From NCBI RefSeq assembly GCF_013408795.1, contig NZ_JACCCC010000001.1, positions 2,666,001 to 2,730,000 of the forward strand: a stretch of 64,000 nucleotides of DNA, read 5' to 3'. The translations under genes were made by a program, and so were the position numbers. The number at the start of each line of letters is the position of its first letter. Within the stretch, counting starts at the first letter, position 1. This document shows positions 1 to 64,000 of the stretch, piece by piece. The notes under the pieces are model-generated. The model had not been told where the DNA came from. It searched no databases and saw nothing but the letters and a program-made list of their open reading frames with translations. The DNA is from Spinactinospora alkalitolerans. Its GTDB lineage: Bacteria > Actinomycetota > Actinomycetes > Streptosporangiales > Streptosporangiaceae.

Positions 1-77
1 GTGTTTACCGGTCCCGATATCGGCCAGTGGACCCTCTTGACGAGGAGCGCACGGAAAGGGGACCGCAGGTGGGACGA

Positions 78-1118
78 ATGGGAGCCGTGCTCGGAGTCGG
101 ATTCGCCGCGGCGGCCGCCGCGGCGGCGTGGCGGGCCGCCCGGCCCGCTGCGGACCTCACCGGCAAGGGGGTGCTGGTCACGGGCGCCTCACGGGGGCTG
201 GGCCTGCTCCTCGCGCGCGGGTTCGGCGCGTGCGGCGCCCGCGTGGTGATCTGCGCGCGCGACCGCGCGGAGCTGGACCGCGCGGTGGAGGACCTGGGCG
301 CCCGCGGCGTCGACGCGCACGCGCTGGTGTGCGACCTGCGCGATCCGGGAGAGACCACGGCCATGATGACGGCCGCCACCGCGCACCTGGGCCGGCTGGA
401 CATCGTGGTCAACAACGCCGGCATCATCCAGGTCGGGCCGCTGGGCGCGCTGATGCGCACGGACTTCGAAGAGGCGATGGACATCATGTTCTGGGCGCCG
501 ATGCGGGTGATCGAGGCCGCGCTGCCGCAGTTGCGGGAGAACGGGGGACACCTGGTCAACATCACCTCCGTCGGCGGCAAGATCAGCGTGCCGCACCTGC
601 TGCCCTACTCCTGCGCCAAGTTCGCCGCGGTGGCGCTGTCGGAAGGGCTCGACGCCTCCCTGGCGGGGGAGGGGGTGCGGGTGACCACCGTCGTTCCCGG
701 CCTCATGCGCACGGGCTCCCACCGCAGGGCGTTCTTCGCCGGCGTCCCGGCGCGCGAGTACGCCTGGTTCTCGGCGCTGGGCGCCGGCCCGCCGCCGATC
801 TCGATGGACGCCGAACGCGCGGCGGCCCGCATCGTGCACGCGGTGCGCACCGGCCGGTCCTACCTGGTGCTCACCCCGCCGGCACGCGTGGCCATCCTGG
901 TGCACGGCGCGTGCCCGCAGGTGACCCAGTGGGGCCTGCGGATGATGAACCGGGTCCTGCCCGCCTCGGGCGAGGAGCGGCCGACCAGCGGGCTGGACGC
1001 CTCACGGCGCGCCGACAACGCGTTCCTGCGCACCCTGACCAGACTCGGCGACGACGCGAGCCGCCGCTTCAACCAGCTCTCACCCAACGGCAGCGGGGAA
1101 GAGGCGGCGCAGCGCTAG
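78..1118 (+). CDS. SDR family NAD(P)-dependent oxidoreductase
   Basis: Classical short-chain dehydrogenase of about 346 aa. The Rossmann glycine motif TGASRGLG follows an Ala-rich N-terminal stretch (VGFAAAAAAAA) that could be a short hydrophobic anchor. NNAG follows, then the catalytic Ser (NITSVGGK) and YSCAK, which carries the Tyr and Lys. A C-terminal extension of about 80 residues beyond the SDR core is unassigned. The ATG at 78 is chosen because the SDR fold begins soon after it. An in-frame GTG at 27 would add 17 residues with no homology signal. The stop overlaps the stop of the convergent GAF-ANTAR gene. The substrate cannot be read from the sequence. Confidence 0.85.
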   Translation: MGAVLGVGFAAAAAAAAWRAARPAADLTGKGVLVTGASRGLGLLLARGFGACGARVVICARDRAELDRAVEDLGARGVDAHALVCDLRDPGETTAMMTAATAHLGRLDIVVNNAGIIQVGPLGALMRTDFEEAMDIMFWAPMRVIEAALPQLRENGGHLVNITSVGGKISVPHLLPYSCAKFAAVALSEGLDASLAGEGVRVTTVVPGLMRTGSHRRAFFAGVPAREYAWFSALGAGPPPISMDAERAAARIVHAVRTGRSYLVLTPPARVAILVHGACPQVTQWGLRMMNRVLPASGEERPTSGLDASRRADNAFLRTLTRLGDDASRRFNQLSPNGSGEEAAQR

Positions 1119-1840
1119 GCGGTGGTGGTGCCGGGCGCGGGGCCGTCCCAGGGCTCCTCGCCGGTGCGGGTGATCTCTTCGGCCAGCTTGGCGAGCTTGA
1201 CGTTGAGGTCCTGCGAAGCCGTCCTGAGCCGCTGCCAGGCCTGGTCGGCGGTGATCCGGTGGCGCTCCATGAGGATGCCCTGGGCCTGCCCGATCGTCTC
1301 CCGCGACTCCAGCGCCCGGTGCAGGTTGGTGATGCGCCGCGCGTCGGCGAGCGCCGTGGCGGCCTGGGCCGACAGCACCATCCCGACGTCCTGGTCCGCA
1401 GCGGAGAAGGCGCCCGAGCGGGAGGCGTAGAGGGTGAGCGCCCCCAGCGCGCTCCCCGAGGTGAACAGCAGGAAGGTCAGGGTGCTGCCGATTCCCAGTT
1501 CGCGGACGGCCTCGGCGTAGCGGGGCCAGCGCGGCTCCGACGAGGTGTCGGCCAGGTGCACCGAAGCGCTCGGCCAGGCCGGGTCCAGGCAGGGGCCCTG
1601 ACCCAGGCCGTGCTGCAGCGCGTCGCATCGGCGCACGACCTCGTCGGTGAACACCGGGGTGTGGACCGCGGAGTGGTCCTCCACCAGGGCGATGCCCGCG
1701 TGGTCGCACCCGGTGATGGTGCGCACCGCCAGGTCGGCGATCTGGTGCAGGCCGTCGTGAACGTCGGGTTCGGCGAAGATGTCCCGCAGGATGCGTGCGC
1801 GGACCTCGGCCGAGGAGACGTGGTCCTCGGGGAAAGGCAT
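1115..1840 (-). CDS. GAF and ANTAR domain-containing regulator
   Basis: About 241 aa. A GAF sensor domain (roughly residues 30-165) is followed by an ANTAR RNA-binding domain (roughly 175-225, with the run RETIGQAQGILMERH and a downstream amphipathic helix). ANTAR proteins bind paired hexaloop hairpins in nascent RNA and act as antiterminators. Actinobacteria carry many GAF-ANTAR proteins whose ligands are unknown. The ATG at 1840 (MPFPEDH) is preferred over an upstream in-frame start at 1909, because the extra residues are Arg/Pro-rich and not domain-like. A GGGAGAAAG stretch lies a little upstream. The gene is tail-to-tail with the SDR gene, with stops overlapping by 3 nt. Which transcripts it acts on is not visible. 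Confidence 0.85.
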   Translation of the reverse strand: MPFPEDHVSSAEVRARILRDIFAEPDVHDGLHQIADLAVRTITGCDHAGIALVEDHSAVHTPVFTDEVVRRCDALQHGLGQGPCLDPAWPSASVHLADTSSEPRWPRYAEAVRELGIGSTLTFLLFTSGSALGALTLYASRSGAFSAADQDVGMVLSAQAATALADARRITNLHRALESRETIGQAQGILMERHRITADQAWQRLRTASQDLNVKLAKLAEEITRTGEEPWDGPAPGTTTA

Positions 1841-2208
1841 TCTCGTCAGCTTTCTCCCACAGCGCGGTGGCTCCGGAAGAACGCCGAGGACGCGCCGGGC
1901 GGCGAACATGGCTGCCCGGGCCCGTGTCCGGCCGTCGCGCTCCTGTTAATCCTCCGGTCCGCGTGTTGATAACGAAAACGAGAGGAAGCCGACTTTTTGA
2001 CCTCCTTCGTCCTACAAGAACGCTGCGAGCCTTACATTGGCCGTCGACGCTGTCAACGTCGTGCGCCGGTGATGCGCGTTCCGGTCGAAACCGGGGGGAG
2101 AAGGTCCCGAAACGGAGGAATCCCCGCAGGGCGCGCCAGACGGGCACGAGACCGCTTCGCCGCCCCCGGGGCGAACGGGTACCCTGAAGTGTCGTCGAGC
2201 GAGACCAG

Positions 2209-2316
2209 GGATGCGGGAGGTGGGGCCTGATCATGAGCCGACCTCCAAGTAGCGGCTGCTAGTTCCGCATCCTCATGGCGCGCACCGCGCGGCCACCCGG
2301 GGCGCCGCCCCGCGTG
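2209..2316 (+). promoter_or_regulatory. structured corA leader: three-way-junction RNA plus GC-rich hairpin
   Basis: Seen in the sequence: GGATGCGG (2209-2216) pairs perfectly with CCGCATCC (2265-2272). Inside it, GAGGT (2217-2221) pairs with ACCTC (2241-2245), and TAGC (2250-2253) pairs with GCTA (2258-2261). Together they make a compact three-way junction. A strong hairpin follows: CGGGGC (2298-2303), loop GCC, GCCCCG (2307-2312), with flanking CAC/GTG pairs. A -10-like TACCCT sits at 2180-2185. The element ends about 45 nt before the corA ATG and contains a 9-codon ORF. It does not match the M-box or any other riboswitch consensus I know. A regulatory role is inference. Confidence 0.45.
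2233..2262 (+). CDS. putative 9-aa leader peptide of corA (MSRPPSSGC)
   Basis: ATG at 2233 to TAG at 2260-2262, with a purine-rich GGAGGTGGGG stretch 7-17 nt upstream. The Pro-Pro codons (2242-2247) lie in the 3' arm of the second leader hairpin, and the stop codon lies in the third. Ribosome progress through this ORF would therefore change the RNA fold. Pro-rich leader peptides are established Mg2+/proline sensors for mgtA/mgtCBR in Salmonella. An analogous role before corA is inference. It could be chance, since a 9-codon ORF is not rare. Confidence 0.35.
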   Translation: MSRPPSSGC

Positions 2317-2359
2317 CCCGGCGGTCGCCGTCCCAACGAACTCGCCCCGGGAGCGTCCC

Positions 2360-3517
2360 ATGTCGCAACGGCGCATGCGCGCATGGCTGCCGAGCCTGCG
2401 CGCCAACGGCCACTCCGCCCGCCGCGCCGCCTCCCCGGCGCCGGAGTACTCGATGGACCCGCGCGCGGCCGAGCCCGCCTCCTCCCCGCCGGTGGAGGAG
2501 AGCGTCATCGACGCCGCCGTCTACGTGGACGGCCGCCGCCGGTCCGGCCCCACCGACCTGACCGAGCTGCACCGGTCGGTGCCCCGCACCCCCGGCGCCA
2601 TGGCCTGGATCGGCCTGTTCCAGCCGGCCGAGGCCCAACTGGTGGCCGCGGCCGAGGAGTTCGGCCTGCACGAGCTGGCGGTGGAGGACGCGATCGTCGC
2701 CCACCAGCGGCCCAAGCTGGAGCGTTACGGCGACACGCTGTTCGTGGTGCTGCGCGCGGCCCGCTACGTCGACGCCGTCGAGGAGGTGCAGTTCGGCGAG
2801 CTCCACCTGTTCGTCGGGCACGACTTCGTGCTGACCGTGCGGCACGGCCGGGCCCCCGACCTCGGCGAGGTGCGCCGCCGCCTGGAGGCCGACCCCGACC
2901 TGCTGCGGCTGGGGCCCGAGGCGGTGCTCTACGCCGTCCTGGACGCGGTCGTCGACGGCTACGCCCCGGTCGTCGCCGGTCTGCAGAACGACATCGACGA
3001 GATCGAGACCCAGGTCTTCAACGGCGACCCGCAGGTGTCCCGGCGCATCTACGAGCTGTCCCGCGAGGTCATCGAGTTCCAGCGCGCCGCGCGTCCGCTG
3101 CTGGGTATCCTGCGCGGCCTGGCGGCGGGCTTCGACAAGTACGGCACCGACGAGGAGCTGCAGCGCTACCTGCGCGACGTGGCCGACCACGCCACGATCG
3201 TGGCCGAGCGGGTCGACGGCTTCCGCCAGATGCTGCAGGACATCCTGGCCGTCAACGCCACGCTGGTCAGCCAGGCCCAGAACGAGGAGATGAAGCACCT
3301 CACCGAGGCCAGCTACACGCAGAGCGAGGAGGTCAAGAAGATCTCCTCCTGGGCGGCCATCCTGTTCGCGCCGACCGTGGTCGGCGGGATCTACGGGATG
3401 AACTTCGACGTCATGCCCGAGACCCACTGGGCCTACGGTTACCCGATGGCGGTCGGGCTGATGTTCCTGGTGAGCCTGGTGCTGTTCGTGATCTTCAAGC
3501 GCCGCGACTGGCTGTGA
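2360..3517 (+). CDS. corA: magnesium/cobalt transporter CorA
   Basis: 385-aa CorA-family channel. The large cytosolic N-terminal domain ends in a long helix, followed by two membrane segments near the C-terminus (about 330-350 and 357-378). The family signature YGMNF sits at the end of the first segment. The protein ends with the usual basic tail KRRDWL. It carries Mg2+ (also Co2+/Ni2+) across the cytoplasmic membrane as a pentamer. The first 45 residues are a low-complexity Arg/Ala extension. The ATG at 2360 gives a normal family length and lies after a CGGGAGCG stretch. The gene is convergent with idi, 18 bp apart. A structured leader with a mini-ORF precedes it. Confidence 0.93.
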   Translation: MSQRRMRAWLPSLRANGHSARRAASPAPEYSMDPRAAEPASSPPVEESVIDAAVYVDGRRRSGPTDLTELHRSVPRTPGAMAWIGLFQPAEAQLVAAAEEFGLHELAVEDAIVAHQRPKLERYGDTLFVVLRAARYVDAVEEVQFGELHLFVGHDFVLTVRHGRAPDLGEVRRRLEADPDLLRLGPEAVLYAVLDAVVDGYAPVVAGLQNDIDEIETQVFNGDPQVSRRIYELSREVIEFQRAARPLLGILRGLAAGFDKYGTDEELQRYLRDVADHATIVAERVDGFRQMLQDILAVNATLVSQAQNEEMKHLTEASYTQSEEVKKISSWAAILFAPTVVGGIYGMNFDVMPETHWAYGYPMAVGLMFLVSLVLFVIFKRRDWL

Positions 3518-3535
3518 GGCCCCGGCGGGGCCCGG

Positions 3536-4102
3536 TCAGGGCCGCACCCCTTCGGCGGCCAGCCGGGCGGTCTGCTCGGCGGCCCACGGGCTGATGGCCC
3601 ACGGCGCCCGGGCGGCGGCGGCGCAGAACCCCGCCCAGTCCACCCAGCGCCACTCCATGACCTCGGCCGGATCGGGCGAGGGCCGCTCCGTCGTGGTCGC
3701 CAGGTAGACGGGGCAGAACTCGTTCTCGACGGTCCCGCCGGCGTCGACCGCCCGGTAGGCGTAGTCGGGCAGCGCGGCCCGCACGTCGCGCACCCCGATC
3801 CCCAGCTCCTCGCGCACCCGCCGCACCAGGGCCTCCTCCACCGCCTCGCCGGGACCGGGGTGGCCGCAGCAGGAGTTGGTCCAGACGCCGGGCCAGGCCT
3901 GCTTGGCCAGTGCGCGCCTGGTGACCAGCAGCCGGCCCTCGGGGTCGAAGACGTAGCAGGAGAACGCCAGGTGCAGCGGCGTCGAACCGTGGTGCACCGT
4001 GCTCTTGGCCGCGCTGCCCACGGGGCGGTGCTCCTCGTCGAGCAGCACCACCAGCTCCTGCGCCCCGGCAGCCTCTTCTCCGGTCGATCGCGCCGTTCCC
4101 AT
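3536..4102 (-). CDS. idi: isopentenyl-diphosphate delta-isomerase, type 1
   Basis: 188 aa, typical of type 1 IDI with a Nudix-like fold. It converts isopentenyl diphosphate to dimethylallyl diphosphate, the allylic primer for CrtE. The catalytic Cys lies in TNSCCGHP and the partner Glu in ENEFCPVY. The Nudix-like helix VRRVREELG is intact. The start at 4102 (MGTARS) follows from domain position and length. The gene is divergent from crtE across about 275 bp and forms part of the carotenoid locus. That suggests it boosts precursor supply for the pigment. It lies downstream of convergent corA, with which it has no functional link. Confidence 0.93.
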   Translation of the reverse strand: MGTARSTGEEAAGAQELVVLLDEEHRPVGSAAKSTVHHGSTPLHLAFSCYVFDPEGRLLVTRRALAKQAWPGVWTNSCCGHPGPGEAVEEALVRRVREELGIGVRDVRAALPDYAYRAVDAGGTVENEFCPVYLATTTERPSPDPAEVMEWRWVDWAGFCAAAARAPWAISPWAAEQTARLAAEGVRP

Positions 4103-4196
4103 CGGTTCCCGGTCCCTCCCTCACTCGTGGTGGCCATGCTCGCACGCGCGAACGGTGCCGCCGTCGTTCCGCGGTCTGTTCTTTGGGTAGCGAAAC

Positions 4197-4293
4197 GTGT
4201 ACACCGCCCGATCGGCGGGCGGTCGGGCCGCGCGGTCCCGGTCCGGGAAGCGTCCACAGAAGCTATACCAGCAAGATGTTTAAAGATCAAGAT
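4197..4293. promoter_or_regulatory. candidate control region between idi and crtE
   Basis: The 275-bp idi/crtE gap holds three features. A perfect 8-bp palindrome GTGTACAC lies at 4197-4204. It is overlapped by one base by a GC-rich dyad, CCGCCCG (4204-4210) and CGGGCGG (4216-4222). Further on is an unusually AT-rich stretch with three copies of AAGAT (4273-4277, 4283-4287, 4289-4293). A -10-like TATACC lies at 4264-4269. These are visible; a regulator binding them is inference. The 15-bp dyad found between crtT and crtY is not repeated here. Confidence 0.35.
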
Positions 4294-4377
4294 TTATGAA
4301 AAGTAAGAGGCTGGGTCCGCGGCGGCGACCGCCGCATCCCGTCCGCGCAGCCGTCCGGCGAGGTCAGGAGGTTCGAT

Positions 4378-5526
4378 ATGACGGATACCGGGCTCGGGCT
4401 CGCAGTCCCACGGCCATCATCGAACGATTCGGAGCGCGAAGGCTCCATGGACGGGCGTGTCGCCGAAGAAGTCCGGCACTTTCTCACCGACTTCCTGGAA
4501 CGCCGCCGCCGCGACTGCGCCGACATGGACGCGGAGTTCACCGAGACGGTCGTGGACCGGCTGACGCGCTTCACCCTCGACGGCGGGAAGCGGCTGCGGC
4601 CGCTGTTCGCCTGGTGGGGGTGGCGGGCCGCCGGTGGCGCCGACCAGGGGCCCGCGGCCGGGGCCATGCTGCGCGCGGCGGCCGCGCTGGAACTGATCCA
4701 GACCTGCGCGCTGGTCCACGACGACGTCATGGACGGTTCCGCGCTGCGCAGGGGCAACCCGGCGGTGCACGTCCTCTTCGGCGCGGTCCACCGCGACGGC
4801 GGCTGGTTCGGCGACCCCGAGCGCTACGGCACGGCCCTGGCCATGCTGACCGGAGACCTCTCCCTGGCCTGGGCCGACGACATGCTGGAGGAGGCCGGGC
4901 TGTCCCCGGCGGCGCGGACGCGGGCCAGGGGCCCGTGGCGGGCGATGCGCACGGAGATGATGGCCGGCCAGTTCCTCGACATCCACGGCCAGGCCCGGCG
5001 CGACGACTCCGAGATCACCGCGCTGCGCGCGGACCGGCTCAAGACGGCGGCCTACAGCGTCGAGCGCCCCCTGCAGTTCGGCGCCGTGATCGCCGGCGCG
5101 GGGGAGGGCGTCGTGGCCGCGCTGCGCGGCTACGGCGAGGACATCGGCATCGCCTTCCAGCTGCGCGACGACCTGCTCGGCGTGTTCGGCGCGCCCGAGG
5201 CCACCGGAAAGCCCGTCGGCGACGACCTGCGCGAGGGCAAGCGCACGCTGCTGCTGGCGATCGGCATGCGCAGGGCCCGCGAGCGCGGCGACGCCGCGGC
5301 GCTGGCGGAGCTGTCCGCCGCGGTCGGCGACCCCGGCCTCACCGGCGCCGACATCGAGACGACGCGCGCGCTCCTTGACCGGCTGGGCGCGCGCCAGGAG
5401 GTGGAGGAGCGGATCCGCCGACTGGCCGAGCAGGGACAGCAGCGGCTCAAGCAGGCGCCGATCAGCGAGGCCGCCGTGCGCGCGCTGCGCCGCCTCGCCG
5501 TGCGCGCCACCGAACGCGACCGCTGA
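4378..5526 (+). CDS. crtE: polyprenyl (geranylgeranyl) diphosphate synthase
   Basis: 382-aa trans-isoprenyl diphosphate synthase. The first Asp-rich motif is DDVMD (about 115-119), in a short two-spaced form, and the second is DDLLG (about 264-268). GGKRLRP binds pyrophosphate. It condenses IPP units to GGPP, the C20 substrate of CrtB. The ATG at 4378 has a textbook AGGAGG at 4366-4371, six bases away. It is the first gene of crtE-crtI-crtB-Rieske, with an 80-nt gap before crtI. The chain length (C20) is inferred from context, because the residues that set product length cannot be scored reliably by eye. Confidence 0.93.
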   Translation: MTDTGLGLAVPRPSSNDSEREGSMDGRVAEEVRHFLTDFLERRRRDCADMDAEFTETVVDRLTRFTLDGGKRLRPLFAWWGWRAAGGADQGPAAGAMLRAAAALELIQTCALVHDDVMDGSALRRGNPAVHVLFGAVHRDGGWFGDPERYGTALAMLTGDLSLAWADDMLEEAGLSPAARTRARGPWRAMRTEMMAGQFLDIHGQARRDDSEITALRADRLKTAAYSVERPLQFGAVIAGAGEGVVAALRGYGEDIGIAFQLRDDLLGVFGAPEATGKPVGDDLREGKRTLLLAIGMRRARERGDAAALAELSAAVGDPGLTGADIETTRALLDRLGARQEVEERIRRLAEQGQQRLKQAPISEAAVRALRRLAVRATERDR

Positions 5527-5605
5527 AGAGGCCGACCGGGACCGGCGCGACGGCGGAGCGCCCCCGACCACCGGAGCCGACCACGAGCCGACCACAGGAG
5601 GGCGT

Positions 5606-7105
5606 TTGCGCACCGTCCCCGGCCGCACCGACCACGTCGTGGTCGTGGGAGCCGGCCTGTCCGGCCTCGCCGCGGCCCTGCACCTGCTGGGCGACGGCCG
5701 CGAGGTCACCGTGATCGAACGCGACCCCCACCCCGGGGGCCGGGCCGGCCGCCTCGACCTCGACGGCTTCCGGATCGACACCGGACCCACCGTGCTGACC
5801 ATGCCGGAGCTGCTGGACGAGGCGCTGGGCCGGGTGGGGGAGTCGGTGCACGACCTCCTGGACCTGGTGCCGCTGGCCCCGGCCTACCGGGCGAACTTCG
5901 CCGACGGCTCCACGATCGACGTGCACACCGACGCCGACGCCATGGCCGAGGAGGTCCGCCGGGCCGCCGGACCCCGCGAGGCGCAGGGCTACCTGCGGCT
6001 GCGCGCCTGGCTGAGCGAGCTGTACCGGCTGCAGATGCACCGCTTCATCGACGCCAACTTCGACTCCCCGCTCGGCCTGCTCTCCCCCGAGCTGGCCCGG
6101 CTGGCCGCGATGGGCGGCTTCGGCCGGCTGGCACCGGCCATCGGCCGGTTCCTCTCCGACGAGCGGCTGTGCCGCATCTTCTCCTTCCAGGCGCTCTACG
6201 CCGGGGTGCCGCCGCAGCGCGCGCTCGCCGCCTACGCGGTCATCGCCTACATGGACACCGTCGCCGGCGTGTACTTCCCGCGCGGGGGCATGCGCGCCCT
6301 GGGCGAGGCCATGGCCGGGGCCGCGGAGAAGGCCGGCGCGCGGATCCGCTACGGGGCGGCCGTGCGGCGGCTGGAGCGCCGGGGCGACCGGGTCACCGCG
6401 GCGATCACCGCCGACGGCGAGCGCGTGCCCTGCGACGCCGTGGTCCTCACCCCGGACCTGCCGATGTCCTACCGGCTCCTCGGGCGCACGCCCTGGCGGC
6501 CGGTCCCGCTGCGCTTCTCGCCGTCGGCCGTCGTGCTGCACGCGGGCACCGACCGAACCTGGGAGGGGCTGGAACACCACACGATCTCCTTCGGCGGCGC
6601 GTGGCGGCGCACGTTCACCGAGATCACCCGGGACGGCCGGCTCATGAGCGACCCCTCGCTGCTCATCACCCGGCCCACGCACACCGACCCCGGGCTGGCC
6701 CCCGACGGCCGCCACCTGTTCTACGTGCTGGCCCCCTGCCCCAACCTGCGCACCGGCCGCCTCGACTGGGACGACGTCGGCCCCCGCTACCGCGACGAGC
6801 TCGTGGCGACGCTGGAGCGGCGGGGGCTGAGCGGGTTCGGCTCCGCCGTCGTCACCGAGCGCCTGGTGACCCCCGGCGACTGGTCCCGCCAGGGGCACGC
6901 CTTCGGCACGCCCTTCGCCACCGCCCACACCTTCTCCCAGACCGGGCCGTTCCGCCCGCGCAACCTGGTCTCCGGTGTCGCCAACGCCGTCCTGGCCGGG
7001 TGCGGGACGACGCCCGGCGTCGGCCTGCCGACCGTGCTCGTCTCGGGGAAGCTCGCCGCCGCGCGCGTCACCGGCGCGCCGGCCGCCCACGCAAGGAGCC
7101 TGTGA
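5606..7105 (+). CDS. crtI: phytoene desaturase
   Basis: 499-aa FAD-dependent CrtI-type desaturase that converts phytoene to lycopene at the membrane surface. The N-terminal dinucleotide-binding motif [15 protein letters not shown] lies at about 10-25. The C-terminal FAD-binding signature of the family is present in [19 protein letters not shown]. The reading frame is open far upstream into crtE, but the start is a TTG at 5606. CAGGAGG lies just before it, and the family N-terminus follows directly. Its stop overlaps the crtB start by one base (TGATG), so the two are probably translationally coupled. Confidence 0.94.
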
Positions 7106-8037
7106 TGCGAACCGAACTGGACGCGGCGGGGATCACCGACCCCGGGCTGCGCGCGGCCTACGCGCGCTGCCGCGAACTGCACGCCCTGCACGGTCGCACC
7201 TACTTCCTCGCCACCCGGGTGCTGCCCCCGGCGCGCCGCCCCGCGATCCACGCGCTCTACGGGTTCGCGCGCTGGGTCGACGACGTCGTCGACGACCCGC
7301 GGCGGCAGAGCGCGCCGCAGGAGCGCGCCGCGCGCGTCGCCGAGCTCGACGCCCGGCTGCGCGCCGCGCTGGCGGGGGAGCCCGCGCAGGAGGCCGTGCT
7401 GCGCGCCGTCGCCCACACCGCCCGACGCCACGCCATCGACACCGCGCACTTCTCCGCCTTCATGGACTCCATGCGGATGGACCTCACCGTCACCGACTAC
7501 GCCACCCACGAGGAACTGCGCCGCTACATGTACGGCTCGGCCGCCGTGATCGGGCTGCAGGTGCTGCCGGTCCTGGGCACGGTGGTGCCGCGGGAGCGGG
7601 CCGCCCCGCACGCGGCGGCGCTGGGGGAGGCGTTCCAGTTCACCAACTTCCTGCGCGACATCGCCGAGGACCTCGACCGCGGCCGGATCTACCTGCCCGC
7701 CGACGTGCTGGCCGGACACGGCGTCGACCGCGGTCTGCTCGGCTGGTGCCGGCGCAACCGGCGCGGCGACCCGCGCGTGCGCGCGGCACTGGCCGAACTC
7801 GTGGAGCTCAACCGGGCCGACTACGCCAGGGCCGCGCCCGGCATCGCCATGCTCTCCCCGGTGTCGCGCCCGTGTGTCGCCACGGCCTTCACGCTCTACC
7901 AGGGCATCCTGGACGAGATCGAGGCCGCCGACTACGACGTCTGGAGCCGCCGCCACGCCGTCCCCACCACCCGGCGGGTCCGGGTGGCCCTGCCCGCGCT
8001 CGGCCGGGCGGTCGCGGCCCGCCTCGCCGCCTCCTGA
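7105..8037 (+). CDS. crtB: phytoene synthase
   Basis: 310-aa squalene/phytoene synthase family enzyme. It joins two GGPP molecules head-to-head to give phytoene. Both Asp-rich metal-binding motifs are present: DDVVDD (about 58-63) and a second in [15 protein letters not shown] (about 185-200). The ATG at 7105 overlaps the crtI stop, with AAGGAG at 7093-7098. Length and motif spacing are normal. It is the third gene of the crtEIB operon. Confidence 0.95.
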
Positions 8038-8098
8038 CCCCGTCGGCCCCGCCGCTCCCGGGGACCGGCCGAAGCCACCGCAGAGAGGAACGCACCCC

Positions 8099-9106
8099 AT
8101 GCCCGCTCAGGACTTCTCCCCCCGGCGCCTGCCGCTGCGGCGCATGCCCGCGACCCCCTGGGCGCGGCAAGAGCCCACCTGGCGCGGAGCCTCCCCCGCC
8201 CTGATCTCGGCGGCGCTCAAACGCGCGCTGGCCCGGCCCTCGGGCAACTGGTACGTCCTGGCCGCGGCCGACGAGATCACGGCCGGCCGGCCGTTCGGGC
8301 GGGTCGTGGCCGGCACTGAGGTGGTCGCCTGGCGCACCTCCGACGGCGCGCTGCACGCCGCCCCCGGGGCCTGCCCGCACCTGGGCGCCCCGCTGTGCCG
8401 GGGCGCGGTGAAGGGCGACGACCTGGTGTGCCGGTGGCACGGGCTGGCGCTGGGACCGGAGGGCCTCCCCGGCTGGGACCCCTTCCCGGTCCACGACGAC
8501 GGCGTGCTCGCCTGGGTCCGGCTCGACGCGGCGGGAGGGGAGGAGCCGCTGCCCGAGCCGGTGCTGCCGCGGCGCCCCGAGGCGCGCACCGCCATCGCGG
8601 CCGTGGCCGCCATGGCCGGACGCTGCGAACCCGAGGACGTCGTGGCCAACCGGCTCGACCCGTGGCACGGGTCGTGGTTCCACCCCTACTCCTTCGTCGG
8701 GCTGCGGGTGACCGAGGCGCCCAAGGATCCCGACCCGCAGGAGGACCGGTTCGTGGTGGAGGTGTCGTTCAAGGTCGCCGGCAACTGGGGGGTCCCGGTG
8801 CGCGCGGCCTTCACCTGCCCGGAACCGCGCACCGTCGTCATGCACATCATCGAGGGGGAGGGCGCGGGCAGCGCCGTGGAGACCCACGCCACGCCCTTGG
8901 GCGTCGACGACCGGGGCGTGCCGCGCACGGCCGTCATCGAGGCCACCATCGCCTCCTCCGAGCGCACCGGCTTCCTGCTGGCCCGCCGCATCGCCCCGGC
9001 GGTGCGCCCCTTCATGCGCCTGGCGGCCCGCCGCCTGTGGCGTGACGACCTCGCCTACGCCGAACGCCGCTACACCCTGCGCACCTCGGGCCGCTGGCCG
9101 GGGTAG
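8099..9106 (+). CDS. Rieske [2Fe-2S] protein of the carotenoid cluster (DUF5914-like)
   Basis: 335 aa. An N-terminal Rieske domain carries the 2Fe-2S ligands CPH (about 92-94) and CRWH (about 111-114), in the correct C-x-H/C-x2-H pattern. The C-terminal 200 residues lack an obvious mononuclear-iron facial triad motif that I can place with certainty, and they resemble the DUF5914 region. The position after crtB matches the fourth gene (crtV) of Streptomyces crtEIBV operons. Its biochemical role is not settled there, so no symbol is given. It could be an oxygenase or an electron carrier to the aromatising enzyme. The start at 8099 has GAGAGGA upstream. It is convergent with crtU, 10 bp apart. 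Confidence 0.85.
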   Translation: MPAQDFSPRRLPLRRMPATPWARQEPTWRGASPALISAALKRALARPSGNWYVLAAADEITAGRPFGRVVAGTEVVAWRTSDGALHAAPGACPHLGAPLCRGAVKGDDLVCRWHGLALGPEGLPGWDPFPVHDDGVLAWVRLDAAGGEEPLPEPVLPRRPEARTAIAAVAAMAGRCEPEDVVANRLDPWHGSWFHPYSFVGLRVTEAPKDPDPQEDRFVVEVSFKVAGNWGVPVRAAFTCPEPRTVVMHIIEGEGAGSAVETHATPLGVDDRGVPRTAVIEATIASSERTGFLLARRIAPAVRPFMRLAARRLWRDDLAYAERRYTLRTSGRWPG

Positions 9107-9116
9107 GGGAGACGGC

Positions 9117-10655
9117 TCACCGGCGCAGCCGCCGGGCCAGGGCGCGCAGTGGGGGGATGCGGCCGCGGTCGGGCACGCTCCACACCGTGTGCCCCGGCAG
9201 CCCCCACCGGCGCAGCAGCGCGTTGGCGGCGAGGAAGCCGCTGGTCGCCGCGCGCTCCATGAGGGCGACCGGCAGGTCCACCCTGACGTGGTCGCCGGCC
9301 AGCACCAGGAACGGGTCGGGCGTGCCGACCGCCGGGCGCTCGGCGAAGCCGCCGGGAGGGAACAGCGGGCAGTCGGCGCGCAGCTCGTGGCGCTCGTCGA
9401 CGATCCGGGCCGCAGCGGTCTCGGGGTAGACCTCGTGCATCTGGGCGATCAGCCGCTCGTGCTCGGTCCGCTCGTCGCAGCCCTCGGCCAGCGCGTAGGC
9501 GTGCAGCTCCACCACCGAACCGCCGGTGCGCCCGGCCCAGGCGCGCGCCTCGTCCTCGTAGCGCTCCAGCACGCTGATGTTGTCCAGGCTGGGGTGGCCG
9601 CTGGTACCCAGGAACCCGGGCCGCCGCGCCGCCACCGGGCGCTCCAGCCACAGCCGCGAGACCAGGAAGGGCGGCGCGCCCGGCCGGTTCGCGGCCCGCT
9701 TGCGCCAGGCGTCGTCGGCGATGCCGGGCGAGCGCTCGACGATCCGGCGCAGGCCGCCCACGTCGGTGGCCAGCACCACGGCGTCGAACTCCTCATCCTC
9801 CCCGCCGCTCCCGCCGGTCCGCACCGCGAACCGGCGCCGCCCGCCCGGCGCGACCTCCTCGACCGCCGTCGCGGTGCGCACCTCGGCCCCGCACCCGCGC
9901 AGGTGCGCGGCCAGCGGCTCCCACAGCGCCTGCGGGAACGGCGAGCGCGGGACGTCGAACAGCAGCCCTTCGGCCGAGCCCAGGAAGTAGATGTGGAACA
10001 TCGCCGCCAGCTCCGCCGCCGACAGCAGCCGCGGGTCGGCGAAGAAGCTGCGCGAGAACACCTCGAAGGCCAGGTGCCGGGCCGCCCGCGGGAACCGGAT
10101 GCGCTCCAGCAGGTCGAGCGCGTCGATGTGGTCCAGCCGCTCGTAGACGCCGGGGACGTCGACGTCGAGCAGCTGCAGCGCGGCGGCGACGTTGACCCGC
10201 GACAGCTCCCGCCAGGTGAAGCTGGGGCTGCGCGCCGCGAACGCCATCGCGTTCCACGGCGGCGCGGCGGGCAGGCCGGCGAACCGGTCGGCCGCCCCGT
10301 CGCGGTGCGCCAGCGGGTAGTCCGGCAGCGGGGTGAGCATCCCCAGGTCGGGATCTGCGCGGCGCAGCAGCGCGCGCAGGTTGTAGTACTGCCGGAAGAA
10401 CGCGTGGAATCCGCGGCTCATCGTGGCCCCGGTGCCGTCGCCCAGCGTCGTCGGCCACCCGCCCACGCGCCCGCCCAGGTAGGCCTCGCGCTCCAGCAGC
10501 ACCGTCCGCACGCCGCGCTCGGCCAGCCCGGCCGCGGCGGCCAGGCCGGCGATCCCGCCCCCGACCACCGCGACGCGGGCGGACGCGTCCGGCCGGCCGA
10601 GGGGGGCCGGGGCCGGGACGGCGCGTGCGCGCGGGTCGCGTCCGGGGACCTTCAC
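9117..10655 (-). CDS. crtU: carotene desaturase/methyltransferase-type FAD oxidoreductase
   Basis: 512-aa FAD-dependent amine-oxidase-fold protein. The dinucleotide motif VAVVGGGIAGLAAAAGL is at about 25-41, followed by the Glu and GG of the ADP-binding fold (EREAYLGGRVGG). The SRGFHAFF stretch and the overall layout fit CrtU, the enzyme that turns beta-carotene end rings into aromatic rings (to beta-isorenieratene or isorenieratene). The GTG start at 10655 overlaps the crtT stop (GTGA), with GAGGAGG a few bases upstream, which indicates translational coupling to crtT. CrtU together with CrtY is what marks the locus as aromatic-carotenoid rather than simple lycopene. Confidence 0.88.
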   Translation of the reverse strand: MKVPGRDPRARAVPAPAPLGRPDASARVAVVGGGIAGLAAAAGLAERGVRTVLLEREAYLGGRVGGWPTTLGDGTGATMSRGFHAFFRQYYNLRALLRRADPDLGMLTPLPDYPLAHRDGAADRFAGLPAAPPWNAMAFAARSPSFTWRELSRVNVAAALQLLDVDVPGVYERLDHIDALDLLERIRFPRAARHLAFEVFSRSFFADPRLLSAAELAAMFHIYFLGSAEGLLFDVPRSPFPQALWEPLAAHLRGCGAEVRTATAVEEVAPGGRRRFAVRTGGSGGEDEEFDAVVLATDVGGLRRIVERSPGIADDAWRKRAANRPGAPPFLVSRLWLERPVAARRPGFLGTSGHPSLDNISVLERYEDEARAWAGRTGGSVVELHAYALAEGCDERTEHERLIAQMHEVYPETAAARIVDERHELRADCPLFPPGGFAERPAVGTPDPFLVLAGDHVRVDLPVALMERAATSGFLAANALLRRWGLPGHTVWSVPDRGRIPPLRALARRLRR

Positions 10656-11395
10656 GCCGCCTCCTCGGCGCGCGTGGGGCGCCGGCCCAGGAAGGTGTGC
10701 ACGATGCCGCGCTGCCAGCCCGGCAGCGCCACGGTGCGCACGTCCCGGTAGCCGCAGCGCGCCAGCCGCCCCCGCAGCCGCGCGGCGCCGTCGAAGTCCA
10801 GGACGCTGCGCCACAGGTAGCGGTACAGGTCGGCGCGGCCGGTGAGCGCCCGGCCGGCCGGGATGATCACCGACCAGCACACCAGCGTCCACACGGCCCG
10901 CGCCGCCGCGGAGTCGGCGACGGAGTACTCGTGGACCGCCAGGCGGCCGCCCGGCCGCAGCAGGCCGGCGACGGTGGCCAGGACCCCGTCGGGGTCGGGG
11001 CAGTTGCGGACCAGGTAGGCCGCCAGCGCCGCGTCGAAGGGGCCGCCCAGGTCGGCGGCGCGCAGGTCCTCGGCCCTCGCGCGCACGAAGCGCACGTTGT
11101 CCGGCCAGCGCTTGGCGCGCGCCACCGAGAGCATGCCTTCAGAGGCGTCGACCGCGACGATCTCGGCCAACGGGAGCACCGCCAGCAGCGCGGCGGTGGA
11201 GGCGCCGGTTCCGCAGCCCAGGTCCAGCACGCGCAGCCCGGCGCCCTTACCGGGCAGGTGCAGCCGGCGCACCGAGGCGCGCAGGTGCGCGTGGTAGCCG
11301 GGGTTGGCGCCGACGAGCCTGTCGTAGGACAGCGCCGCACGGTCGAACTCCTCGGTCACCCGCCGCGGTTTCATGTCCTCCACGGAATCGCGCAC
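10652..11395 (-). CDS. crtT: class I SAM-dependent methyltransferase of carotenoid cluster
   Basis: About 247 aa. The SAM motif I is LRVLDLGCGTGASTAAL, with the acidic post-I residue in IVAVDAS, and LRPGGRLAVHEY in the C-terminal half. It is the UbiE/COQ5-like methyltransferase conserved next to crtU and crtY in Streptomyces isorenieratene loci (crtT). Its exact substrate is unproven. The start is ambiguous. The GTG at 11395 has GGGGAG four bases upstream, while the ATG at 11374 has GGAGG too close. An ATG at 11455 would overlap the inverted repeat. It is the first gene of crtT-crtU, divergent from crtY. Confidence 0.85.
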   Translation of the reverse strand: MRDSVEDMKPRRVTEEFDRAALSYDRLVGANPGYHAHLRASVRRLHLPGKGAGLRVLDLGCGTGASTAALLAVLPLAEIVAVDASEGMLSVARAKRWPDNVRFVRARAEDLRAADLGGPFDAALAAYLVRNCPDPDGVLATVAGLLRPGGRLAVHEYSVADSAAARAVWTLVCWSVIIPAGRALTGRADLYRYLWRSVLDFDGAARLRGRLARCGYRDVRTVALPGWQRGIVHTFLGRRPTRAEEAA

Positions 11396-11439
11396 CTGCT
11401 CCCCTTCCCCCGTCGTTCCCGGCGCCGATGAATCCGGTC

Positions 11440-11526
11440 GGCCCCAGGATGTCAACCCGGCCCCTCCCGCGCCACCGCGACGCCCGGATGCGGCGCCACC
11501 GCGCTCCGCACTGACATCCTGGGGCC
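11440..11526. promoter_or_regulatory. 15-bp perfect inverted repeat between divergent crtT and crtY
   Basis: Arm 1 is GGCCCCAGGATGTCA at 11440-11454. Arm 2 is its exact reverse complement, TGACATCCTGGGGCC, at 11512-11526. They are separated by 57 bp, and arm 2 ends immediately before the crtY ATG. On the minus strand arm 1 begins with TTGACA, a canonical -35 hexamer, pointing toward crtT. On the plus strand arm 2 contains CTGACA. This could be a pair of promoter/operator half-sites for coordinated divergent control. The repeat is seen; its function is inferred. Confidence 0.6.
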
Positions 11527-12720
11527 ATGGTCGATGTCGATGTCGCCGTGGTGGGGGCCGGGGCCGCCGGGCTCTCCCTGGCCCACCGGCTGGCCCGGAT
11601 CGGGGCGGGCCGGGCGCCGACGGTCGCGCTGCTGGAGCCGCCCGAAGGGCCGATCCGCCCGCCGGTGCGCACCTGGTGCTTCTGGGAGCCCGAACGGGGG
11701 GAGTGGGACGAGGTCGTCACGGCGCGCTGGCGGCGGCTGTCGGTCATCGAGCCCGACGGCACGCGGCACCGCGCGCCCACCGCGCCCCTGGTCTACAAGA
11801 TGATCCGCTCGCCCGACCACGAGCGCCTCGTCCGCTCGGGGCTGGGGGAACGGGTGCGCCAGATCAGCGCCACCGTCGAACGCGTCGAGGACGGCCGCGA
11901 CCGGGCCGCGGTGCACGCGCGCGACCCCGGCGGCCGCGCGCTGAGCCTGACCGCGCGCTGGGTGTTCGACTCCCGGCCGCCCACCCCCCTCCCGCGGGGG
12001 ACGACCACGCTGCTGCAGCACTTCCGCGGCTGGTTCGTGCGCACCGCCGACGACGCCTTCACCCCCGGCGAGGCCGACCTCATGGACCTGCGCACGCCGC
12101 AGCCCCGCAACGGGGTCAGCTTCGGCTACGTGCTGCCGCTGTCGAGGCGCGAGGCGCTGGTGGAGTACACCGAGTTCACCCGGGAGGTCCTCGACGACGC
12201 CGGGTACCGCTCGGCGCTGCGGCACTACACCGGCACCGTGCTGCGGCTCGGAGACTTCACGGTCACGGCCGCCGAGCAGGGGGCCATCCCGATGACCGAC
12301 GCCCGCTTTCCCACCCGGGCGGGGCTGCGGGTGTTCCGGATCGGCACCGCCGGCGGGGCCACCCGGCCCGCGACCGGCTACACCTTCAGCGGGGTGCAGC
12401 GCCAGGGCGCGGCCGTCGCGCGGGCCCTGGCCGAAGGGCGCACGCCCGTCCCGCCCACGCCGCACCGCCGCCGCCACCTGGCGATGGACGCGGTCCTGCT
12501 GCGCGCCCTCGACACCGGCCGCATCGACGGCGCGGCGTTCTTCGCCCGGCTGTTCCGCCGCAACGCGCTGCCCGACGTGCTGGGCTTCCTCGACGGCACC
12601 TCCGGCCCGGTCGGGGAGCTGCTGATCGGCACCAGCACCCCGGTCGGCCCGATGTCACTCACCGCCGCCGAGCGCCTGTGGCACGGCCTGCGAGGCGGCG
12701 CTGGGAACCGATGCCGGTGA
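11527..12720 (+). CDS. crtY: lycopene cyclase family protein
   Basis: 397-aa CrtY-type flavoprotein that cyclises lycopene ends to beta-rings. The N-terminal nucleotide-binding motif VDVAVVGAGAAGLSLA is at about 3-18. The family landmarks WCFW (about 51-54), QHFRGWFV and EYTEF are present. The C-terminal region (GTAGGATRPATGYTFSG) matches the conserved cyclase segment. The start at 11527 is the first codon after arm 2 of the inverted repeat, with CTGGGG as the only ribosome-binding-like sequence. The transcript may therefore be short-leadered. It provides the beta-carotene substrate of CrtU. Confidence 0.92.
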   Translation: MVDVDVAVVGAGAAGLSLAHRLARIGAGRAPTVALLEPPEGPIRPPVRTWCFWEPERGEWDEVVTARWRRLSVIEPDGTRHRAPTAPLVYKMIRSPDHERLVRSGLGERVRQISATVERVEDGRDRAAVHARDPGGRALSLTARWVFDSRPPTPLPRGTTTLLQHFRGWFVRTADDAFTPGEADLMDLRTPQPRNGVSFGYVLPLSRREALVEYTEFTREVLDDAGYRSALRHYTGTVLRLGDFTVTAAEQGAIPMTDARFPTRAGLRVFRIGTAGGATRPATGYTFSGVQRQGAAVARALAEGRTPVPPTPHRRRHLAMDAVLLRALDTGRIDGAAFFARLFRRNALPDVLGFLDGTSGPVGELLIGTSTPVGPMSLTAAERLWHGLRGGAGNRCR

Positions 12721-13133
12721 GGCCGACCGTCAGCGGGAGCGGCAGCAGGGTCAGGACCCCGCCCAGCGTCTGCTGCGCTTCCGGGAGGTCCAGCGGCGGC
12801 AGGAAGAGGACGGCGGCGACGAGCGGAGCGAGCCCCGGCCCGACCGTGCGGCGGCCCTTCGAACCCCTCCTCCCTGGGGAGGGCCGCTGCTCCCCGAGGC
12901 CGCGGTAGGTGGCGTGGCCCGGCAGCGCGGAATCGTGCCCGGCGGCCACCCGCTGGCGGGGCGGGAGGAGACCGCCCCCCGCCGCCCGAGCGTTCGTCGA
13001 CACCGCCCTCACCCACTCGGCCACCGATAGGCGGCGGCTATAGGTCGCATCGGCGACCGGTCTTGGACGCCGGCCCCGGTCGGCCGGTTGGATGTGCGGT
13101 GCAGCCGACAGCCCACCAGGCAGGAGTCGCACC
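12721..13133. other. 413-bp gap with a possible membrane-protein relic
   Basis: No convincing gene. A minus-strand frame (12659-13183) contains a hydrophobic segment reading GLAPLVAAVLFLPPLD and then LLPLPLTVGLTG around 12720-12850. It looks like two membrane helices, but the frame's N-terminal part is compositionally random and it runs into crtY. It could be the decayed end of a small membrane protein or chance GC-rich coding. The last 40 bases hold the ribosome-binding site (CAGGAG) of the next gene. Confidence 0.3.
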
Positions 13134-14207
13134 GTGACCGCACCCCGCACGTTCCGGATCGCCGCCGTCCCCGGTGACGGCATCGGCCCGGAGGTCGTCG
13201 CAGCGGGCCGCCGAGTGCTCGACGCGCTCGCCGCCGAGACCGGCGCCTTCGCCCTGGAGTGGACCGAGTTCCCGTGGGGCTGCGACCACTACGCGCGGAC
13301 CGGGCGGATGATGGACGCCGACGGCGTGCGGGCGCTGCGCGGATTCGACGCGGTCTACTTCGGCGCGGTCGGCCGGCCCGACGTTCCCGACCACATCAGC
13401 CTGTGGGGGCTGCGGCTGGCGATCTGCCAGGGCCTGGACCAGTGGGCCAACATCCGGCCGGTGCGCTTCCCGCCCGGCGTGACCGGGCCGCTGCGCAGGG
13501 ACGACACCGCCGAGCTCGACTGGGTCGTGGTCAGGGAGAACAGCGAGGGCGAGTACGCCGGGCTGGGCGGGCGCAACCTGGCCGCGCGCGGGCCGGGCAG
13601 CGAGGTGGCGGTGCAGACCTCGCTGTTCACCGAGGCCGGGTGCGAGCGGATCATCCGCTTCGCCTTCGAGCTGGCCAGGACCCGGTCGCGGCCCAAGGTC
13701 ACCTGCGTGACCAAGAGCAACGCCCAGCAGTACGGCATGGTGCTCTGGGACGAGGTGTTCGCCCGGGTCGCCGCGCAGTATCCCGACGTCGAGTCCGACA
13801 GCGGCCTGGTCGACGCGATGGCGGCGCGGTTCGTGCTCAACCCCGAGGAGCTCTCCGTCGTGGTCGCCTCCAACCTGCACGCCGACATCCTCTCCGACCT
13901 CGGCAGCGCGCTGACCGGCAGCCTCGGGCTCGCCGCCAGCGCCAACCTCGACCCTGAGCGGCGCGCTCCGAGCATGTTCGAACCCGTGCACGGCAGCGCC
14001 CCCGACATCGCCGGTCGCGGCACGGCCAACCCGCTGGGCGCGATCGGCAGCGCAGCCCTCATGCTCGACCACCTCGGGCTGGCGAAGGAGGCCGCGCGGC
14101 TGGACGGCGCGGTCGCCGCCGCGACCGGGGCCGGGGTGCTGCCCGCCGACCTCGGCGGCACGGCCACCACGGAGGAGGTCACGGCGGCCGTCATCGACCG
14201 GCTCTGA
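13134..14207 (+). CDS. isocitrate/isopropylmalate dehydrogenase family protein (D-malate/tartrate dehydrogenase type)
   Basis: 357-aa beta-decarboxylating dehydrogenase. PGDGIGPEV lies at the N-terminus, and a substrate-loop stretch is RENSEGEYAG. The metal-binding Asp cluster is in SNLHADILSDLGSAL. NAD specificity is suggested by HGSAPDIAGRGTANP. Among paralogues it looks closest to tartrate/D-malate dehydrogenase (TtuC/DmlA) rather than leucine-pathway LeuB, because the loop that binds the isopropyl group differs and no leu genes are nearby. The GTG start at 13134 has CAGGAG eight bases upstream. The gene stands alone. The substrate assignment is tentative. Confidence 0.85.
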   Translation: MTAPRTFRIAAVPGDGIGPEVVAAGRRVLDALAAETGAFALEWTEFPWGCDHYARTGRMMDADGVRALRGFDAVYFGAVGRPDVPDHISLWGLRLAICQGLDQWANIRPVRFPPGVTGPLRRDDTAELDWVVVRENSEGEYAGLGGRNLAARGPGSEVAVQTSLFTEAGCERIIRFAFELARTRSRPKVTCVTKSNAQQYGMVLWDEVFARVAAQYPDVESDSGLVDAMAARFVLNPEELSVVVASNLHADILSDLGSALTGSLGLAASANLDPERRAPSMFEPVHGSAPDIAGRGTANPLGAIGSAALMLDHLGLAKEAARLDGAVAAATGAGVLPADLGGTATTEEVTAAVIDRL

Positions 14208-14347
14208 GGGGGTCCGGGCCCCGGGGCGGGCGCCGCTCCGCTGAAACCACTTCAGGGAATCGGGTGATTTCCCCTCGCGGCGCGGCGCGGCTCGCTACCA
14301 TCGAAAGGGGCGCTGCCGGGCGTGGGAGACAAGGGAGGCGTTGCGGC

Positions 14348-14737
14348 GTGTCGGGAGAGAACCGGGAATACTTCCCGTGCGGTGAGACCGCGGTCGTCGC
14401 CGTCCACGGCGAGGTCGACCTCGCCAGCGCCGACGAGATGCTGGAGTCCCTGCTGCGCGCCGCCGCCGGGTCGGGGTGCGGCTGCCTGGTGGTGGACCTG
14501 TCCCGGGTGCGCTTCTTCGACGCCAGTGCCATCCGCGCGTTGATGGCGGCCTACCGCACGCTGCTGCGCGAGGGCCGGCACATGGTGCTCGCCGAGCCCT
14601 CCCGGCCGGCCGCCCGCACCCTGGACGCCCTGGGTATGGAGCAGGTCTTCGACGTCTATCCCATCGTCGAGGCCGCCCTCGCCCACTCCCACCGCAGGCT
14701 GGGCGACGGCCCGGGACCGCTCAACCTGCGCGGCTGA
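14348..14737 (+). CDS. STAS domain-containing protein (anti-sigma-factor antagonist type)
   Basis: 129 aa. A single STAS domain is built around VVAVHGEVDLASADEM and the conserved phospho-acceptor region VRFFDASAIRAL, where the Ser of DAS is the usual phosphorylation site. Family members bind anti-sigma kinases of the RsbW/SpoIIAB type when unphosphorylated. No kinase or sigma factor is adjacent, so the partner is unknown. The GTG at 14348 is chosen because the fold begins just after it. GGGAGG lies about 9 nt upstream. A longer in-frame ATG at 14264 would add unrelated Arg-rich sequence. Confidence 0.85.
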   Translation: MSGENREYFPCGETAVVAVHGEVDLASADEMLESLLRAAAGSGCGCLVVDLSRVRFFDASAIRALMAAYRTLLREGRHMVLAEPSRPAARTLDALGMEQVFDVYPIVEAALAHSHRRLGDGPGPLNLRG

Positions 14738-14738
14738 G

Positions 14739-14766
14739 CACCGGCCGCAGCGGAGCCGCACCGGTG
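14739..14766. terminator. weak hairpin between convergent STAS gene and ABC permease remnant
   Basis: CACCGG (14739-14744) and CCGGTG (14761-14766) can pair across a 16-nt loop. The loop itself contains a GGC/GCC pair. There is no T-tract. Its position just after the STAS stop and before the end of the convergent permease frame suits a bidirectional terminator. It is short and the call is tentative. Confidence 0.3.
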
Positions 14767-14792
14767 AGGAGCGGCCCGCGCCCGGTCCGAGG

Positions 14793-15605
14793 TCACACGT
14801 CGCGCCGGGTGAGCGCCGGCGCGGCCGCGCCGAAGAAGACGAGCAGCCACGCCGCGGCCAGCGCGGCGGCCTGCCACGGATCCAGGTCGGTCGGGCCGGT
14901 GATCGACGGATCGAGCAGGTTGTTCACCGCGGAGTGGGGCAGGAGGCGCAGCACGTGCTCCTGCGCCCATTCGGGCAGGAAGACCCCGATCACGGACGGG
15001 GCGAACATCAGCGCCAGCACGGTGCTGACGGCGCCGGCGACGTTGCGCGTCAGCACCGCCAGCGCCATGGCCAGCAGCGGGTAGAACGGCATGGCGGCGC
15101 AGGCGCCCAGCAGCGTTGCGAGCACGTCCGGGTCATCGATGCCGACGTGCGGGAGGTCCTGGCCGGCCAGGACCGCCTGGCCGGCGAAGAACGCCGCGAA
15201 CACGGTCACCGCGCCGGCGACCAGCGTGACCGCGCCGACGACCAGGGCCTTGGCCGCAGCGGGCCGCAGTCGGCGCGGGGTGGCGGCCAGCGTCAGCCGG
15301 ACCATCCCGGTGGAGTACTCCGATCCGACGCTGCTCGCTCCCAGGACGGCGAGCACGATCTGGCTCACCCCGGGGCCCAGCAGCGCCGCGCCCAGCGCGA
15401 AGTCGGGGCTCGGCGCGCCCTGCGGCAGCTCCCCCTCCGGGGCCGCGCCCAGGGCCAGGCAGATCAGCGCGGTCAGCACCACCCCCAGCAGCAGGGCGAT
15501 CGCGAGTTCGACGTAGGTGGAGCGCAGGCTGCGCAGCTTGACCCACTCAGCGGCCAGCGTCGCGGTGAAGCGCGGCGCCGCGGCGGGTGCGGCCGGGGTG
15601 CGGGG
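14793..15605 (-). pseudogene. ABC-2 type permease without a start codon
   Basis: The frame encodes a typical multi-spanning ABC-2 permease. It begins with an Ala/Pro linker, then FTATLAAEWVKLRSLRSTYV, where such permeases normally start their cytosolic N-terminus. About six hydrophobic segments follow, with the Ser-rich SVGSEYSTGMVRLTL stretch found in this family. No ATG, GTG or TTG occurs in frame before the first membrane segment. The nearest is a GTG at 15482 inside that segment. Upstream, the same DNA is read in another frame as the truncated ATPase. A deletion has evidently removed the ATPase end, the intergenic region and the permease start. It is probably not expressed as a normal protein. 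Confidence 0.75.
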
Positions 15606-15852
15606 CCTCGGGGTCCAGCAGCGCGCCGACCTCGCGCATCGGCGCCGGCAGGTTCCGGTAGTGGCGCCCGTTGACGGTGGCCGATCCGTCGGTCGGGGCG
15701 TCCAGGCCGAGGATCATCCGCATCGTGGTGGACTTGCCCGCACCGTTGGGACCGAGGAAGCCCGTGACGGCGCCGGGGGCGACGTCGAAGGACAGCCGGT
15801 CGACGGCCAGGGTGTCGCCGTAGCGCTTGGTGAGTCCGCGTACTTCGATCAT
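15547..15852 (-). pseudogene. truncated ABC transporter ATP-binding protein
   Basis: The first 95 or so residues are a normal ABC ATPase. It starts MIEVRGLTKRYG, has an intact Walker A GPNGAGKST, and continues to EVGALLDPEAPHPG. There it should go on for about 200 more residues with the Q-loop, LSGG signature and Walker B. Instead it shifts into DNA belonging to the permease N-terminus and stops at 15547. CGCACCC occurs twice, four bases apart, at the join, which suggests deletion between short repeats. Without signature or Walker B it cannot hydrolyse ATP. The ATG at 15852 and the upstream promoter region still look intact. Confidence 0.8.
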
Positions 15853-15890
15853 GGGTGGCTCCGTGGATTATGAGCGGTCGCTATTAAAAA

Positions 15891-15911
15891 GTGATATCAC
15901 AATGCTAGACT
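15891..15911 (+). promoter_or_regulatory. palindrome and -10 element upstream of SPFH gene
   Basis: A perfect 10-bp palindrome GTGATATCAC (15891-15900) lies in a locally AT-rich stretch (CTATTAAAAA just before it). It is followed six bases later by a -10-like TAGACT (15906-15911), about 35 bp before the SPFH ATG. The spacing puts the palindrome inside the promoter core, so a bound protein would block RNA polymerase. The ribbon-helix-helix protein encoded two genes downstream is a natural candidate ligand; this is inference. Confidence 0.5.
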
Positions 15912-15945
15912 CCAGTCATCAAGTAAACGATCGAAAGGAACGCGG

Positions 15946-16863
15946 ATGAACGCCAACGCCGGCCCCGCCGCAGGGGTCGAGATGCCGACGCCGCAGGTGC
16001 GGGAACGGGCCGCCGTCGGAGCCCACGGAATCCCGGCCGTCCTCGGGTGCCTGGTGCTGCTCGCGGCCGGAGTGGTGTCGGCCGTGTGGGGGATCGGCGG
16101 CGGAGGGCCGGCCGGCCTGATCGGCGGCGTCGTGCTGGTGCTGCTCGCGCTGCTGATCGGGGCAGGGCTGACCGTCGTCGCGCCCAACGAGGCGCGCGTG
16201 CTGCAGTTCCTCGGCCGCTACACCGGCACGGTCCGCACCGACGGGTTGCGCTGGGTCAACCCGCTGACCACCCGCAGGCGGGTCTCCACCCGCATCCGCA
16301 ACCACGAGACCACCGTCATGAAGGTCAACGACCTCGACGGCAGCCCGATCGAGATCGCCGCGGTCGTCGTCTGGCAGGTCGCCGACACCGCGCGGGCGGT
16401 GTTCGAGGTCGACGACTTCGTCAGGTTCGTCAGCATCCAGGCCGAGACCGCGGTCCGCCACATCGCCAACAACTACCCCTACGACGCCCACTCCCAGGAC
16501 CAGTTGTCGCTGCGCGACAACGCCGACGAGATCACCGAGCGGCTCTCCCGCGAGATCTCCGAGCGGGTGGATTCGGCCGGCGTGCGGATCATCGAGTCGC
16601 GCTTCACCCACCTGGCCTACGCCGCCGAGATCGCCCAGGCGATGCTGCAGCGCCAGCAGGCCGGGGCCGTCGTGGCCGCCCGCCGGCGCATCGTGGAGGG
16701 CGCCGTCGGCATGGTCGATTTGGCGCTGCAGCGGCTGGCCGAGCAGGATGTAGTGGATCTCGACGAGGAGCGGAAGGCGACGATGGTGAGTAACCTGCTC
16801 GTCGTGCTGTGCTCCGATCGGGCCACCCAGCCGGTCGTCAACGCGGGATCGCTGTACCAGTGA
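15946..16863 (+). CDS. SPFH/band-7 domain membrane protein
   Basis: 305 aa. Two hydrophobic segments near the N-terminus (about 30-48 and 56-76) precede a complete SPFH/band-7 domain, with [20 protein letters not shown] at its start. A long helical C-terminal part ([12 protein letters not shown] onward) likely mediates oligomerisation. SPFH proteins form membrane-associated assemblies that scaffold proteases or lipid microdomains. ATG at 15946, with GAAAGGAAC upstream. It is followed 13 nt later by a small ribbon-helix-helix gene, an arrangement common in actinobacteria. The specific role is not known. Confidence 0.88.
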
Positions 16864-16876
16864 TGGCGGCACTCCG

Positions 16877-17116
16877 GTGAGTGAGCGGAAGAAGATCCTG
16901 CTCAGGCTCGACCCCGCCGTGCACGACGCGCTCGCCCGGTGGGCAGGCGACGAGCTGCGCAGCACCAACGCCCAGATCGAGTTCCTGCTCCGCCGCGCCC
17001 TCTCCGACGCCGGGCGGATGCCCCGCAACACCGGCGCGATGCCGCGTCGCGGCCGCCCCCGCAGGAAGGACGCGCAGTCCTCGGAGGAGCGGCCGCCCGA
17101 GGAGCAGGAGGAGTAG
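16877..17116 (+). CDS. small ribbon-helix-helix (Arc-type) DNA-binding protein
   Basis: 79 aa starting at GTG 16877. [19 protein letters not shown] forms the predicted beta-strand and first helix. [14 protein letters not shown] forms the second helix of an Arc/MetJ-like fold. The C-terminus is a charged tail rich in Arg and Glu. Such proteins dimerise and insert a beta-ribbon into the DNA major groove at short palindromes. It directly follows the SPFH gene and is probably co-transcribed. It may autoregulate via GTGATATCAC at 15891. After its TAG stop the same frame stays open for 39 more codons with protein-like sequence (see separate entry). Confidence 0.82.
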
Positions 17117-17236
17117 CCGGCCCCGCGCGCGGCGACCGTCGGCGAGGTGCCGCTGGAGCGCCTGTGGCACGAGGTCCCGGCCCACCCGACGATGAGCGAG
17201 GTCTGGCTGCGCCTGCTGGAGGAGTACGGTCTGTGA
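17117..17236 (+). other. in-frame open extension after the RHH stop codon
   Basis: Directly after the TAG at 17114-17116 the same frame reads on to TGA at 17234. It gives a plausible peptide ending VPLERLWHEVPAHPTMSEVWLRLLEEYGL (positions 17147-17233), far less Arg/Pro-biased than chance frames here. A GTG at 17147 could start a 29-aa product. Alternatives are a recently split C-terminal domain of the RHH protein, a separate tiny gene, or chance. No clear ribosome-binding site precedes 17147. Confidence 0.35.
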
Positions 17237-17294
17237 CCGGCGCGCCCCGGCCGCTCGGGGGCGCAACCGGTGGGGGCCTCAGTAAGGTGGCCGC

Positions 17295-17756
17295 ATGAGT
17301 CCGAGGATCGCGACCGCGCAGACGGTCACCCGGGAAGAGATGCTGGAGTTCGTCCGGCCCAGGCACCACGCAGTCCTGATGACCAGGCGCGCAGACGGGA
17401 GCCCGCAGGCCTCGCCGGTCACCTGCGGGGTCGACGCCGACGGGCGGATCGTCGTGTCGACCTACCCCGAGCGCGCCAAGGCGCGCAACGCCCGGCGCGA
17501 CGCGCGGGTCGGCGTCATGGTGCTCTCCGACGACTTCGACGGCGCCTGGGTGCAGGTCGACGGCGACGCCGAGGTGCTGGACGTCCCCGAGGCGATCGAG
17601 CCGCTGGTGGAGTACTTCCGGGTCATCTCCGGCGAGCACCCCGACTGGGACGAGTACCGCGCGGCCATGCAGCGCCAGGGCAAGTCGCTGATCCGGATCA
17701 CGCCGCGGCGCTGGGGGCCGGTGGCCACGGGAGGGTTCCCGCCGGGCCTGGCCTGA
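17295..17756 (+). CDS. PPOX-class F420-dependent oxidoreductase
   Basis: 153 aa, a flavin/deazaflavin-binding split-barrel of the pyridoxamine-oxidase-like (FDOR-B type) superfamily. Characteristic stretches are LMTRRADGSPQASPV (strand pair carrying the cofactor phosphate site), VVSTYPERAKARNARRD and LIRITPRRWGPVATGGFPPG at the end. Actinobacterial relatives reduce diverse substrates with F420H2. FMN or heme use cannot be excluded from sequence. ATG at 17295. It is downstream of the SPFH/RHH pair but separated by 59 nt from the last open frame. The physiological substrate is unknown. Confidence 0.85.
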   Translation: MSPRIATAQTVTREEMLEFVRPRHHAVLMTRRADGSPQASPVTCGVDADGRIVVSTYPERAKARNARRDARVGVMVLSDDFDGAWVQVDGDAEVLDVPEAIEPLVEYFRVISGEHPDWDEYRAAMQRQGKSLIRITPRRWGPVATGGFPPGLA

Positions 17757-17911
17757 GCCCCGCAGCGGCGGGGCGGGGCCGCGGACGGGGCGGGATCGGG
17801 CCGCCCGCAGCGTCCGCGGCCCGCCTTTCGGGTGCGATTTATCCGCGCGCGGCCGCCACCGACACCGCCCCGAAGCCGGGCGAAACGGGACAGAAGAGCA
17901 GCCCGTAACCC

Positions 17912-17928
17912 AGTGAACTCGATTCACT
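17912..17928. promoter_or_regulatory. AGTGAA/TTCACT dyad upstream of BBE flavoprotein gene
   Basis: AGTGAA (17912-17917) and TTCACT (17923-17928) are a perfect inverted repeat with a CTCGA spacer. They are followed by ACTTTTTGTG, about 70 bp before the BBE gene start. It could be an operator. Read as RNA it could also be a short terminator for the upstream PPOX gene, since a T-run follows. Confidence 0.35.
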
Positions 17929-17998
17929 ACTTTTTGTGACAAGAGGGTCCGGGTATCTCGGTGGTGGCTCCCAGCATCCCCGGCGCAAGGCGGCGCGA

Positions 17999-19564
17999 AT
18001 GACGGACGCAGCAGAGGCCCCCCGGACCACGGACGTCACCATCGGCCCCGGTGACAAGCGCTACCCGGCGCTGAACCGCGGCTTCAACCAGCGCTGGATC
18101 GCCGAGCCGGAGTACATCCGGCTGGCCCGCTCCGGCACCGAGGTCGCCGCGGCACTGGCCCAGGCGGTCAAGGAGACCCCGAAGGACCCCCGGCGCACGC
18201 GCATCACCGTCCGCTCCGGCGGCCACAGCTACGAGGACTTCGTCTGCGGCGACGACGTCCGGGTGATCATCGACGTCGGCCCGATGTGCGGCGTCGGCTA
18301 CGACCCGAAGCTGGACGCGCACTACGTGGAGGCCGGCGCCACCAACTGGCACGTCTACAGCCACCTGTACCCGCTGACCGGCAAGGCCCTGCCCGGCGGT
18401 TCCTGCTACTCCGTGGGGGTCGGCGGGCACGTCACCGGCGGCGGCTTCGGCCTGCTCTCGCGCCAGCACGGGCTCACGGTCGACTACCTCTACGCGGTGG
18501 AGGTGGCGGTGGTCAAGAAGGACCGCACGGTCGAGCTGGTGGTCGCCAAGCGCGACGATCCCGACCCCGCGCGCAGGGAGCTGCTCTGGGCGCACACCGG
18601 GGCCGGCGGCGGGAACTTCGGGGTGGTCACCCGGTTCTGGTTCCGCGGCCTGCCCGAGCCGCCCAAGCAGGTGCTGCTGACCGGCCTGGCGTGGAAGTGG
18701 GCCGAGGTCCGCAAGGAGGACTTCACCACGCTCGTGCGCAAGTACGGCGAGTTCTTCCAGGCGCACAAGGGGACCGGCGACAAGTTCGGCAACCTCTTCT
18801 CGATGCTGAAGCTCAACCACGTCAGCAACGGCGAGATCGGCCTCATCGCCCAGATCGACGCCGACACCTCCGCGGGCACCGAGGCGATGGGCGAGTTCCT
18901 GGCGGCGATCGACGGCTCGATCGTCCCGTTGGCGAGGCCCATGACCACCGCCATGGGCGAGCACCCGCCCATCCCCGAACTGAAGACGCCGCGGCTGCTG
19001 CCCTGGCTGACGGCCACCCAGGTGCTGAACAGCTCCGGCGAGAACCGCTGCGGCAAGTACAAGTCGGCCTACCACCGCACGCCCTTCACGACCGCCCAGA
19101 TCGAGGCGATGTGGGCCGCGCTCAGCGACGAGCGCTACGAGAACAAGGAGGCGCTGATCCAGGTCGACTCCTACGGCGCGGCGATCAACAAGCCGCCGCG
19201 CGAGACCGCGGTCCCCCAGCGCGACTCCATCATGAAGCTGCAGCACCAGGTCTACTGGACCCGCGGCGACTCCCGGGAGAGGCAGCACCTGGCCTGGATC
19301 CGCAAGCTGTACAGGTCGATGTACACCGACACAGGGGGAGTGCCCGTGCCCAACCAGGAGACCGACGGCTGCTACATCAACTACCCCGACGTCGACCTCA
19401 ACGACACCGCGACCTGGAACACCTCGGGCGTGCCGTGGTCCACCCTGTACTACAAGGGGATCTATCCCCGGCTGCGGCAGGTCAAGAAGCGCTGGGACCC
19501 GCTCGACGTGTTCCGCAACAAGCAGTCGATCGAACTCCCGCCCGAGCGGTCCGGGCAGCCCTAG
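17999..19564 (+). CDS. FAD-binding oxidoreductase with BBE domain (likely bicovalent flavin)
   Basis: 521 aa, VAO/BBE family. The FAD-binding PCMH region (about 45-230) contains RSGGHSYEDF, whose His (about residue 75) is the usual 8-alpha-histidyl attachment site. PGGSCYSVGVGGH follows, with a Cys (about 135) placed as in bicovalent glucooligosaccharide-oxidase-type enzymes. The C-terminal BBE segment (NYPDVDLND, WDPLDVFRNKQSIE) is intact. Members oxidise sugars, alkaloids or secondary metabolites using O2. ATG 17999 is preferred over a GTG at 17936, because the extra residues look non-coding. No Sec or Tat signal is obvious. The substrate is unknown. Confidence 0.88.
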   Translation: MTDAAEAPRTTDVTIGPGDKRYPALNRGFNQRWIAEPEYIRLARSGTEVAAALAQAVKETPKDPRRTRITVRSGGHSYEDFVCGDDVRVIIDVGPMCGVGYDPKLDAHYVEAGATNWHVYSHLYPLTGKALPGGSCYSVGVGGHVTGGGFGLLSRQHGLTVDYLYAVEVAVVKKDRTVELVVAKRDDPDPARRELLWAHTGAGGGNFGVVTRFWFRGLPEPPKQVLLTGLAWKWAEVRKEDFTTLVRKYGEFFQAHKGTGDKFGNLFSMLKLNHVSNGEIGLIAQIDADTSAGTEAMGEFLAAIDGSIVPLARPMTTAMGEHPPIPELKTPRLLPWLTATQVLNSSGENRCGKYKSAYHRTPFTTAQIEAMWAALSDERYENKEALIQVDSYGAAINKPPRETAVPQRDSIMKLQHQVYWTRGDSRERQHLAWIRKLYRSMYTDTGGVPVPNQETDGCYINYPDVDLNDTATWNTSGVPWSTLYYKGIYPRLRQVKKRWDPLDVFRNKQSIELPPERSGQP

Positions 19565-19994
19565 ATCGTTGACGGGGGAAGGCGGGGGCTGTTCCCAGGT
19601 CCTGGCGGCATGGCCGGTGTCCGGCGACCGGGTCCGCGCAGGGGGGGGCGGCTGTCGCGGTGCGCGCGAGCCGCCGGCGGCACAGTGGACCCGGGGCCCG
19701 GAAAGCACGCCCCGCCCCGCGAACGCGGCGGTCAGAGCCCGATGAGCGTCCCGCCTCCGCGGAACACGCATCGGATCAACGGCTCGGCACACCAGCGCCT
19801 CGGACGTCCGTGGCGGCCCGGGGCCGGTGCGCCGCAGCCGGCGCCGCACCCGCCTGCGGCGCACGCGGCGGCGCAGGCGGGAGAGGGGCCGCGCGGTGGG
19901 ACGCCTCCCGCCCCGCCGCCCGGCCCATCCGTGAAATCACCAGTCTGCCCGCAGGCCCCTGACGTGGCAGGAAGCGTCTGTGTAACTTGAGGGC
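19565..19994. other. 430-bp intergenic region, no gene recognised
   Basis: Frames here are Pro/Ala/Gly/Arg-biased and show no family signal. I see no clear repeat, tRNA or strong hairpin. The last 60 bases, more balanced in composition (GTGTAACTTGAGGGC at about 19978-19992), probably hold the promoter and translation start region of the LuxR gene. Confidence 0.5.
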
Positions 19995-22760
19995 GTGGTT
20001 GGTGGATACCGGCCGGCTCCCTCTGTCCGCCTGCGGGGCCGGGACTCAGAGCAGCGGGCGATCGCGGTCGCACTGGGCGACGCGAGGTCCGGCTGCGGCG
20101 CTGCGCTGCTCGTCTCGGGCGGGCCCGGCCTGGGCAAGTCGGCCCTGCTGGAGCACGCCGCCGTGACGGCGAGCGACTTCACCGTGCTGCGGACCGGCGG
20201 CGTGCGGCCGGAGTCCAGGCTGGCCCACGCCGGCCTGCAGCGGCTGCTGCGCCCGGTGGCGCATCGGGCGGCGGAGCTGCCCGCGGCCCAGGCCGCCGTG
20301 CTGGGCCGGATGCTGGAGTCCGGCGACGTCGCCGAGAGCGAGCGCTTCGCGCTGTCCATCGCCGCGCTGGGGCTGCTCTCCCTGGTCGGCCGGACCTCGC
20401 CCCTGCTGTGCTGCGTGGACGACGCCCACCTCATGGACCCCGCCTCCCTCGACGTGCTGCTCTTCGCGGCCCTGCGCCTGGACGCCGACCCGATCGCCAT
20501 GGTCTTCGCCGCGCGCGACGAGCAGGGCAAGGCGACGCTCCCCGGCGTCCCGGTGCTGAACCTGGCCCCCCTGAACGACAACGCGGTCCACGACGTGCTC
20601 GCCGACGCGGCCCCCGGCACACTCGAGGTGCGGGTGCGGGCCGACCTGGCCGCGGCGGCCCGCGGCAACCCGCTCGCCGCCCGGGGGCTCGTCGCGGCCC
20701 TCACCGCCGACCAGCTCGCCGGGGCCCGCCCCCTTCCGGAGCCGCTTCCCCTCGACGGCGCGCTGCGCCGCGCCCTCGTCTCCCGGCTCGACGGCCTCCC
20801 CTCGATCACCCGGCGACTGCTGCTGCTCGCCGCGGTCGATCCGGAGGCGCAGGCCGACGACCTGGTGAGCGCCGCCGACCGGCCGGGCCTGTCCGTCGGC
20901 GTCTTCGAACCGGCCGAGGACGCCGGGGTGGTGCGGATCGACGGCGACCGGCTGCGCTTCCGCGACTCCCTGATGCGCGAGGCGATCCGCCAGGACGCCT
21001 CCGCCGTCCGGCGCCGGGCGGCCCACGCGATGCTGGCCCGGGTGCTCGACCCGAGCCGGGAGCCCTCCCGCTACGCGGGCCACCGCTCGGCCGCGGCGCA
21101 GGGACCCGACCCGGCTCTGGCCTCGGAACTCGCCGCCGCGGCCGACACCGCCAGGGAGCTGGAGGGCCACGCCGCGGCCTCGGCGGTGCTCGAACGCGCC
21201 GCGGAGCTGACCCCGGCCGCGGACGCGCGCCTGTGCCGGCTGTCCTCGGCGGCCCACGACGCGTGGCTGGCCGGCCGGCCGCAGCGGGCATCGGCCCTGC
21301 TCGGCCGTGCGCGGCCGCTCGCGGCCACCGGCAGGCCGGCCGGCGTGGTCGAGTTGCTCAGGGGCTCCATCGAACTGCGCGACGGCAACGCCATCGACGC
21401 GGCGGAATCCCTGATGGCCGCGGCCGAGCGGCTGATCCCGCACGACCGCGGACTGGCCGTGCGCGCGCTGCTGCGCGCCGCCGACGCCGCATCCCTCGCC
21501 GGCGACCCCGTCCGCCACGCCGCCGCGGCCCGGCGGCTGGCGCCGCTGGCGCGCGACGACGACCCGCCCGCGCTGCGGCTCGGCTTCGCCTTCCTCGAGG
21601 GCTGCACGACCTCCTTCTCCGGCGACTACGCCGCGGCGGCCGGCCCCCTGCGCCGGGTCCTGGAGCTGGCCGACGAGGTCGACGAGCCGGCCGAGCTGGT
21701 CTGGGCCGCCATCGCCGGACTCCGGTTGGGCGACACCTCCCGGGTCCACTCGCTGGCGACGCGGGCGCTGCGCGCGGCGCGGCACCGCGGGGCCCTCGCC
21801 GCCGTGCCGCCGGCGCTGGAGTTCCTGGTCTACGCGGAGTTCTGGACCGGGCGCTTCCCCTCGGCGGCGGGCAACTGCCTGACCGGTCTGCGCGTGGCGC
21901 GCGAGACGGGCCAACCCAACTGCGCCACGCACCACCTCGCGGCGCTGTCCCTGCTGGCCGCCATCCAGGGCGACGCCGACACCTGCCGCGCCCGCGCCCG
22001 CGCCGTCGCCGAGCGGGCCAGCGAGAACAGCCTCGGCCTGCCCACGGCCCTGAGCACCTGGGCCCTGGCCGTGCTGGAGCTGGCGCACGGGGACGCCGCG
22101 GGGGCGTTCTTCCGGCTGCGGGCCCTGGTCAACGCCGGTCCCGGCCACGGCCATCCCACGATGCGGCTGCTGACCGCGCCCTACTTCGTGGAGGCCGCCG
22201 TGCGTACGGGCGAAACCGCCCGGGCCGAGAGCGCGCTGGCCGGCTACGAGCGCTGGGCCGCCGCCACCGGCAGCGTCGGCGCGCTGGCGCTGGCCGCCCG
22301 GTGCCGCGGGCTGCTGGCGCGCACCGAGCGGGCCGCGGAGCACTTCGAGGAGGCCCTGCGGCTGTACCGGGCCAGCGGCGGCGACGACGTGGAGCGCGCC
22401 CGCACCCAGCTGCTGTACGGGGCGGCGCTGCGCCGCAACCGCCTGCCCGGCCGGGCGCGCGAGCACCTGCGCGACGCGCTGGAGACGTTCGAGCGCTTCG
22501 GCGCGCGGCTGTGGGTCAACCAGGCCCGCGCCGAGCTCCGCGCGATCGGCGACTCCGAACGCCGCCCCGAGTCCCCGATCGCCGGTGAGCTGACCGTCCA
22601 GCAGCACCAGATCGCCCTCCTGGTCGCCGAAGGCGCCACCAACCGCGAAGTGGCCGCGCACATGTTCATCAGTCCGCGCACCGTCGAGCACCACTTACGG
22701 GGCATCTTCCGCAAGCTCAACATCCGGTCCCGAGTGGACCTGGCCCGCCTGTTCCCCTGA
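19995..22760 (+). CDS. LAL-type LuxR family transcriptional regulator
   Basis: 921 aa, typical of large ATP-binding LuxR (LAL) regulators. Near the N-terminus RLRGRDSEQ leads into an AAA/NACHT-like ATPase with Walker A GGPGLGKSALL (about 41-51) and Walker B-like LLCCVDDAHLMD (about 135-146). A long alpha-helical TPR-like middle follows. The C-terminal LuxR helix-turn-helix (about 860-920) reads LVAEGATNREVAAHMFISPR then TVEHHLRGIFRKL. LALs usually activate nearby catabolic or biosynthetic operons in response to a ligand. It lies 165 bp upstream of the liv-type ABC operon on the same strand, so control of that operon is plausible. The start is GTG at 19995. Confidence 0.9.
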   Translation: MVGGYRPAPSVRLRGRDSEQRAIAVALGDARSGCGAALLVSGGPGLGKSALLEHAAVTASDFTVLRTGGVRPESRLAHAGLQRLLRPVAHRAAELPAAQAAVLGRMLESGDVAESERFALSIAALGLLSLVGRTSPLLCCVDDAHLMDPASLDVLLFAALRLDADPIAMVFAARDEQGKATLPGVPVLNLAPLNDNAVHDVLADAAPGTLEVRVRADLAAAARGNPLAARGLVAALTADQLAGARPLPEPLPLDGALRRALVSRLDGLPSITRRLLLLAAVDPEAQADDLVSAADRPGLSVGVFEPAEDAGVVRIDGDRLRFRDSLMREAIRQDASAVRRRAAHAMLARVLDPSREPSRYAGHRSAAAQGPDPALASELAAAADTARELEGHAAASAVLERAAELTPAADARLCRLSSAAHDAWLAGRPQRASALLGRARPLAATGRPAGVVELLRGSIELRDGNAIDAAESLMAAAERLIPHDRGLAVRALLRAADAASLAGDPVRHAAAARRLAPLARDDDPPALRLGFAFLEGCTTSFSGDYAAAAGPLRRVLELADEVDEPAELVWAAIAGLRLGDTSRVHSLATRALRAARHRGALAAVPPALEFLVYAEFWTGRFPSAAGNCLTGLRVARETGQPNCATHHLAALSLLAAIQGDADTCRARARAVAERASENSLGLPTALSTWALAVLELAHGDAAGAFFRLRALVNAGPGHGHPTMRLLTAPYFVEAAVRTGETARAESALAGYERWAAATGSVGALALAARCRGLLARTERAAEHFEEALRLYRASGGDDVERARTQLLYGAALRRNRLPGRAREHLRDALETFERFGARLWVNQARAELRAIGDSERRPESPIAGELTVQQHQIALLVAEGATNREVAAHMFISPRTVEHHLRGIFRKLNIRSRVDLARLFP

Positions 22761-22925
22761 CCGGGCGGGCCGGGCCCTCCGCGAGCCGGGCCCGCTCTCG
22801 CGCGGACGCCGCTGCGGTCGGCCCTTCGCCGCAACCGTGACATCCCAACCGGTCGGTATGCGACCGCGCGGCGTCACCGCCCGCACCCGTCCCCGGTCGA
22901 CCCGTCGGCACAGAAAAGAGCGTTC

Positions 22926-23720
22926 ATGACCACGACCACGCTGGCCCCCCTGCTGAGAGCCGAGGGGGTCACCGTCCGCTTCGGCGGCCTCCTCGCCCTC
23001 GGCGACGTCGGCCTGGCGGTCCCGCCCGGCACCGTCGTCGGCCTCATCGGGCCCAACGGCGCCGGCAAGACGACCCTGTTCAACGTGCTCTCGGGCGTCG
23101 TCCGCCCCCAGCAGGGCCGCGTCGTCTGGAAGGGGCGGCCGCTGCGCGGCCACCGCCCGCACCACCTCGCCGGGCTGGGCATCGCGCGCACCCTCCAGGG
23201 GCTCAACCTGTTCCCCGGGCTGTCGGTGCTCGACAACGTCATCGTGGGCGCCGACCGGCTGGCCGGGGGCGGCATGCCCGCGATGCTCACCGGGCTCGGC
23301 GGCTACCAGCGCGACGAGCGGCGGCTGCGGGACAAGGCGATGGCGGTGCTGGAGGACTTCGGCGTCGCCGACGCGGCGCACGCGATGCCGCAGACCCTGC
23401 CCTACGGCGTGCAGAAGCGGGCGGCGCTGGCCCGCGCCGTCGTCGCCGAACCGGAGCTGCTGATGCTCGACGAGCCCGCCAGCGGCCTGTCCGGCGCCGA
23501 CATCACCGAACTCGGCGACCGCATCCGCGCCTTCGGCCGGCGCATGGGCGTGCTGCTGGTCGAGCACCACATGGACCTGGTGATGGGGATCTGCGACCAC
23601 ATCGTCGTGCTGAACTTCGGCGAGGTCATCGCCTCGGGCAGCCCGGCCGTGATCCGCGCCGACCCCGCCGTCGCCCAGGCCTACCTCGGCGCGTCGGTGC
23701 GGGAGGGGTCCGATGACTGA
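22926..23720 (+). CDS. livG: branched-chain amino acid-type ABC transporter ATP-binding protein (LivG)
   Basis: 264 aa, complete. Walker A GPNGAGKTTLFN (about 41-52), a Q-loop region TLQGLNLFPGLSV, a degenerate signature LPYGVQKRAALARA, Walker B LLMLDEPASGL and the H-loop VEHHMDLVM are all present. The C-terminal extension is typical of LivG. It is the first gene of livG-livF-livH-livM-SBP. Its stop overlaps the start of livF (ATG at 23713), so the two are coupled. Transported substrates in this family range from Leu/Ile/Val to amides, urea and aromatic acids. Confidence 0.9.
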   Translation: MTTTTLAPLLRAEGVTVRFGGLLALGDVGLAVPPGTVVGLIGPNGAGKTTLFNVLSGVVRPQQGRVVWKGRPLRGHRPHHLAGLGIARTLQGLNLFPGLSVLDNVIVGADRLAGGGMPAMLTGLGGYQRDERRLRDKAMAVLEDFGVADAAHAMPQTLPYGVQKRAALARAVVAEPELLMLDEPASGLSGADITELGDRIRAFGRRMGVLLVEHHMDLVMGICDHIVVLNFGEVIASGSPAVIRADPAVAQAYLGASVREGSDD

Positions 23721-24245
23721 GCGGCCGATCCTGCGGATCGAGGACCTCTCCGCCAGCTACGGCGCGGCATCGCCCACGTCCCCGAGGGCGGCGGGGTGAT
23801 CGTCGAGCTCACGGTCGAGGAGAACCTGCGGCTCGGGGCGCTGTGGCGGTCGGGCCGCCGCGACCGCGCCGCGGCGCTGCGGGAGGTGTTCGAGCTCTTC
23901 CCGCCGCTGGTGCAGCGCCGCGCCCGGCCCGCGGGCACGCTGTCGGGCGGCGAACGCCAGATGCTGGCCATCGGCAGGGCGCTCATGGCCCGCCCGCAGG
24001 TGCTGCTGCTGGACGAGCCCTCCCTCGGCCTGGCCCCGATGATCACCCGCCAGATCATGCGGCTGCTCCAGGACCTGCGGGCATCGACCGGCCTGACCGT
24101 CGTGCTGGTCGAGCAGAACGCGCGCAGCGCGCTGTCGATCACCGACCGGGGCTACGTGCTCTCCCAGGGGGCCGTGGTCACCTCCGGAACCTCCGGCGGG
24201 CTCCTCGCCGACGACCGGATGCGCCACGCCTACCTGGGCTTCTGA
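23713..24245 (+). pseudogene. livF: livF-type ABC ATPase with internal deletion and frameshift
   Basis: From the coupled ATG at 23713 the frame reads MTERPILRIEDLSASYGA, a normal LivF N-terminus. It then runs out of frame to a TGA at 23797. In another frame the same DNA, from about 23766, reads GIAHVPEGGGVIVELTVEEN and continues as a perfect LivF C-terminal half: signature LSGGERQMLAIGRAL, Walker B VLLLDEPSLGL, VEQNARSAL. The missing part, about 70 residues in intact homologues, contains Walker A. A GTG at 23796 could start a 149-aa remnant without a P-loop, which cannot bind ATP normally. Real deletion or assembly error must be distinguished. Confidence 0.85.
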
Positions 24246-24253
24246 GGGGAACC

Positions 24254-25105
24254 ATGGACCAATTCATCAACCTGACACTCAACGGCCTGACCAACGGCGC
24301 GGTGTACGCGGCCCTGGCGCTGTCGTTGATCATCATCTACCAGGCCACCCGGGTGGTGAACTTCGCCCAGCCGGCGCTCGCGCTGATCGCCGTCTACATC
24401 GCCTACACGGTCTCCCAGCACACCGGCAGCTACTGGCTCGGCTTCGCCGCCGCGCTCGTCAGCGGCCTGGTCATGGGCGCCCTCACCGAACGGATCCTCA
24501 TCAGGCCGGTGCACGGCAGGTCCCCGTTGAGCGCGATCATCGTGACGCTGGGACTGCTGCTGGTGCTGCAGGGAATAGCGGGGATGGTCTGGAGCAGCGA
24601 ACCGCACTCCTTCCCCTACCCCCTCGACTACCGCGGCCGGTTCTCCGCCGCCGACGTCTTCGCCGTCGCCTCCGTCGGGGCCGCCGCGCTGCTGGTGTTC
24701 GCCCTGTACCGGTTCACGCCGCTGGGGCTGCGGATGCGGGCCGCGGCCTTCCACCCCGAGGCCGCGCGCATGAGCGGCGTGCGAGTGGGGCTGATGCTGA
24801 CCGCGGGATGGGCCGTGGCCTCGGTGATCGGCGCCCTCGCCGGCATGCTCGCCACCCCGCCGTTCCTCTTCCCGCACGCCCTCGACGCCGTGTTCGTCTA
24901 CGGCATCACCGCCGCGGTGGTGGGCGGCCTGGACAACCCCTTCGGGGCGATCTTCGGCGGCCTGCTGATCGGCCTGGGCCTGTCCTATGTCTCCGGCTAC
25001 GCCGGTCCCGAACTGACGACGCTGGCCGCCCTGGCGATTCTCGTCGTGGTGCTCAGCATCCGGCCCGCCGGGCTGTTCACCCGGCCGACGGCGCGAAAGG
25101 TGTAG
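24254..25105 (+). CDS. livH: branched-chain amino acid-type ABC permease (LivH)
   Basis: 283 aa, eight or so hydrophobic helices. It starts MDQFINLTLNGLTNGAVYAA, as in LivH. The EAA-like cytosolic loop (RMRAAAFHPEAARMSGVRV) contacts the ATPases, and the C-terminus has GGLDNPFGAIFGGLLIG. It forms the membrane channel with LivM. ATG 24254 has GAGGGGAACC upstream. Nothing suggests damage, although the adjacent ATPase gene is broken. Two bases separate its stop from the livM ATG. Confidence 0.9.
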   Translation: MDQFINLTLNGLTNGAVYAALALSLIIIYQATRVVNFAQPALALIAVYIAYTVSQHTGSYWLGFAAALVSGLVMGALTERILIRPVHGRSPLSAIIVTLGLLLVLQGIAGMVWSSEPHSFPYPLDYRGRFSAADVFAVASVGAAALLVFALYRFTPLGLRMRAAAFHPEAARMSGVRVGLMLTAGWAVASVIGALAGMLATPPFLFPHALDAVFVYGITAAVVGGLDNPFGAIFGGLLIGLGLSYVSGYAGPELTTLAALAILVVVLSIRPAGLFTRPTARKV

Positions 25106-25107
25106 TG

Positions 25108-26187
25108 ATGGCCTCATCCCTGCGGCACCGGGACCCCGCGGCCGCCGACGCGCGGCGGCGCGGCAACGGCGGCGCATCGCCGGCCCGGAGGTGGCGCGCC
25201 CTCCCCGCGCTGGTGCGGCACCTGCTCGCCGCCGCGGCGGCCTTCGCCGCGGTCATGCTGGTGACCTCGGTCACCGGCCCGATGACCGACCTGCGGATCG
25301 GCAGCGTCGGCTACTACCTGCTCGCCGTGGCCGGACTGCAACTGCTGATCGGCTTCAGCGGCCAGATCTCGCTCGGGCACGGCGCCTTCATGTTCATCGG
25401 GGCCTACACCATGGCCCTGCTGGTGCTGCACCAGCCGATGCTGCCGCTGTGGCTGAACATGCTGATCACCATCGCGGTGAGCTGCGTGGCCGGCGTGCTC
25501 GTCGGCGCGGCGACCGCGCGGCTGCACGGCCCCTACCTGGCCGGCGCCACGCTCACGCTCGCGGTGGGACTTCCCGGGATCGCCACGCGCTTCCCCGAGC
25601 TCTTCGGGGGCGGTAACGGACTCTCCTTCTCCACCCGCGGTGCTCCGCCCGCGCTCGCCGGCATCGTCTCCGACAGCCAGTGGCAGGCCGGCGCGGTGTG
25701 GCTGACGACGCTGCTGGCGCTGGTGGTGCTGGCCACCGTCAGCGCGGGGCGGCTGGGCCGGCGGATGCGCGCGATCCGCGACGACGAGGCCGCGGCCGCG
25801 CTGTCGGGGATCCCGGTGGGCCGCACCAAGGTGATCGCGTTCGTCATCAGCGCGGGGTGCGGCGGGCTCGCGGGCGCCTCCCAGGCCTACCTGCTCGGCA
25901 CCGCGACCCCGAGCTCCTTCACCGTGACGCTGTCGCTGAGCCTGCTGGCCGCGCTGGTCCTGGGCGGCTTCGGCAGCCTGTGGGGCGCGTTCTGGGGTGC
26001 GCTGACCCTCGTCTACTTCGATGTCTGGGGGTCGGACCTGGCCCACGGCCTCGACCTCGGAACCGACGTCGCCAACAACCTGCCGGTCGTGCTCTACGGC
26101 GCGGTCCTGATCCTCATCATGCTGATCTGGCCGCAGGGCGTCCACGGCGCGGTGCGCGGGCTGGGCGCCCTGCTGCGCCGCCGGTGA
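25108..26187 (+). CDS. livM: branched-chain amino acid-type ABC permease (LivM)
   Basis: 359 aa. An Arg/Ala-rich N-terminal tail is followed by nine or ten hydrophobic segments. LivM landmarks are GFSGQISLGHGAFMFIGAYT, the cytosolic coupling loop RRMRAIRDDEAAAALSGIPV, and FGSLWGAFWGAL near the end. It pairs with LivH. The start is ATG 25108, or the adjacent in-frame GTG at 25105 overlapping the livH stop. The gene is intact and contiguous with livH. Confidence 0.9.
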   Translation: MASSLRHRDPAAADARRRGNGGASPARRWRALPALVRHLLAAAAAFAAVMLVTSVTGPMTDLRIGSVGYYLLAVAGLQLLIGFSGQISLGHGAFMFIGAYTMALLVLHQPMLPLWLNMLITIAVSCVAGVLVGAATARLHGPYLAGATLTLAVGLPGIATRFPELFGGGNGLSFSTRGAPPALAGIVSDSQWQAGAVWLTTLLALVVLATVSAGRLGRRMRAIRDDEAAAALSGIPVGRTKVIAFVISAGCGGLAGASQAYLLGTATPSSFTVTLSLSLLAALVLGGFGSLWGAFWGALTLVYFDVWGSDLAHGLDLGTDVANNLPVVLYGAVLILIMLIWPQGVHGAVRGLGALLRRR

Positions 26188-26255
26188 GCCCGCTCGTCCC
26201 GCCCCCTCTTCTCCCTCCCGACCCATCCCTCACATCACTCCTCGTGGAGACCAGT

Positions 26256-27581
26256 ATGAGATCTTGGAAGATCCCCATGGCGGTCGCCGTCGCGGCCGCG
26301 ATGCTGGCGACGTCCTGCGGCGGCGCCGGTGAGACCGACGACGGCCAGGGCGCCGACCTCGACGTCTCGACCGGGGTCACCGACGACTCGATCGTCATCG
26401 GCACCCACCACCCGCTGACCGGTCCGGCCGCGCCGGGCTACAGCCAGATCTCGGTGGGCGCCCAGGCCGTGTTCGACTACGTCAACGACAACGGCGGCGT
26501 CAACGGCCGCCGGATCGACTACCGGGTGGAGGACGACGGCTACGATCCCACCCGCACCGTCGAGGTCACCCGGAAGCTCGTGCTGGAGGACGAGATCTTC
26601 GCGATGCTCGGCGGACTGGGCACGCCCACCCACTCCAAGGTCATCGACTTCCTCAACGACGAGGGAGTCCCCGACCTGTTCGTCTCCTCCGGCGCGCTGA
26701 TGTGGAACGACCCCGGGCAGTACCCGCTCAGCTACGGCTTCCAGGTCGACTACACCAAGGAGGCCAAGATCCAGGGGCAGTTCATCGCCGAGGAGTTCCC
26801 CGACGCCAGGGTCGGCTACTTCTACCAGAACGACGACTACGGCAGCGACTCCCGCGAAGGGCTCGGCCAGTACCTCAGCGAGCAGATCGTGGCCGAGGAG
26901 CCCTACGAGTCGGGGATCACCGACATCGCGCCGCAGATCTCGGCCCTGCAGGAGGCCGAGGCCGACGTGGTGGTCTGCGCCTGCGTCCCCAACTACATGG
27001 CGCTGGCCATCCTGGAGTCGGCGCGCATCGGCTACGAACCGCAGTTCGTGGTCAGCAGCAGCGGCTCCGACAGCACGACCCTGATCGGGATGCTGGAGAG
27101 CTTCGCCGCCGAGGCCGGCGAGGAGGACCTGCCCGCCGAGACCCTGCTGGACGGGCTGATCAGCACCGGCTACCTGCCGCAGGTCAACATGGAGGACGAC
27201 CCCTGGACGCAGCTCTACACCGAGATCCACGCCGAGTACGTCGGCGACGAGGCCCCGCTGAGCAACACCATGATCTACGGCATGGTGCAGGCCACGATGT
27301 TCGCTCAGGTCGCCAAGGCCGTCGGCCCCGACCTGAACCGGCAGAGCCTGCTCGGCGCGCTCGAATCGCGGGAGTGGAGCGGCCCCGGGACGGTGCCGTT
27401 CGCCTCCGGCGCCGACGACCACGGCGGCTTCGCCGGCGCGAGCGTCACGCGGTTCCGCGCCGGGGAGGAGCCGGAGGTCCTGCAGGAGGCCAGGGTCACC
27501 GACAGCGGGGGCGGTGAGATCACCGGGTTCGACCTGGAGCGCCCGGCCCCCGATGAGGTCGAGTTCTTCGACGGCGCCTGA
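26256..27581 (+). CDS. ABC transporter substrate-binding lipoprotein (LivK/Leu-binding type)
   Basis: 441 aa. A signal peptide ends in a lipobox LATSC with the lipidated Cys at residue 21, followed by a Gly/Asp-rich linker. The mature part is a periplasmic-binding-protein type I fold (Peripla_BP_6). It has IVIGTHHPLTGPAAPG at the ligand hinge, NDNGGVNGRRIDY, and YDPTRTVEVTRKLV. It delivers ligand to LivHM. The residues lining the pocket cannot be assigned to a specific amino acid by eye. ATG 26256 follows CGTGGAG. It is the last gene of the liv-type operon, followed by a strong hairpin before the convergent WGR gene. Confidence 0.88.
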   Translation: MRSWKIPMAVAVAAAMLATSCGGAGETDDGQGADLDVSTGVTDDSIVIGTHHPLTGPAAPGYSQISVGAQAVFDYVNDNGGVNGRRIDYRVEDDGYDPTRTVEVTRKLVLEDEIFAMLGGLGTPTHSKVIDFLNDEGVPDLFVSSGALMWNDPGQYPLSYGFQVDYTKEAKIQGQFIAEEFPDARVGYFYQNDDYGSDSREGLGQYLSEQIVAEEPYESGITDIAPQISALQEAEADVVVCACVPNYMALAILESARIGYEPQFVVSSSGSDSTTLIGMLESFAAEAGEEDLPAETLLDGLISTGYLPQVNMEDDPWTQLYTEIHAEYVGDEAPLSNTMIYGMVQATMFAQVAKAVGPDLNRQSLLGALESREWSGPGTVPFASGADDHGGFAGASVTRFRAGEEPEVLQEARVTDSGGGEITGFDLERPAPDEVEFFDGA

Positions 27582-27608
27582 CGCGCGAAAGCGCGCACCC
27601 CCCGACGA

Positions 27609-27630
27609 CCCGGCGGCGCTCGCCGCCGGG
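27609..27630. terminator. bidirectional hairpin between liv operon and WGR gene
   Basis: CCCGGCGGC (27609-27617), GCTC loop, GCCGCCGGG (27622-27630): a perfect 9-bp GC stem with a tetraloop, sited between two convergent genes. A smaller CGCGC-GAAA-GCGCG stem with a GNRA loop lies just before it (27582-27595). There is no T-tract, which is common for actinobacterial terminators. Confidence 0.6.
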
Positions 27631-27685
27631 CCGCCCCCGCTCCGGTCGGCGGCGCGGGGAAGGGGGCGTCAGGATCCGCCGTCCC

Positions 27686-29128
27686 TCACACCAGGCGGCG
27701 GATCTCGCCGCGGGCGCGGTAGAAGCCGCCGCTGCCGGACTCCAAGACCTCCTCGACCAGGTAGCGGCCGCCGGGCCGCCGGATGTCCTTGGGGAACTGC
27801 ACCCGCAGGGCCGGGTCGAAGCCGGGGGAGACGACCCGGACCCGCAGCCGGCCCCCGTCCTGCACGCACTCCACGACCACGCCGTCGCCCTCCACCGCAG
27901 CCGAGGCGGCCACGGTCTCCAGCTCCGCCGACGGGGTGACCGCCTCCCAGGTCGGCGCCTTCACGCTGACCGGTTCGGGAACACTTCCCCGCTCCGCGGC
28001 GCGCACCGCGGCCTCGTCGGCGTCGATGCAGGCCAGGGAGCCGTCCGTGGTGGCGATGTAGAGGCGGTCGTCGAGGAACTGCATCGAGAACGCCGAACCG
28101 CAGCCGGTCGCCAGCTTCCACAGCCGCTCGCCCTCACGGGTGAAGCAGTAGACCGAGGAGTGGTTGTCGCCGGCGAAGACGTAGCGGCCGTCCCGCGAGG
28201 TCGCGCAGGAGAACACCGCGCTGTCGCAGCGGTAGGTGGAGCGCGGCGCGCCGTCCTTGCCGATCCGCTCCACCGTGTTGCGGCCGGTGCCGGCGTAGAC
28301 CTCGCCGCCCTCCTGCCAGCCGAACAGCACCGGGGCGGTCGGGGTGCTCCACAGCTCGTCGCCGGAGCGGGCGTCGTACATCGTCACGCCGCGCGAATGG
28401 CCGTGGTAGACGCCGCCCTCGTCGCAGCGCACCATCCACCCGTCGGTCCCGGTGCTGCGCCGGGCCCACTGGAACTCGTCCTCGGGGTCGATGGTGGTGA
28501 TGCGCCCCTGGGCGTCGGAGACGCCGAGCACGCCGTCGTGGATGTCCAGCCAGAAGATGTCGACGTCGTCGGCGATCTCGTAGGCCACGTGCGGGATCTT
28601 GCCGCCGAGGTCGTAGACCCTGCCGTCGTCGCATCCGGCGTAGATCCAGAAGTCGTCGGCGACGATGCACTTCACGCCGTCGGGCAGGCCGTAGCGGGCG
28701 GTGACGGTGCCGTCGTGGGACAGCGTGTAGACGTCCCCGAGCTGGTTGCCGACCCAGCAGCGCTCCTCGTCGACGAAGATGCCGAACGCGGGGCCGCCGG
28801 AGCGGAACCGCCACAGCACCGGCGCCTGCCGGGCCGTCGAGCGGCCGCTCACCATGGTGCGCCGGGTGACGGGGCGCCGCTGCCGCGCCCCGCGCACCGC
28901 CGGCGCGTACCCCTTGCGGACCTTCTCCGCGACCTTCTTCGCCGCCGCGGCCCGCGCCTTCTCGGCGGTGGCGTAGCTCGCGCCGCGCGACCGCCCGGTC
29001 TCGCCTATGCGCCCGTAGCGGATGGTGACCGCGGTGCCGCTGACCACGACCTCGTAGAACTTGTGCGCGCCACCGCTCTCCTCCGACAGCTCAAGGTAGG
29101 TGTTCTGATCGACCGTCTGCTGTGCCAC
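27686..29128 (-). CDS. WGR domain fused to a WD40/PQQ-like beta-propeller
   Basis: About 480 aa. The N-terminal WGR domain (about 8-75) contains NTYLELSEESGG, FYEVVV and the signature-like IRYGRIGETG, followed by Ala/Lys-rich helices. WGR domains bind nucleic acid ends next to PARP or helicase modules in other proteins. Residues from about 110 to 400 form repeated strands of a propeller (GNQLGDVYTLSHDG, AGCDDGRVYDLGG, FAGDNHSSVYCFTREG, IATTDGSLACID). A short C-terminal beta domain follows. GTG 29128 (VAQQTVDQNTY) is favoured over an upstream start at 29182. The gene stands alone, and its function is unknown. Confidence 0.82.
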   Translation of the reverse strand: MAQQTVDQNTYLELSEESGGAHKFYEVVVSGTAVTIRYGRIGETGRSRGASYATAEKARAAAAKKVAEKVRKGYAPAVRGARQRRPVTRRTMVSGRSTARQAPVLWRFRSGGPAFGIFVDEERCWVGNQLGDVYTLSHDGTVTARYGLPDGVKCIVADDFWIYAGCDDGRVYDLGGKIPHVAYEIADDVDIFWLDIHDGVLGVSDAQGRITTIDPEDEFQWARRSTGTDGWMVRCDEGGVYHGHSRGVTMYDARSGDELWSTPTAPVLFGWQEGGEVYAGTGRNTVERIGKDGAPRSTYRCDSAVFSCATSRDGRYVFAGDNHSSVYCFTREGERLWKLATGCGSAFSMQFLDDRLYIATTDGSLACIDADEAAVRAAERGSVPEPVSVKAPTWEAVTPSAELETVAASAAVEGDGVVVECVQDGGRLRVRVVSPGFDPALRVQFPKDIRRPGGRYLVEEVLESGSGGFYRARGEIRRLV

Positions 29129-29441
29129 GGGTCCGCCCTCCGACACGGGTGTGCGCCATATCCTGCTGAACCAAAGCCTCACCGGCTCGGGGACCGGCGC
29201 GCCGCGGCCTCCGTCCCCGGGCCACCGCCAAGCTAGCGCTCGGTACCGACAGGCGGTCGCGCTCCGGCGCCGGCCCTCCCGCGCCCCCCCGGATGGCCAG
29301 GAGGCGCCCGGCGGTGAGAGTGTGGTCGTCGCCGATCGCGTGCCGCGACGGCCGGATCGAAGACGATGGGAGAGTGATGCGCTCGGTATTCACGGGCCAC
29401 GGGTTACATGGCACGCGGGTGTCCAGGGCAGAGGGGTCCGC
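29129..29441. other. 313-bp divergent intergenic region
   Basis: It lies between the WGR gene (minus) and a small plus-strand gene. No further coding region, repeat or obvious hairpin is seen. It presumably holds both promoters. The last 25 bases include GAGGGG, a likely ribosome-binding site for the small gene. Confidence 0.5.
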
Positions 29442-29615
29442 ATGAGTGAGCGGATCGACTGGGACGATCTCGACGACGATCAGCTTCTCGCTCTTGCCAC
29501 GGAGATGATCGCCGAAGAACCGATGCGGCCCGAACTGGTGGCGCTGTTCGCCGCCATCCTCGGAGCCGGCCCGTCCGAACACGCGGACGAGCAGGCCGGG
29601 CGGGGCGACGACTGA
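29442..29615 (+). CDS. small acidic hypothetical protein
   Basis: 57 aa, MSERIDWDDLDDDQLLALAT at the start, very acidic, with a predicted helix in the middle (PELVALFAAILGAG). The composition differs from the Arg/Ala/Pro shadows common in this DNA, and GAGGGG precedes the ATG by about 8 nt. I do not recognise a family. It lies between the divergent WGR gene and a glycosyltransferase. Confidence 0.55.
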   Translation: MSERIDWDDLDDDQLLALATEMIAEEPMRPELVALFAAILGAGPSEHADEQAGRGDD

Positions 29616-29796
29616 AACGGCGCCGCCCCCTGCGCTGCGAGCCTCCGCGGCTCTCCGCCCCCCCGGGGGACGCCCCGATGACGTCGGCGGCCCCGCCGCC
29701 GCCCCGCTCGCGGGCGCCGATCCCTTTCCGACACCGACCAGGTGAGCGCGGTGCTCCATTTCGGGGAAACGGATCGCCGCGAGGCGGGCGCTCACT

Positions 29797-29809
29797 TATA
29801 GTGACCGTG
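29797..29809 (+). promoter_or_regulatory. -10 element of a probable leaderless transcript
   Basis: TATAGT at 29797-29802 lies seven bases before the GTG start codon at 29809. There is no Shine-Dalgarno sequence between them, and none is possible. A transcript starting at the usual distance from this -10 would begin at the start codon itself. Leaderless mRNAs with TANNNT at this spacing are common in actinobacteria. Confidence 0.55.
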
Positions 29810-31452
29810 TGCAATCGAATAGGTACGCATTGTCACACGCCGACGTCGCCTCCCACCGGATCCGGACGGAGCGGGCCGACGTCCGGATCTTCCGCAACGA
29901 GTGGGGCGCGCTGACCCCTCCTGCGCTGGGGGAGTGGACGCCGGAGCTGACCGTCAGCGTCATCATCGCCGCCCACGGCGAGCAGCACCGACTCGACCTC
30001 GCGCTGGCCGCGCTGGCCGCGCAGACCTACCCCGCCCATCTCCTCGAAGTGGTCGTCGTGGACGACCGCTCCAGCCCGCCCCTGCGCCTGCCCGGAATCC
30101 GCCCCGCCGACTGCAGGATCGCGAGGGCCCCGGCCACCGGCCGGGGCGCGGGCCACGCCCGCGCCCACGGGGCGCACGCCACCTCCGGCGAGATCATCTG
30201 CTGGCTGGACGCCGACCTGGTCGTCGACCCGCGCCACATCGAGGCGCACGCCCGGTGGCAGCACACCCACCCCGAAGCCGTCACGATCGGCCGGGCCGGC
30301 TCCGCCGCCCGCTACCCCGGCGACCCCGCCGAGATCGCCGCCCTCGCCCGCTCCGGCCGGCTGCCCGAAGCCTTCGCCGACGCCCGCGGCCGCGCCGGGG
30401 AGGACCGGGAGCCGCCGCGGACCGACGGGCCGAGGGAAGCCGACCACCTGGGATTCCAGGCCTTCACCGGTTCCTGCGCCGCGGTGCGCCGCTCGCTGTA
30501 CGAGGCCGCCGGCGGGGTCGATCCCTCACTCGACCTCGGCCAGGACACCGAGTTCGGCTACCGGCTCTGGCAGACCGGCGGGGTGTTCGTCCCCGAGCAC
30601 CGGGCGCGCGGCTGGCACCTGGGCGACGACACGCCGGCGCGTACCCGCGCGCCCTCCGCCCGCTTCAGCGCCGACGTGCTCGCCGAGTTCATGCCGTACC
30701 CGCGCTCGCACCGCGACGGCGCCGCCGACCGGATCCGGCGGGTACCGCTGGTGCACGCCGTGGTGGAGGTGGCCGGAGCCCGTTGCGAGCTGGTGCGCGC
30801 GTGCGTGGACCGGCTGCTGTCGTGCACCGAGACCGACCTGGCCGTCACACTGGTGGCCGACTGGGACGGCCCGGTGGAGGACGGACCTGCCGGGAACGGC
30901 GCCGACACACGGCTGGAGCTGGGCCTCGTCCAGGCCGGCTACCTGGCGGATCCGCGGGTGCGCTTCGCCCCCGCCGCACCCGGGACCGGCTTCCCCTCGC
31001 CCTACCTGCTGGAGGTTCCGGTCGGCTGCGGGATCGGGCGCGACACGCTCGAACGGCTGCTCGCCCTGGCCGAGCGCTCCCGAGCCGGAATCACCGAGCT
31101 GGTCCCGGCCGCCCCGCCGCACGCGTCCACCGCCGACCGCCCCCGCGCCGCGGCCGAGGGCCTGCGGCTGTGGCGCACCCGCGCCGCGGCCCGCGCGCTG
31201 CGCGCGGGCGCGGGCCGCGCCGACCTCGCCGCGGTCGTCGGGCAGGTGCACGGCCGCTACCGCGTCCACGGCGGCCCGGACGACCTCACCGACCTCACCC
31301 GGCTCGCCCCCGAACAACTGCGTGGCCGGACCCGGCCGGGCCCGCCGGTGCGGGCCGCCTCCCCGGCGGCGCGCCGGAGGCGCCGCGGCCTGCCGCTCCC
31401 GCGCCCCCTGCTGCGCCTGACCCGAGCCCTCACCCGCCCCGCTCCGGCCTGA
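29809..31452 (+). CDS. glycosyltransferase family 2 (GT-A) protein
   Basis: 547 aa. A GT-A catalytic domain occupies about residues 45-280: VSVIIAAHGEQHRLDLALAA, then the nucleotide-binding VVVVDDRS and the metal-binding IICWLDADLVV. The acceptor-side region GFQAFTGSCAAVRRSLYEAAGG and DTEFGYRLWQTGG follow. A C-terminal domain of about 250 residues is unassigned, ending in a very basic tail. There are no membrane segments, so it is probably cytosolic or peripheral. The GTG start at 29809 has a -10 element right in front of it. The sugar donor and acceptor are unknown. Convergent with an SDR gene. Confidence 0.82.
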   Translation: MQSNRYALSHADVASHRIRTERADVRIFRNEWGALTPPALGEWTPELTVSVIIAAHGEQHRLDLALAALAAQTYPAHLLEVVVVDDRSSPPLRLPGIRPADCRIARAPATGRGAGHARAHGAHATSGEIICWLDADLVVDPRHIEAHARWQHTHPEAVTIGRAGSAARYPGDPAEIAALARSGRLPEAFADARGRAGEDREPPRTDGPREADHLGFQAFTGSCAAVRRSLYEAAGGVDPSLDLGQDTEFGYRLWQTGGVFVPEHRARGWHLGDDTPARTRAPSARFSADVLAEFMPYPRSHRDGAADRIRRVPLVHAVVEVAGARCELVRACVDRLLSCTETDLAVTLVADWDGPVEDGPAGNGADTRLELGLVQAGYLADPRVRFAPAAPGTGFPSPYLLEVPVGCGIGRDTLERLLALAERSRAGITELVPAAPPHASTADRPRAAAEGLRLWRTRAAARALRAGAGRADLAAVVGQVHGRYRVHGGPDDLTDLTRLAPEQLRGRTRPGPPVRAASPAARRRRRGLPLPRPLLRLTRALTRPAPA

Positions 31453-31511
31453 CCGCGCCCCGCATCGAGGGCGTTGGAAAGGGGGTGCGAGCGGGCGGCT
31501 CCGTCTGCTGT

Positions 31512-31537
31512 GCGACCGCCGGGCGGCGGGCGGTCGC
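31512..31537. terminator. hairpin between convergent glycosyltransferase and SDR genes
   Basis: GCGACCGCC (31512-31520) pairs perfectly with GGCGGTCGC (31529-31537) around an 8-nt loop. It lies 60 bp after the glycosyltransferase stop and 140 bp before the stop of the opposing SDR gene. It is a good candidate bidirectional terminator without a T-tract. Confidence 0.55.
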
Positions 31538-31675
31538 GAAACAGGAGCGGCGGCGAGGGCTGCGGTGGCCCCGGGTGGGCGGAGGCGTTCTCCCGTTCCG
31601 CCCCTTCGGCGCCGATCTTGACGGCGGGCCCCGCCCGCCCGCATCCAGCGCACCCGGCGCGCGGTCCGTCCCCGG

Positions 31676-32524
31676 TCAGCTCGACTGGATCTCTCCGCCG
31701 ATGGGGGCCAGGACCTCGCCGGAGTAGTAGGAGGACAGCCGGCCGCTGGCGAAGAACACGTAGGAGGGGGCGATCTCATCGGGGTGCGCGGCCCGCTGCA
31801 TCGGGGCCTGCCCGCCGAAGCCCTCGACCTTATTCTCCGGCAGCGTCGACGGGATCAGCGGCGTCCACACCGGGCCCGGGGCGACGCAGTTGACCCGGAT
31901 GCCCCGGTCCACGTAGTGCTGGGCCAGGCAGTACGTCAGGTTCATGACCGCGGCCTTGCTGGTGGCGTAGTCGATCAGGCTCTTGTTGCCGCGCAGCCCG
32001 TTCACCGATCCCGTGATCACCACGGAACCGCCGTCGGGCATGTGCGGCAGCGCCGCGCGCAGCAGCCAGAACACGCTGAACACGTTCACCTGGTAGGTGC
32101 GGGTCAACTGCTCGGTGCTCAGCTCGGTGAAGTCGCCCACCGGCGCCTGGGTCGCGGCGTGCGGCACCACCACGTCGAGGCCGCCGAACTCGGCCACCGT
32201 GCGGGCGACGACGTCCTCGCAGTGCCGCTCATCGCCCAGGTCGCCGCGCATCGGCAGGCAGCGCCGCCCGGCCTTCTCCACCAGCGACGCGGTGTGGCGG
32301 GCGTCGTCGTCCTCCTCCAGGTAGGCGATCGCGACGTCGGCCCCCTCCTTGGCGAACGCGACCGCGACCGCCCGGCCGATCCCCGAATCACCCCCGGTGA
32401 TCAGGGCCGTCCGGCCCTCCAGCAGGCCCCGGCCGGTGTAGTCGCGCATCTCGTCGCGCGGATGCGGGTCCATCGGCTCGGTGTGTCCCGGATAGGGCTG
32501 GCTCTGGGCCTCGGGCTGGGTCAT
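31676..32524 (-). CDS. SDR family oxidoreductase (YghA/glucose-1-dehydrogenase-like)
   Basis: 282 aa. It belongs to the group with a 40-residue N-terminal extension containing HTEPMDPHPRDEMRDYTG. The SDR core follows: ITGGDSGIGRAVAVAFAKEG, an AIAYLEEDDDA cofactor loop, the catalytic Ser in VITGSVNG, and YATSKAA. The C-terminus is GGQAPMQRAAHPDEIAPSYV and GEVLAPIGGE. These enzymes are often stress-induced and accept sugars or aldehydes; the substrate here is unproven. ATG 32524. It is downstream of pstS on the same strand, 138 bp away, and probably a separate unit. Confidence 0.88.
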   Translation of the reverse strand: MTQPEAQSQPYPGHTEPMDPHPRDEMRDYTGRGLLEGRTALITGGDSGIGRAVAVAFAKEGADVAIAYLEEDDDARHTASLVEKAGRRCLPMRGDLGDERHCEDVVARTVAEFGGLDVVVPHAATQAPVGDFTELSTEQLTRTYQVNVFSVFWLLRAALPHMPDGGSVVITGSVNGLRGNKSLIDYATSKAAVMNLTYCLAQHYVDRGIRVNCVAPGPVWTPLIPSTLPENKVEGFGGQAPMQRAAHPDEIAPSYVFFASGRLSSYYSGEVLAPIGGEIQSS

Positions 32525-32662
32525 GGTGCGAGCTCCCCCGTGGTCGTGCGTGCGGACGCCTCCGCACCGCTTTCACCGGTTCACAGGGGCGCTATCCCGT
32601 CGCCCGGGGATCAAACCCGCGATCTCCTCCGGCACCCGGAGCGGGTCGGGCGCCGCCGGCGC

Positions 32663-33772
32663 CTAGACCGAGTCGATCGCCTCCACCGAGCGGCTCAGCT
32701 CTTCGCGGAGCTCGGGGGACAGCGGCGCCGAACCGGTCTCGCCGGAGGCGGCCTGCTGGCCCTCCTCGCTGATGACGTAGTCCAGGAACGCCGTGACGTG
32801 CTCGACGGTGTCGGGATTGTCGTAGGCCAGGCATGCGACCTCGTAGCTGATCAGGACGATCGGGTAGCTGCCGGACTCGGTGGTGCCGTAGTCGAGTTCG
32901 ATGGCGTGGTCGTACTCGCCGCCGCCCTCGCGCTTGGGGGAGTCGGCGACGACGCCCGCCGCGGCGTCCGGGGACATCTCCACGAACTCCTCGCCCACGC
33001 CGACCCGCACCGTCGGCATGCCTTCGGCGTGGGAGGCCTCGACGTAGCCGATGGTGCCGTTGCCGCCCTCCACGGCCTCGGCCACGCCGCTGTTGCCCTG
33101 AGCGGCCTCCTCCGGCGGCAGGGGCCACTGCCCGCTGGGTTCGTGCGGCCAGGCGTCACCGGCCGCGGCGGCGAGGTAGGAGGTGAAGTTCTCCGTGGTC
33201 CCCGACTCGTCGGAGCGGTTGACCGGGATGATCGGGGTGTGCGGGAGGTCGGCCTCGGGGTTGGCCTCGGCGATGGCGGGGTCGTCCCAGTGGGTGATCT
33301 CCTGGTTGAAGATTCCGGCGATGGCCTGCGGGGTCAGGTTGAGGGAGTCGACGCCCTCCAGGTGGAAGACCACGGCGATCGGGACCACGTAGGCCGGGAT
33401 GTGGATCGCCTCGGTGCCGTTGCAGCGCTCCCTGGCGGCCTCCTGCTCCGCGGGGTCCAGCGCCGCGTCGGTTCCGGCGAAGGCCACGGCCCCGTCGATG
33501 AACTGGCTGCGTCCGCCGCCGGAGCCGATCACGTCGTAGAAGATCAGCGAGTCCTGGCAGGCGACCTGGTAGCCGGCGATCCAGACCGCCATCGCGTTCT
33601 CCTGGGCGCTGGAGCCCGCTCCCGAGAGGGTGCCGGGCACGCACTCCAGGTCGGCCGGGACCGGCACGGGGTCGGCGCCGCGCACGGCGTTGTCGCTGCC
33701 ACACCCCGCCGTCAACGTCAGTGCGCCGACCAGCGCGGCCGTGGACATCCTGCGGTAGGTCGACGGCAGCAC
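32663..33772 (-). CDS. pstS: phosphate ABC transporter substrate-binding lipoprotein PstS
   Basis: 369 aa. The signal peptide ends in lipobox LTAGC (Cys 24). The mature protein has the phosphate-binding landmarks of PstS: GTLSGAGSSAQ, YDVIGSGGGRSQF with the Ser/Gly loop, FAGTDAAL, and VNRSDESGTTENF, which carries the anion-binding Arg, Ser, Asp and Thr. It captures inorganic phosphate outside the membrane. The GTG start at 33772 has GGGGGA upstream; ATG 33748 is an alternative. No pstC, pstA or pstB lies on either side, so it is an orphan copy. A PHO box precedes it. Confidence 0.9.
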   Translation of the reverse strand: MLPSTYRRMSTAALVGALTLTAGCGSDNAVRGADPVPVPADLECVPGTLSGAGSSAQENAMAVWIAGYQVACQDSLIFYDVIGSGGGRSQFIDGAVAFAGTDAALDPAEQEAARERCNGTEAIHIPAYVVPIAVVFHLEGVDSLNLTPQAIAGIFNQEITHWDDPAIAEANPEADLPHTPIIPVNRSDESGTTENFTSYLAAAAGDAWPHEPSGQWPLPPEEAAQGNSGVAEAVEGGNGTIGYVEASHAEGMPTVRVGVGEEFVEMSPDAAAGVVADSPKREGGGEYDHAIELDYGTTESGSYPIVLISYEVACLAYDNPDTVEHVTAFLDYVISEEGQQAASGETGSAPLSPELREELSRSVEAIDSV

Positions 33773-33864
33773 GACTCTCTCATTCCCCCTTGCGGCGCCG
33801 GCCGACCACGTGCGCGGGTAAAAGCGCCTTTCAACGGTGGACGGGCGGCATGGACGGCACGGCG

Positions 33865-33942
33865 GTGAACGCCGTGCTCATGGAACACCGTCGATGAATT
33901 TAACAAGAAGTGAACAATGCTGCCGACGCGGGTGGTGTGAAC
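33865..33942 (-). promoter_or_regulatory. PHO box region (PhoP operator) upstream of pstS
   Basis: On the minus strand two 11-nt units stand directly in tandem: GTTCACTTCTT (33915 down to 33905) and GTTAAATTCAT (33904 down to 33894). That is the arrangement of Streptomyces PhoP-binding direct repeats. Two more GTTCAC hexamers flank them (33942-33937 and 33870-33865). The site is 120-170 bp ahead of the pstS start in an unusually AT-rich stretch. The repeats are seen. PhoP control follows from established knowledge of such repeats, and binding here is inferred. Confidence 0.65.
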
Positions 33943-33999
33943 AACCACTCAGCCCGCCCGGAAACCGGCGGGGCCGGGCGGAGCGCCGCGCGGGCCGGC

Positions 34000-34530
34000 T
34001 CAGTCCTGCGCTCCCTCAGCCCCCTCCGCCATGCGGTGCAGGACCGCGCGCAGAGCGAGGTCGTAGCCGAAGACCCCGCAGCCGGAGATGTAGCCCCGGG
34101 TGACGGGGGCGGTGACCGAGGTGTGCCGGAAGGGCTCGCGGGCGTGCACGTTGGAGATGTGGATCTCGACGCAGGGGATGCTGACGGCCTCGATCGCGTC
34201 GCGCAGGGCGATGCTGTAGTGGGCGTGGGCGCCGGGGTTGAGCACGATCCCCTGGTGCAGGCGGCGGGCGGCGTGCACGTGGTCGACGAGGACGCCCTCG
34301 TGGTTGCTCTGGTGGCAGGCCACGTCCACGCCCAGTTCGGCGCCCAGCTCGGTGACGCGGGCCTCGATGTCGGCCAGGGTGGTGCGGCCGTACTGGGCGG
34401 GGTCGCGCTCGCCCAGCAGGTTCAGGTTGGGGCCGTGCAGCAGCAGCACGCTCGGCCGGGCCGCAACGGTGCCGGGGGAGGCTGCGGCGGATTCGACGGA
34501 TTCACCGGCCGGGCCGGGGGTAGCGGACAA
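34000..34530 (-). CDS. aroQ: type II 3-dehydroquinate dehydratase
   Basis: About 176 aa. It dehydrates 3-dehydroquinate to 3-dehydroshikimate in the shikimate or quinate pathway. The family start LLLHGPNLNLLGERDPAQYG carries the catalytic-loop Arg and Tyr. Also seen are CHQSNHEG, the active-site His in LNPGAHAHYSIALRDA, and EIHISNVHAREPFRHTSV. A 30-residue low-complexity N-terminal stretch precedes the fold. The start is uncertain: a TTG at 34530 has GGAAGG about 10 nt upstream, while a GTG at 34593 would add 21 residues. It is divergent from glgX and no other aro gene is near. Confidence 0.88.
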   Translation of the reverse strand: MSATPGPAGESVESAAASPGTVAARPSVLLLHGPNLNLLGERDPAQYGRTTLADIEARVTELGAELGVDVACHQSNHEGVLVDHVHAARRLHQGIVLNPGAHAHYSIALRDAIEAVSIPCVEIHISNVHAREPFRHTSVTAPVTRGYISGCGVFGYDLALRAVLHRMAEGAEGAQD

Positions 34531-34777
34531 GTGATGAGGTCCTTCCCTCTCGCAGTTCCGTTTGCCGGTTTCTTCACCGGTTCGGGCGCACACGTCAGCT
34601 TATTGACGGGGCGGACACGCCGTTGCGTGAACGCTCCACACGGCGCGGGTCGGCGTTCTACGCTGAAGCGCGACAACGCGGCGGCAGGGGCGGCGGACCG
34701 CGGCCGTGCCGCCGAGCGCCACCGACACGAAAAGATCCCCGGCCGCCCGGGCGGGGGACGCAATAAGGAGCACGATT

Positions 34778-36949
34778 TTGCGACCGTGGCTGGGCGCCTC
34801 CTACCCACTGGGCGCCACCTACGACGGCGCCGGAACCAACTTCGCGCTGTACTCCCAGGTGGCCGACCACGTCGAACTGTGCCTCTTCAACGGAGACGAC
34901 GAGGAGACCCGGATCCGGCTGCCCGACGTGCGCGGTTTCGTGCACCACGGCTACCTGCCGGGCGTGGGGCCGGGGCAGCGCTACGGCTACCGCGTGCACG
35001 GGCCCTACGATCCGGTGAAGGGCCTGCGCTGCAACCCCAACAAGCTGCTCATCGACCCCTACGCCAAGGCCGTCACCGGCGAGCTGTCCTGGAACGAGTC
35101 GCTGTTCGGCTACCGCTTCGGCACCGAGGAGAAGCGCAACGACGCCGACTCGGCCGCCTGCGTGCCCAAGTCCGTCGTCGTCAGTCCGTTCTTCGACTGG
35201 GGCAACGACCGCCCGCCCAAGGTCCCCTACAACGAGAGCGTCATCTACGAGGCGCACGTGCGCGGGCTGACCATGCGCCACCCCGGCGTGCCCGAGGAGC
35301 TGCGCGGCACCTACGCCGGCCTGGCCCATCCCGTGATGGTCGACTACCTGACCGGGCTGGGCGTCACCGCGGTGGAGCTGATGCCGGTCCACCAGTTCCT
35401 GCACGACCACGCGCTCATCGCCCGGGGGCTGCGCAACTACTGGGGCTACAACACCATCGGCTTCTTCGCCCCGCACGACGGCTACGCCGCCCACCCCGGC
35501 CGGGGCAACCAGGTGCAGGAGTTCAAGGCGATGGTGAAGTCGCTGCACGAGGCCGGCATCGAGGTCATCCTGGACGTGGTCTACAACCACACCGCCGAGG
35601 GCAACCACCTGGGGCCGACCCTGTCCATGCGCGGCATCGACAACGAGGCCTACTACCGGCTGGTCGACGACCACCCCCGCTACTACATGGACTACACCGG
35701 GACCGGGAACTCGCTGAACGCGCGGGACCCGCACTCGTTGCAGTTGATCATGGACTCGCTGCGGTACTGGGTGCTGGAGATGCACGTCGACGGCTTCCGC
35801 TTCGACCTGGCCTCGGCGCTGGCCCGGGAGTTCCACGACGTGGACCGGCTCAGCACCTTCTTCGACATCGTCCAGCAGGACCCGGTGATCTCCCAGGTCA
35901 AGCTGATCGCCGAGCCCTGGGACGTCGGCCCCGGCGGCTACCAGGTCGGCAACTTCCCGCCGCTGTGGACCGAGTGGAACGGCAAGTACCGCGACACCAT
36001 CCGCGACTTCTGGCGCGGCGAGCCCGCCACCCTGGGCGAATTCGCCTCCCGCGTCACCGGCTCCTCCGAGCTGTACCAGGACGACGGCCGCCGCCCCTTC
36101 GCCTCGATCAACTTCGTCACCTGCCACGACGGGTTCACGCTGGCCGACCTCGTCTCCTACGACAGGAAGCACAACCAGGCCAACGGCGAGGACAACCAGG
36201 ACGGCCACGGCGACAACCGGTCGTGGAACTGCGGCGCCGAGGGCCCCACCGACGACCCCAGGGTCAACGCGCTGCGCCGCCGCCAGGTGCGCAACCTGCT
36301 GGCCACGCTGATGCTCTCCCAGGGCGTGCCGATGCTGCTGCACGGCGACGAGATCGGCCGCACCCAGCGGGGCAACAACAACGCCTACTGCCAGGACAAC
36401 AAGCTGACCTGGGTGGACTGGTCGCTGGTCGAGGCCAACGCCGACCTGCTGGCGTTCACCAGCGCCATCACCGCTCTGCGCCGCGGCCACCCGATCTTCC
36501 GGCGGACCCGCTTCTTCGCCGGCAGCCCCATCCGCAAGGGCGACGAGCTGCGCGACATCGCCTGGTTCACCCCTGACGGCCACGAGATGACCGAGGAGAA
36601 CTGGGAGGACGCCTTCGGCCGCGCCATCGTGGTGTTCCTCAACGGCGACGGCATCACCGATCTCGACACCCGCGGCGAGCGGGTCACCGACGACTCCTTC
36701 CTGCTGTGCTTCAACGCCCACTACGGCGACGTCGAGGTGACGGTCCCCGGCCAGGACTACGGCACCGAGTGGACGGTCGTGGTGGACACCGCCACCGGAG
36801 AGGTCCTCTCCCAGAACGGCGCCGGCATGGTCGCCGGGGCCGGGACCAACGGCGCGCCGGCCGAGCCGCGCTCGGTCAAGGCCAAGGGCACGATCAGCCT
36901 CCCGGCGCGTTCGCTGCTGCTCCTGCAGCGCACGGGTCCGGCGTCGTGA
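34778..36949 (+). CDS. glgX: glycogen debranching enzyme GlgX/TreX
   Basis: 723 aa GH13 isoamylase-type enzyme that hydrolyses alpha-1,6 branches of glycogen. An N-terminal CBM48 domain (PLGATYDGAGTNFALYS) precedes the barrel. The nucleophile Asp is in DGFRFDLAS (about 343), the acid Glu in AEPWD (about 378), and the stabilising Asp in CHDGFTL (about 450). The start is TTG at 34778, with AAGGAG at 34765-34770. Upstream residues are not family-like. It is followed 53 nt later by treY, so GlgX here acts as TreX, supplying debranched maltodextrin to TreY/TreZ. Confidence 0.93.
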   Translation: MRPWLGASYPLGATYDGAGTNFALYSQVADHVELCLFNGDDEETRIRLPDVRGFVHHGYLPGVGPGQRYGYRVHGPYDPVKGLRCNPNKLLIDPYAKAVTGELSWNESLFGYRFGTEEKRNDADSAACVPKSVVVSPFFDWGNDRPPKVPYNESVIYEAHVRGLTMRHPGVPEELRGTYAGLAHPVMVDYLTGLGVTAVELMPVHQFLHDHALIARGLRNYWGYNTIGFFAPHDGYAAHPGRGNQVQEFKAMVKSLHEAGIEVILDVVYNHTAEGNHLGPTLSMRGIDNEAYYRLVDDHPRYYMDYTGTGNSLNARDPHSLQLIMDSLRYWVLEMHVDGFRFDLASALAREFHDVDRLSTFFDIVQQDPVISQVKLIAEPWDVGPGGYQVGNFPPLWTEWNGKYRDTIRDFWRGEPATLGEFASRVTGSSELYQDDGRRPFASINFVTCHDGFTLADLVSYDRKHNQANGEDNQDGHGDNRSWNCGAEGPTDDPRVNALRRRQVRNLLATLMLSQGVPMLLHGDEIGRTQRGNNNAYCQDNKLTWVDWSLVEANADLLAFTSAITALRRGHPIFRRTRFFAGSPIRKGDELRDIAWFTPDGHEMTEENWEDAFGRAIVVFLNGDGITDLDTRGERVTDDSFLLCFNAHYGDVEVTVPGQDYGTEWTVVVDTATGEVLSQNGAGMVAGAGTNGAPAEPRSVKAKGTISLPARSLLLLQRTGPAS

Positions 36950-37002
36950 CCGGCCCCGGCTGAAGGATTGGACGGCGCACGGGCGGGGGAGGTCACAGCA
37001 CG

Positions 37003-39411
37003 ATGACGCAGACACCACCATCATCGCCGCCGAGCTCCACCTACCGGCTGCAGCTGCGGCCGGGATTCACGCTCACCGACGCCGCCGAGGTGGCCGACTA
37101 CCTGCGCCGCCTCGGCGCCGGCGCGGTCTACCTCTCGCCGATCCTCACCGCGGCCCCGGGGTCCACCCACGGCTACGACGTGGTGGATCCGACCCGGGTC
37201 TCCGACGCGCTCGGCGGGGACGCGGCGCGCCGGGAGCTGGTCGAGCGCCTGCGCGGGCTCGGCATGGGGATCGTCGTCGACATCGTGCCCAACCACATGT
37301 CGGTGGCGGCCCCCGAGGCCAACCCGTGGTGGTGGGACGTGCTGGAGCACGGGCGCCGCTCCCGCTACGCCGGCCACTTCGACGTCGACTGGGCGAGCGG
37401 GCCGCTGCTGGTGCCCGTGCTGGCCGACGACGGCGACGGCGGAGCGGCGGCGCTGCAGGAGCTGACCATCGACGACGGCCGCCTCGCCTACTTCGAGCAC
37501 CGGTTCCCCATCGCCCCCGGCACCGGAGCCTCCGGCGACGACCCCGGCGAGGTGCACCGGCGCCAGCACTACCGGCTGGTGTCGTGGCGGCGCGGCGACG
37601 CCGAGCTGAACTACCGGCGCTTCTTCGACATCGCCACGCTGGCCGCCGTGCGGGTGGAGGAGCCCGACGTGTTCGCCGAGACGCACGGCGAGATCCTGCG
37701 CTGGGCCGCCGCCGGCGAGGTCGACGGGCTGCGCGTGGACCACCCGGACGGACTGTGCGACCCCGGCGGCTACGCCCGCCGCCTGCGCTCGGCCTTCGGC
37801 GGCTGGATCGTGCTGGAGAAGATCCTCGCGGCGGGGGAGAGCCCGCCGGCCTCGTGGCCGGTCGCGGGCACCACCGGCTACGACGCGCTGCGCGAGGTGT
37901 GCGGGGTGTTCGTGGACCCCGACGGATGCGCGCCGCTGACCGGCCTGGCCGCGGAACTGGGGGTGCCGACCGACTTCGAGGCGGTGCAGAACGAGTGCCG
38001 CCGCGCGGTCGCCACGACGGTCCTGGCCGCCGAGGTCCGCCGGATCGCCGGGGTGCTGGAGTCGGAGGAGGCCGAGCCGCCCGGCGGGGCGCCGCCGGAG
38101 CGCTCGGACCCCGGTGCGCCCGCCTCCGGTGCGTCCGAGCGGATCGAGGAGGCCGTCGCCGAACTGCTCGCCGCGTTCCCGGTCTACCGTTCCTACCTGC
38201 CCGAGGGCGAGGGCCACTGGAGCGAGGCCGTGCGGCGCGCGGGGGAGCGGCGCCCCGACCTGGCCGGCGCGCTGGAGTTCCTCGATGCCAGGGTGCGCGC
38301 CGACGCCCGCGGCGAGCTCGCCCGCCGGATCCAGCAGACCAGCGGCATGGTGGTCGCCAAGGGCACCGAGGACACCGCGTTCTACCGCTACACCAGGTTC
38401 GTCGCGCTGAACGAGGTGGGCGGGGCGCCCGAGCGCTTCGGGGTGCCGCCCGAGGAGTTCCACGCCCGTGCGGCCGAGCGCGAGGCGTCGTGGCCGCGCG
38501 CGATGACCGCGCTGTCCACCCACGACACCAAGCGCTCCGAGGACGTCCGGGCCCGCCTGGCGGCGCTCGCCGAGGTCCCGGGGGAGTTCGCCGGGGCGGT
38601 GCGCCGCTGGTCGCGCGAGCACGGCCTGAGCGAGCCGTCGCTGAACCTGCTGGCCTGGCAGACCCTGGTGGGCGCCTGGCCGATCAGCGCCGCCCGGCTG
38701 CGCGGCTACCTGGCCAAGGCCGCCAAGGAGGCCAAGCTGCGCACCTCGTGGGTCGACCCCGACCCCGTGTTCGAGGAGGAGGTGGACTCCTGGCCCGAGC
38801 GGGTGCTCTCCGACGCGGAGCTGTCGGCCGACGTGGCCGCGTTCGCCGACCGGATCCGCGGCGCCGGCCGCTGCAACGCGCTCGGCCAGAAGCTCGTGCA
38901 GCTCACGGCGCCCGGCGTGCCGGACCTCTACCAGGGCAGCGAGCTGTGGGAGCTGTCGCTGGTCGATCCGGACAACCGCCGGCCGGTGGACTTCGCCGTG
39001 CGCCGGGTGCTGCTGGAGCGGCTGGAGGGCGGCTGGCTGCCGCGGGTCGACGCCACCGGCGCGGCCAAGATGCACGTGGTGCGCACGGCCCTGCACCTGC
39101 GGCGCGACCGCGACCTGACCGGCTACCGCCCGCTCGCCGCGGCCGGTCCCGCGGCCCGCCACGCCCTGGCCTTCGCCCGCGGTGCCGCCCACGACGTGGT
39201 CGCCGTCGCCACCCGGCTCCCGCTGGGCCTGGAGGCCTCCGGCGGCTGGCGCGACACCGTGCTCCCGCTGCCGTCGGGCTCCGGGCGCTGGAGCGACCTG
39301 CTCACCGGCCGCGACCTCGCCCCCGACAGCCCCGACGGCTACACCACCCCCCGCCTGTCCGAGCTGCTCGACCGCTACCCGGTCGCCCTGCTGCTGCGCC
39401 GCCCGGACTGA
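37003..39411 (+). CDS. treY: malto-oligosyltrehalose synthase
   Basis: 802 aa, GH13 family. It isomerises the reducing-end alpha-1,4 bond of maltodextrin to alpha,alpha-1,1, giving maltooligosyl-trehalose. The N-terminus STYRLQLRPGFTL, then GSTHGYDVVDP, VDIVPNHMS and DGLRVDHPDGLCDP (nucleophile Asp about residue 246) are diagnostic. GTTGYDAL, a long TreY-specific insertion and STHDTKRSEDVRARL follow. ATG 37003 has GGGGGAGG upstream. It probably forms an operon with glgX. Its 3' end overlaps the end of the convergent GT4 gene by 37 bp. TreZ is encoded 8 kb away. Confidence 0.95.
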   Translation: MTQTPPSSPPSSTYRLQLRPGFTLTDAAEVADYLRRLGAGAVYLSPILTAAPGSTHGYDVVDPTRVSDALGGDAARRELVERLRGLGMGIVVDIVPNHMSVAAPEANPWWWDVLEHGRRSRYAGHFDVDWASGPLLVPVLADDGDGGAAALQELTIDDGRLAYFEHRFPIAPGTGASGDDPGEVHRRQHYRLVSWRRGDAELNYRRFFDIATLAAVRVEEPDVFAETHGEILRWAAAGEVDGLRVDHPDGLCDPGGYARRLRSAFGGWIVLEKILAAGESPPASWPVAGTTGYDALREVCGVFVDPDGCAPLTGLAAELGVPTDFEAVQNECRRAVATTVLAAEVRRIAGVLESEEAEPPGGAPPERSDPGAPASGASERIEEAVAELLAAFPVYRSYLPEGEGHWSEAVRRAGERRPDLAGALEFLDARVRADARGELARRIQQTSGMVVAKGTEDTAFYRYTRFVALNEVGGAPERFGVPPEEFHARAAEREASWPRAMTALSTHDTKRSEDVRARLAALAEVPGEFAGAVRRWSREHGLSEPSLNLLAWQTLVGAWPISAARLRGYLAKAAKEAKLRTSWVDPDPVFEEEVDSWPERVLSDAELSADVAAFADRIRGAGRCNALGQKLVQLTAPGVPDLYQGSELWELSLVDPDNRRPVDFAVRRVLLERLEGGWLPRVDATGAAKMHVVRTALHLRRDRDLTGYRPLAAAGPAARHALAFARGAAHDVVAVATRLPLGLEASGGWRDTVLPLPSGSGRWSDLLTGRDLAPDSPDGYTTPRLSELLDRYPVALLLRRPD

Positions 39412-40592
39412 CCCGCCACCCGGGGCGCGGGGACCGCCGCGCCCCCGGCGCCGCTCAGCACGCGCTCGTAGAGCTCCAGGTAGCGCTCCGCCATCACCGC
39501 CGGGGTGAACCGCGCGGCGGCCTCCTTGCGGCAGTCGGCCGGGTCGATCTCGGCCGTCCGGTGCAGTGCGGCCTCGAACTCCTCCTCGGTCCGGGCCAGC
39601 AGGCCGGTGCGGCCGTGCCGGACCAGCTCCGGCAGGCAGCCGCGGGCGAACCCGACCGCCGGCGCCCCGCAGGCCAGCGCCTCCACCACCGCCGTGCCGC
39701 CCGGTTCGGCCCACTGCACCGGGAACAGCGCCGCCCGCGCGGTGGCCAGCAGCTCCTCCAGCTCGGCCCCCGCCACCGTGCCGACCCAGCGCACCAGGTC
39801 GCCGTCCACGTGCGGGCGGACCTGCTCGGCGTAGTAGCGGACATCGGGCGCCCCGTGCCGCGGATCGCCGCGGTCGGCCAGCACCCGCTCCAGCTCCTCG
39901 GCGGAGTCGATGCCGTTGACCGGCCCGGCCAGGACCAGCGGAAGGCCGAGCCTGCGGCAGGTCCGCGCCGCGATGTGGGTGCCCTTGAGCGCGGTGATGC
40001 GCCCGACCGCGGCGAAATGCGGCCGCTTGGCCGGACCGCCGCGCCGGTCGGCGTCGACGGCGAGGGGCGTGGCCAGGTGCGCGTGGCCCGCGCTGTGCGC
40101 GCGCAGCGCGGCGGGGGCGCGCTCCAGTTGCGAGGCCGACACCCCGTTGACGAAGACCCGTCCGTTCCCGGCGAACCCGGCGTAGAAGTCGGGGTGCTTG
40201 CCCAGGTCCCAGTGGAGCGTGTGCAGCACCGGCGGGATGTCGGAGCCCGCGGCCGTGAGCACCGCCGGCCCCACGACCTCCATGTGGTCGTGCACCAGGT
40301 GCACGTCGCCGCGGCGCCGCAGCCGCTCCAGCACGGCGCGGACGTGGGCGTGCGCGATGCCCATCACCTGGTTGTATGGGCTCTGGATGTGGGCGTACTG
40401 GCCGTCGGGGAAGACCGAGAGGTACTCGTCGGCGGGCAGCGTCGAGGAGCCGGTCGTCGCCAGGACCACGCGCACGCCCCGCGCCCGCAGCTCCGGCACC
40501 AGGGCGGCGACCACGTTCTCGATGCCGCCGTAGCCGTCGGGCGGCACGGGCAGCCAGGGGCCGGCGTTGACCAGCACGGTCAGGTCCCTCAT
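39375..40592 (-). CDS. GT4 family glycosyltransferase coupled to gpgS
   Basis: 405 aa GT-B enzyme. It starts MRDLTVLVNAGPWLPVPPDG with YGGIENVVAALVPEL, the usual acceptor-side loop. The C-terminal donor domain has AAVGRITALKGTHIAARTC and the GT4 signature-like QWAEPGGTAVVEALACGAPAV with the E-x7-E motif. The ATG at 40592 overlaps the gpgS stop (ATGA), so expression is coupled. The most economical reading is a second sugar transfer onto glucosylglycerate or its phosphate, as in MggA-type pathways, or another primer glycosylation. This is inference from context. Confidence 0.8.
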   Translation of the reverse strand: MRDLTVLVNAGPWLPVPPDGYGGIENVVAALVPELRARGVRVVLATTGSSTLPADEYLSVFPDGQYAHIQSPYNQVMGIAHAHVRAVLERLRRRGDVHLVHDHMEVVGPAVLTAAGSDIPPVLHTLHWDLGKHPDFYAGFAGNGRVFVNGVSASQLERAPAALRAHSAGHAHLATPLAVDADRRGGPAKRPHFAAVGRITALKGTHIAARTCRRLGLPLVLAGPVNGIDSAEELERVLADRGDPRHGAPDVRYYAEQVRPHVDGDLVRWVGTVAGAELEELLATARAALFPVQWAEPGGTAVVEALACGAPAVGFARGCLPELVRHGRTGLLARTEEEFEAALHRTAEIDPADCRKEAAARFTPAVMAERYLELYERVLSGAGGAAVPAPRVAGQSGRRSSRATG

Positions 40593-41632
40593 CGGTCCAC
40601 CTCCCCCGACGGCACCGGCCGGGGGTCGGCGCGCAGCACCTCGACCATGGGAGGGCGCTCGGGGACCTGGGCGTCGTAGCGCAGCGGCCGGTACCCCCCT
40701 GCGGTCCGGCTGAACTGGACCAGTTCGGTGGAGGGCGGCTCGTCCATGCTGACCAGGCCGCGCCGGTGCAGCCGCGACCACGCGGTGTCGATGATCTGGG
40801 CCGCCATCCGCCCCAGCGCCGCGGTCGACTGGTGGGAGTGCTCCCTGATCCCGAGGTCGACCTGGGCGATGCCGTCCAGCCCGACCTTCTCCACCAGGTC
40901 GACCAGCAGCCCCAGCTCCACGCCGTAGCCGCAGACGAACGGGACCGACTCCAGCACCGACCTGCGCCCGGCGTACTCGCCGGCCAGGGGCTGCATGAAC
41001 CCCGCCAGCTCGGGCCAGCACATGTTGAGCAGCGGCCGGGCCACCAGCTCGGTGACGCGCCCGCCGTCGGTGGGCGCGGAGGCGCACCCGCCGGTGCCGG
41101 AGTCGCCGTCGGGGCCCCCGTCGGGGCCGCCGTCGGGGCCGCCCTCGATGAGCGGACGGTCGTAGCAGGCCTTGACGTAGGCCAGGGACGGGTCGGCCAG
41201 CAGCGGGCCGACCAGCCCGGTCACGAAGTGCGGGCTGAAGTTGCGCAGGTCGGCGTCGACGAACACCACCACGTCCCCGGTGGTCACCGCCAGCGACTTC
41301 CACAGCGCCTCGCCCTTGCCCGACAGCGGCGGCAGCGCCGGAAGGACGTCGTCCTGGGCGACCACGGTCGCGCCGGCGGCCGTGGCCACCAGGGCGGTGT
41401 CGTCGCTGGACCGGGAGTCGATCACGACCAGTTCGTCGACGAGCGGCACCCGTTCCATCAGCGCGCGGCGGATGGTCCGGACGATCTCGCCGACCGTCTC
41501 CTCCTCGTTCTGGGCCGGCAGCACCACGCTGATGCGGGTGCCGCCCTTCGCTGCCATTGCGGAATCGGCGGGCCAGTCCGCGGACGAGCTGGTCCGCCGC
41601 GAGAACCACGTGGAGATCTCCGACGGCGACAT
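40589..41632 (-). CDS. gpgS: glucosyl-3-phosphoglycerate synthase
   Basis: 347 aa, GT81-type GT-A enzyme. It transfers glucose from an NDP-glucose to 3-phosphoglycerate. The N-terminal WFSRRTSS, then ISVVLPAQNEEETVGEIV, VIDSRSSDDTALVA, the Gly-rich acceptor segment LPPLSGKGEALWKSL and the metal site VFVDADLRNFSPHFV match GpgS. So does GGRVTELVARPLLN with FMQPLAGEYAGRR. A short GGPDGGPDGGPDG repeat is inserted in a surface loop (about 155-168). ATG 41632 has AAAGAGG upstream. Glucosylglycerate is a compatible solute and a precursor of methylglucose polysaccharide primers. It is translationally coupled to the following GT4 gene. Confidence 0.9.
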   Translation of the reverse strand: MSPSEISTWFSRRTSSSADWPADSAMAAKGGTRISVVLPAQNEEETVGEIVRTIRRALMERVPLVDELVVIDSRSSDDTALVATAAGATVVAQDDVLPALPPLSGKGEALWKSLAVTTGDVVVFVDADLRNFSPHFVTGLVGPLLADPSLAYVKACYDRPLIEGGPDGGPDGGPDGDSGTGGCASAPTDGGRVTELVARPLLNMCWPELAGFMQPLAGEYAGRRSVLESVPFVCGYGVELGLLVDLVEKVGLDGIAQVDLGIREHSHQSTAALGRMAAQIIDTAWSRLHRRGLVSMDEPPSTELVQFSRTAGGYRPLRYDAQVPERPPMVEVLRADPRPVPSGEVDR

Positions 41633-41866
41633 CGACTACCTCTTTTCGCCCTGGTGTCCCTGCCCTGGTTTTCGCTTCGGTGCGCGAGCGTCTCCGGATC
41701 CACCCGGAGCGCGGCCCCGTGGGTTCGGGGCGGTGAGCGCGCGGTGGTCGGCCGATGCACGGCCGGGCACCGCGCCCGGGCGCTGCCGGATGCCGATCGA
41801 TCCTGTGAGCGGCTCACCTGCCCATGTACGGCCGTTTCGAACGTGGGAACCGATGTTTGGAGGGGC

Positions 41867-41893
41867 GTGTCCGTGGCAGAGAGCCAGGCGTGA
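41867..41893 (+). CDS. possible 8-codon coupled leader ORF
   Basis: GTG at 41867 with GGAGGGG immediately upstream reads eight codons (VSVAESQA) to a TGA at 41891. That stop overlaps the GTG start (41890) of the Gfo/Idh gene in the GTGA manner typical of coupled genes. The main gene itself has only a weak ribosome-binding site, so this mini-ORF may deliver ribosomes to it. It could equally be chance. Confidence 0.25.
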   Translation: MSVAESQA

Positions 41894-42858
41894 TCGGAAC
41901 GTGCGTGATCGGGATGATCGGCGCCGGCGGTGTCGCGGCCCGCCACGCCGAGGCGCTCGGCGGCTTCGCCGACGTCCGGATCGCCGCGGTCGCCGACCCC
42001 GACCGGGACCGCGCGGCGGCCCTGGCGGACCGCTTCCACGGCGCCGCCTACGGCGATCACCGCGCCATGCTGGCCGGGGAGCGGTTGGACGCGGTCTACG
42101 TCTGCGTGCCGCCCTACGCCCACGGACCGCCCGAACGGGCCGTGCTGGAGGCGGGCCTGCCGTTCTTCGTGGAGAAGCCCATCTCCGTCGACCTGGCCGT
42201 CGCCGAGGAGATCGCGGCCGGGGTGCGGGCGCGCGGCCTGCTCACCGCGGTCGGGCACCAATGGCGCTACCTGCGGGTGGTGGAGCGGGCCCGCGAGCTC
42301 CTGGCCGACCGGCAGGTGCGGATGGTGCTGGGCCACTGGCTCGACAAGGTGCCGCCGGTGGACTGGTGGGCCCGCAGGGACCGGTCCGGCGGGCAGGTGA
42401 TCGAGCAGGCCGCGCACGTGGTCGACCTCGCCCGGCTGCTGGCCGGCGAGGTGGTGCGGGTCGACGCGCTGGAGTCGCTGACCTGCGCGGCGGCCCCCGA
42501 AGCCGACGTCTCCGCCGCGACCGTCGCCAACCTGCGCTTCGCCGAAGGGGCCGTGGGCAGCCTGGCCGCGACCTGCCTGCTGGCCTGGAAGCACCGGGCC
42601 GGACTGGAGGTCTACGCCGAGGGCCTGGCCCTGGAGATCTCGGAGGCGGGCCTGCGCGTCCACACCGAGCAGGAGCCGGAGCTGTTCGAGGACGAGGGGA
42701 CCGCCAAGATCCGGATCGACCGCGCCTTCGTCGACGCGGTGCGCGGCATCGGCGACGACATCCGCACCGACTACGCCGACGCGCTGCGCACCCACCGGGT
42801 CGCCTGCGCCGTCGCCAGGTCCGCGCGCACCGAGCGGTCCGTCGCCGTGGCGGGGTGA
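41890..42858 (+). CDS. Gfo/Idh/MocA family oxidoreductase
   Basis: About 322 aa. The NAD(P)-binding domain starts IGMIGAGGVAARHAEAL. YVCVPPYAHGPPERAVLEAG and the family-defining EKPISVDLAVAEEIA follow. The active-site His region IEQAAHVVDLARLLAG is in the C-terminal alpha/beta domain. Substrates in the family are mostly sugars and inositols. GTG 41890 is the most likely start. The stop overlaps the next gene (GTGA), so the two enzymes probably act together. The nearby glycosyl genes make a sugar derivative a reasonable guess. Confidence 0.85.
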   Translation: MIGTCVIGMIGAGGVAARHAEALGGFADVRIAAVADPDRDRAAALADRFHGAAYGDHRAMLAGERLDAVYVCVPPYAHGPPERAVLEAGLPFFVEKPISVDLAVAEEIAAGVRARGLLTAVGHQWRYLRVVERARELLADRQVRMVLGHWLDKVPPVDWWARRDRSGGQVIEQAAHVVDLARLLAGEVVRVDALESLTCAAAPEADVSAATVANLRFAEGAVGSLAATCLLAWKHRAGLEVYAEGLALEISEAGLRVHTEQEPELFEDEGTAKIRIDRAFVDAVRGIGDDIRTDYADALRTHRVACAVARSARTERSVAVAG

Positions 42859-43955
42859 GGCCGGTGCCGACGCGCGTGCTGTGCGTGCCGGCCCCGGGCC
42901 GGCTGGAGTTCGCGACCGAACCCGATGAGCCCCTCGCCGAGGGCCGCTTCCGGGTCGCCACGGTCTTCAGCGGCCTGTCGGCCGGAACCGAACTGACCTT
43001 CCTCAGGGGCACCAACCCCTCGGTGCGCGCCGGCTGGGACGCCACGCTCGGCCTGTTCACCGGCGAACCGACCGAGGCCGCCTACCCGGTCCGCAAACTC
43101 GGCTACATGCAGGTCGGCAGGGTCGTGGAGACCCGGACCCCGGCCATCGGCACCGGCAGGCTGGTGGCCATGGCCTACGGCCACCGCACGGGCTACGTCG
43201 CCGACCCGCGCGCGGACCGGTTCGTGCCGCTGCCCGACGACATCGATCCCGTGCTCGGGATCTACGCCGCGCACATGGGCCCCATCTGCGCCAACGGGCT
43301 CCTGCACGCCGCGGCCGACGTCTGCGGCCCCGACGTCCGCGGCCTCGGCGACGGCGTGGCCGGCCGCAGGGTCGTCGTCGTGGGCGCCGGGGTCGTCGGG
43401 GTGCTGACGGCGCTGTTCGCCCGTGAGCACGGCGCGGCCGAGGTGGTGGTGCTCGACGAGACGCGCGCACGCCTGGAGCTGTGCCGCGCGCTCGGCCTGG
43501 ACGCCTTCGACACCGGCGGCGCGGCCGACGCCGGCCGCGCGTTCAAGGAGCGGTGGCGGCACGGCCCCGCCGACCACGGCGCCGACGTCGTCTTCCAGTG
43601 CCGCGGCCGGTCGGAGGCCCTGGCCACGGCCCTGCGCGTGCTGCGGCCGCAGGGCACCGTGGTGGACCTGGCCTTCTACACCGACACGGCCGCGGCCGTG
43701 TGCCTGGGCGAGGAGTTCCACCACAACGGGCTGGCCATCCGGTGCGCCCAGATCGGCCGGGTGCCCCGCGGCATGTCCCACCTGTGGGACAGGGAGCGGC
43801 TGTCCGTGGAGACCCTCGCGCTGCTGAGGTCGCGCGGCACCGACATCCGGGAGCACCTGGTCACCGACGTGCTGCCGATGGAGGAGGCCCCGCGGCTGAT
43901 GGCCGAGGTGGCCGACCGCCGCCGCCACGTGGTGCAGGCGGTGTTCACGGTCTAG
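42855..43955 (+). CDS. MDR-type alcohol dehydrogenase-like protein
   Basis: About 366 aa. The medium-chain dehydrogenase fold has GLSAGTELTFLRG near the N-terminus, a Rossmann motif VVVVGAGVVGVLTALFA (about 175-191), and VVVLDETRARLELCRALG. The classical catalytic-zinc Cys/His set and the four-Cys structural zinc lobe are not evident, so it is probably a zinc-independent member. The GTG at 42855 overlaps the stop of the Gfo/Idh gene; a GTG at 42864 is an alternative. The Gfo/Idh-MDR pairing suggests sequential oxidation and reduction on one carbohydrate-like substrate. Actual chemistry unknown. Confidence 0.8.
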   Translation: MRPVPTRVLCVPAPGRLEFATEPDEPLAEGRFRVATVFSGLSAGTELTFLRGTNPSVRAGWDATLGLFTGEPTEAAYPVRKLGYMQVGRVVETRTPAIGTGRLVAMAYGHRTGYVADPRADRFVPLPDDIDPVLGIYAAHMGPICANGLLHAAADVCGPDVRGLGDGVAGRRVVVVGAGVVGVLTALFAREHGAAEVVVLDETRARLELCRALGLDAFDTGGAADAGRAFKERWRHGPADHGADVVFQCRGRSEALATALRVLRPQGTVVDLAFYTDTAAAVCLGEEFHHNGLAIRCAQIGRVPRGMSHLWDRERLSVETLALLRSRGTDIREHLVTDVLPMEEAPRLMAEVADRRRHVVQAVFTV

Positions 43956-44019
43956 CGAGGTCCGCAGAGAACCGCCCGTCGCCGCCGCTGCTTTTCGCTC
44001 AAGGCCGCCCGTCACCCGA
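43956..44019. repeat. dispersed repeat relic, copy A
   Basis: The segment begins CGAGGTCCGCAG and contains at 43999-44019 a 21-nt stretch, of which 20 bases match 56026-56046. It lies just downstream of the MDR gene. Two similar short segments occur at 52.7 and 55.9 kb (see those entries). Whether it is a mobile-element remnant or a structural repeat cannot be told from this window. Confidence 0.4.
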
Positions 44020-44074
44020 CATCGGGCAGGGCCGCACGGCGGATCCCCCGATCGCCGGCGACTCGGGCGCGGCG

Positions 44075-45853
44075 CTACCGGGGCGCGCCGCTGCCCGGGT
44101 CGGGGGCGTCGTCGTCGTGGTCGGGGTCGTAGCGGGTGGGCTCGGCCGGCAGCGTGTAGCGCTCGTTGACCAGGCCGCTGACGCGCTCCCTGCTGGTCCG
44201 CGCGTCCAGCTCCCCGGCGTCCTCGGCCGCGCGGACCAGGCCGGCCAGTTCCGAGTCGCGGACCGAGTCCTCCAGCCAGCGCGAGTAGTCGTGGCGGCGC
44301 AGGTGGTGCATCCAGGTGTCGTCGTCGATCCCCTCGGCGATCTCCAGGAAGGTCTGCAGATTGCGCGCCCGCAGCCGCATCCGCCCCTCCGGGCCGGTGA
44401 AGTAGAAGCTCTTGTCCCGCGACATCGTGCCGGCCGCGTACTTGCGGCGGTGCCGGGTCCGCTGCGCCTCGCTCGGCGTCAGCCGCAGCCTGCGGGCCTC
44501 GTCCTCCCGCGTGTCCCACACCGTGATGGGGGAGGGCTCCGGGTCGGCCTCCCCGGAGCCGGCGGGCAGCCGCGGTTCGGGTCGGCCCAGCGCGGAGGCG
44601 AAGGACCGCAGCGTCACGGAGGGGTCGTCGCCCACGGCGATGACGGTGCCGAGCAGGGCGAGCACGTGCCGGCTGAGCGTCTCCGGGTGCACGGTGATCA
44701 TCATCAGGCCGCCGATGTCGTGGAGGTCGCGCACCGGCGGTTCGGCCAGCTCCGGCGGCATCAGGTGGTGCGCCTCGTCGACCACCGTCCAGTGCGGGTG
44801 CCCCGTCCGCCCGCGCATGCCGGCCAGGCGCGGCAGCAGTTCGGCGAAGAAGGCCGGCCGGTCGCGCAGCGGCACGGCGAGCAGGTTGACCACGACGTCG
44901 CGCTCCGGCTGCTCCAGCAGGCGCAGCGCCTCGTCCACCGTCGGGGCCCGGGTGGGGTCGCCGAGCACCGCCGCGTCCTCGAAGTCGGTGTAGTCGCCCT
45001 CGGGGTCGACGACGCAGTACTGGTACCCGGCCTGTCCCAGCCGCTCCAGCAGGGCCGACGTCGCCGTGGACTTGCCGCTGCCCGAGGGCCCGGCGACCGC
45101 GAGCGCCGTACCGTACGGCGGGACCGTCACGGCTGCGCCGTCCGCGGTCCCCAGCAGGATGTCGTGGCGGGTGATGGCGACGCCGCGCAGGTCGGAGTCG
45201 ACGAGGGCCGCGGCGAGGTCGGCGACCCCCTCGCCGTGGGAGCGCCGCAGCACCAGGTCGCAGTGCTCTTTGACCGCGTCCAGGGCGTTGGCGACGGCGG
45301 CCCCGCATTCGGACAGCCGCAGCATGGCGTGGTCGTTCTCGGCGTCGCCCACGCTCACGACGTTGTGCGCCGACACCCGCAGCCGCCGCAGCGCCGCGGT
45401 CAGGCCCGAGGCCTTGTTGACCGCGGGCGGCAGCACCATGACGGCGCCCTTGTTGTACACGACCTGCAGCTCCAGCCCCAGGTCGCGGATCGCGGCGAGC
45501 ACGGTGCGGTCGTGCGGTTCGCGGGTGGAGACGAGCACGTGGCCCACGCCGAGCGGCCGCACCTCCGCGGCCCGCAGCCGCTCCACGAACTCCGGCGGCG
45601 GCGCTTCGGCCAGCGGGTGCAGGCTGCGCCGGCCGGGATCGTAGAGCACGCCGCCGTTCTCGGCCACGATCATGTCGAACAGGTCGGCGTGCGGGAAGAC
45701 CGCCAGCAGGTCGTCCAGCTCGCGGCCGGTCACCAGGAGGAGCCGGCGCCCCGACCGGGACACCCGCTCCAGCGCCGCCATGGTGGCCTCGGGGACCAGC
45801 CCGTCGCGGGCCAGCGTGCCGTCGAAGTCGCATGCCAGCGCGTGATAACGCAT
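44075..45853 (-). CDS. HAD-IIB phosphatase fused to a HerA/DUF87-like ATPase
   Basis: 592 aa. The N-terminal HAD domain (about 1-225) has the nucleophile motif CDFDGTLARDG (Asp 9/11), LLVTGREL, a conserved Lys in NKAS and the motif IV GDAENDHAML (about 167-176). An ATPase domain follows, with Walker A AGPSGSGKSTATSAL (about 254-268) and Walker B WTVVDEAHHL (about 357-366). A C-terminal helical segment of about 180 residues is unassigned. ATG 45853 has GGAGG six bases upstream. HAD-IIB members include trehalose- and glucosylglycerate-phosphate phosphatases. The ATPase partner is unexpected and the function unknown. Confidence 0.82.
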   Translation of the reverse strand: MRYHALACDFDGTLARDGLVPEATMAALERVSRSGRRLLLVTGRELDDLLAVFPHADLFDMIVAENGGVLYDPGRRSLHPLAEAPPPEFVERLRAAEVRPLGVGHVLVSTREPHDRTVLAAIRDLGLELQVVYNKGAVMVLPPAVNKASGLTAALRRLRVSAHNVVSVGDAENDHAMLRLSECGAAVANALDAVKEHCDLVLRRSHGEGVADLAAALVDSDLRGVAITRHDILLGTADGAAVTVPPYGTALAVAGPSGSGKSTATSALLERLGQAGYQYCVVDPEGDYTDFEDAAVLGDPTRAPTVDEALRLLEQPERDVVVNLLAVPLRDRPAFFAELLPRLAGMRGRTGHPHWTVVDEAHHLMPPELAEPPVRDLHDIGGLMMITVHPETLSRHVLALLGTVIAVGDDPSVTLRSFASALGRPEPRLPAGSGEADPEPSPITVWDTREDEARRLRLTPSEAQRTRHRRKYAAGTMSRDKSFYFTGPEGRMRLRARNLQTFLEIAEGIDDDTWMHHLRRHDYSRWLEDSVRDSELAGLVRAAEDAGELDARTSRERVSGLVNERYTLPAEPTRYDPDHDDDAPDPGSGAPR

Positions 45854-45983
45854 CGGGTACCTCCAGCGGCGTCGGGCCCTGCCCACCACCTGACCCGAAC
45901 GCCGCCGCCTACACCTGCCCGGCCGCGGACCGCGCGGAGCGGGATCCGCGGCCGGGACCGGGATCGGCGAGGGGCCGGCGCGC

Positions 45984-46433
45984 TCAGCCGCGCTTGGCCC
46001 GGCCCACGACGAGGCCGAGGGCGATCATCCCGATGCCCAGGAACAGGTGCAGCCAGTTGTCGGCCGCGTTCAGCGGCACGAAGTTCGCGGCGCTGTCGTG
46101 CCCGATCAGCAGGCCGTAGACCCACAGCACCAGGTAGACGATCCCGCCGCCCAGGAGGTAGAGCCTGGCCAGGCGGGCGGTGCGGGCCATGATGAGCCCG
46201 ACGACGCCGAACAGCAGGTGCACGATGTTGTGCAGGATGGAGACCTGGAACAGGCCGAGGAGCAGCGCCTCGGACTCGTGGCCGGCGAACTGCATGGCGC
46301 CGTAGTCGGTCGTGGCCCCGGGGATGAATCCGAGGATCCCTACGAGCAGGAACACCGCCGCGACGATGGCGGCGACCAGCCGCGCCGTCCTGCCGAGCGA
46401 CACCTCTGAGCGGTCCCTGTGCACGTTGGACAT
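45984..46433 (-). CDS. DUF4383 family membrane protein
   Basis: 149 aa, four hydrophobic segments: LVAAIVAAVFLLVGILGFI, a second around ILHNIVHLLFGVVGLIMA, a third LYLLGGGIVYLVLWVYGLL, and a C-terminal LHLFLGIGMIALGLVVG. The G-F-I-P-G and NIVHLLFG landmarks match the DUF4383 family of actinobacterial membrane proteins. ATG 46433 has GGGAGGA upstream. The role is unknown. It is transcribed toward the HAD-ATPase gene, 130 bp away. Confidence 0.85.
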   Translation of the reverse strand: MSNVHRDRSEVSLGRTARLVAAIVAAVFLLVGILGFIPGATTDYGAMQFAGHESEALLLGLFQVSILHNIVHLLFGVVGLIMARTARLARLYLLGGGIVYLVLWVYGLLIGHDSAANFVPLNAADNWLHLFLGIGMIALGLVVGRAKRG

Positions 46434-46663
46434 GTCCGCGTCCTCCCTTTCGCGTCCCTTCGGGCCGTCCGCGGGCCCGCGTCGGACGGTTCCGGACCGC
46501 GGGTGCGGCCCGCACCGGCCGGTGCGTGTCCGGCCGGCCACGGACCGCTATCCCGAAACCGCCGTGTTGATGCGTGGAGGAGGGACACGGAAGGGTCACG
46601 TCCACGGCGCGGCGGCCGGGCGGCGCCGGAGGCCGCGCGCCCTGGGTAGGCTGGGCGACTGCC

Positions 46664-47629
46664 ATGACCACCGACATCCCCGCCGGCGTCCCGGACGGAG
46701 CCCCCGGGCGGCGCCCCGACGTGCTCTCGCGGCTGCGCATGCCCGGCGCCGTGCTGCGGGCGCTGGCCTGCCCGCACTGCGGGCACGGGCTCGCCGCCTC
46801 GGGCAATGGACTGGGCTGCGACTCCGGGCACCGCTTCGACGTGGCCAAGGAGGGCTACGTCAGCCTGCTCACCGGCCGCGGGTCCGCGGGGACGGGCGAC
46901 ACCGCCGAGATGGTGCGGGCGCGCCGGTCCTTCCAGGACGCGGGGCACTTCGCGCGGCTGGCCGGGGCCGTGGCCGAGACCGCCGCGTGCCTGGCGGCCG
47001 GGCCTGGCGCCGGGGCGCGGACCGCGGACGGCGCCCCGGGCGGGATCGTCGCCGACGTCGGCGCCGGCACCGGCTACCACCTGGCCGCGGTGCTGGACCG
47101 CCTGCCGGGGGCGACGGGCGTCGCGCTGGACGTCTCCAAGTTCGCGCTGCGGCGCGCGGCCAAGTGCCACCCCCGCGCGGGCGCAGCGGGCTGCGACGCC
47201 TGGCAGGGCCTGCCGCTGCGCTCCGGCGCGGTCTCGCTGCTGCTCAACGTGTTCGCCCCGCGCGACGGGGCCGAGTTCGCCAGGGTGCTGCGGCCCGACG
47301 GCGCGCTCGTCGTCGTGACGCCGACCGCCCGGCACCTGGGCGAGCTGGTCGGTCCGCTGGGGCTGGTGTCGGTGGACCCGCGCAAGGACGAGAGGCTGGA
47401 GCGCGCGCTCGGCGGCCTCTTCGAGGAGACGGGCCGCGACGAACTCGACGTCGACCTCGCCCTGTCCCGCGCCGACGCCGCCACCGCCGTCGAAATGGGC
47501 CCCAGCGCCCGGCACCTGAGCCCGCAGGAGCTGCGGCGCGGGATCGCCGCGCTGCCCGAACCCGTGGCCGTCACCGGGTCGTTCTCTGTGTCGGTGCACC
47601 GTCCGCGCCCGGCGCCCACCCGGGGGTAG
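46664..47629 (+). CDS. 23S rRNA (guanine-N1)-methyltransferase, RlmA family
   Basis: About 321 aa. An N-terminal zinc-binding module (CPHCGHGL, then CDSGHRFD, about 27-50) leads directly to AKEGYVSLL, as in RlmA(I)/RlmA(II)/TlrB. These enzymes methylate N1 of G745 or G748 in 23S rRNA. The Rossmann methyltransferase core has VADVGAGTGYHLAAVL (motif I), VALDVSKFALRRAAK and LLLNVFAPRD. The family includes housekeeping enzymes and TlrB, which gives tylosin resistance; which one this is cannot be told. ATG 46664 is favoured, because the upstream in-frame sequence is Arg/Gly-biased. Confidence 0.85.
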   Translation: MTTDIPAGVPDGAPGRRPDVLSRLRMPGAVLRALACPHCGHGLAASGNGLGCDSGHRFDVAKEGYVSLLTGRGSAGTGDTAEMVRARRSFQDAGHFARLAGAVAETAACLAAGPGAGARTADGAPGGIVADVGAGTGYHLAAVLDRLPGATGVALDVSKFALRRAAKCHPRAGAAGCDAWQGLPLRSGAVSLLLNVFAPRDGAEFARVLRPDGALVVVTPTARHLGELVGPLGLVSVDPRKDERLERALGGLFEETGRDELDVDLALSRADAATAVEMGPSARHLSPQELRRGIAALPEPVAVTGSFSVSVHRPRPAPTRG

Positions 47630-47659
47630 GGCCGCCCCGGCCTGGGTAAGGACAGCCCC

Positions 47660-49471
47660 GTGACCCAGAGCCCCGCGCAGCGCTTCTCGGTGTGGGCGCC
47701 CGATCGCGAACGCGTGAGCGTGCGCGTCGGCCCCGGCGACCGCCCCCTCGACGCTCCCCCGGCCCGCGACCACCCCATGACCCGGGACGAGCGCGGCTGG
47801 TGGCACGCCGACGTGCCGGTGGGGCCGTCCGACGCCGCGCACCCCCTCGACTACGCGTTCCTGCTCGACGACGACCCCGAGGCGCTGCCCGATCCCCGCT
47901 CGGCGTGGCAGCCCAACGGCGTGCACGGGCCGTCGCGCCGCTACGACCACGCGGCCTTCCCATGGACCGACACCGGGTGGAGCGGCAGGGCGCTGCCGGG
48001 CAGCGTCGTCTACGAACTGCACATCGGCACCTTCACCGAGGAGGGCACCTTCGACGCCGCGATCGGGCGCCTGGACCACCTCGTCGACCTGGGGGCCGAT
48101 CTGGTCGAGGTCATGCCGGTCAACGCCTTCGACGGCGTGCACGGCTGGGGCTACGACGGCGTGCTGTGGGGCGCGGTGCACCAGCCCTACGGCGGGCCCG
48201 ACGCCTTCAAGCGCTTCGTCGACGCCTGCCACGCGCGCGGCCTGGGCGTGCTGCTCGACGTCGTCTACAACCACCTCGGGCCCTCAGGGGCCTACCTGCC
48301 CCGCTTCGGGCCCTACTTCAGCGGGGAGAACGCCTGGGGCCCCTCCCTCAACCTGGACGGGCCCGGCTCCGACGAGGTGCGCCGCCACGTCATCGACGAT
48401 GCGCTGGGCTGGCTGCGCGACTACCACCTGGACGGGCTGCGGCTGGACGCCGTGCACGCGCTCGCCGACCGGCGCGCCACGCACCTGCTCGCCGAGCTGT
48501 CCGCCGAGGTCGACGCGCTCGCCGCCGGACTGCGCCGGCCGCTGGCCCTGATCGCCGAGTCCGACCTCAACGACCCGGCCATGGTCACCGCGCGCGAGGC
48601 CGGGGGCCGCGGGATGACCGCACAGTGGTGCGACGACCTGCACCATGCGCTGCACGCCGCGCTCACCGGCGAGGACCAGGGCTACTACGCCGACTTCGCC
48701 GTTCCCGACGCCCTCGCCCGCACCCTGCGCTCGGCGTTCCTGCACGCCGGGACCTGGTCCTCCTTCCGGGGGCGCACGCACGGCGCCCCCGTCGACACCC
48801 GCAGCATCCCCGGCAGCCGGTTCCTGGCCTACCTGCAGAACCACGACCAGGTCGGCAACCGGGCGCGCGGCGACCGGATGCCCGAGGCGGTCCGGCCCGG
48901 CCTGCTCGCCTGCGGCGCGGCGATCGTGCTGTGCTCGCCCTACACCCCGATGCTGTTCATGGGGGAGGAGTGGGCGGCGTCGACCCCGTGGCGGTTCTTC
49001 GCCTCCTTCCCCGACCCGGAGCTGGCCGAGGGGGTGCGCCGGGGCCGCCGGCGCGAGTTCGCCGGGCACGGCTGGGGCGGGGCCGAGGTGCCCGACCCGA
49101 TGGATCCGGCGACGCGCGAGCGCTCGGTGCTGCGCTGGGAGGAGCGGGACCGGCCCGGGCACAAGGAGGTGCTGGAGCTGTACCGGTCGCTGATCGCCCT
49201 GCGCCGCGCCCGCCCGGAACTGGCCGACCCGCGCCTGGACCGGTTCGCGGTCGGGGCGAGCGGGGACGGCCGCGTCCTCGTGCTGCACCGAGGCGCCCTG
49301 CGCGTGGTCTGCAACCTGCGCGCCGAGGCCGCCGCCGCGGTCCTGGACCGCCCGGCGCGCTCGGTCCTGCTCGCCTCGGCCGGGGGCGCGGGGACCGGAG
49401 CCGGCGGGGTCGAGACCGGCGCGGCCGAGGTCCGGCTGCCGGCCGAGTCCTTCGCGGTCCTGGCCACCTGA
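47660..49471 (+). CDS. treZ: malto-oligosyltrehalose trehalohydrolase
   Basis: 603 aa GH13. It releases trehalose from maltooligosyl-trehalose made by TreY. An N-terminal CBM48-like domain (RFSVWAPDRERVSVRV) precedes the barrel. YELHIGTFTEEGTFDAAI, VEVMPVNAFDGVHGWGYDG, the nucleophile Asp in DGLRLDAVHAL (about 263), the acid Glu in AESDLNDP (about 299) and NHDQVGNR (about 393) are intact. The GTG start at 47660 is 30 bp after the rlmA-like gene. It completes the GlgX-TreY-TreZ set but lies about 8 kb from treY. A good hairpin follows it. Confidence 0.94.
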   Translation: MTQSPAQRFSVWAPDRERVSVRVGPGDRPLDAPPARDHPMTRDERGWWHADVPVGPSDAAHPLDYAFLLDDDPEALPDPRSAWQPNGVHGPSRRYDHAAFPWTDTGWSGRALPGSVVYELHIGTFTEEGTFDAAIGRLDHLVDLGADLVEVMPVNAFDGVHGWGYDGVLWGAVHQPYGGPDAFKRFVDACHARGLGVLLDVVYNHLGPSGAYLPRFGPYFSGENAWGPSLNLDGPGSDEVRRHVIDDALGWLRDYHLDGLRLDAVHALADRRATHLLAELSAEVDALAAGLRRPLALIAESDLNDPAMVTAREAGGRGMTAQWCDDLHHALHAALTGEDQGYYADFAVPDALARTLRSAFLHAGTWSSFRGRTHGAPVDTRSIPGSRFLAYLQNHDQVGNRARGDRMPEAVRPGLLACGAAIVLCSPYTPMLFMGEEWAASTPWRFFASFPDPELAEGVRRGRRREFAGHGWGGAEVPDPMDPATRERSVLRWEERDRPGHKEVLELYRSLIALRRARPELADPRLDRFAVGASGDGRVLVLHRGALRVVCNLRAEAAAAVLDRPARSVLLASAGGAGTGAGGVETGAAEVRLPAESFAVLAT

Positions 49472-49477
49472 GGCGCG

Positions 49478-49503
49478 GCACCGTCCCTGAGCAGGGGCGG
49501 TGC
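49478..49503 (+). terminator. hairpin downstream of treZ
   Basis: GCACCGTCCC (49478-49487) pairs with GGGGCGGTGC (49494-49503) over ten pairs, one of them a U-G wobble, around a 6-nt loop. It begins 6 bp after the treZ stop. There is no T-tract. Confidence 0.6.
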
Positions 49504-49602
49504 GGTCACTGAGCGGGGACGCGGGACCGATCCGGTCCGAGCCGCGAAAAACCGCCGGCCGGGGCCGGACGACGCGGCCCTTTCCCTGGTAGGACTTATT
49601 GC

Positions 49603-52600
49603 GTGGTGGTAGCACGCGAACACGAAGGCACATCGCAGACCCCGGCCGAGCGCCGGCCCGGAGCGGGCGAGGTGGCGGCCGCCCTGCTGCGGGCGCTGCC
49701 CGCCGAGATCGTGCGGACCGATACGACGACCCGGGCGGCCTACGCCTCAGACGGCTCGGTCTTCCGGCAGGTCCCGGCGGCCGTGGTCCTGCCCCGCGAC
49801 GCCGACGACGTGGCCGGGGCCCTTGAGGCCGCCCGCGAGACCGGGGCGCCCGTCGTCTCGCGCGGCGGGGGCACCTCCATCGCGGGCAACGCGATCAGCG
49901 AGGGCGTCGTCCTGGACTTCTCCCGGCACATGGACCGGATCGTCTCCATCGACCCCGATGCGCGCACCGCCGTCGTGCAGCCCGGCGTGGTGCTGGACGA
50001 CCTGCGCGCCGCCGCCGAACGGCACGGCCTGACCTTCGGCCCCGACCCCTCCACCCACTCCCGCTGCACCCTGGGCGGGATGATCGGCAACAACGCCTGC
50101 GGGTCGCACTCGGTGCGCTGGGGTACCACGGCCGACAACGTGATCGGGCTGCGCGGCCTGCTCGCCGACGGCCGCCCGTTCGACGCGGGCCGCGGCACCA
50201 GCGGCGATCCCGCCGTCGACGCCGAACTCATCCGGCTGCGCGACGCCCACCTGGCCTCCCTGCGGACCGGGCTGGGCCGGTTCAGCCGCCAGGTCTCCGG
50301 CTACGGGCTGCACCACCTCCTGCCCGAGAACGGCTTCGACGTCGCCAAGGCGCTGGTGGGCAGCGAGAGCACCTGCGCGATCGTCACCGAGGCCACCGTC
50401 AGGCTGGTGCCGTCCCCGCCGGTGCGGCTGCTCGTGGTGTTCGGCTTCCCCGACGTCTTCGAGGCGGCCACCGCGGCCGCCGACCTGGCGCGCTGCGACG
50501 TCCTCACCGTCGAGGGCATGGCCGACGACCTCATCCAGGCGCTGCGCTCCCGGCCCGGCCGGGCCGGCGCCGGTTCGGAACTGCCCCCGGGGCGCGGCTG
50601 GCTGTACTGCGAGGTCGGCGGGCAGGACCGCGAGGAGGCGCTGGAGAGAGCCGCGCGCACCGCCGCCGTGGTGCGCGAGCGGTTCCCCGAGGCCGGTGAG
50701 CGGATCGTGCGCGACCCCGCCGAGGCCCGCGCGCTGTGGCGCATCCGCGAGGCCGGGGCCGGCATCGCCGCGCGCATGGCCGACGGCGGCGAGGCGTGGG
50801 CCAACTGGGAGGATTCCGCGGTGCCCGTGGACAACCTCGCCGCCTACCTGCGCGACCTCTACGACCTCATGGCCGAGCACGGGCTGCGCGGCATCCCCTA
50901 CGGCCACTTCGGCGAGGGCTGCCTGCACCTGCGCTGCGACTTCGATCTGCACACCGACCGCGGGCTCGCCGCCTACCGCGCGTTCATGAACGCCGCGGCC
51001 GACCTGGTCACCGGGCACGGGGGATCGGTGTCGGGCGAGCACGGGGACGGGCGGGCGCGCTCCGAGCTGCTGGCGCGCATGTACCCCTCCGAGCTGCTGG
51101 ATGCGTTCGCGCAGTTCAAGGGCGTGTTCGACGCCGAACGGAGGCTCAATCCCGGCGTGCTGGTGGATCCGGACCCGCTGGACGCCGCCCTGCGGCCCGG
51201 CCCCGGCCACGACCGGCTCGACCTCCTCCCCGTCCACGCGCTGTCCACCGACGGCGGGTCCTTCGCGCGTGCCGTCGGCCGGTGCGTGGGCGTGGGGGCC
51301 TGCCGCAACCTGCACACCGGGTCGATGTGCCCGTCGTTCAAGGCCACCCGCGACGAGGTGCACTCCACCCGGGGCCGCGCGCGGGTGCTCGCGGAAATGC
51401 TGCGCGGCGAGACGCTGACCGACGGATGGCGCTCCACGGAGGTGCGCGAGGCGCTCGATCTGTGCCTGTCCTGCAAGGCCTGCGCCAGCGACTGCCCGGT
51501 CGAGGTGGACATGGCCACCTACAAGGCCGAGTTCCTGCACCGGCACTACGCGCGCCGCCTCCGCCCGATGGCGCACCTGTCGATGGGGTGGCTGCCGGTG
51601 TGGTCCCGGCTGGTGACGGCGGCGGCGCCGGTCGCCCGCGCGACCAACGCCCTGCTGGCCCGGCCGCGGGTGGCGGCCCTGGTCAAGCGGGCCGGGGGGA
51701 TCGAGCCCCGCCGCCGGATGATCCGCTTCGCCGAGACGACGCTGCGCCGGTGGATGCGGCGGCGCGGTCCGGCGCAGGCCGCCCCGGGAGCGGTCGGCAC
51801 CGCGGGGAAGAGGACCGGGGGATCCTCCGCCGGCACAGAGCAAATCTACAACGTAAAGGAAACGGCTTCTCCGACTCCGTCCCCGCGCGACGACCGGCCC
51901 GCGGTCGTGCTGTGGCCCGACACCTTCACCAACTTCCACGAACCCGGAACCGGCCGGGCGGCGGTGGAGGTCCTCGAAGCGCTGGGCTACCGCGTCGAAC
52001 TGCCCGCCGGGTCGGTGTGCTGCGGGCTGACCTGGCACTCCACCGGGCAGCTCGGCATGGTGCGCCGCGCGCTGCGGCACGCGCTGGACGCGCTGGAGGT
52101 CCAGCTCGCCGCCGGGTACCCGGTGGTTGGCCTGGAGCCCTCCTGCACGGTGATGCTGCGCGACGAGGTGCGCGAGCTCCTCCCCGACGATCCGCGGGCC
52201 CGGCGGCTGGCCGAGCAGACCACGACCCTGGCCGAACTGGTCGCCGAGCACGAGGGGGAGTGGCCGTTCGGCCGGCTGGACGCCGCGGCGGTGGCCCAGG
52301 TGCACTGCCACCAGGAGGCGAAGGGCTCCTACGGCGCCGACCTCGCGGTGCTGCGGCGCCTGGGCGTCGACCCCGACGTCATCGGTTCGGGCTGCTGCGG
52401 CCTCGCGGGCAACTTCGGGTTCGAACGCGGCCACTGGGAGGTCTCCCAGAGCTGCGCCGAGCGCGAGCTCTACCCCAAGGTCCGCGCCGCGGCCGCCGAG
52501 GACGTGATCCTGGCCGACGGCTTCTCCTGCCGTACCCAGATCACCCAGGGCACCGACCGGACCGGCAGCCATCTCGCCGAGGTCCTGCGCACGGCGCTGC

Positions 52601-52635
52601 GGCCGGACCGGCCGGAAAAGGAGACGCGAGACTGA
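49603..52635 (+). CDS. FAD-linked oxidoreductase fused to Fe-S and CCG domains (D-lactate/glycolate dehydrogenase type)
   Basis: 1010 aa. An FAD PCMH domain (about 45-220; VVSRGGGTSIAGNAISEG, GGMIGNNACGSHSVRWG) and an FAD-oxidase C-terminal domain ending HGDGRARSELL, FDAERRLNPGVL come first. Two Cys clusters for 4Fe-4S follow (about 559-580 and CLSCKACASDCPVEVD about 619-634). Two CCG domains end the protein (VCCGLTWHSTGQ about 805; GSGCCGLAGNFGFERGHWE about 929). The layout is that of GlpC/GlcDF-like fused respiratory dehydrogenases, such as FAD/Fe-S D-lactate dehydrogenase. A 60-residue low-complexity linker precedes the CCG part. Start GTG 49603. The exact 2-hydroxyacid is not certain. Confidence 0.9.
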   Translation: MVVAREHEGTSQTPAERRPGAGEVAAALLRALPAEIVRTDTTTRAAYASDGSVFRQVPAAVVLPRDADDVAGALEAARETGAPVVSRGGGTSIAGNAISEGVVLDFSRHMDRIVSIDPDARTAVVQPGVVLDDLRAAAERHGLTFGPDPSTHSRCTLGGMIGNNACGSHSVRWGTTADNVIGLRGLLADGRPFDAGRGTSGDPAVDAELIRLRDAHLASLRTGLGRFSRQVSGYGLHHLLPENGFDVAKALVGSESTCAIVTEATVRLVPSPPVRLLVVFGFPDVFEAATAAADLARCDVLTVEGMADDLIQALRSRPGRAGAGSELPPGRGWLYCEVGGQDREEALERAARTAAVVRERFPEAGERIVRDPAEARALWRIREAGAGIAARMADGGEAWANWEDSAVPVDNLAAYLRDLYDLMAEHGLRGIPYGHFGEGCLHLRCDFDLHTDRGLAAYRAFMNAAADLVTGHGGSVSGEHGDGRARSELLARMYPSELLDAFAQFKGVFDAERRLNPGVLVDPDPLDAALRPGPGHDRLDLLPVHALSTDGGSFARAVGRCVGVGACRNLHTGSMCPSFKATRDEVHSTRGRARVLAEMLRGETLTDGWRSTEVREALDLCLSCKACASDCPVEVDMATYKAEFLHRHYARRLRPMAHLSMGWLPVWSRLVTAAAPVARATNALLARPRVAALVKRAGGIEPRRRMIRFAETTLRRWMRRRGPAQAAPGAVGTAGKRTGGSSAGTEQIYNVKETASPTPSPRDDRPAVVLWPDTFTNFHEPGTGRAAVEVLEALGYRVELPAGSVCCGLTWHSTGQLGMVRRALRHALDALEVQLAAGYPVVGLEPSCTVMLRDEVRELLPDDPRARRLAEQTTTLAELVAEHEGEWPFGRLDAAAVAQVHCHQEAKGSYGADLAVLRRLGVDPDVIGSGCCGLAGNFGFERGHWEVSQSCAERELYPKVRAAAAEDVILADGFSCRTQITQGTDRTGSHLAEVLRTALRPDRPEKETRD

Positions 52636-52981
52636 GAGGAGGCGGCCCTCGGTCGCTGACGGGAATCGGAGAGCCGTGGTCTGATCGGGCTTTGGCCGTC
52701 GGGTCTGCGGGGGTGAGGTGGGCGTCCACGGCGCGGATCCGCTGCGCCGCCGGCGCTGCGCGCACTGCGGCAGCCAAACCCCCGTGCACATCCGATCGCC
52801 AGGTGTCAACGGGTTCTCCGTTCCCCACCGGTGACGCGGGAAGGCCGCCGTCAGCGCGCCGACGCCCCCGGCGCGGCTCGGGACCGGCGCACCCGCGCAG
52901 GCGCCGGCCCGAGCGGTCCCTGCGGCGTTTCGCGTGCGGGCCCCGGGGTAGCCGAACGGCCGTGCCGTTCGGAGGAGCACC
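52636..52981. other. 346-bp gap with dispersed repeat relic, copy B
   Basis: No gene is seen. At 52702-52723 lies a 22-nt stretch matching 55935-55956 at 20 positions. The remainder has no hairpin or ORF I would trust. The final bases (GGAGGAGCACC, about 52971-52981) are the ribosome-binding site of the methyltransferase gene. Confidence 0.45.
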
Positions 52982-53719
52982 ATGGACCCCGACTTCGATC
53001 CGTCCGCCTACGGGAGCCGCATCGCCGACGTCTACGACGCGACGGTGCGGGACCTGCCGACCGCGGCGGCGGTGCAGCGCCTGGCCGAACTCGCGGGTGA
53101 CGGCCCCGTCCTGGAGTTCGGCATCGGCACGGGGCGGCTCGCCCTCCCGCTGCTCCAGCGCGGGCTGCGCGTCGCGGGGATCGAGGGGTCACCGGACATG
53201 GTCGCCCAGCTCCGCGCCAAACCAGGGGGCGAGGGCGTCCCCGTCACCGTGGGCGACTTCGCCCGGACCCGGGTGGAGGGCCGTTTCACCCTGGTGGTCC
53301 TGGCCCTGAACACGGTCTTCGCCCTGCCCTCCCAGGAGGCGCAGGTGCGCTGCTTCGCCAACGCCGCCGCGCACCTGCGCGACGGCGGGCGCTTCGCCGT
53401 CGAGGCGTGGACGCCGGATCCCGGGGCGTTTCGCGACGGGAGGTCGGTGCGCCTGCTGTCGGTGGCCGAGGACGAGGTCGTGCTCGAAGCGGCGGAGCTG
53501 TTCCCCGGCGAGCAGCTCATGCGGACCACGAAGGTGCGGATGACCCCGCGCGGAACACGGCTGCTCCCGGCCAACCACCGCTACGCGTGGCCGGCCGAGC
53601 TGGACCTGATGGCCAGGCTGGCCGGGATGGAGCTGGAGCACCGGTGGGCCGACTGGAGCGGCGCCCCGTTCACCGACGCCAGCCGCGACCACGTGACGGT
53701 CTACCGCAGGCGCGCGTGA
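52982..53719 (+). CDS. class I SAM-dependent methyltransferase
   Basis: 245 aa. It starts MDPDFDPSAYGSRIADVYDA, a stretch typical of small-molecule methyltransferases. Motif I is VLEFGIGTGRLALPLLQRG, then VAGIEGSPDMVAQL, LVVLALNTVFAL and LRDGGRFAVEAWTP. The C-terminus (EHRWADWSGAPFTDASRDHVTVYRR) resembles this clade. The substrate is unknown. ATG 52982 has GGAGGAG upstream. The following gene begins 58 bp downstream, so it may share a transcript with the heme-oxygenase-like enzyme and the glycosyltransferase. Confidence 0.85.
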   Translation: MDPDFDPSAYGSRIADVYDATVRDLPTAAAVQRLAELAGDGPVLEFGIGTGRLALPLLQRGLRVAGIEGSPDMVAQLRAKPGGEGVPVTVGDFARTRVEGRFTLVVLALNTVFALPSQEAQVRCFANAAAHLRDGGRFAVEAWTPDPGAFRDGRSVRLLSVAEDEVVLEAAELFPGEQLMRTTKVRMTPRGTRLLPANHRYAWPAELDLMARLAGMELEHRWADWSGAPFTDASRDHVTVYRRRA

Positions 53720-53777
53720 CCACCGCGGCCGGCGCGGTCGCCGCCCGCAAGCCGGGGGGAGGAGCGAGGGAGAGGGC

Positions 53778-54803
53778 ATGCGACTACCACGGCCCAGAGG
53801 AGCGCTCACCGAGGCGCTGTTCGCGGAACTGCTACAGCCGCCGCACGAGCTGCCCGCCGCCCTGACCCGCGGGGACGCGGCGGCCCCGGAGCGCTTCGGC
53901 GGCGCCCTGCACCACGAGGACCTCCAGCTCGCCCTGTACGCCTGCTACGAGCTGCACTACTCGGGTTTCGACGGGGTCAGGGCCGCCTGGGAATGGGAGC
54001 CGTCCCTGCTGGCGCTGCGCCGGCGGCTGGAGACGGCGCTGGACGCGGCGCTGCGCGAGGCGGTGCACCCGATGCCGGAGGCGGCCGCGGCGCAGGTCCC
54101 GCGGACGCTGGCCGACATGGCCGGCGGGACCGGGGACGGTCCGTCGCTGCCGGCGTTCCTGCAGCGGCGCGCGACCATGGGGCAGTTCCGCGAGTTCGTC
54201 GCCCACCGCTCCGTCTACCACCTGAAGGAGGCCGACCCGCACACCTGGGCGATCCCCAGGACGAGGGGGCGGGTCAAGGCAGCCCTCGTGGAGATCCAGG
54301 CCGACGAGTACGGGGGCGGCCGCGCGGAATGCATGCACGCGGAGCTGTTCCGGGTCACCATGCGCGGCCTCGGACTGGACGACTCCTACGGCGCCCACGT
54401 GGAGCGGGCCCCGGCGATCACCCTCGCCGTCAACAACGCCATGTCCCTGTTCGGCCTGCACCGGGCCCGGCTCGGGGCGCTGCTCGGCCATCTCGCCGCC
54501 TTCGAGATGACCTCTTCGCTGCCCAACCGCGCCTACTCGATGGGGCTGCGGCGGCTGGGGGCGGGCTCCGCGGCGCGCCGCTTCTACGACGAGCACGTCC
54601 AGGCCGACGCGGTCCACGAGCAGATCGCCGCCCACGACATGTGCGGCGGCTTCGCCGCGCAGCACCCGGAGCAGGCCGGGGAGGTGCTCTTCGGCGCGGC
54701 GGTCTGCCTCGCGCTGGACCGGCTGTTCGCCGACCACGTGCTGGCCCACTGGGAGCGCGGCGAGACCTCCCTGCGCGCCGGCGCCGCGGCGGTCCCGGCA
54801 TGA
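53778..54803 (+). CDS. iron-containing redox enzyme, heme-oxygenase-like (HDO) fold
   Basis: 341 aa, mostly helical. It matches the Haem_oxygenas_2 / iron-containing redox enzyme group: LHHEDLQLALYACYELHYSG near the N-terminus, and FVAHRSVYHLKEADPHTWAIPR in the middle. Candidate iron ligands lie in EIQADEYGGGRAECMHAELF (about 172-191) and RFYDEHVQADAVHEQIAAHD (about 268-287). Characterised HDO enzymes use a dinuclear iron cofactor for N-oxygenation, desaturation or C-C cleavage. The ATG at 53778 is in a good position. The stop overlaps the glycosyltransferase start (ATGA), indicating coupled expression. The reaction here is unknown. Confidence 0.85.
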   Translation: MRLPRPRGALTEALFAELLQPPHELPAALTRGDAAAPERFGGALHHEDLQLALYACYELHYSGFDGVRAAWEWEPSLLALRRRLETALDAALREAVHPMPEAAAAQVPRTLADMAGGTGDGPSLPAFLQRRATMGQFREFVAHRSVYHLKEADPHTWAIPRTRGRVKAALVEIQADEYGGGRAECMHAELFRVTMRGLGLDDSYGAHVERAPAITLAVNNAMSLFGLHRARLGALLGHLAAFEMTSSLPNRAYSMGLRRLGAGSAARRFYDEHVQADAVHEQIAAHDMCGGFAAQHPEQAGEVLFGAAVCLALDRLFADHVLAHWERGETSLRAGAAAVPA

Positions 54804-55864
54804 CGGCCCGCGCGGCGGACGCGGTCCCTCGGGTCCACCCGCCCGCCCCGCCCCGCGGCACCGGCGCGGTCGGCTACGTGCTGCCCCTGCGCTGGGACGA
54901 CGACAGCGGGCTGGCGGAGCTCACCGCCTACCTGCACCGGATCGGCGAGTGCGCCGAGGTCGCCGAGGTCGTCGTCGTCGACGGCTCGCCTCCCGCGCTG
55001 TTCCGGGCGCACGCCCGCGCATGGGGCGGCGCGGTCCGGCACCTGCGCCCCGACGAGCGGACACGGTGCGGCAACGGGAAGGTGAGCGGCGTGCTCACCG
55101 GCGTCCGGCACGCCACGGCCGAACGCCTGATCATCGCCGACGACGACGTGCGCTACGACGGGCCGGCCCTGCGCGCGGTCGCCTCCCTGCTGGACCGCGC
55201 CGACCTGGTGCGGCCGCAGAACTTCTTCGAGCCCGCGCCCTGGCACGCGCTGTGGGACACCGCCAGGACCCTGATCAACCGCAGCGTCGGGCGGGACTAC
55301 CCGGGGACGTTCGGGATCCGGCGCTCGACGTTCCTGGCCATGGGCGGCTACGACGGCGGCGTCCTCTTCGAGAACCTGGAGCTGATCCGCACCGTCCGGG
55401 CGCACGGCGGGACCGAGGCGCGCCCTCTGGACGTCTACGTCCGCAGGCTGCCGCCCGGCACCGGCCGGTTCTGGGCCCAGCGCCTCCGGCAGGCCTACGA
55501 CGACACCGCCCAGCCCGCGCGGATGGCGCTCTTCCTGTCCGTGCTGCCGGCCGTCGCGGCCGCCGTGCGCGGGCGCAGGTTCGGCCTGCTCCTGGCGGGC
55601 GCGGCGCTGCCCGTGGCCCTGGCCGAGGTCGGCCGCCGACGGGCCGGCGGGAGCGCGGTGTTCCCGGCGGCCTCCGTCCTCCTCGCCCCGATCTGGGTGC
55701 TCGAAAGGGGCGTCTGCGTCTGGCCGGCCCTGGTGGCGCGGCTGCGCGGGACCGGCGTGGCCTACGCGGGCGCCCACCTGCGGCTGGCCGCCCACTCCAC
55801 CCGCCACCTGCGCGCCCGCGCCCGCCGAACCGCTGCGTCGGCGAGTCCTGCCGCGCGGGGGTAG
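54800..55864 (+). CDS. GT2-like glycosyltransferase with C-terminal membrane region
   Basis: 354 aa. A GT-A core occupies about 25-220: GYVLPLRWDDD, VVVVDGSP, RCGNGKVSGVLTGVRHA, and the D-x-D-like IIADDDVRYDG. A transferase-like VGRDYPGTFGIRRSTFLAMGG follows, then ENLELIRTVRAHGG. The C-terminal part has hydrophobic segments (MALFLSVLPAVAAAV, FGLLLAGAALPVAL, VLLAPIWVLERGV), so it probably sits at the membrane. The ATG overlaps the HDO gene stop. This HDO-GT coupling is a recurring-looking arrangement but I know no characterised product. Confidence 0.8.
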   Translation: MTARAADAVPRVHPPAPPRGTGAVGYVLPLRWDDDSGLAELTAYLHRIGECAEVAEVVVVDGSPPALFRAHARAWGGAVRHLRPDERTRCGNGKVSGVLTGVRHATAERLIIADDDVRYDGPALRAVASLLDRADLVRPQNFFEPAPWHALWDTARTLINRSVGRDYPGTFGIRRSTFLAMGGYDGGVLFENLELIRTVRAHGGTEARPLDVYVRRLPPGTGRFWAQRLRQAYDDTAQPARMALFLSVLPAVAAAVRGRRFGLLLAGAALPVALAEVGRRRAGGSAVFPAASVLLAPIWVLERGVCVWPALVARLRGTGVAYAGAHLRLAAHSTRHLRARARRTAASASPAARG

Positions 55865-55927
55865 GGCGCCCAGACCACCATTGGCCACAAGGAACAGTGG
55901 AAAGGCCGCCTGTGGACCGCGCGCCCC

Positions 55928-56046
55928 CTACCGAGGTCTGCGGGAGTCAGGTGGGCTTGAGCCGTCGGTGGGCGTGCGACCCAGCCTCGCGCAACCTCTG
56001 CAAACCTCAGCGGTGCCGCTTTCGCCTCAAGACCGCCCGTCACCCG
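55928..56046. repeat. dispersed repeat relic, copy C
   Basis: 55935-55956 matches 52702-52723 at 20 of 22 positions, and 56026-56046 matches 43999-44019 at 20 of 21. This copy thus carries both segments, 70 bp apart. The segment lies between the glycosyltransferase and a tiny ORF. CCACCATTGGCC also recurs on both sides (about 55875 and 56223) with differing flanks. Confidence 0.4.
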
Positions 56047-56124
56047 GCCGACCGCTTCGGTGTGTGCTCTCCTGGGACGGCGCCACGGCCCGCCCAGTTT
56101 TCGAAACGCCGGTCCCAGCAGGTC

Positions 56125-56250
56125 ATGCCCGGTCAGGACGCCGAGGAAGGCCCCGACCCGTTGCGCGACCAGGTCGAGGCCGACCGTATGCGCCGCGCCA
56201 TGGACCGTGTGTTCGGCCAGGCCCACCATTGGCCCGACCACCACACCTAG
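56125..56250 (+). CDS. putative 41-aa acidic protein
   Basis: MPGQDAEEGPDPLRDQVEAD at the start, then RMRRAMDRVFGQAHHWPDHH. It is charged and helix-prone, unlike the Arg/Ala/Pro noise around it. AGCAGGT is the only ribosome-binding-like sequence. It may be a genuine small protein or the tail of a lost gene. No family is recognised. Confidence 0.35.
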   Translation: MPGQDAEEGPDPLRDQVEADRMRRAMDRVFGQAHHWPDHHT

Positions 56251-56327
56251 CCGAACTCGTCGGCCAGGCGGAGCCCGCTTCCGCAGATGCCGGAGACGGG
56301 CTCTCGTGCGCCGCCCGATGCGGAGAT

Positions 56328-57002
56328 TCAGATCCGGCGGACGATCTTGTCCTCGGTCACGGTCGTCGAGGACGGAATATAGGGCCGCATGGACCCAAAG
56401 CCGACAGGGGGCCGGGACCTTAGGCGTAGGTCGGTGATGGTGTAACTGACGGGGTCGCCGGACACATCGGTGATCTTGCCGCCGTAGAGAGCGTTGGAGT
56501 AATCGAACTCAACCTGGTCGCCCTTCTTGTACTTCGATGCCTTGGGCTTGGTTTTCTCGGTCATGGTGCCGCCGGTGGCGGTGAAGGCCGTGTCGGCCAC
56601 CCCGGCGAGCGGGCCGGAGGCTCCCTGGCCCTTGCCTTGACCGTCGACGCTTCCGCCGGCCGCCGCGTAGAAGGTGTTGCGGAGGCTGTCGACCGCGCTG
56701 ACGGAGCCGTCGTCCAGGCTGGTGGCGGTGACGTTGTCGTTGAGCCCTCGGGGCAGCCTTCCCATCGACTGACCGGCTTCGATCGTGGCCCCGATGAAGA
56801 CCCGCAGCGGGCGGCCGGTCTTGTTCACCACCGAGCTCACGACGTGGCCGAAGCCGTGGGCGTCGAGGTCGGCGATGGGCTCATCGGCGACGAGCATCCT
56901 GCCGCCGCGCGGATCGGTGTTGCACTCGGCGTGCTCATACAGGGCGTAGTGCCCCTCGGGGCACGCATCGGCCCCGACTCCCTCGAAGACCTTCACTGCC
57001 AT
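56328..57002 (-). CDS. hypothetical protein with crystallin-like N-terminus and SH3-like C-terminus
   Basis: 224 aa, no signal peptide. Residues 1-70 (VKVFEGVGADACPEGHYALY, NTDPRGGRMLVADEPI) resemble a beta/gamma-crystallin or peptidase-inhibitor-I36 fold, with two Cys. The middle is Gly/Ser/Asn-rich (NDNVTATSLDDGSVSAVDSL). The end (KKGDQVEFDYSNALYGGKIT, then a DVSGDPVSYTITDLRLRS stretch) looks like a small SH3/Tudor-type barrel. Codon use is less GC-extreme than neighbours (TTCACTGCC, ATATAGGGCC), hinting at transfer. ATG 57002 has GGGGAG six bases upstream. The fold assignments are by eye; the function is unknown. Confidence 0.6.
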   Translation of the reverse strand: MAVKVFEGVGADACPEGHYALYEHAECNTDPRGGRMLVADEPIADLDAHGFGHVVSSVVNKTGRPLRVFIGATIEAGQSMGRLPRGLNDNVTATSLDDGSVSAVDSLRNTFYAAAGGSVDGQGKGQGASGPLAGVADTAFTATGGTMTEKTKPKASKYKKGDQVEFDYSNALYGGKITDVSGDPVSYTITDLRLRSRPPVGFGSMRPYIPSSTTVTEDKIVRRI

Positions 57003-57608
57003 GGCTGTCTCCCCTTGTTCCTGATACGTCGTGGCGTGCCGCCGCGGTCGGGAACCGATCCTCCGCACAGGTGCGATCGCCTCGGAACCAGTGCCCCAGG
57101 CGCCGCCTCCGTGGGAAGCGGCGGTGCCGGGACCGCTGGAGCCCGGCCGTGTCGGCACGGGGTCCCTGGTGAGCGTCTGTGGCTCTTGCCCGTCGCCGTG
57201 GACCGGCGGCCGCACTCAGTCCTGTTCCAACCGGTGGGAGCCGAAACGAGCCATCGGAAAAGGCCCCGGATCGGCGGGGGCGAATGCGAGCCAACCGGGA
57301 CTCAACGGGTGCGCCAAGGCGGTTTACGGCCAGGCCGCGTTGCCGAGTCGGCCACCACCGAATCCCCTGGCCTGAGAGCGAGCGCACGGCTCGACGAGCG
57401 GAACCGCACGCCGGCTCATCACCTCCCAGGGGCCGGACGACCGCCCCCGCCCCTCCCAGGCCGCGTCATCGCCGCGCCGCTGAGCGCTTCCAGGCCGCTC
57501 ACACCACCGCTGCTCAATGGGCAAGACCGTCATCGGGGTTATGGCACGGCCGGTATGGCCGGCCGCACGGCCGCAGGCGGCACAGGCCGGGTGCGATTTC
57601 TGCGGGCC
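57003..57608. other. 606-bp region without a recognisable gene
   Basis: It lies between the crystallin-like gene and the CDGSH gene. Open frames here are Arg/Pro-rich and lack family signals. Composition is somewhat more mixed than average (for example 57220-57330). GGCCAGG (about 57328) and CCTGGCC (about 57370) form a loose inverted repeat. It may be a decayed gene or insertion scar; I see nothing firmer. Confidence 0.45.
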
Positions 57609-57839
57609 TCAGCAGGAGACGTCGGGCCCGCTGGGGGCGGTGAAGCCGATCGCCTTGTGGCTGCCGTCGCAGAACGGCTTCACGGCCGAGGCCCCGCACC
57701 GGCACAGCGCCACCGTCCGGCGTCCCGGCTCGATCTCCTCGCCGCCCTGCGTGGTCAGCCGGAAGGCGCCCCTGACGAGCAGCGGGCCGTTCTCGCACGG
57801 CGTCACGGTGACCGGGTCGGCGTCCGGAGGCTCGTCCAC
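57609..57839 (-). CDS. CDGSH iron-sulfur domain protein
   Basis: About 76 aa. A single CDGSH domain carries the ligands of the 2Fe-2S cluster in CRCGASAVKPFCDGSH (three Cys and one His). Upstream strands read PVTVTPCENGPLLVRGAFRL. Bacterial single-domain CDGSH proteins carry redox-labile clusters and are linked to iron or redox balance. The start is uncertain: the GTG at 57839 (VDEPPDAD) fits the fold, while a longer frame from 57896 adds Arg-rich residues. Downstream of recQ on the same strand. Confidence 0.85.
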   Translation of the reverse strand: MDEPPDADPVTVTPCENGPLLVRGAFRLTTQGGEEIEPGRRTVALCRCGASAVKPFCDGSHKAIGFTAPSGPDVSC

Positions 57840-57912
57840 GGCCGCCCCGCTACCCCCGCCGAGCGCCCGGAAACCGCGGCGCCCGCGGTGGCGCACCGGA
57901 AACGGCGGCGCC

Positions 57913-59535
57913 TCACGCCTCCCGGAGCAGGTCGTTGTCCTCGACCGTCGCCGCGTCCAGTTCCCGGTAGCCCTCGTCGTCGAAGAGCACCACGAGGCGG
58001 TCGGGCCGGTGCTCGATCACCGTCCCCTCGCCCCACCTCCGGTGCCGCACCCGCGCGTCCGCGGGGAACGCGGCGGGGCCGTCGGCGTGCGAGGGGGCGT
58101 CGGAGGAGCGCCCCGAGGCGCAGTTGTCGCAGTGCCCGCACTCCTGCTCCACCGGCTCGCCGAGGTAGCCGAGCAGGAACCGGCCGCGGCAGTCCGCCGT
58201 CTCGGCGTAGTGCCGCATCATCTCCAGCCGTGAGCGCTCGAAGTCGCGGTGCCGTTCGGCCAGCTCCACGGCCAGCCGTGCGGCCTCCTCAGGGGGCGGC
58301 GCACCGGGCCTGGAGCGCACCCCGCGGCGGCCCCGCGCCTCCAGGGCGCCGACCTGCTCCAGCAGGTCCAGCGCCGTGGTGAGCCTGCGGGCCGACAGGT
58401 CGGCGTGCTCGCGCAGCTCGCGCCGCGAGGCGCGCCCCGCTTGGGCCACGCGGGCCGCGACGCGTTCCAGCGGGTCCGCGTCGGGCAGGCCGCCGGTGAA
58501 GAACCGCTGGACGCCCAGGTCCCGGTCCCGGTGGAACAGGACGGCGCGTGCGGGGTCGCCGTCGCGCCCGGCGCGCCCGATCTCCTGGTAATAGGCGTCG
58601 GGGGACCCCGGCACGTCGGCGTGCAGGACGCAGCGCACGTTCGGTTTGTCCAGTCCCATGCCGAAGGCGTTGGTGGCCACCACGGCGTCCAGCTCGTCGG
58701 CCATGAACGCCTCCTGTGTCCGGTCCCGCTGCGAGCGCGGCAGTCCGGCGTGGTAGCAGGCTGCGGCGCAGCCTGCCGCGGTGAGCCGTTCGGCGTGGAA
58801 CTCGCTGCTCCGCCGGGTGGCGGTGTAGACGATGGCCGGCTTGGCCGCCTCGACCGCGGTCGAGGCGACCGCCTCGTTCTTGGCGTCCCCGTCCTCGTGC
58901 CGGCGCACGTCGAGGAAGATGTTGGGGCGGTCGAAGCCGCGGACGACCTCGACGGCGCCGCGCATGCCCAGGCGCTCGGTGATCTCGGCGCGCACCGGCG
59001 GCGCGGCGGTGGCGGTGAGGGCGAGCACCACCGGATGGCCGAGCCGTTCGACCACGCTCCCCAGTCGCAGGTAGTCGGGCCGGAAGTCGTGCCCCCACGC
59101 CGAGATGCAGTGGGCCTCGTCCACCACGAACAGCCGGGGGGCGGCGGCGCGCACCTCCTCCAGCACGTCGTGGCGGTCGAGCTGCTCCGGGGCCATGAGG
59201 ACGAAGCAGGTCGCGCCCGACCCCAGCTTCGCGTACGCCTCGCCGCGCTCCCGCGCCGACGTGGCGGAGTTGAGGCCGTGGGCGTCGAGGCCGTGCCGCC
59301 GCGCCGCCTCGACCTGGTCGTGCTGCAGCGACACCAGCGGCGAGACGATGACGGTCGCGCCCCCGAGCATCCATCCGGCGACCTGGTGGATCGCCGACTT
59401 CCCTCCGCCGCTCGCCAGCACGGCGAGGGTGTCGCGCCCGTCCAGCAGCGCCTCGATCGCCGGCAGTTGCCCGGGGAGCAGCTCCCGCACCCCCAGGAGC
59501 CGCCGCAGGGCCGCGCGGATCCGCTTCTCCGACAC
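57913..59535 (-). CDS. RecQ family ATP-dependent DNA helicase
   Basis: 540 aa superfamily-2 helicase that unwinds DNA 3' to 5'. Motif 0 [14 protein letters not shown], Walker [13 protein letters not shown], motif Ia [15 protein letters not shown] box [19 protein letters not shown], motif [15 protein letters not shown] and motif [18 protein letters not shown] are complete. An RQC-like zinc module follows ([16 protein letters not shown], then ECGHCDNC), and a short C-terminal barrel ([20 protein letters not shown]). No HRDC domain is seen. The GTG start at 59535 has GAGGAG upstream. It is a short actinobacterial RecQ. Confidence 0.92.
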
Positions 59536-59618
59536 CGCTTCTCCTCTCGATGGCCGCCGCCGTCTCCCCGGCCGTGCCCCGCTCCGCCGTGCGCGGCGGG
59601 GTGCGCCCGCCCGGCCGC

Positions 59619-59915
59619 TCACGGACGGGGGGACGTCCGGGTCCACCGGCGCCTGGACCTGTTCGGGCTCGCCGCGGCCGAGCACTTGGGGCACACGCGC
59701 ACGACCCGGTCGGCCGCGCCGCCGGACTCGGGAAGCACGTCCTCCCAGGCGACGTGGTGGAACCGCCGCAGCCGGGAACGGCTCAGCGCCAGGCCGCAGA
59801 CGGTCTGGTTGGTGCCCGGGTGCCAGGCGTGCACCTCCCCGGCCGGCAGACGCACCCCGTCGTCGTCGGTCCATTCCCCCGATGCCGCGACCGAGGCGGC
59901 ACCGCGTGCTCCCAT
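59619..59915 (-). CDS. conserved hypothetical protein with Cys pairs
   Basis: 98 aa. [20 protein letters not shown], then [20 protein letters not shown], is a highly structured-looking stretch, followed by [10 protein letters not shown], giving a CxxC plus an isolated Cys. It resembles a conserved actinobacterial family of unknown function, possibly zinc-binding. ATG 59915, with AAAGGGG about 10 nt upstream, is preferred over an upstream start at 60083. It lies 83 bp upstream of recQ on the same strand. Confidence 0.7.
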
Positions 59916-60132
59916 GTCGCCGCGCCCCTTTCCGTCTCCGCCGGCCCCTGCGCGGGCGGATCGCCCGCTGAGCCGGGACGACCCCGAGAACGAGGGCACC
60001 TGCCCGCCGAGGGCGCGGCCAAACGCCCACCGGACGCGGTCGTCCGCGGTAGCGCCGTGGCCGCCATGAGCAGTGCGCAACACGCGGGCGGCGCCGCGGC
60101 GCCGCGGGAGGGGCGGCCCGGTCGGCCGCTCC

Positions 60133-60387
60133 TCAGCCGCCCATGGTGCCCACCGCCGCGTCGAGCCGCCGGGCCAGCGCCTCGACGTCCTCCTGCGACA
60201 CCGGGCGCTGCTCGTCGCCGGTGTCCAGCTCCTCCGCGCTCACCACCCGCAACGCCCCCTGGTAGGGCGGCCCGCCGAGCGCCGACTCCGGCACGACGTC
60301 GGCCGAGCCCTCGTGCACGATGAGCACGGGGTCGGGATCGGCCGAGTTCAGCAGTCGGCTGACGTGCTCGGCGCGGATGATCGCCAT
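60133..60387 (-). CDS. conserved hypothetical protein
   Basis: 84 aa, MAIIRAEHVSRLLNSADPDP, then VLIVHEGSADVVPESALG, and an acidic C-terminal helix region (VSQEDVEALARRLDAAVGTM). GAGGAGGAG six bases before the ATG gives strong translational support. I do not know its function. It stands between the lut operon and a Cys-containing small protein. Confidence 0.7.
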   Translation of the reverse strand: MAIIRAEHVSRLLNSADPDPVLIVHEGSADVVPESALGGPPYQGALRVVSAEELDTGDEQRPVSQEDVEALARRLDAAVGTMGG

Positions 60388-60484
60388 GGTCGACTCCTCC
60401 TCTGAGCGGGGTCCCGGCCGCGGCGCCGGCCGGCCGTGGCGGTGCGGCTACCCCGCGGCCCCGGCTTCACACCCGCCCGGCCGG

Positions 60485-61114
60485 TCACTCGACGATGATC
60501 ACCTCCAGCGTGCGGGGGCCGTGCACGCCCTCCACGCGGTCGAGCTCGATGTCGCTGGTGGCCGAGGGGCCGCTGATCCAGGTGAGCGGTCGGCGCGGGT
60601 CGAGGCGCGCAACGGCCTCGGGGACGCCGGCGACGACCTGGTCGGCGCGCACCACGCACAGGTGGTAGTCCGGGATGAGGGTGACGGCGCGGCGGCCCTG
60701 TCCGGCGCCGCCGTCGAGCACGATGGTGCCGGTCTCGGCGATCGCCACGGCGCAGCCGGTGATCACGCCGTCGACCGCGTCGAGTTCGTCGATGTCGAGC
60801 TCGTCGCCGGCCACGGTCCTCGTGGCGGTCTGCGACGTCCAGTCGGCGGGCAGGTCGGCGGGCACCACCACCCGGTGGGTGTTGCGCCAGGCCATCGCCG
60901 AGGCGACCGCGGCGGGCAGGTCCGCCGCGCCGACCCGGTGCACGACGGCCTTGTAGTCCTCCAGCCGGTCGACCAGCAGCCCGATCGGCTCGCCCTGGTC
61001 GTGCGAGCGGGCGTAGTCGTCGGGGACGGTGACGTCCTCGGGCTTCTCGTCGCGGGGGACGTCGGCCAGGGCCGCGCGGACGCGGGCGAGGACGTGTTCC
61101 CTGGAGGCGCTCAC
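60485..61114 (-). CDS. lutC: lactate utilization protein C (LUD domain)
   Basis: 209 aa. LUD domain with RVRAALADVPRDE at the start, IGLLVDRLEDYKAVVHRVG, VDGVITGCAVAIAETGTIVL and LIPDYHLCVVRADQVVAGV. The C-terminal WISGPSATSDIELDRVEGVHGP is the LutC/LldG signature. It is a subunit of the LutABC iron-sulfur complex that oxidises L-lactate to pyruvate. The GTG at 61114 overlaps the lutB stop (GTGA), so the genes are coupled. It is the last gene of the operon. Confidence 0.93.
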   Translation of the reverse strand: MSASREHVLARVRAALADVPRDEKPEDVTVPDDYARSHDQGEPIGLLVDRLEDYKAVVHRVGAADLPAAVASAMAWRNTHRVVVPADLPADWTSQTATRTVAGDELDIDELDAVDGVITGCAVAIAETGTIVLDGGAGQGRRAVTLIPDYHLCVVRADQVVAGVPEAVARLDPRRPLTWISGPSATSDIELDRVEGVHGPRTLEVIIVE

Positions 61115-62571
61115 CGCCGCCCACCCCTCTTCTTCCGCTCGTTCCGCCCGGGCGCGCCGCTTTCGCGCCTGCGCCACTGGTCGCGGAAGGACTCGGCGGG
61201 GATGTCGGGGACGTCGCGGGTGTCGGTCCAGGCGGCTCCCGGGCCGGGCAGGCGGCGGGGGACGAGGCCGCGGGCCTTGGCCGCCGCGCGCTGGGCGAGG
61301 GTGAGGCGGCGCCGGTCCTCCAGCACCCATCCCGCGGCGGCCATGGCGGTGCGCTCGGCGGCGTGGCCCCCGCCCTCGGTGACGCGTTCGCGCAGGTGCA
61401 CGAGGACCTCGGGGATGTCGATGGCGACGGGGCAGACCTCGTAGCACGCCCCGCACAGCGAAGAGGCGTACGGCAGGGACGCGTCGATCTCGGAGGCGGT
61501 GCCGCGCAGTTGCGGGGTGAGGATCGCGCCGATGGGGCCGGGGTAGACCGACCCGTAGGCGTGGCCGCCGGTGCGCTCGTAGACCGGGCAGATGTTGAGG
61601 CAGGCCGAGCAGCGGATGCAGCGCAGCGCCTGGCGGCCCACCTGGTCGGCGAGTGTGTCGGTGCGGCCGTTGTCCAGCAGCACCAGGTGGAACTCCTGGG
61701 GTCCGTCGCCGGGGGTGACGCCGGTCCAGGTGGAGGTGTAGGGGTTCATCCGCTCGCCGGTGGAGGAGCGCGGCAGCAGTTGCAGGAACACCTCCAGGTC
61801 GGCCCAGGTGGGCACGATCTTCTCGATGCCCACCACCGAGATCAGGGTCTCGGGCAGGGTCAGGCACATCCGGCCGTTGCCCTCGGACTCCAGCACCACC
61901 ATCGTGCCGGTGTCGGCGACGGCGAAGTTCGCGCCGGAGACGGCGACCCGGGTGGTCAGGAACTTCTCCCGCAGGTGGGTCCGCGCCGCCTCGGCCAGCG
62001 CGCGCGGATCGTCGGTGAGGCCGTCGGGCGCGGGCACCCCCCACTCGGCCATCTTGGCGCGGAAGATCTCGCGGATCTCGGAGCGGTTGCGGTGGATCGC
62101 CGGCACCAGGATGTGGGAGGGGGTGTCGTCGCCGAGCTGCACGATCAGCTCGGCCAGGTCGGTCTCGTAGGCGGTGATGCCGGCCTCGGCCAGCGCCTCG
62201 TTCAGCTCGATCTCCTGGGTGGCCATCGACTTGACCTTGACCACCTCGTCGTGCCCGGTGGCGCGCACCAGGTCGGTGACGACGGCGTTGGCCTCGGCGG
62301 CGTCGGCGGCCCAGTGCACGGTCCCCCCGGCCGCGGTGACCGCCTCCTCCAGGCGCTCCAGGTAGGTGTCCAGGTGGCGCAGCGTGCGGTTCTTGATCGC
62401 CGCGCCGGCCGCGCGCAGCCCGGCCCAGTCGTCGAGCTCCTCCACCACCGCGGCCCGCTTGTCGCGGATGGTGCGAGTGGCCTTGCGCAGGTTGTGCCGC
62501 AACTGGGCGTCGCCGGTGGCGGCGCGCGCGGCCTCGGGGAAGGCCGGCATGCCCATGAACGTCGCGCTCAT
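61111..62571 (-). CDS. lutB: lactate utilization iron-sulfur protein B
   Basis: 486 aa. The N-terminal LUD-like domain (KVKSMATQEIELNEAL, FAVADTGTMVVLESEGNGR) is followed by the two 4Fe-4S clusters CIRCSACLNICPVYERTGGH and CGACYEVCPVAIDIPEVLV. A C-terminal DUF3390-type tail follows (RLPGPGAAWTDTRDVPDIPA). It is the electron-transfer subunit of LutABC. ATG 62571 follows lutA after 58 nt and couples to lutC by overlap. All motifs are intact. Confidence 0.95.
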   Translation of the reverse strand: MSATFMGMPAFPEAARAATGDAQLRHNLRKATRTIRDKRAAVVEELDDWAGLRAAGAAIKNRTLRHLDTYLERLEEAVTAAGGTVHWAADAAEANAVVTDLVRATGHDEVVKVKSMATQEIELNEALAEAGITAYETDLAELIVQLGDDTPSHILVPAIHRNRSEIREIFRAKMAEWGVPAPDGLTDDPRALAEAARTHLREKFLTTRVAVSGANFAVADTGTMVVLESEGNGRMCLTLPETLISVVGIEKIVPTWADLEVFLQLLPRSSTGERMNPYTSTWTGVTPGDGPQEFHLVLLDNGRTDTLADQVGRQALRCIRCSACLNICPVYERTGGHAYGSVYPGPIGAILTPQLRGTASEIDASLPYASSLCGACYEVCPVAIDIPEVLVHLRERVTEGGGHAAERTAMAAAGWVLEDRRRLTLAQRAAAKARGLVPRRLPGPGAAWTDTRDVPDIPAESFRDQWRRRESGAPGRNERKKRGGRR

Positions 62572-62629
62572 CGCGCCTCCTCCTCGCGTTGGTCCTCGGG
62601 TCGGCGGACCGGCGGTGCCTGGGTCGGGT

Positions 62630-63370
62630 TCACGGTGACGCGGGCTCCTCTTCGGTGGAGGCCAGGATCTCGGCCAGGTGCAGGACCTGCACGCCGGCCC
62701 GCTGGCGGCTCAGCGTGCCGCCGATGTGCATCAGGCAGGAGTTGTCCACCGCGCACAGCACCTCGGCGCCGGTGTGGGCGACGTGGCGCGCCTTGTCCGA
62801 GCCCATCGCCGCCGAGACCGCGGCGTTCTTCACCGCGAACGTGCCGCCGAACCCGCAGCACTCCGCGGCGCCCTCCAGCTCCACCAGCTCCAGTCCCCGC
62901 ACCGCCCTGAGCAGGCGCTGCGGCCGGTCGCCCAGTCTGAGCAGCCGCAACCCGTGGCAGGTGGGGTGGTAGGTGACGGTGTGCGGGAAGTAGGCGCCCA
63001 CGTCGGTCACCTCCAGCACGTCGACCAGCAGTTCCGACAGGTCCAGGACCCTGGGCGCGACCTCGGCCACCGCGGCCTCCAGCCGGCTGCCCGGTTCGCC
63101 CAGGCGGGGGTAGTTGTCGCGCACCATGCCCGCGCAGGAGCCCGACGGGGCCAGGACCACGTCGGCGTCGGCGAAGGTCCGCACGAACCCGACCGCGAGC
63201 CTCTGGGCCTCGCGGCGGTAGCCGGTGTTGTAGTGCATCTGGCCGCAGCAGGTCTGGGCCTCGGGGAACACCACCTCGTGCCCCAGCCGCTCCAGCAGCC
63301 GCACCACCGCCCACCCCGTCCGGGGGAACAGGGTGTCGTTGACGCACGTGATGAACAGTGCGATTCGCAT
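62630..63370 (-). CDS. lutA: lactate utilization protein A (CCG domains)
   Basis: 246 aa. Two CCG (heterodisulfide-reductase-like) domains: ALFITCVNDTLFPRTGWAVV, then QTCCGQMHYNTGYRREA; and TYHPTCHGLRLLRLGDRPQRL, then EGAAECCGFGGTFAVKNAAVS. It is the first gene of lutABC and probably carries the catalytic Fe-S centre. The ATG at 63370 follows about 110 bp of AT-richer promoter DNA. The operon faces a divergent GntR gene, the usual arrangement for LutR/LldR control. Confidence 0.94.
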   Translation of the reverse strand: MRIALFITCVNDTLFPRTGWAVVRLLERLGHEVVFPEAQTCCGQMHYNTGYRREAQRLAVGFVRTFADADVVLAPSGSCAGMVRDNYPRLGEPGSRLEAAVAEVAPRVLDLSELLVDVLEVTDVGAYFPHTVTYHPTCHGLRLLRLGDRPQRLLRAVRGLELVELEGAAECCGFGGTFAVKNAAVSAAMGSDKARHVAHTGAEVLCAVDNSCLMHIGGTLSRQRAGVQVLHLAEILASTEEEPASP

Positions 63371-63474
63371 GCGCTTCCTCGTTTCCAGCGGCCGGCGCGG
63401 GCGCGGGCTCTGGAGATGCCGTCCTGTGCTGGGCCCGACGTCACGACCGTACGCGTCCGCTCGTGGCGGTGCTC

Positions 63475-63496
63475 CTTATTTAACCGTTTCAATAAG
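63475..63496. promoter_or_regulatory. AT-rich dyad in the lut promoter
   Basis: CTTATT (63475-63480) and AATAAG (63491-63496) are inverted around 10 nt. On the minus strand the same DNA offers TTGAAA and TAAATA as weak promoter elements toward lutA. It is the most AT-rich stretch of the region. Confidence 0.35.
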
Positions 63497-63532
63497 TTGT
63501 GTCGCCGCTGTCCGTCACGACCGCGGGTTCAT

Positions 63533-63628
63533 TGGTCCGATCACCACCGTGCTCGCGTGCCGCTCGATCGCATTCCACCGCGCTTTCTGCGATGTTGACC
63601 GGGTGGCATGCGACAATTGGTCCGACCA
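63533..63628. promoter_or_regulatory. two FadR/GntR-type operators between lutABC and gntR
   Basis: TGGTCCGACCA at 63618-63628 is a perfect odd-centred palindrome. TGGTCCGATCA at 63533-63543 matches it at 10 of 11 bases. Both are preceded by ATT, giving an ATTGGTCCGA core. FadR-subfamily regulators such as LldR bind TGGT-N-ACCA dyads, and in E. coli two such sites flank the lld promoter. The 85-bp spacing, about eight helical turns, would permit looping. The sites are seen; binding by the adjacent regulator is inferred. Confidence 0.65.
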
Positions 63629-63751
63629 CTTCTACGCTGACGGGTGGGACAGTGTCAAGGCACCGAGGTGCGGGAGTGCGCAGGGCGGACTGCCAGGATG
63701 GGGGACCGGCCCCCGCCGGCTCCCGCCGCGCTGACAATGAGAGGAGCGCCC

Positions 63752-64000
63752 GTGGTCACTCCTGATGGCCGGCGGCCCGCCGCGCCGCCCGGAGCGGAGC
63801 GCACGCCCGTGACGCAGCGGGCGATCGAGCGGATCAAGGCGATGATCGCCGAGGGCGCGCTGCGGCCGGGCCAGCGGCTGCCGACCGAGCGGGAGCTCTC
63901 GGCCGAACTGGGGCTCTCGCGCAGCTCGATGCGCGAGGCGCTCCGCGCGCTGACCACCCTCGGGGTGCTGGAGGCCAGGCACGGCGCCGGCGTCTACGTC
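63752..64000 (+). CDS. GntR/FadR family regulator, probable LutR/LldR (partial)
   Basis: The first 83 codons are in the window; the gene runs off the edge. After a 20-residue tail, the winged helix reads RAIERIKAMIAEGALRPGQR, LPTERELSAELGLSRSSMREALRAL and GVLEARHGAGVYV, clear FadR-subfamily features. GTG 63752 has GAGAGGAG close upstream; a second in-frame GTG lies at 63809. It is divergent from lutABC and next to two matching operators, so a lactate-responsive repressor is the likely role. The ligand domain is outside the window. Confidence 0.88.
   Translation, partial: MVTPDGRRPAAPPGAERTPVTQRAIERIKAMIAEGALRPGQRLPTERELSAELGLSRSSMREALRALTTLGVLEARHGAGVYV

Follow-up and report, generated by a model that had tools for sequence, protein, structure and literature searches.

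A Pro-Pro-Ser upstream ORF before actinobacterial Mg2+ transporter genes, a candidate leader peptide

In Actinomycetota, a very short upstream ORF (uORF) with a Pro-Pro-Ser core precedes Mg2+ transporter genes of three unrelated types, CorA, MgtE and NRMT. From sequence comparison, this association makes a strong but indirect case for a role of the uORF in Mg2+ homeostasis. We consider it fairly probable that the uORF encodes a leader peptide through whose translation Mg2+ transporter genes are regulated, in the manner of mgtL and corL, and our analysis suggests that many actinobacteria tune magnesium uptake by the ease with which ribosomes pass through it. The original prediction, that corA of an actinobacterium has a proline leader peptide resembling mgtL, is supported by the conserved core, by its codons and by the association with three transporter types.

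The uORF and corA in the window

In the window, the 64,000-nucleotide stretch of Spinactinospora alkalitolerans DNA analysed here, a nine-codon ORF with a Shine-Dalgarno sequence (SD) had been described upstream of corA, and it is present at 2233–2262 (+): ATG AGC CGA CCT CCA AGT AGC GGC TGC followed by the stop codon TAG, encoding MSRPPSSGC. Upstream of its start, GGAGGTGGGG begins at 2216. The first six nucleotides, GGAGGT (2216–2221, +), are both the SD of the uORF and the 5' arm of a hairpin, since they pair with ACCTCC (2241–2246, +), a 3' arm within the uORF that we assigned from the predicted fold and an alignment. The core codons CCT CCA AGT (Pro-Pro-Ser) occupy 2242–2250 (+), codons 4–6. 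The uORF stop is spaced 97 nt from the start of corA (2360–3517, +), which encodes a CorA-type Mg2+ transporter of 385 aa (Pfam PF01544, E 2.8e-58; NCBIfam TIGR00383, 190.4 bits, slightly under the cut-off of 200.75). GGGAG at 2349–2353 (+), found by eye and separated by 6 nt from the corA ATG (2360), is the likely SD of corA. Relative to this corA gene, CGA CCT CCA AGT around the Pro-Pro pair are rare codons: corA uses CGA for 0 of 34 Arg, CCT or CCA for 0 of 21 Pro and AGT for 0 of 18 Ser.

A putative −10 hexamer of the leader, TACCCT, lies at 2180–2185 (+), and the assignment draws on the enrichment of this pattern across the elements described below. Of the 72 elements, 64 have TANNNT 25–65 nt upstream of the SD; mononucleotide shuffles give 14 ± 3. 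This enrichment would place the uORF near the transcript start; hence, it is probably transcribed as part of the leader, which goes against a corA transcript starting downstream of 2272, a refuting condition set beforehand. A scan with a stricter sigma-70 consensus found no promoter in 1950–2400 of the window, and a scan for intrinsic terminators found none on the + strand. Two further features of the locus lie on the other strand: a gene divergent from corA (1115–1909, −) encodes a GAF-ANTAR protein, ANTAR proteins being a type of RNA-binding antiterminator, and a terminator-like hairpin with a T run lies at 1983–2006 (−) in the upstream region of corA.

Occurrence before three types of transporter gene

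A scan of named actinobacterial genomes confirmed 574 corA loci, of which we retained the best 80. An SD with a short in-frame uORF encoding X-Pro-Pro-Ser near its start was found in 29 of these best 80, with carriers among Thermobifida, Nocardiopsis, Streptomonospora, Actinomadura, Wenjunlia, Rhodococcus, Prescottella, two Streptomyces, one Saccharopolyspora and others. Thus, conservation of the uORF in corA leaders of relatives, a check set beforehand, was observed: the Pro-Pro-Ser core is kept and recurs across the phylum. In the remaining 51 of the best 80 loci, the covariance model yields nothing above 14.5 bits, and among SD-preceded ORFs of 6–30 codons in the 400 nt searched, four have Pro-Pro and none has Pro-Pro-Ser. 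We conclude that the element is not essential for corA. On a tree of the same best 80 CorA proteins its presence switches at least 7 times on firm branches and 10 times by parsimony; the element is scattered, being either ancient and frequently lost or gained several times. Across 30 corA leaders measured, the distance from uORF stop to corA is 63–248 nt.

A DNA search with the whole window leader matched 24 of 60 relatives. L002, the match that was read, holds the element; most of the rest align just with the GC-rich stretch further downstream in the leader and were presumed to be chance matches. We also noted two neighbouring oddities. At about 1204–1230 of the Murinocardiopsis flavida locus (L033), 294 nt before corA, a lone ATG CCT CCA AGT TCA ACT (MPPSST..) opens a longer frame; it has the core codons but lacks the SD stem seen elsewhere, and may be what is left of a decayed or rearranged element. 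The corA leaders of Streptacidiphilus and Kitasatospora (L045 and L050) have in common, about 287 nt ahead of the gene, GAGGAGGTGAGAGC.GTGGAGTGCAGTAGTCCGGG, possibly a leader element of another kind.

To look beyond corA, a covariance model (R1) was built from 25 corA leaders only and run over 394 genomes of the window's class. It gave 29 matches at E ≤0.001: 22 before corA, 4 before mgtE and 3 elsewhere (L125, L144 and L145, beside neither gene). The four non-corA genes encode MgtE, as identified by Pfam for L132 and L129, by NCBIfam for L132, and by tblastn for the other two. The mgtE association was thus found by a model that contained no mgtE leader. A second model (R2), which took in these mgtE leaders, was run in the genomes of three families and in a phylum sample. 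With R1 used in one search and R2 in the rest, all 68 of the 68 distinct genomes with matches of at least 30 bits have them before corA (56) or mgtE (12), a count that favours specificity and is not an independent test, since training sequences are among these genomes. In the window's family, 15 of 100 genomes have a match at E ≤0.001, 13 of these before corA; in three other families, matches were found in 14 of 22 genomes, in 14 of 150, with 5 ahead of a Mg2+ gene, and in 36 of 151, with 35 so placed, and the phylum sample gave 14 of 396. In one genus with mgtE elements (g100), five genomes have 7–11 PPE domains, compared with 2 in each of two Rhodococcus-like genera. Several weak matches were rejected as chance: L165–L174, L209–L214, L216 and L222, beside which tblastn with CorA and MgtE finds neither; L124, L125, L144 and L145, whose neighbourhoods give nothing in tblastn with CorA alone; and L256, beside which tblastn with CorA, MgtE, NRMT and MgtE_N-CBS finds none of the four.

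The phylum search also returned two weak matches in another class (hereafter the second class), L208 and L215, which adjoin genes for proteins with MgtE_N and CBS domains. These MgtE_N-CBS proteins have no MgtE membrane domain, and they have a PRC-barrel-like start that scores under the Pfam cut-off. At L215, the MgtE_N-CBS gene stands next to a gene for an NRAMP-type transporter whose best solved relative is EleNRMT (7qia, E 2.8e-66; next best, 8.1e-24), a Mg2+ transporter (PMC8806188). NRMT proteins of the other second-class loci are 31–38% identical to the L215 protein by tblastn. We fetched MgtE_N-CBS homologues in 198 genomes of the second class (37 matches in 36 genomes; 30 loci examined, the other seven matches having come without a locus) and scanned upstream of the gene, blind to codon choice, for any SD-preceded ORF with Pro-Pro. 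The close homologues comprise 19 loci (L259–L277), one of which has just 73 nt upstream, leaving 18 testable. An (E/D/Q)PPS uORF precedes the MgtE_N-CBS gene in 16 of these 18, L262 and L276 being the testable close homologues without it, and the NRMT gene comes next after the MgtE_N-CBS gene in all 19. The identical scan on 252 tiles of 420 nt from the 19 loci gave 16 matches, which the script leaves unnamed; 15 loci carry the element in their first tile, so the background is about 1 in 237 tiles.

Among the 11 distant or fragmentary homologues, a PPS ORF in front was found only at L286 (TTG start, MPPSTRC, codons CCG CCA TCC). L281, also in this set, has a DPPG ORF in front, and L288 is the same place as L215, where MKPPS sits between the two genes. 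L255 stands before an MgtE_N-CBS gene and its uORF is that of L275. The codon-blind scan replaced a loose pattern, which matched 66 of the 198 genomes, mostly by chance; a further covariance model, R3, matched in only 4 of 198, 3 of them real. Across all 30 loci, L259–L288, the MgtE_N-CBS gene adjoins an NRMT-like gene (the strands of the two differ at L278), and the MgtE_N-CBS protein may be a Mg2+-sensing regulatory subunit.

We then compared the uORFs themselves. The first-class set was obtained by scanning 162 loci and removing 36 duplicates and 54 without a match, which left 72 non-identical elements. The uORF starts 8–12 nt after GGAGG in all 72, with ATG in 66 and GTG in 6. Pro-Pro is preceded by Q (39), E (28) or R (5). 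The first Pro codon is CCT in 67 and CCC in 5, the second is CCG in 27, CCC in 24, CCT in 20 and CCA in 1, and the codon after Pro-Pro is AGT in 70 and AGA (Arg) in 2. The collecting pattern allowed just CCT or CCC at the first Pro and no AGC at Ser, so these counts alone prove little for those two positions. Among the listed strong model matches, whose detection used no codon pattern, the first Pro codon is likewise always CCT or CCC, and AGC does not occur. A weak match on the corA side that the pattern excluded, L123, has CCT CCC GGT, with Gly in place of Ser. In the codon-blind second class, the first Pro codon is CCC in 13 and CCT in 3, Ser is AGT in 16 of 16, and the preceding residue is E (12), D (3) or Q (1). 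After Pro-Pro-Ser, first-class uORFs have 2–12 more codons of variable sequence, giving peptides of 8–19 aa; over both classes the peptides are 8–26 aa with a variable tail, and the common part is PPS plus one neighbour.

Among Pro codons, the MgtE_N-CBS genes of the second class use CCT at 8.5%, CCC at 38%, CCG at 44% and CCA at 9%, with AGT at 4.4% of Ser; for the 29 named corA genes the figures are 3.8% CCT, 47% CCC and 46% CCG, with 5.3% AGT. A first Pro codon ending in a pyrimidine and followed by C, together with an AGU Ser codon, is held in the uORFs and is not needed by the peptide alone. Decoding of CC(C/U)-C depends on m1G37 in tRNA-Pro (PMC6335274, PMC8129111). The Ser codon AGU (2248–2250 in the window) is nearly invariant in the two classes and is explained neither by the hairpin nor by the reading of Pro-Pro.

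RNA structure of the leaders

The original prediction placed the uORF in a three-way junction. The minimum-energy fold of 2205–2276 does consist of an outer stem and two inner hairpins (z −2.04; 4 of 200 shuffles fold as stably). The first inner hairpin carries Pro-Pro in its 3' arm and the second carries the stop codon in its own, and eight perfect pairs can be read from the sequence between 2209–2216 and 2265–2272. To that extent the predicted junction, and the position of Pro-Pro and the stop codon each in an inner-stem strand, stand as features of the predicted fold. The outer stem is not conserved: in an alignment of ten Nocardiopsaceae-type leaders, window included, nine relatives retain 2 to 5 of 7 outer pairs, whereas all six SD/Pro-Pro pairs are present in 10 of 10. 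What exceeds chance is the SD, the uORF, this pairing and the core codons. Nor is the stop-codon hairpin of the window above chance, its longest stem having 5 Watson-Crick pairs against a shuffle mean of 5.9. A strong GC hairpin expected ahead of corA was not borne out, the 100 nt downstream of Pro-Pro folding no better than chance (z 0.03). By itself the window's SD/Pro-Pro hairpin has z −1.92, and the whole leader is of ordinary stability for its composition (z −0.65). We therefore dropped the three-way junction as a regulatory fold, because the SD/Pro-Pro hairpin is the only structure shared among leaders, and that in one class only. The 9 nt at 2296–2304 of the window are complementary to 2343–2351 at the corA SD, as read from the letters.

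In the first class, GGAGGU can pair with ACCUCC, the stretch containing the Pro codons, and these two arms flank the start codon. At least 4 of the 5 GGAGG bases are paired to Pro-Pro in 71 of 72 minimum-energy folds (mean z −3.5), in a set that was itself gathered through the same complementarity. The codons used suit this pairing, with CGA for Arg in 5 of 5, CAA for Gln in 37 of 39 and CCT in 67 of 72 over the commoner CCC. Covariation in this stem, which had been proposed as a check, was weak: in an alignment of 39 sequences (A3), no pair changed on both sides. Inner pairs show a few double changes within lineages. The second class has mostly CCC and deviating SDs (L263, L266, L267) and keeps the PPS codons; by sequence, the pairing looks weakened. 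Because pairing appears relaxed there while the PPS codons persist, we read the uORF as the probable core of the element and the SD/Pro-Pro hairpin as a likely addition.

A second hairpin anchored at the stop codon is significant in 11 of 27 Rhodococcus-type leaders versus 4 of 45 others and is absent in the window; we rejected it as a general part of the element. Second hairpins at or beside the uORF stop were seen in L083, L086, L093, L099, L100, L102, L103, L106, L181, L192 and L199, and among Rhodococcus-type lineages their arms differ yet stay complementary. In Rhodococcus, inspection by eye suggests that the stop hairpin could mask the corA SD with its 3' arm, and we make no claim of it. 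In a consensus fold of L126–L143, codons 9–12 of the longer f21 uORF can pair with about codons 7–10 of corA; this may be masking or coincidence, and with both sides coding and 13 close relatives compared, we do not claim a long-range pairing. No downstream switch common to the lineages was found: the region from uORF to gene varies by lineage. Rfam matched nothing in the window, in 1900–2500 with E up to 10, or in eight representative loci, and the M-box model (RF00380) matched neither the window nor these eight loci.

Proposed function and known systems

In mgtL, slow decoding of CC(C/U) codons switches mgtA on, and catalysis by TrmD needs Mg2+ (PMC6335274); elongation on mgtL depends on Mg2+ owing to its Pro and acidic codons, and translation of corL, which lies in a stem able to mask its SD, is inversely related to corA expression (PMC11552253, PMC6335274). 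By analogy, we propose that a ribosome would bind GGAGG at 2216 and translate the very short uORF, meeting Pro-Pro-Ser at codons 4–6, and that the sensed step would be passage through CC(U/C)-CCN-AGU. With slow passage, the ribosome would remain on the leader, the SD/Pro-Pro hairpin would stay open, downstream folding or termination would be altered and corA would be expressed; fast passage would turn corA down. The likely signal would be low cytosolic Mg2+, acting through slow Pro-Pro decoding, and possible sensors are Mg2+-dependent TrmD methylation (m1G37) of tRNA-Pro, EF-P, or ribosome destabilisation, as for mgtL. In the first class, the SD of the uORF is predicted to fold back onto its own Pro codons. 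Translation of the uORF, stalling, Mg2+ as the signal, the direction of control and a downstream step by Rho, attenuation or SD masking are what we infer from mgtL and corL. Replacement of Ser in the two AGA (Arg) elements and in L123 (Gly) speaks against the leader-peptide reading, as do the 51 of the best 80 corA loci that lack the element, the close homologues L262 and L276 and most of the distant ones without a PPS uORF, the variable region downstream of the uORF, and the AGU codon, for which this reading offers no reason. We offer more tentatively, and with some doubt, a phylum-wide Mg2+ sensor of three codons, in which CC(U/C)-CCN-AGU, placed early in a minimal uORF, would report Mg2+ by way of tRNA modification and Pro-Pro decoding and would have been joined to CorA, MgtE and NRMT genes; where the SD pairs with these codons, the position of the first ribosome would decide whether the uORF restarts.

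We weighed this leader-peptide reading against five others. The conserved unit could be the RNA, with the three-way junction or the SD/Pro-Pro hairpin sensing Mg2+ directly and the ORF incidental. The near-universal first-class pairing, in a set collected by that complementarity, agrees with such a switch, as do the codon choice that suits the pairing and the few lineage-wise double changes in inner pairs; but the second class keeps PPS despite mostly CCC and, in L263, L266 and L267, SDs that do not match by sequence, the outer stem is lost in relatives, the main stem has no double change and Rfam has no match. We regard an RNA switch as unlikely. The uORF could also sense translation stress in general (Pro-tRNA charging, the state of EF-P or ribosome-targeting drugs) and happen to serve Mg2+ genes. 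Precedents are described in the literature, the Salmonella mgtP ORF responding to charged tRNA-Pro (PMC8092293) and an E. coli uORF sensing antibiotics (PMC12121999); such a sensor is nonetheless rather improbable here, since every one of the matches of at least 30 bits precedes a Mg2+ transporter gene, of unrelated families, and none precedes an amino-acid or stress gene.

The remaining alternatives concern the peptide and its ORF. That the in-frame peptide core is conserved would suit a micropeptide acting in trans, for example on the transporter, which we nevertheless think very unlikely: just PPS and one neighbour are common to peptides of such variable length and tail, synonymous positions (CCY, AGU) are constrained, and three unrelated transporters would have to be targets. 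There is scarcely more to be said for a constitutive aid to translation, in which the uORF would supply the main gene with ribosomes through coupling or reinitiation. Leader ORFs have been proposed to raise translation by reinitiation (PMC4833913), but a term search of that paper found no corA, mgtE or magnesium, the stop-to-gene distance in the measured corA leaders is long for reinitiation, and the PPS/AGU core is strict. Finally, the ordinary whole-leader fold of the window would be expected of a chance ORF in a GC-rich leader, an explanation to which we give almost no credence: it is refuted by the conservation and the gene association, 15 of the 16 tile-scan matches being known second-class loci.

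The leader-peptide reading has counterparts in several known systems. In mgtQ of the Salmonella mgtCBR operon, translation of an 8-codon ORF likewise alters a stem that hides the ribosome-binding site of a Mg2+ transporter gene; unlike the element here, mgtQ acts through Asp/Glu codons, lies within the operon and contains a single Pro that is dispensable for the translation effect (PMC8092293). The uORF-containing M-box leaders of M. tuberculosis (pe20) are also actinobacterial, linked to Mg2+ and equipped with a conserved small ORF, but they are built on the M-box aptamer RF00380, which has no match here, and have a different peptide (PMC12810186). RAPP/RGPP arrest peptides share Pro-Pro arrest in upstream ORFs, Actinomycetota included; they place Arg-Ala/Gly-Pro-Pro close to the C-terminal end of longer proteins, most of which bear a localisation signal (PMC12992588), whereas here PPS lies near the N terminus of the 8–26-aa peptides, and neither RAPP nor RGPP forms the core of the listed uORF peptides. 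The mgtE motif, a candidate riboswitch of Thioalkalivibrio, is another candidate mgtE leader; it differs in being a structured RNA reported from Thioalkalivibrio only, with no uORF mentioned in the passages of PMC11109978 that present it. In the open-licence literature we found no report on this actinobacterial uORF; subscription papers and preprints lie mostly outside that body, so a report elsewhere is possible. Within the portions of the literature found, the closest actinobacterial work is that on the M. tuberculosis M-box uORF and the RAPP/RGPP peptides, which concerns a different element and a different motif.

The nearest parallels are thus mgtL and corL, which lead mgtA and corA in Salmonella and E. 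coli. Going by the papers' accounts, the actinobacterial element resembles them as a uORF with Pro codons in a Mg2+ transporter leader, in its CC(C/U) codons needing m1G37 (72 of 72, limited by the collecting pattern, and 16 of 16 codon-blind) and in lying inside a stem able to mask its own SD, here in 71 of 72 first-class predicted folds. Unlike them, it has a single Pro-Pro pair followed by Ser-AGU, precedes CorA, MgtE and NRMT genes, is known here from Actinomycetota, the sole phylum searched, and shows no sequence likeness beyond the Pro codons, judging from the sequences quoted in the papers. In the literature found, Mg2+-transport leader peptides that use Pro codons are described from enterobacteria. 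If our reading is true, a counterpart in Actinomycetota before three unrelated families would make slow Pro-Pro decoding a broader bacterial read-out of Mg2+; the compact, strict motif lets one ask which of tRNA m1G37, EF-P and ribosome stability does the sensing, and Mg2+ uptake genes could be recognised by their leader.
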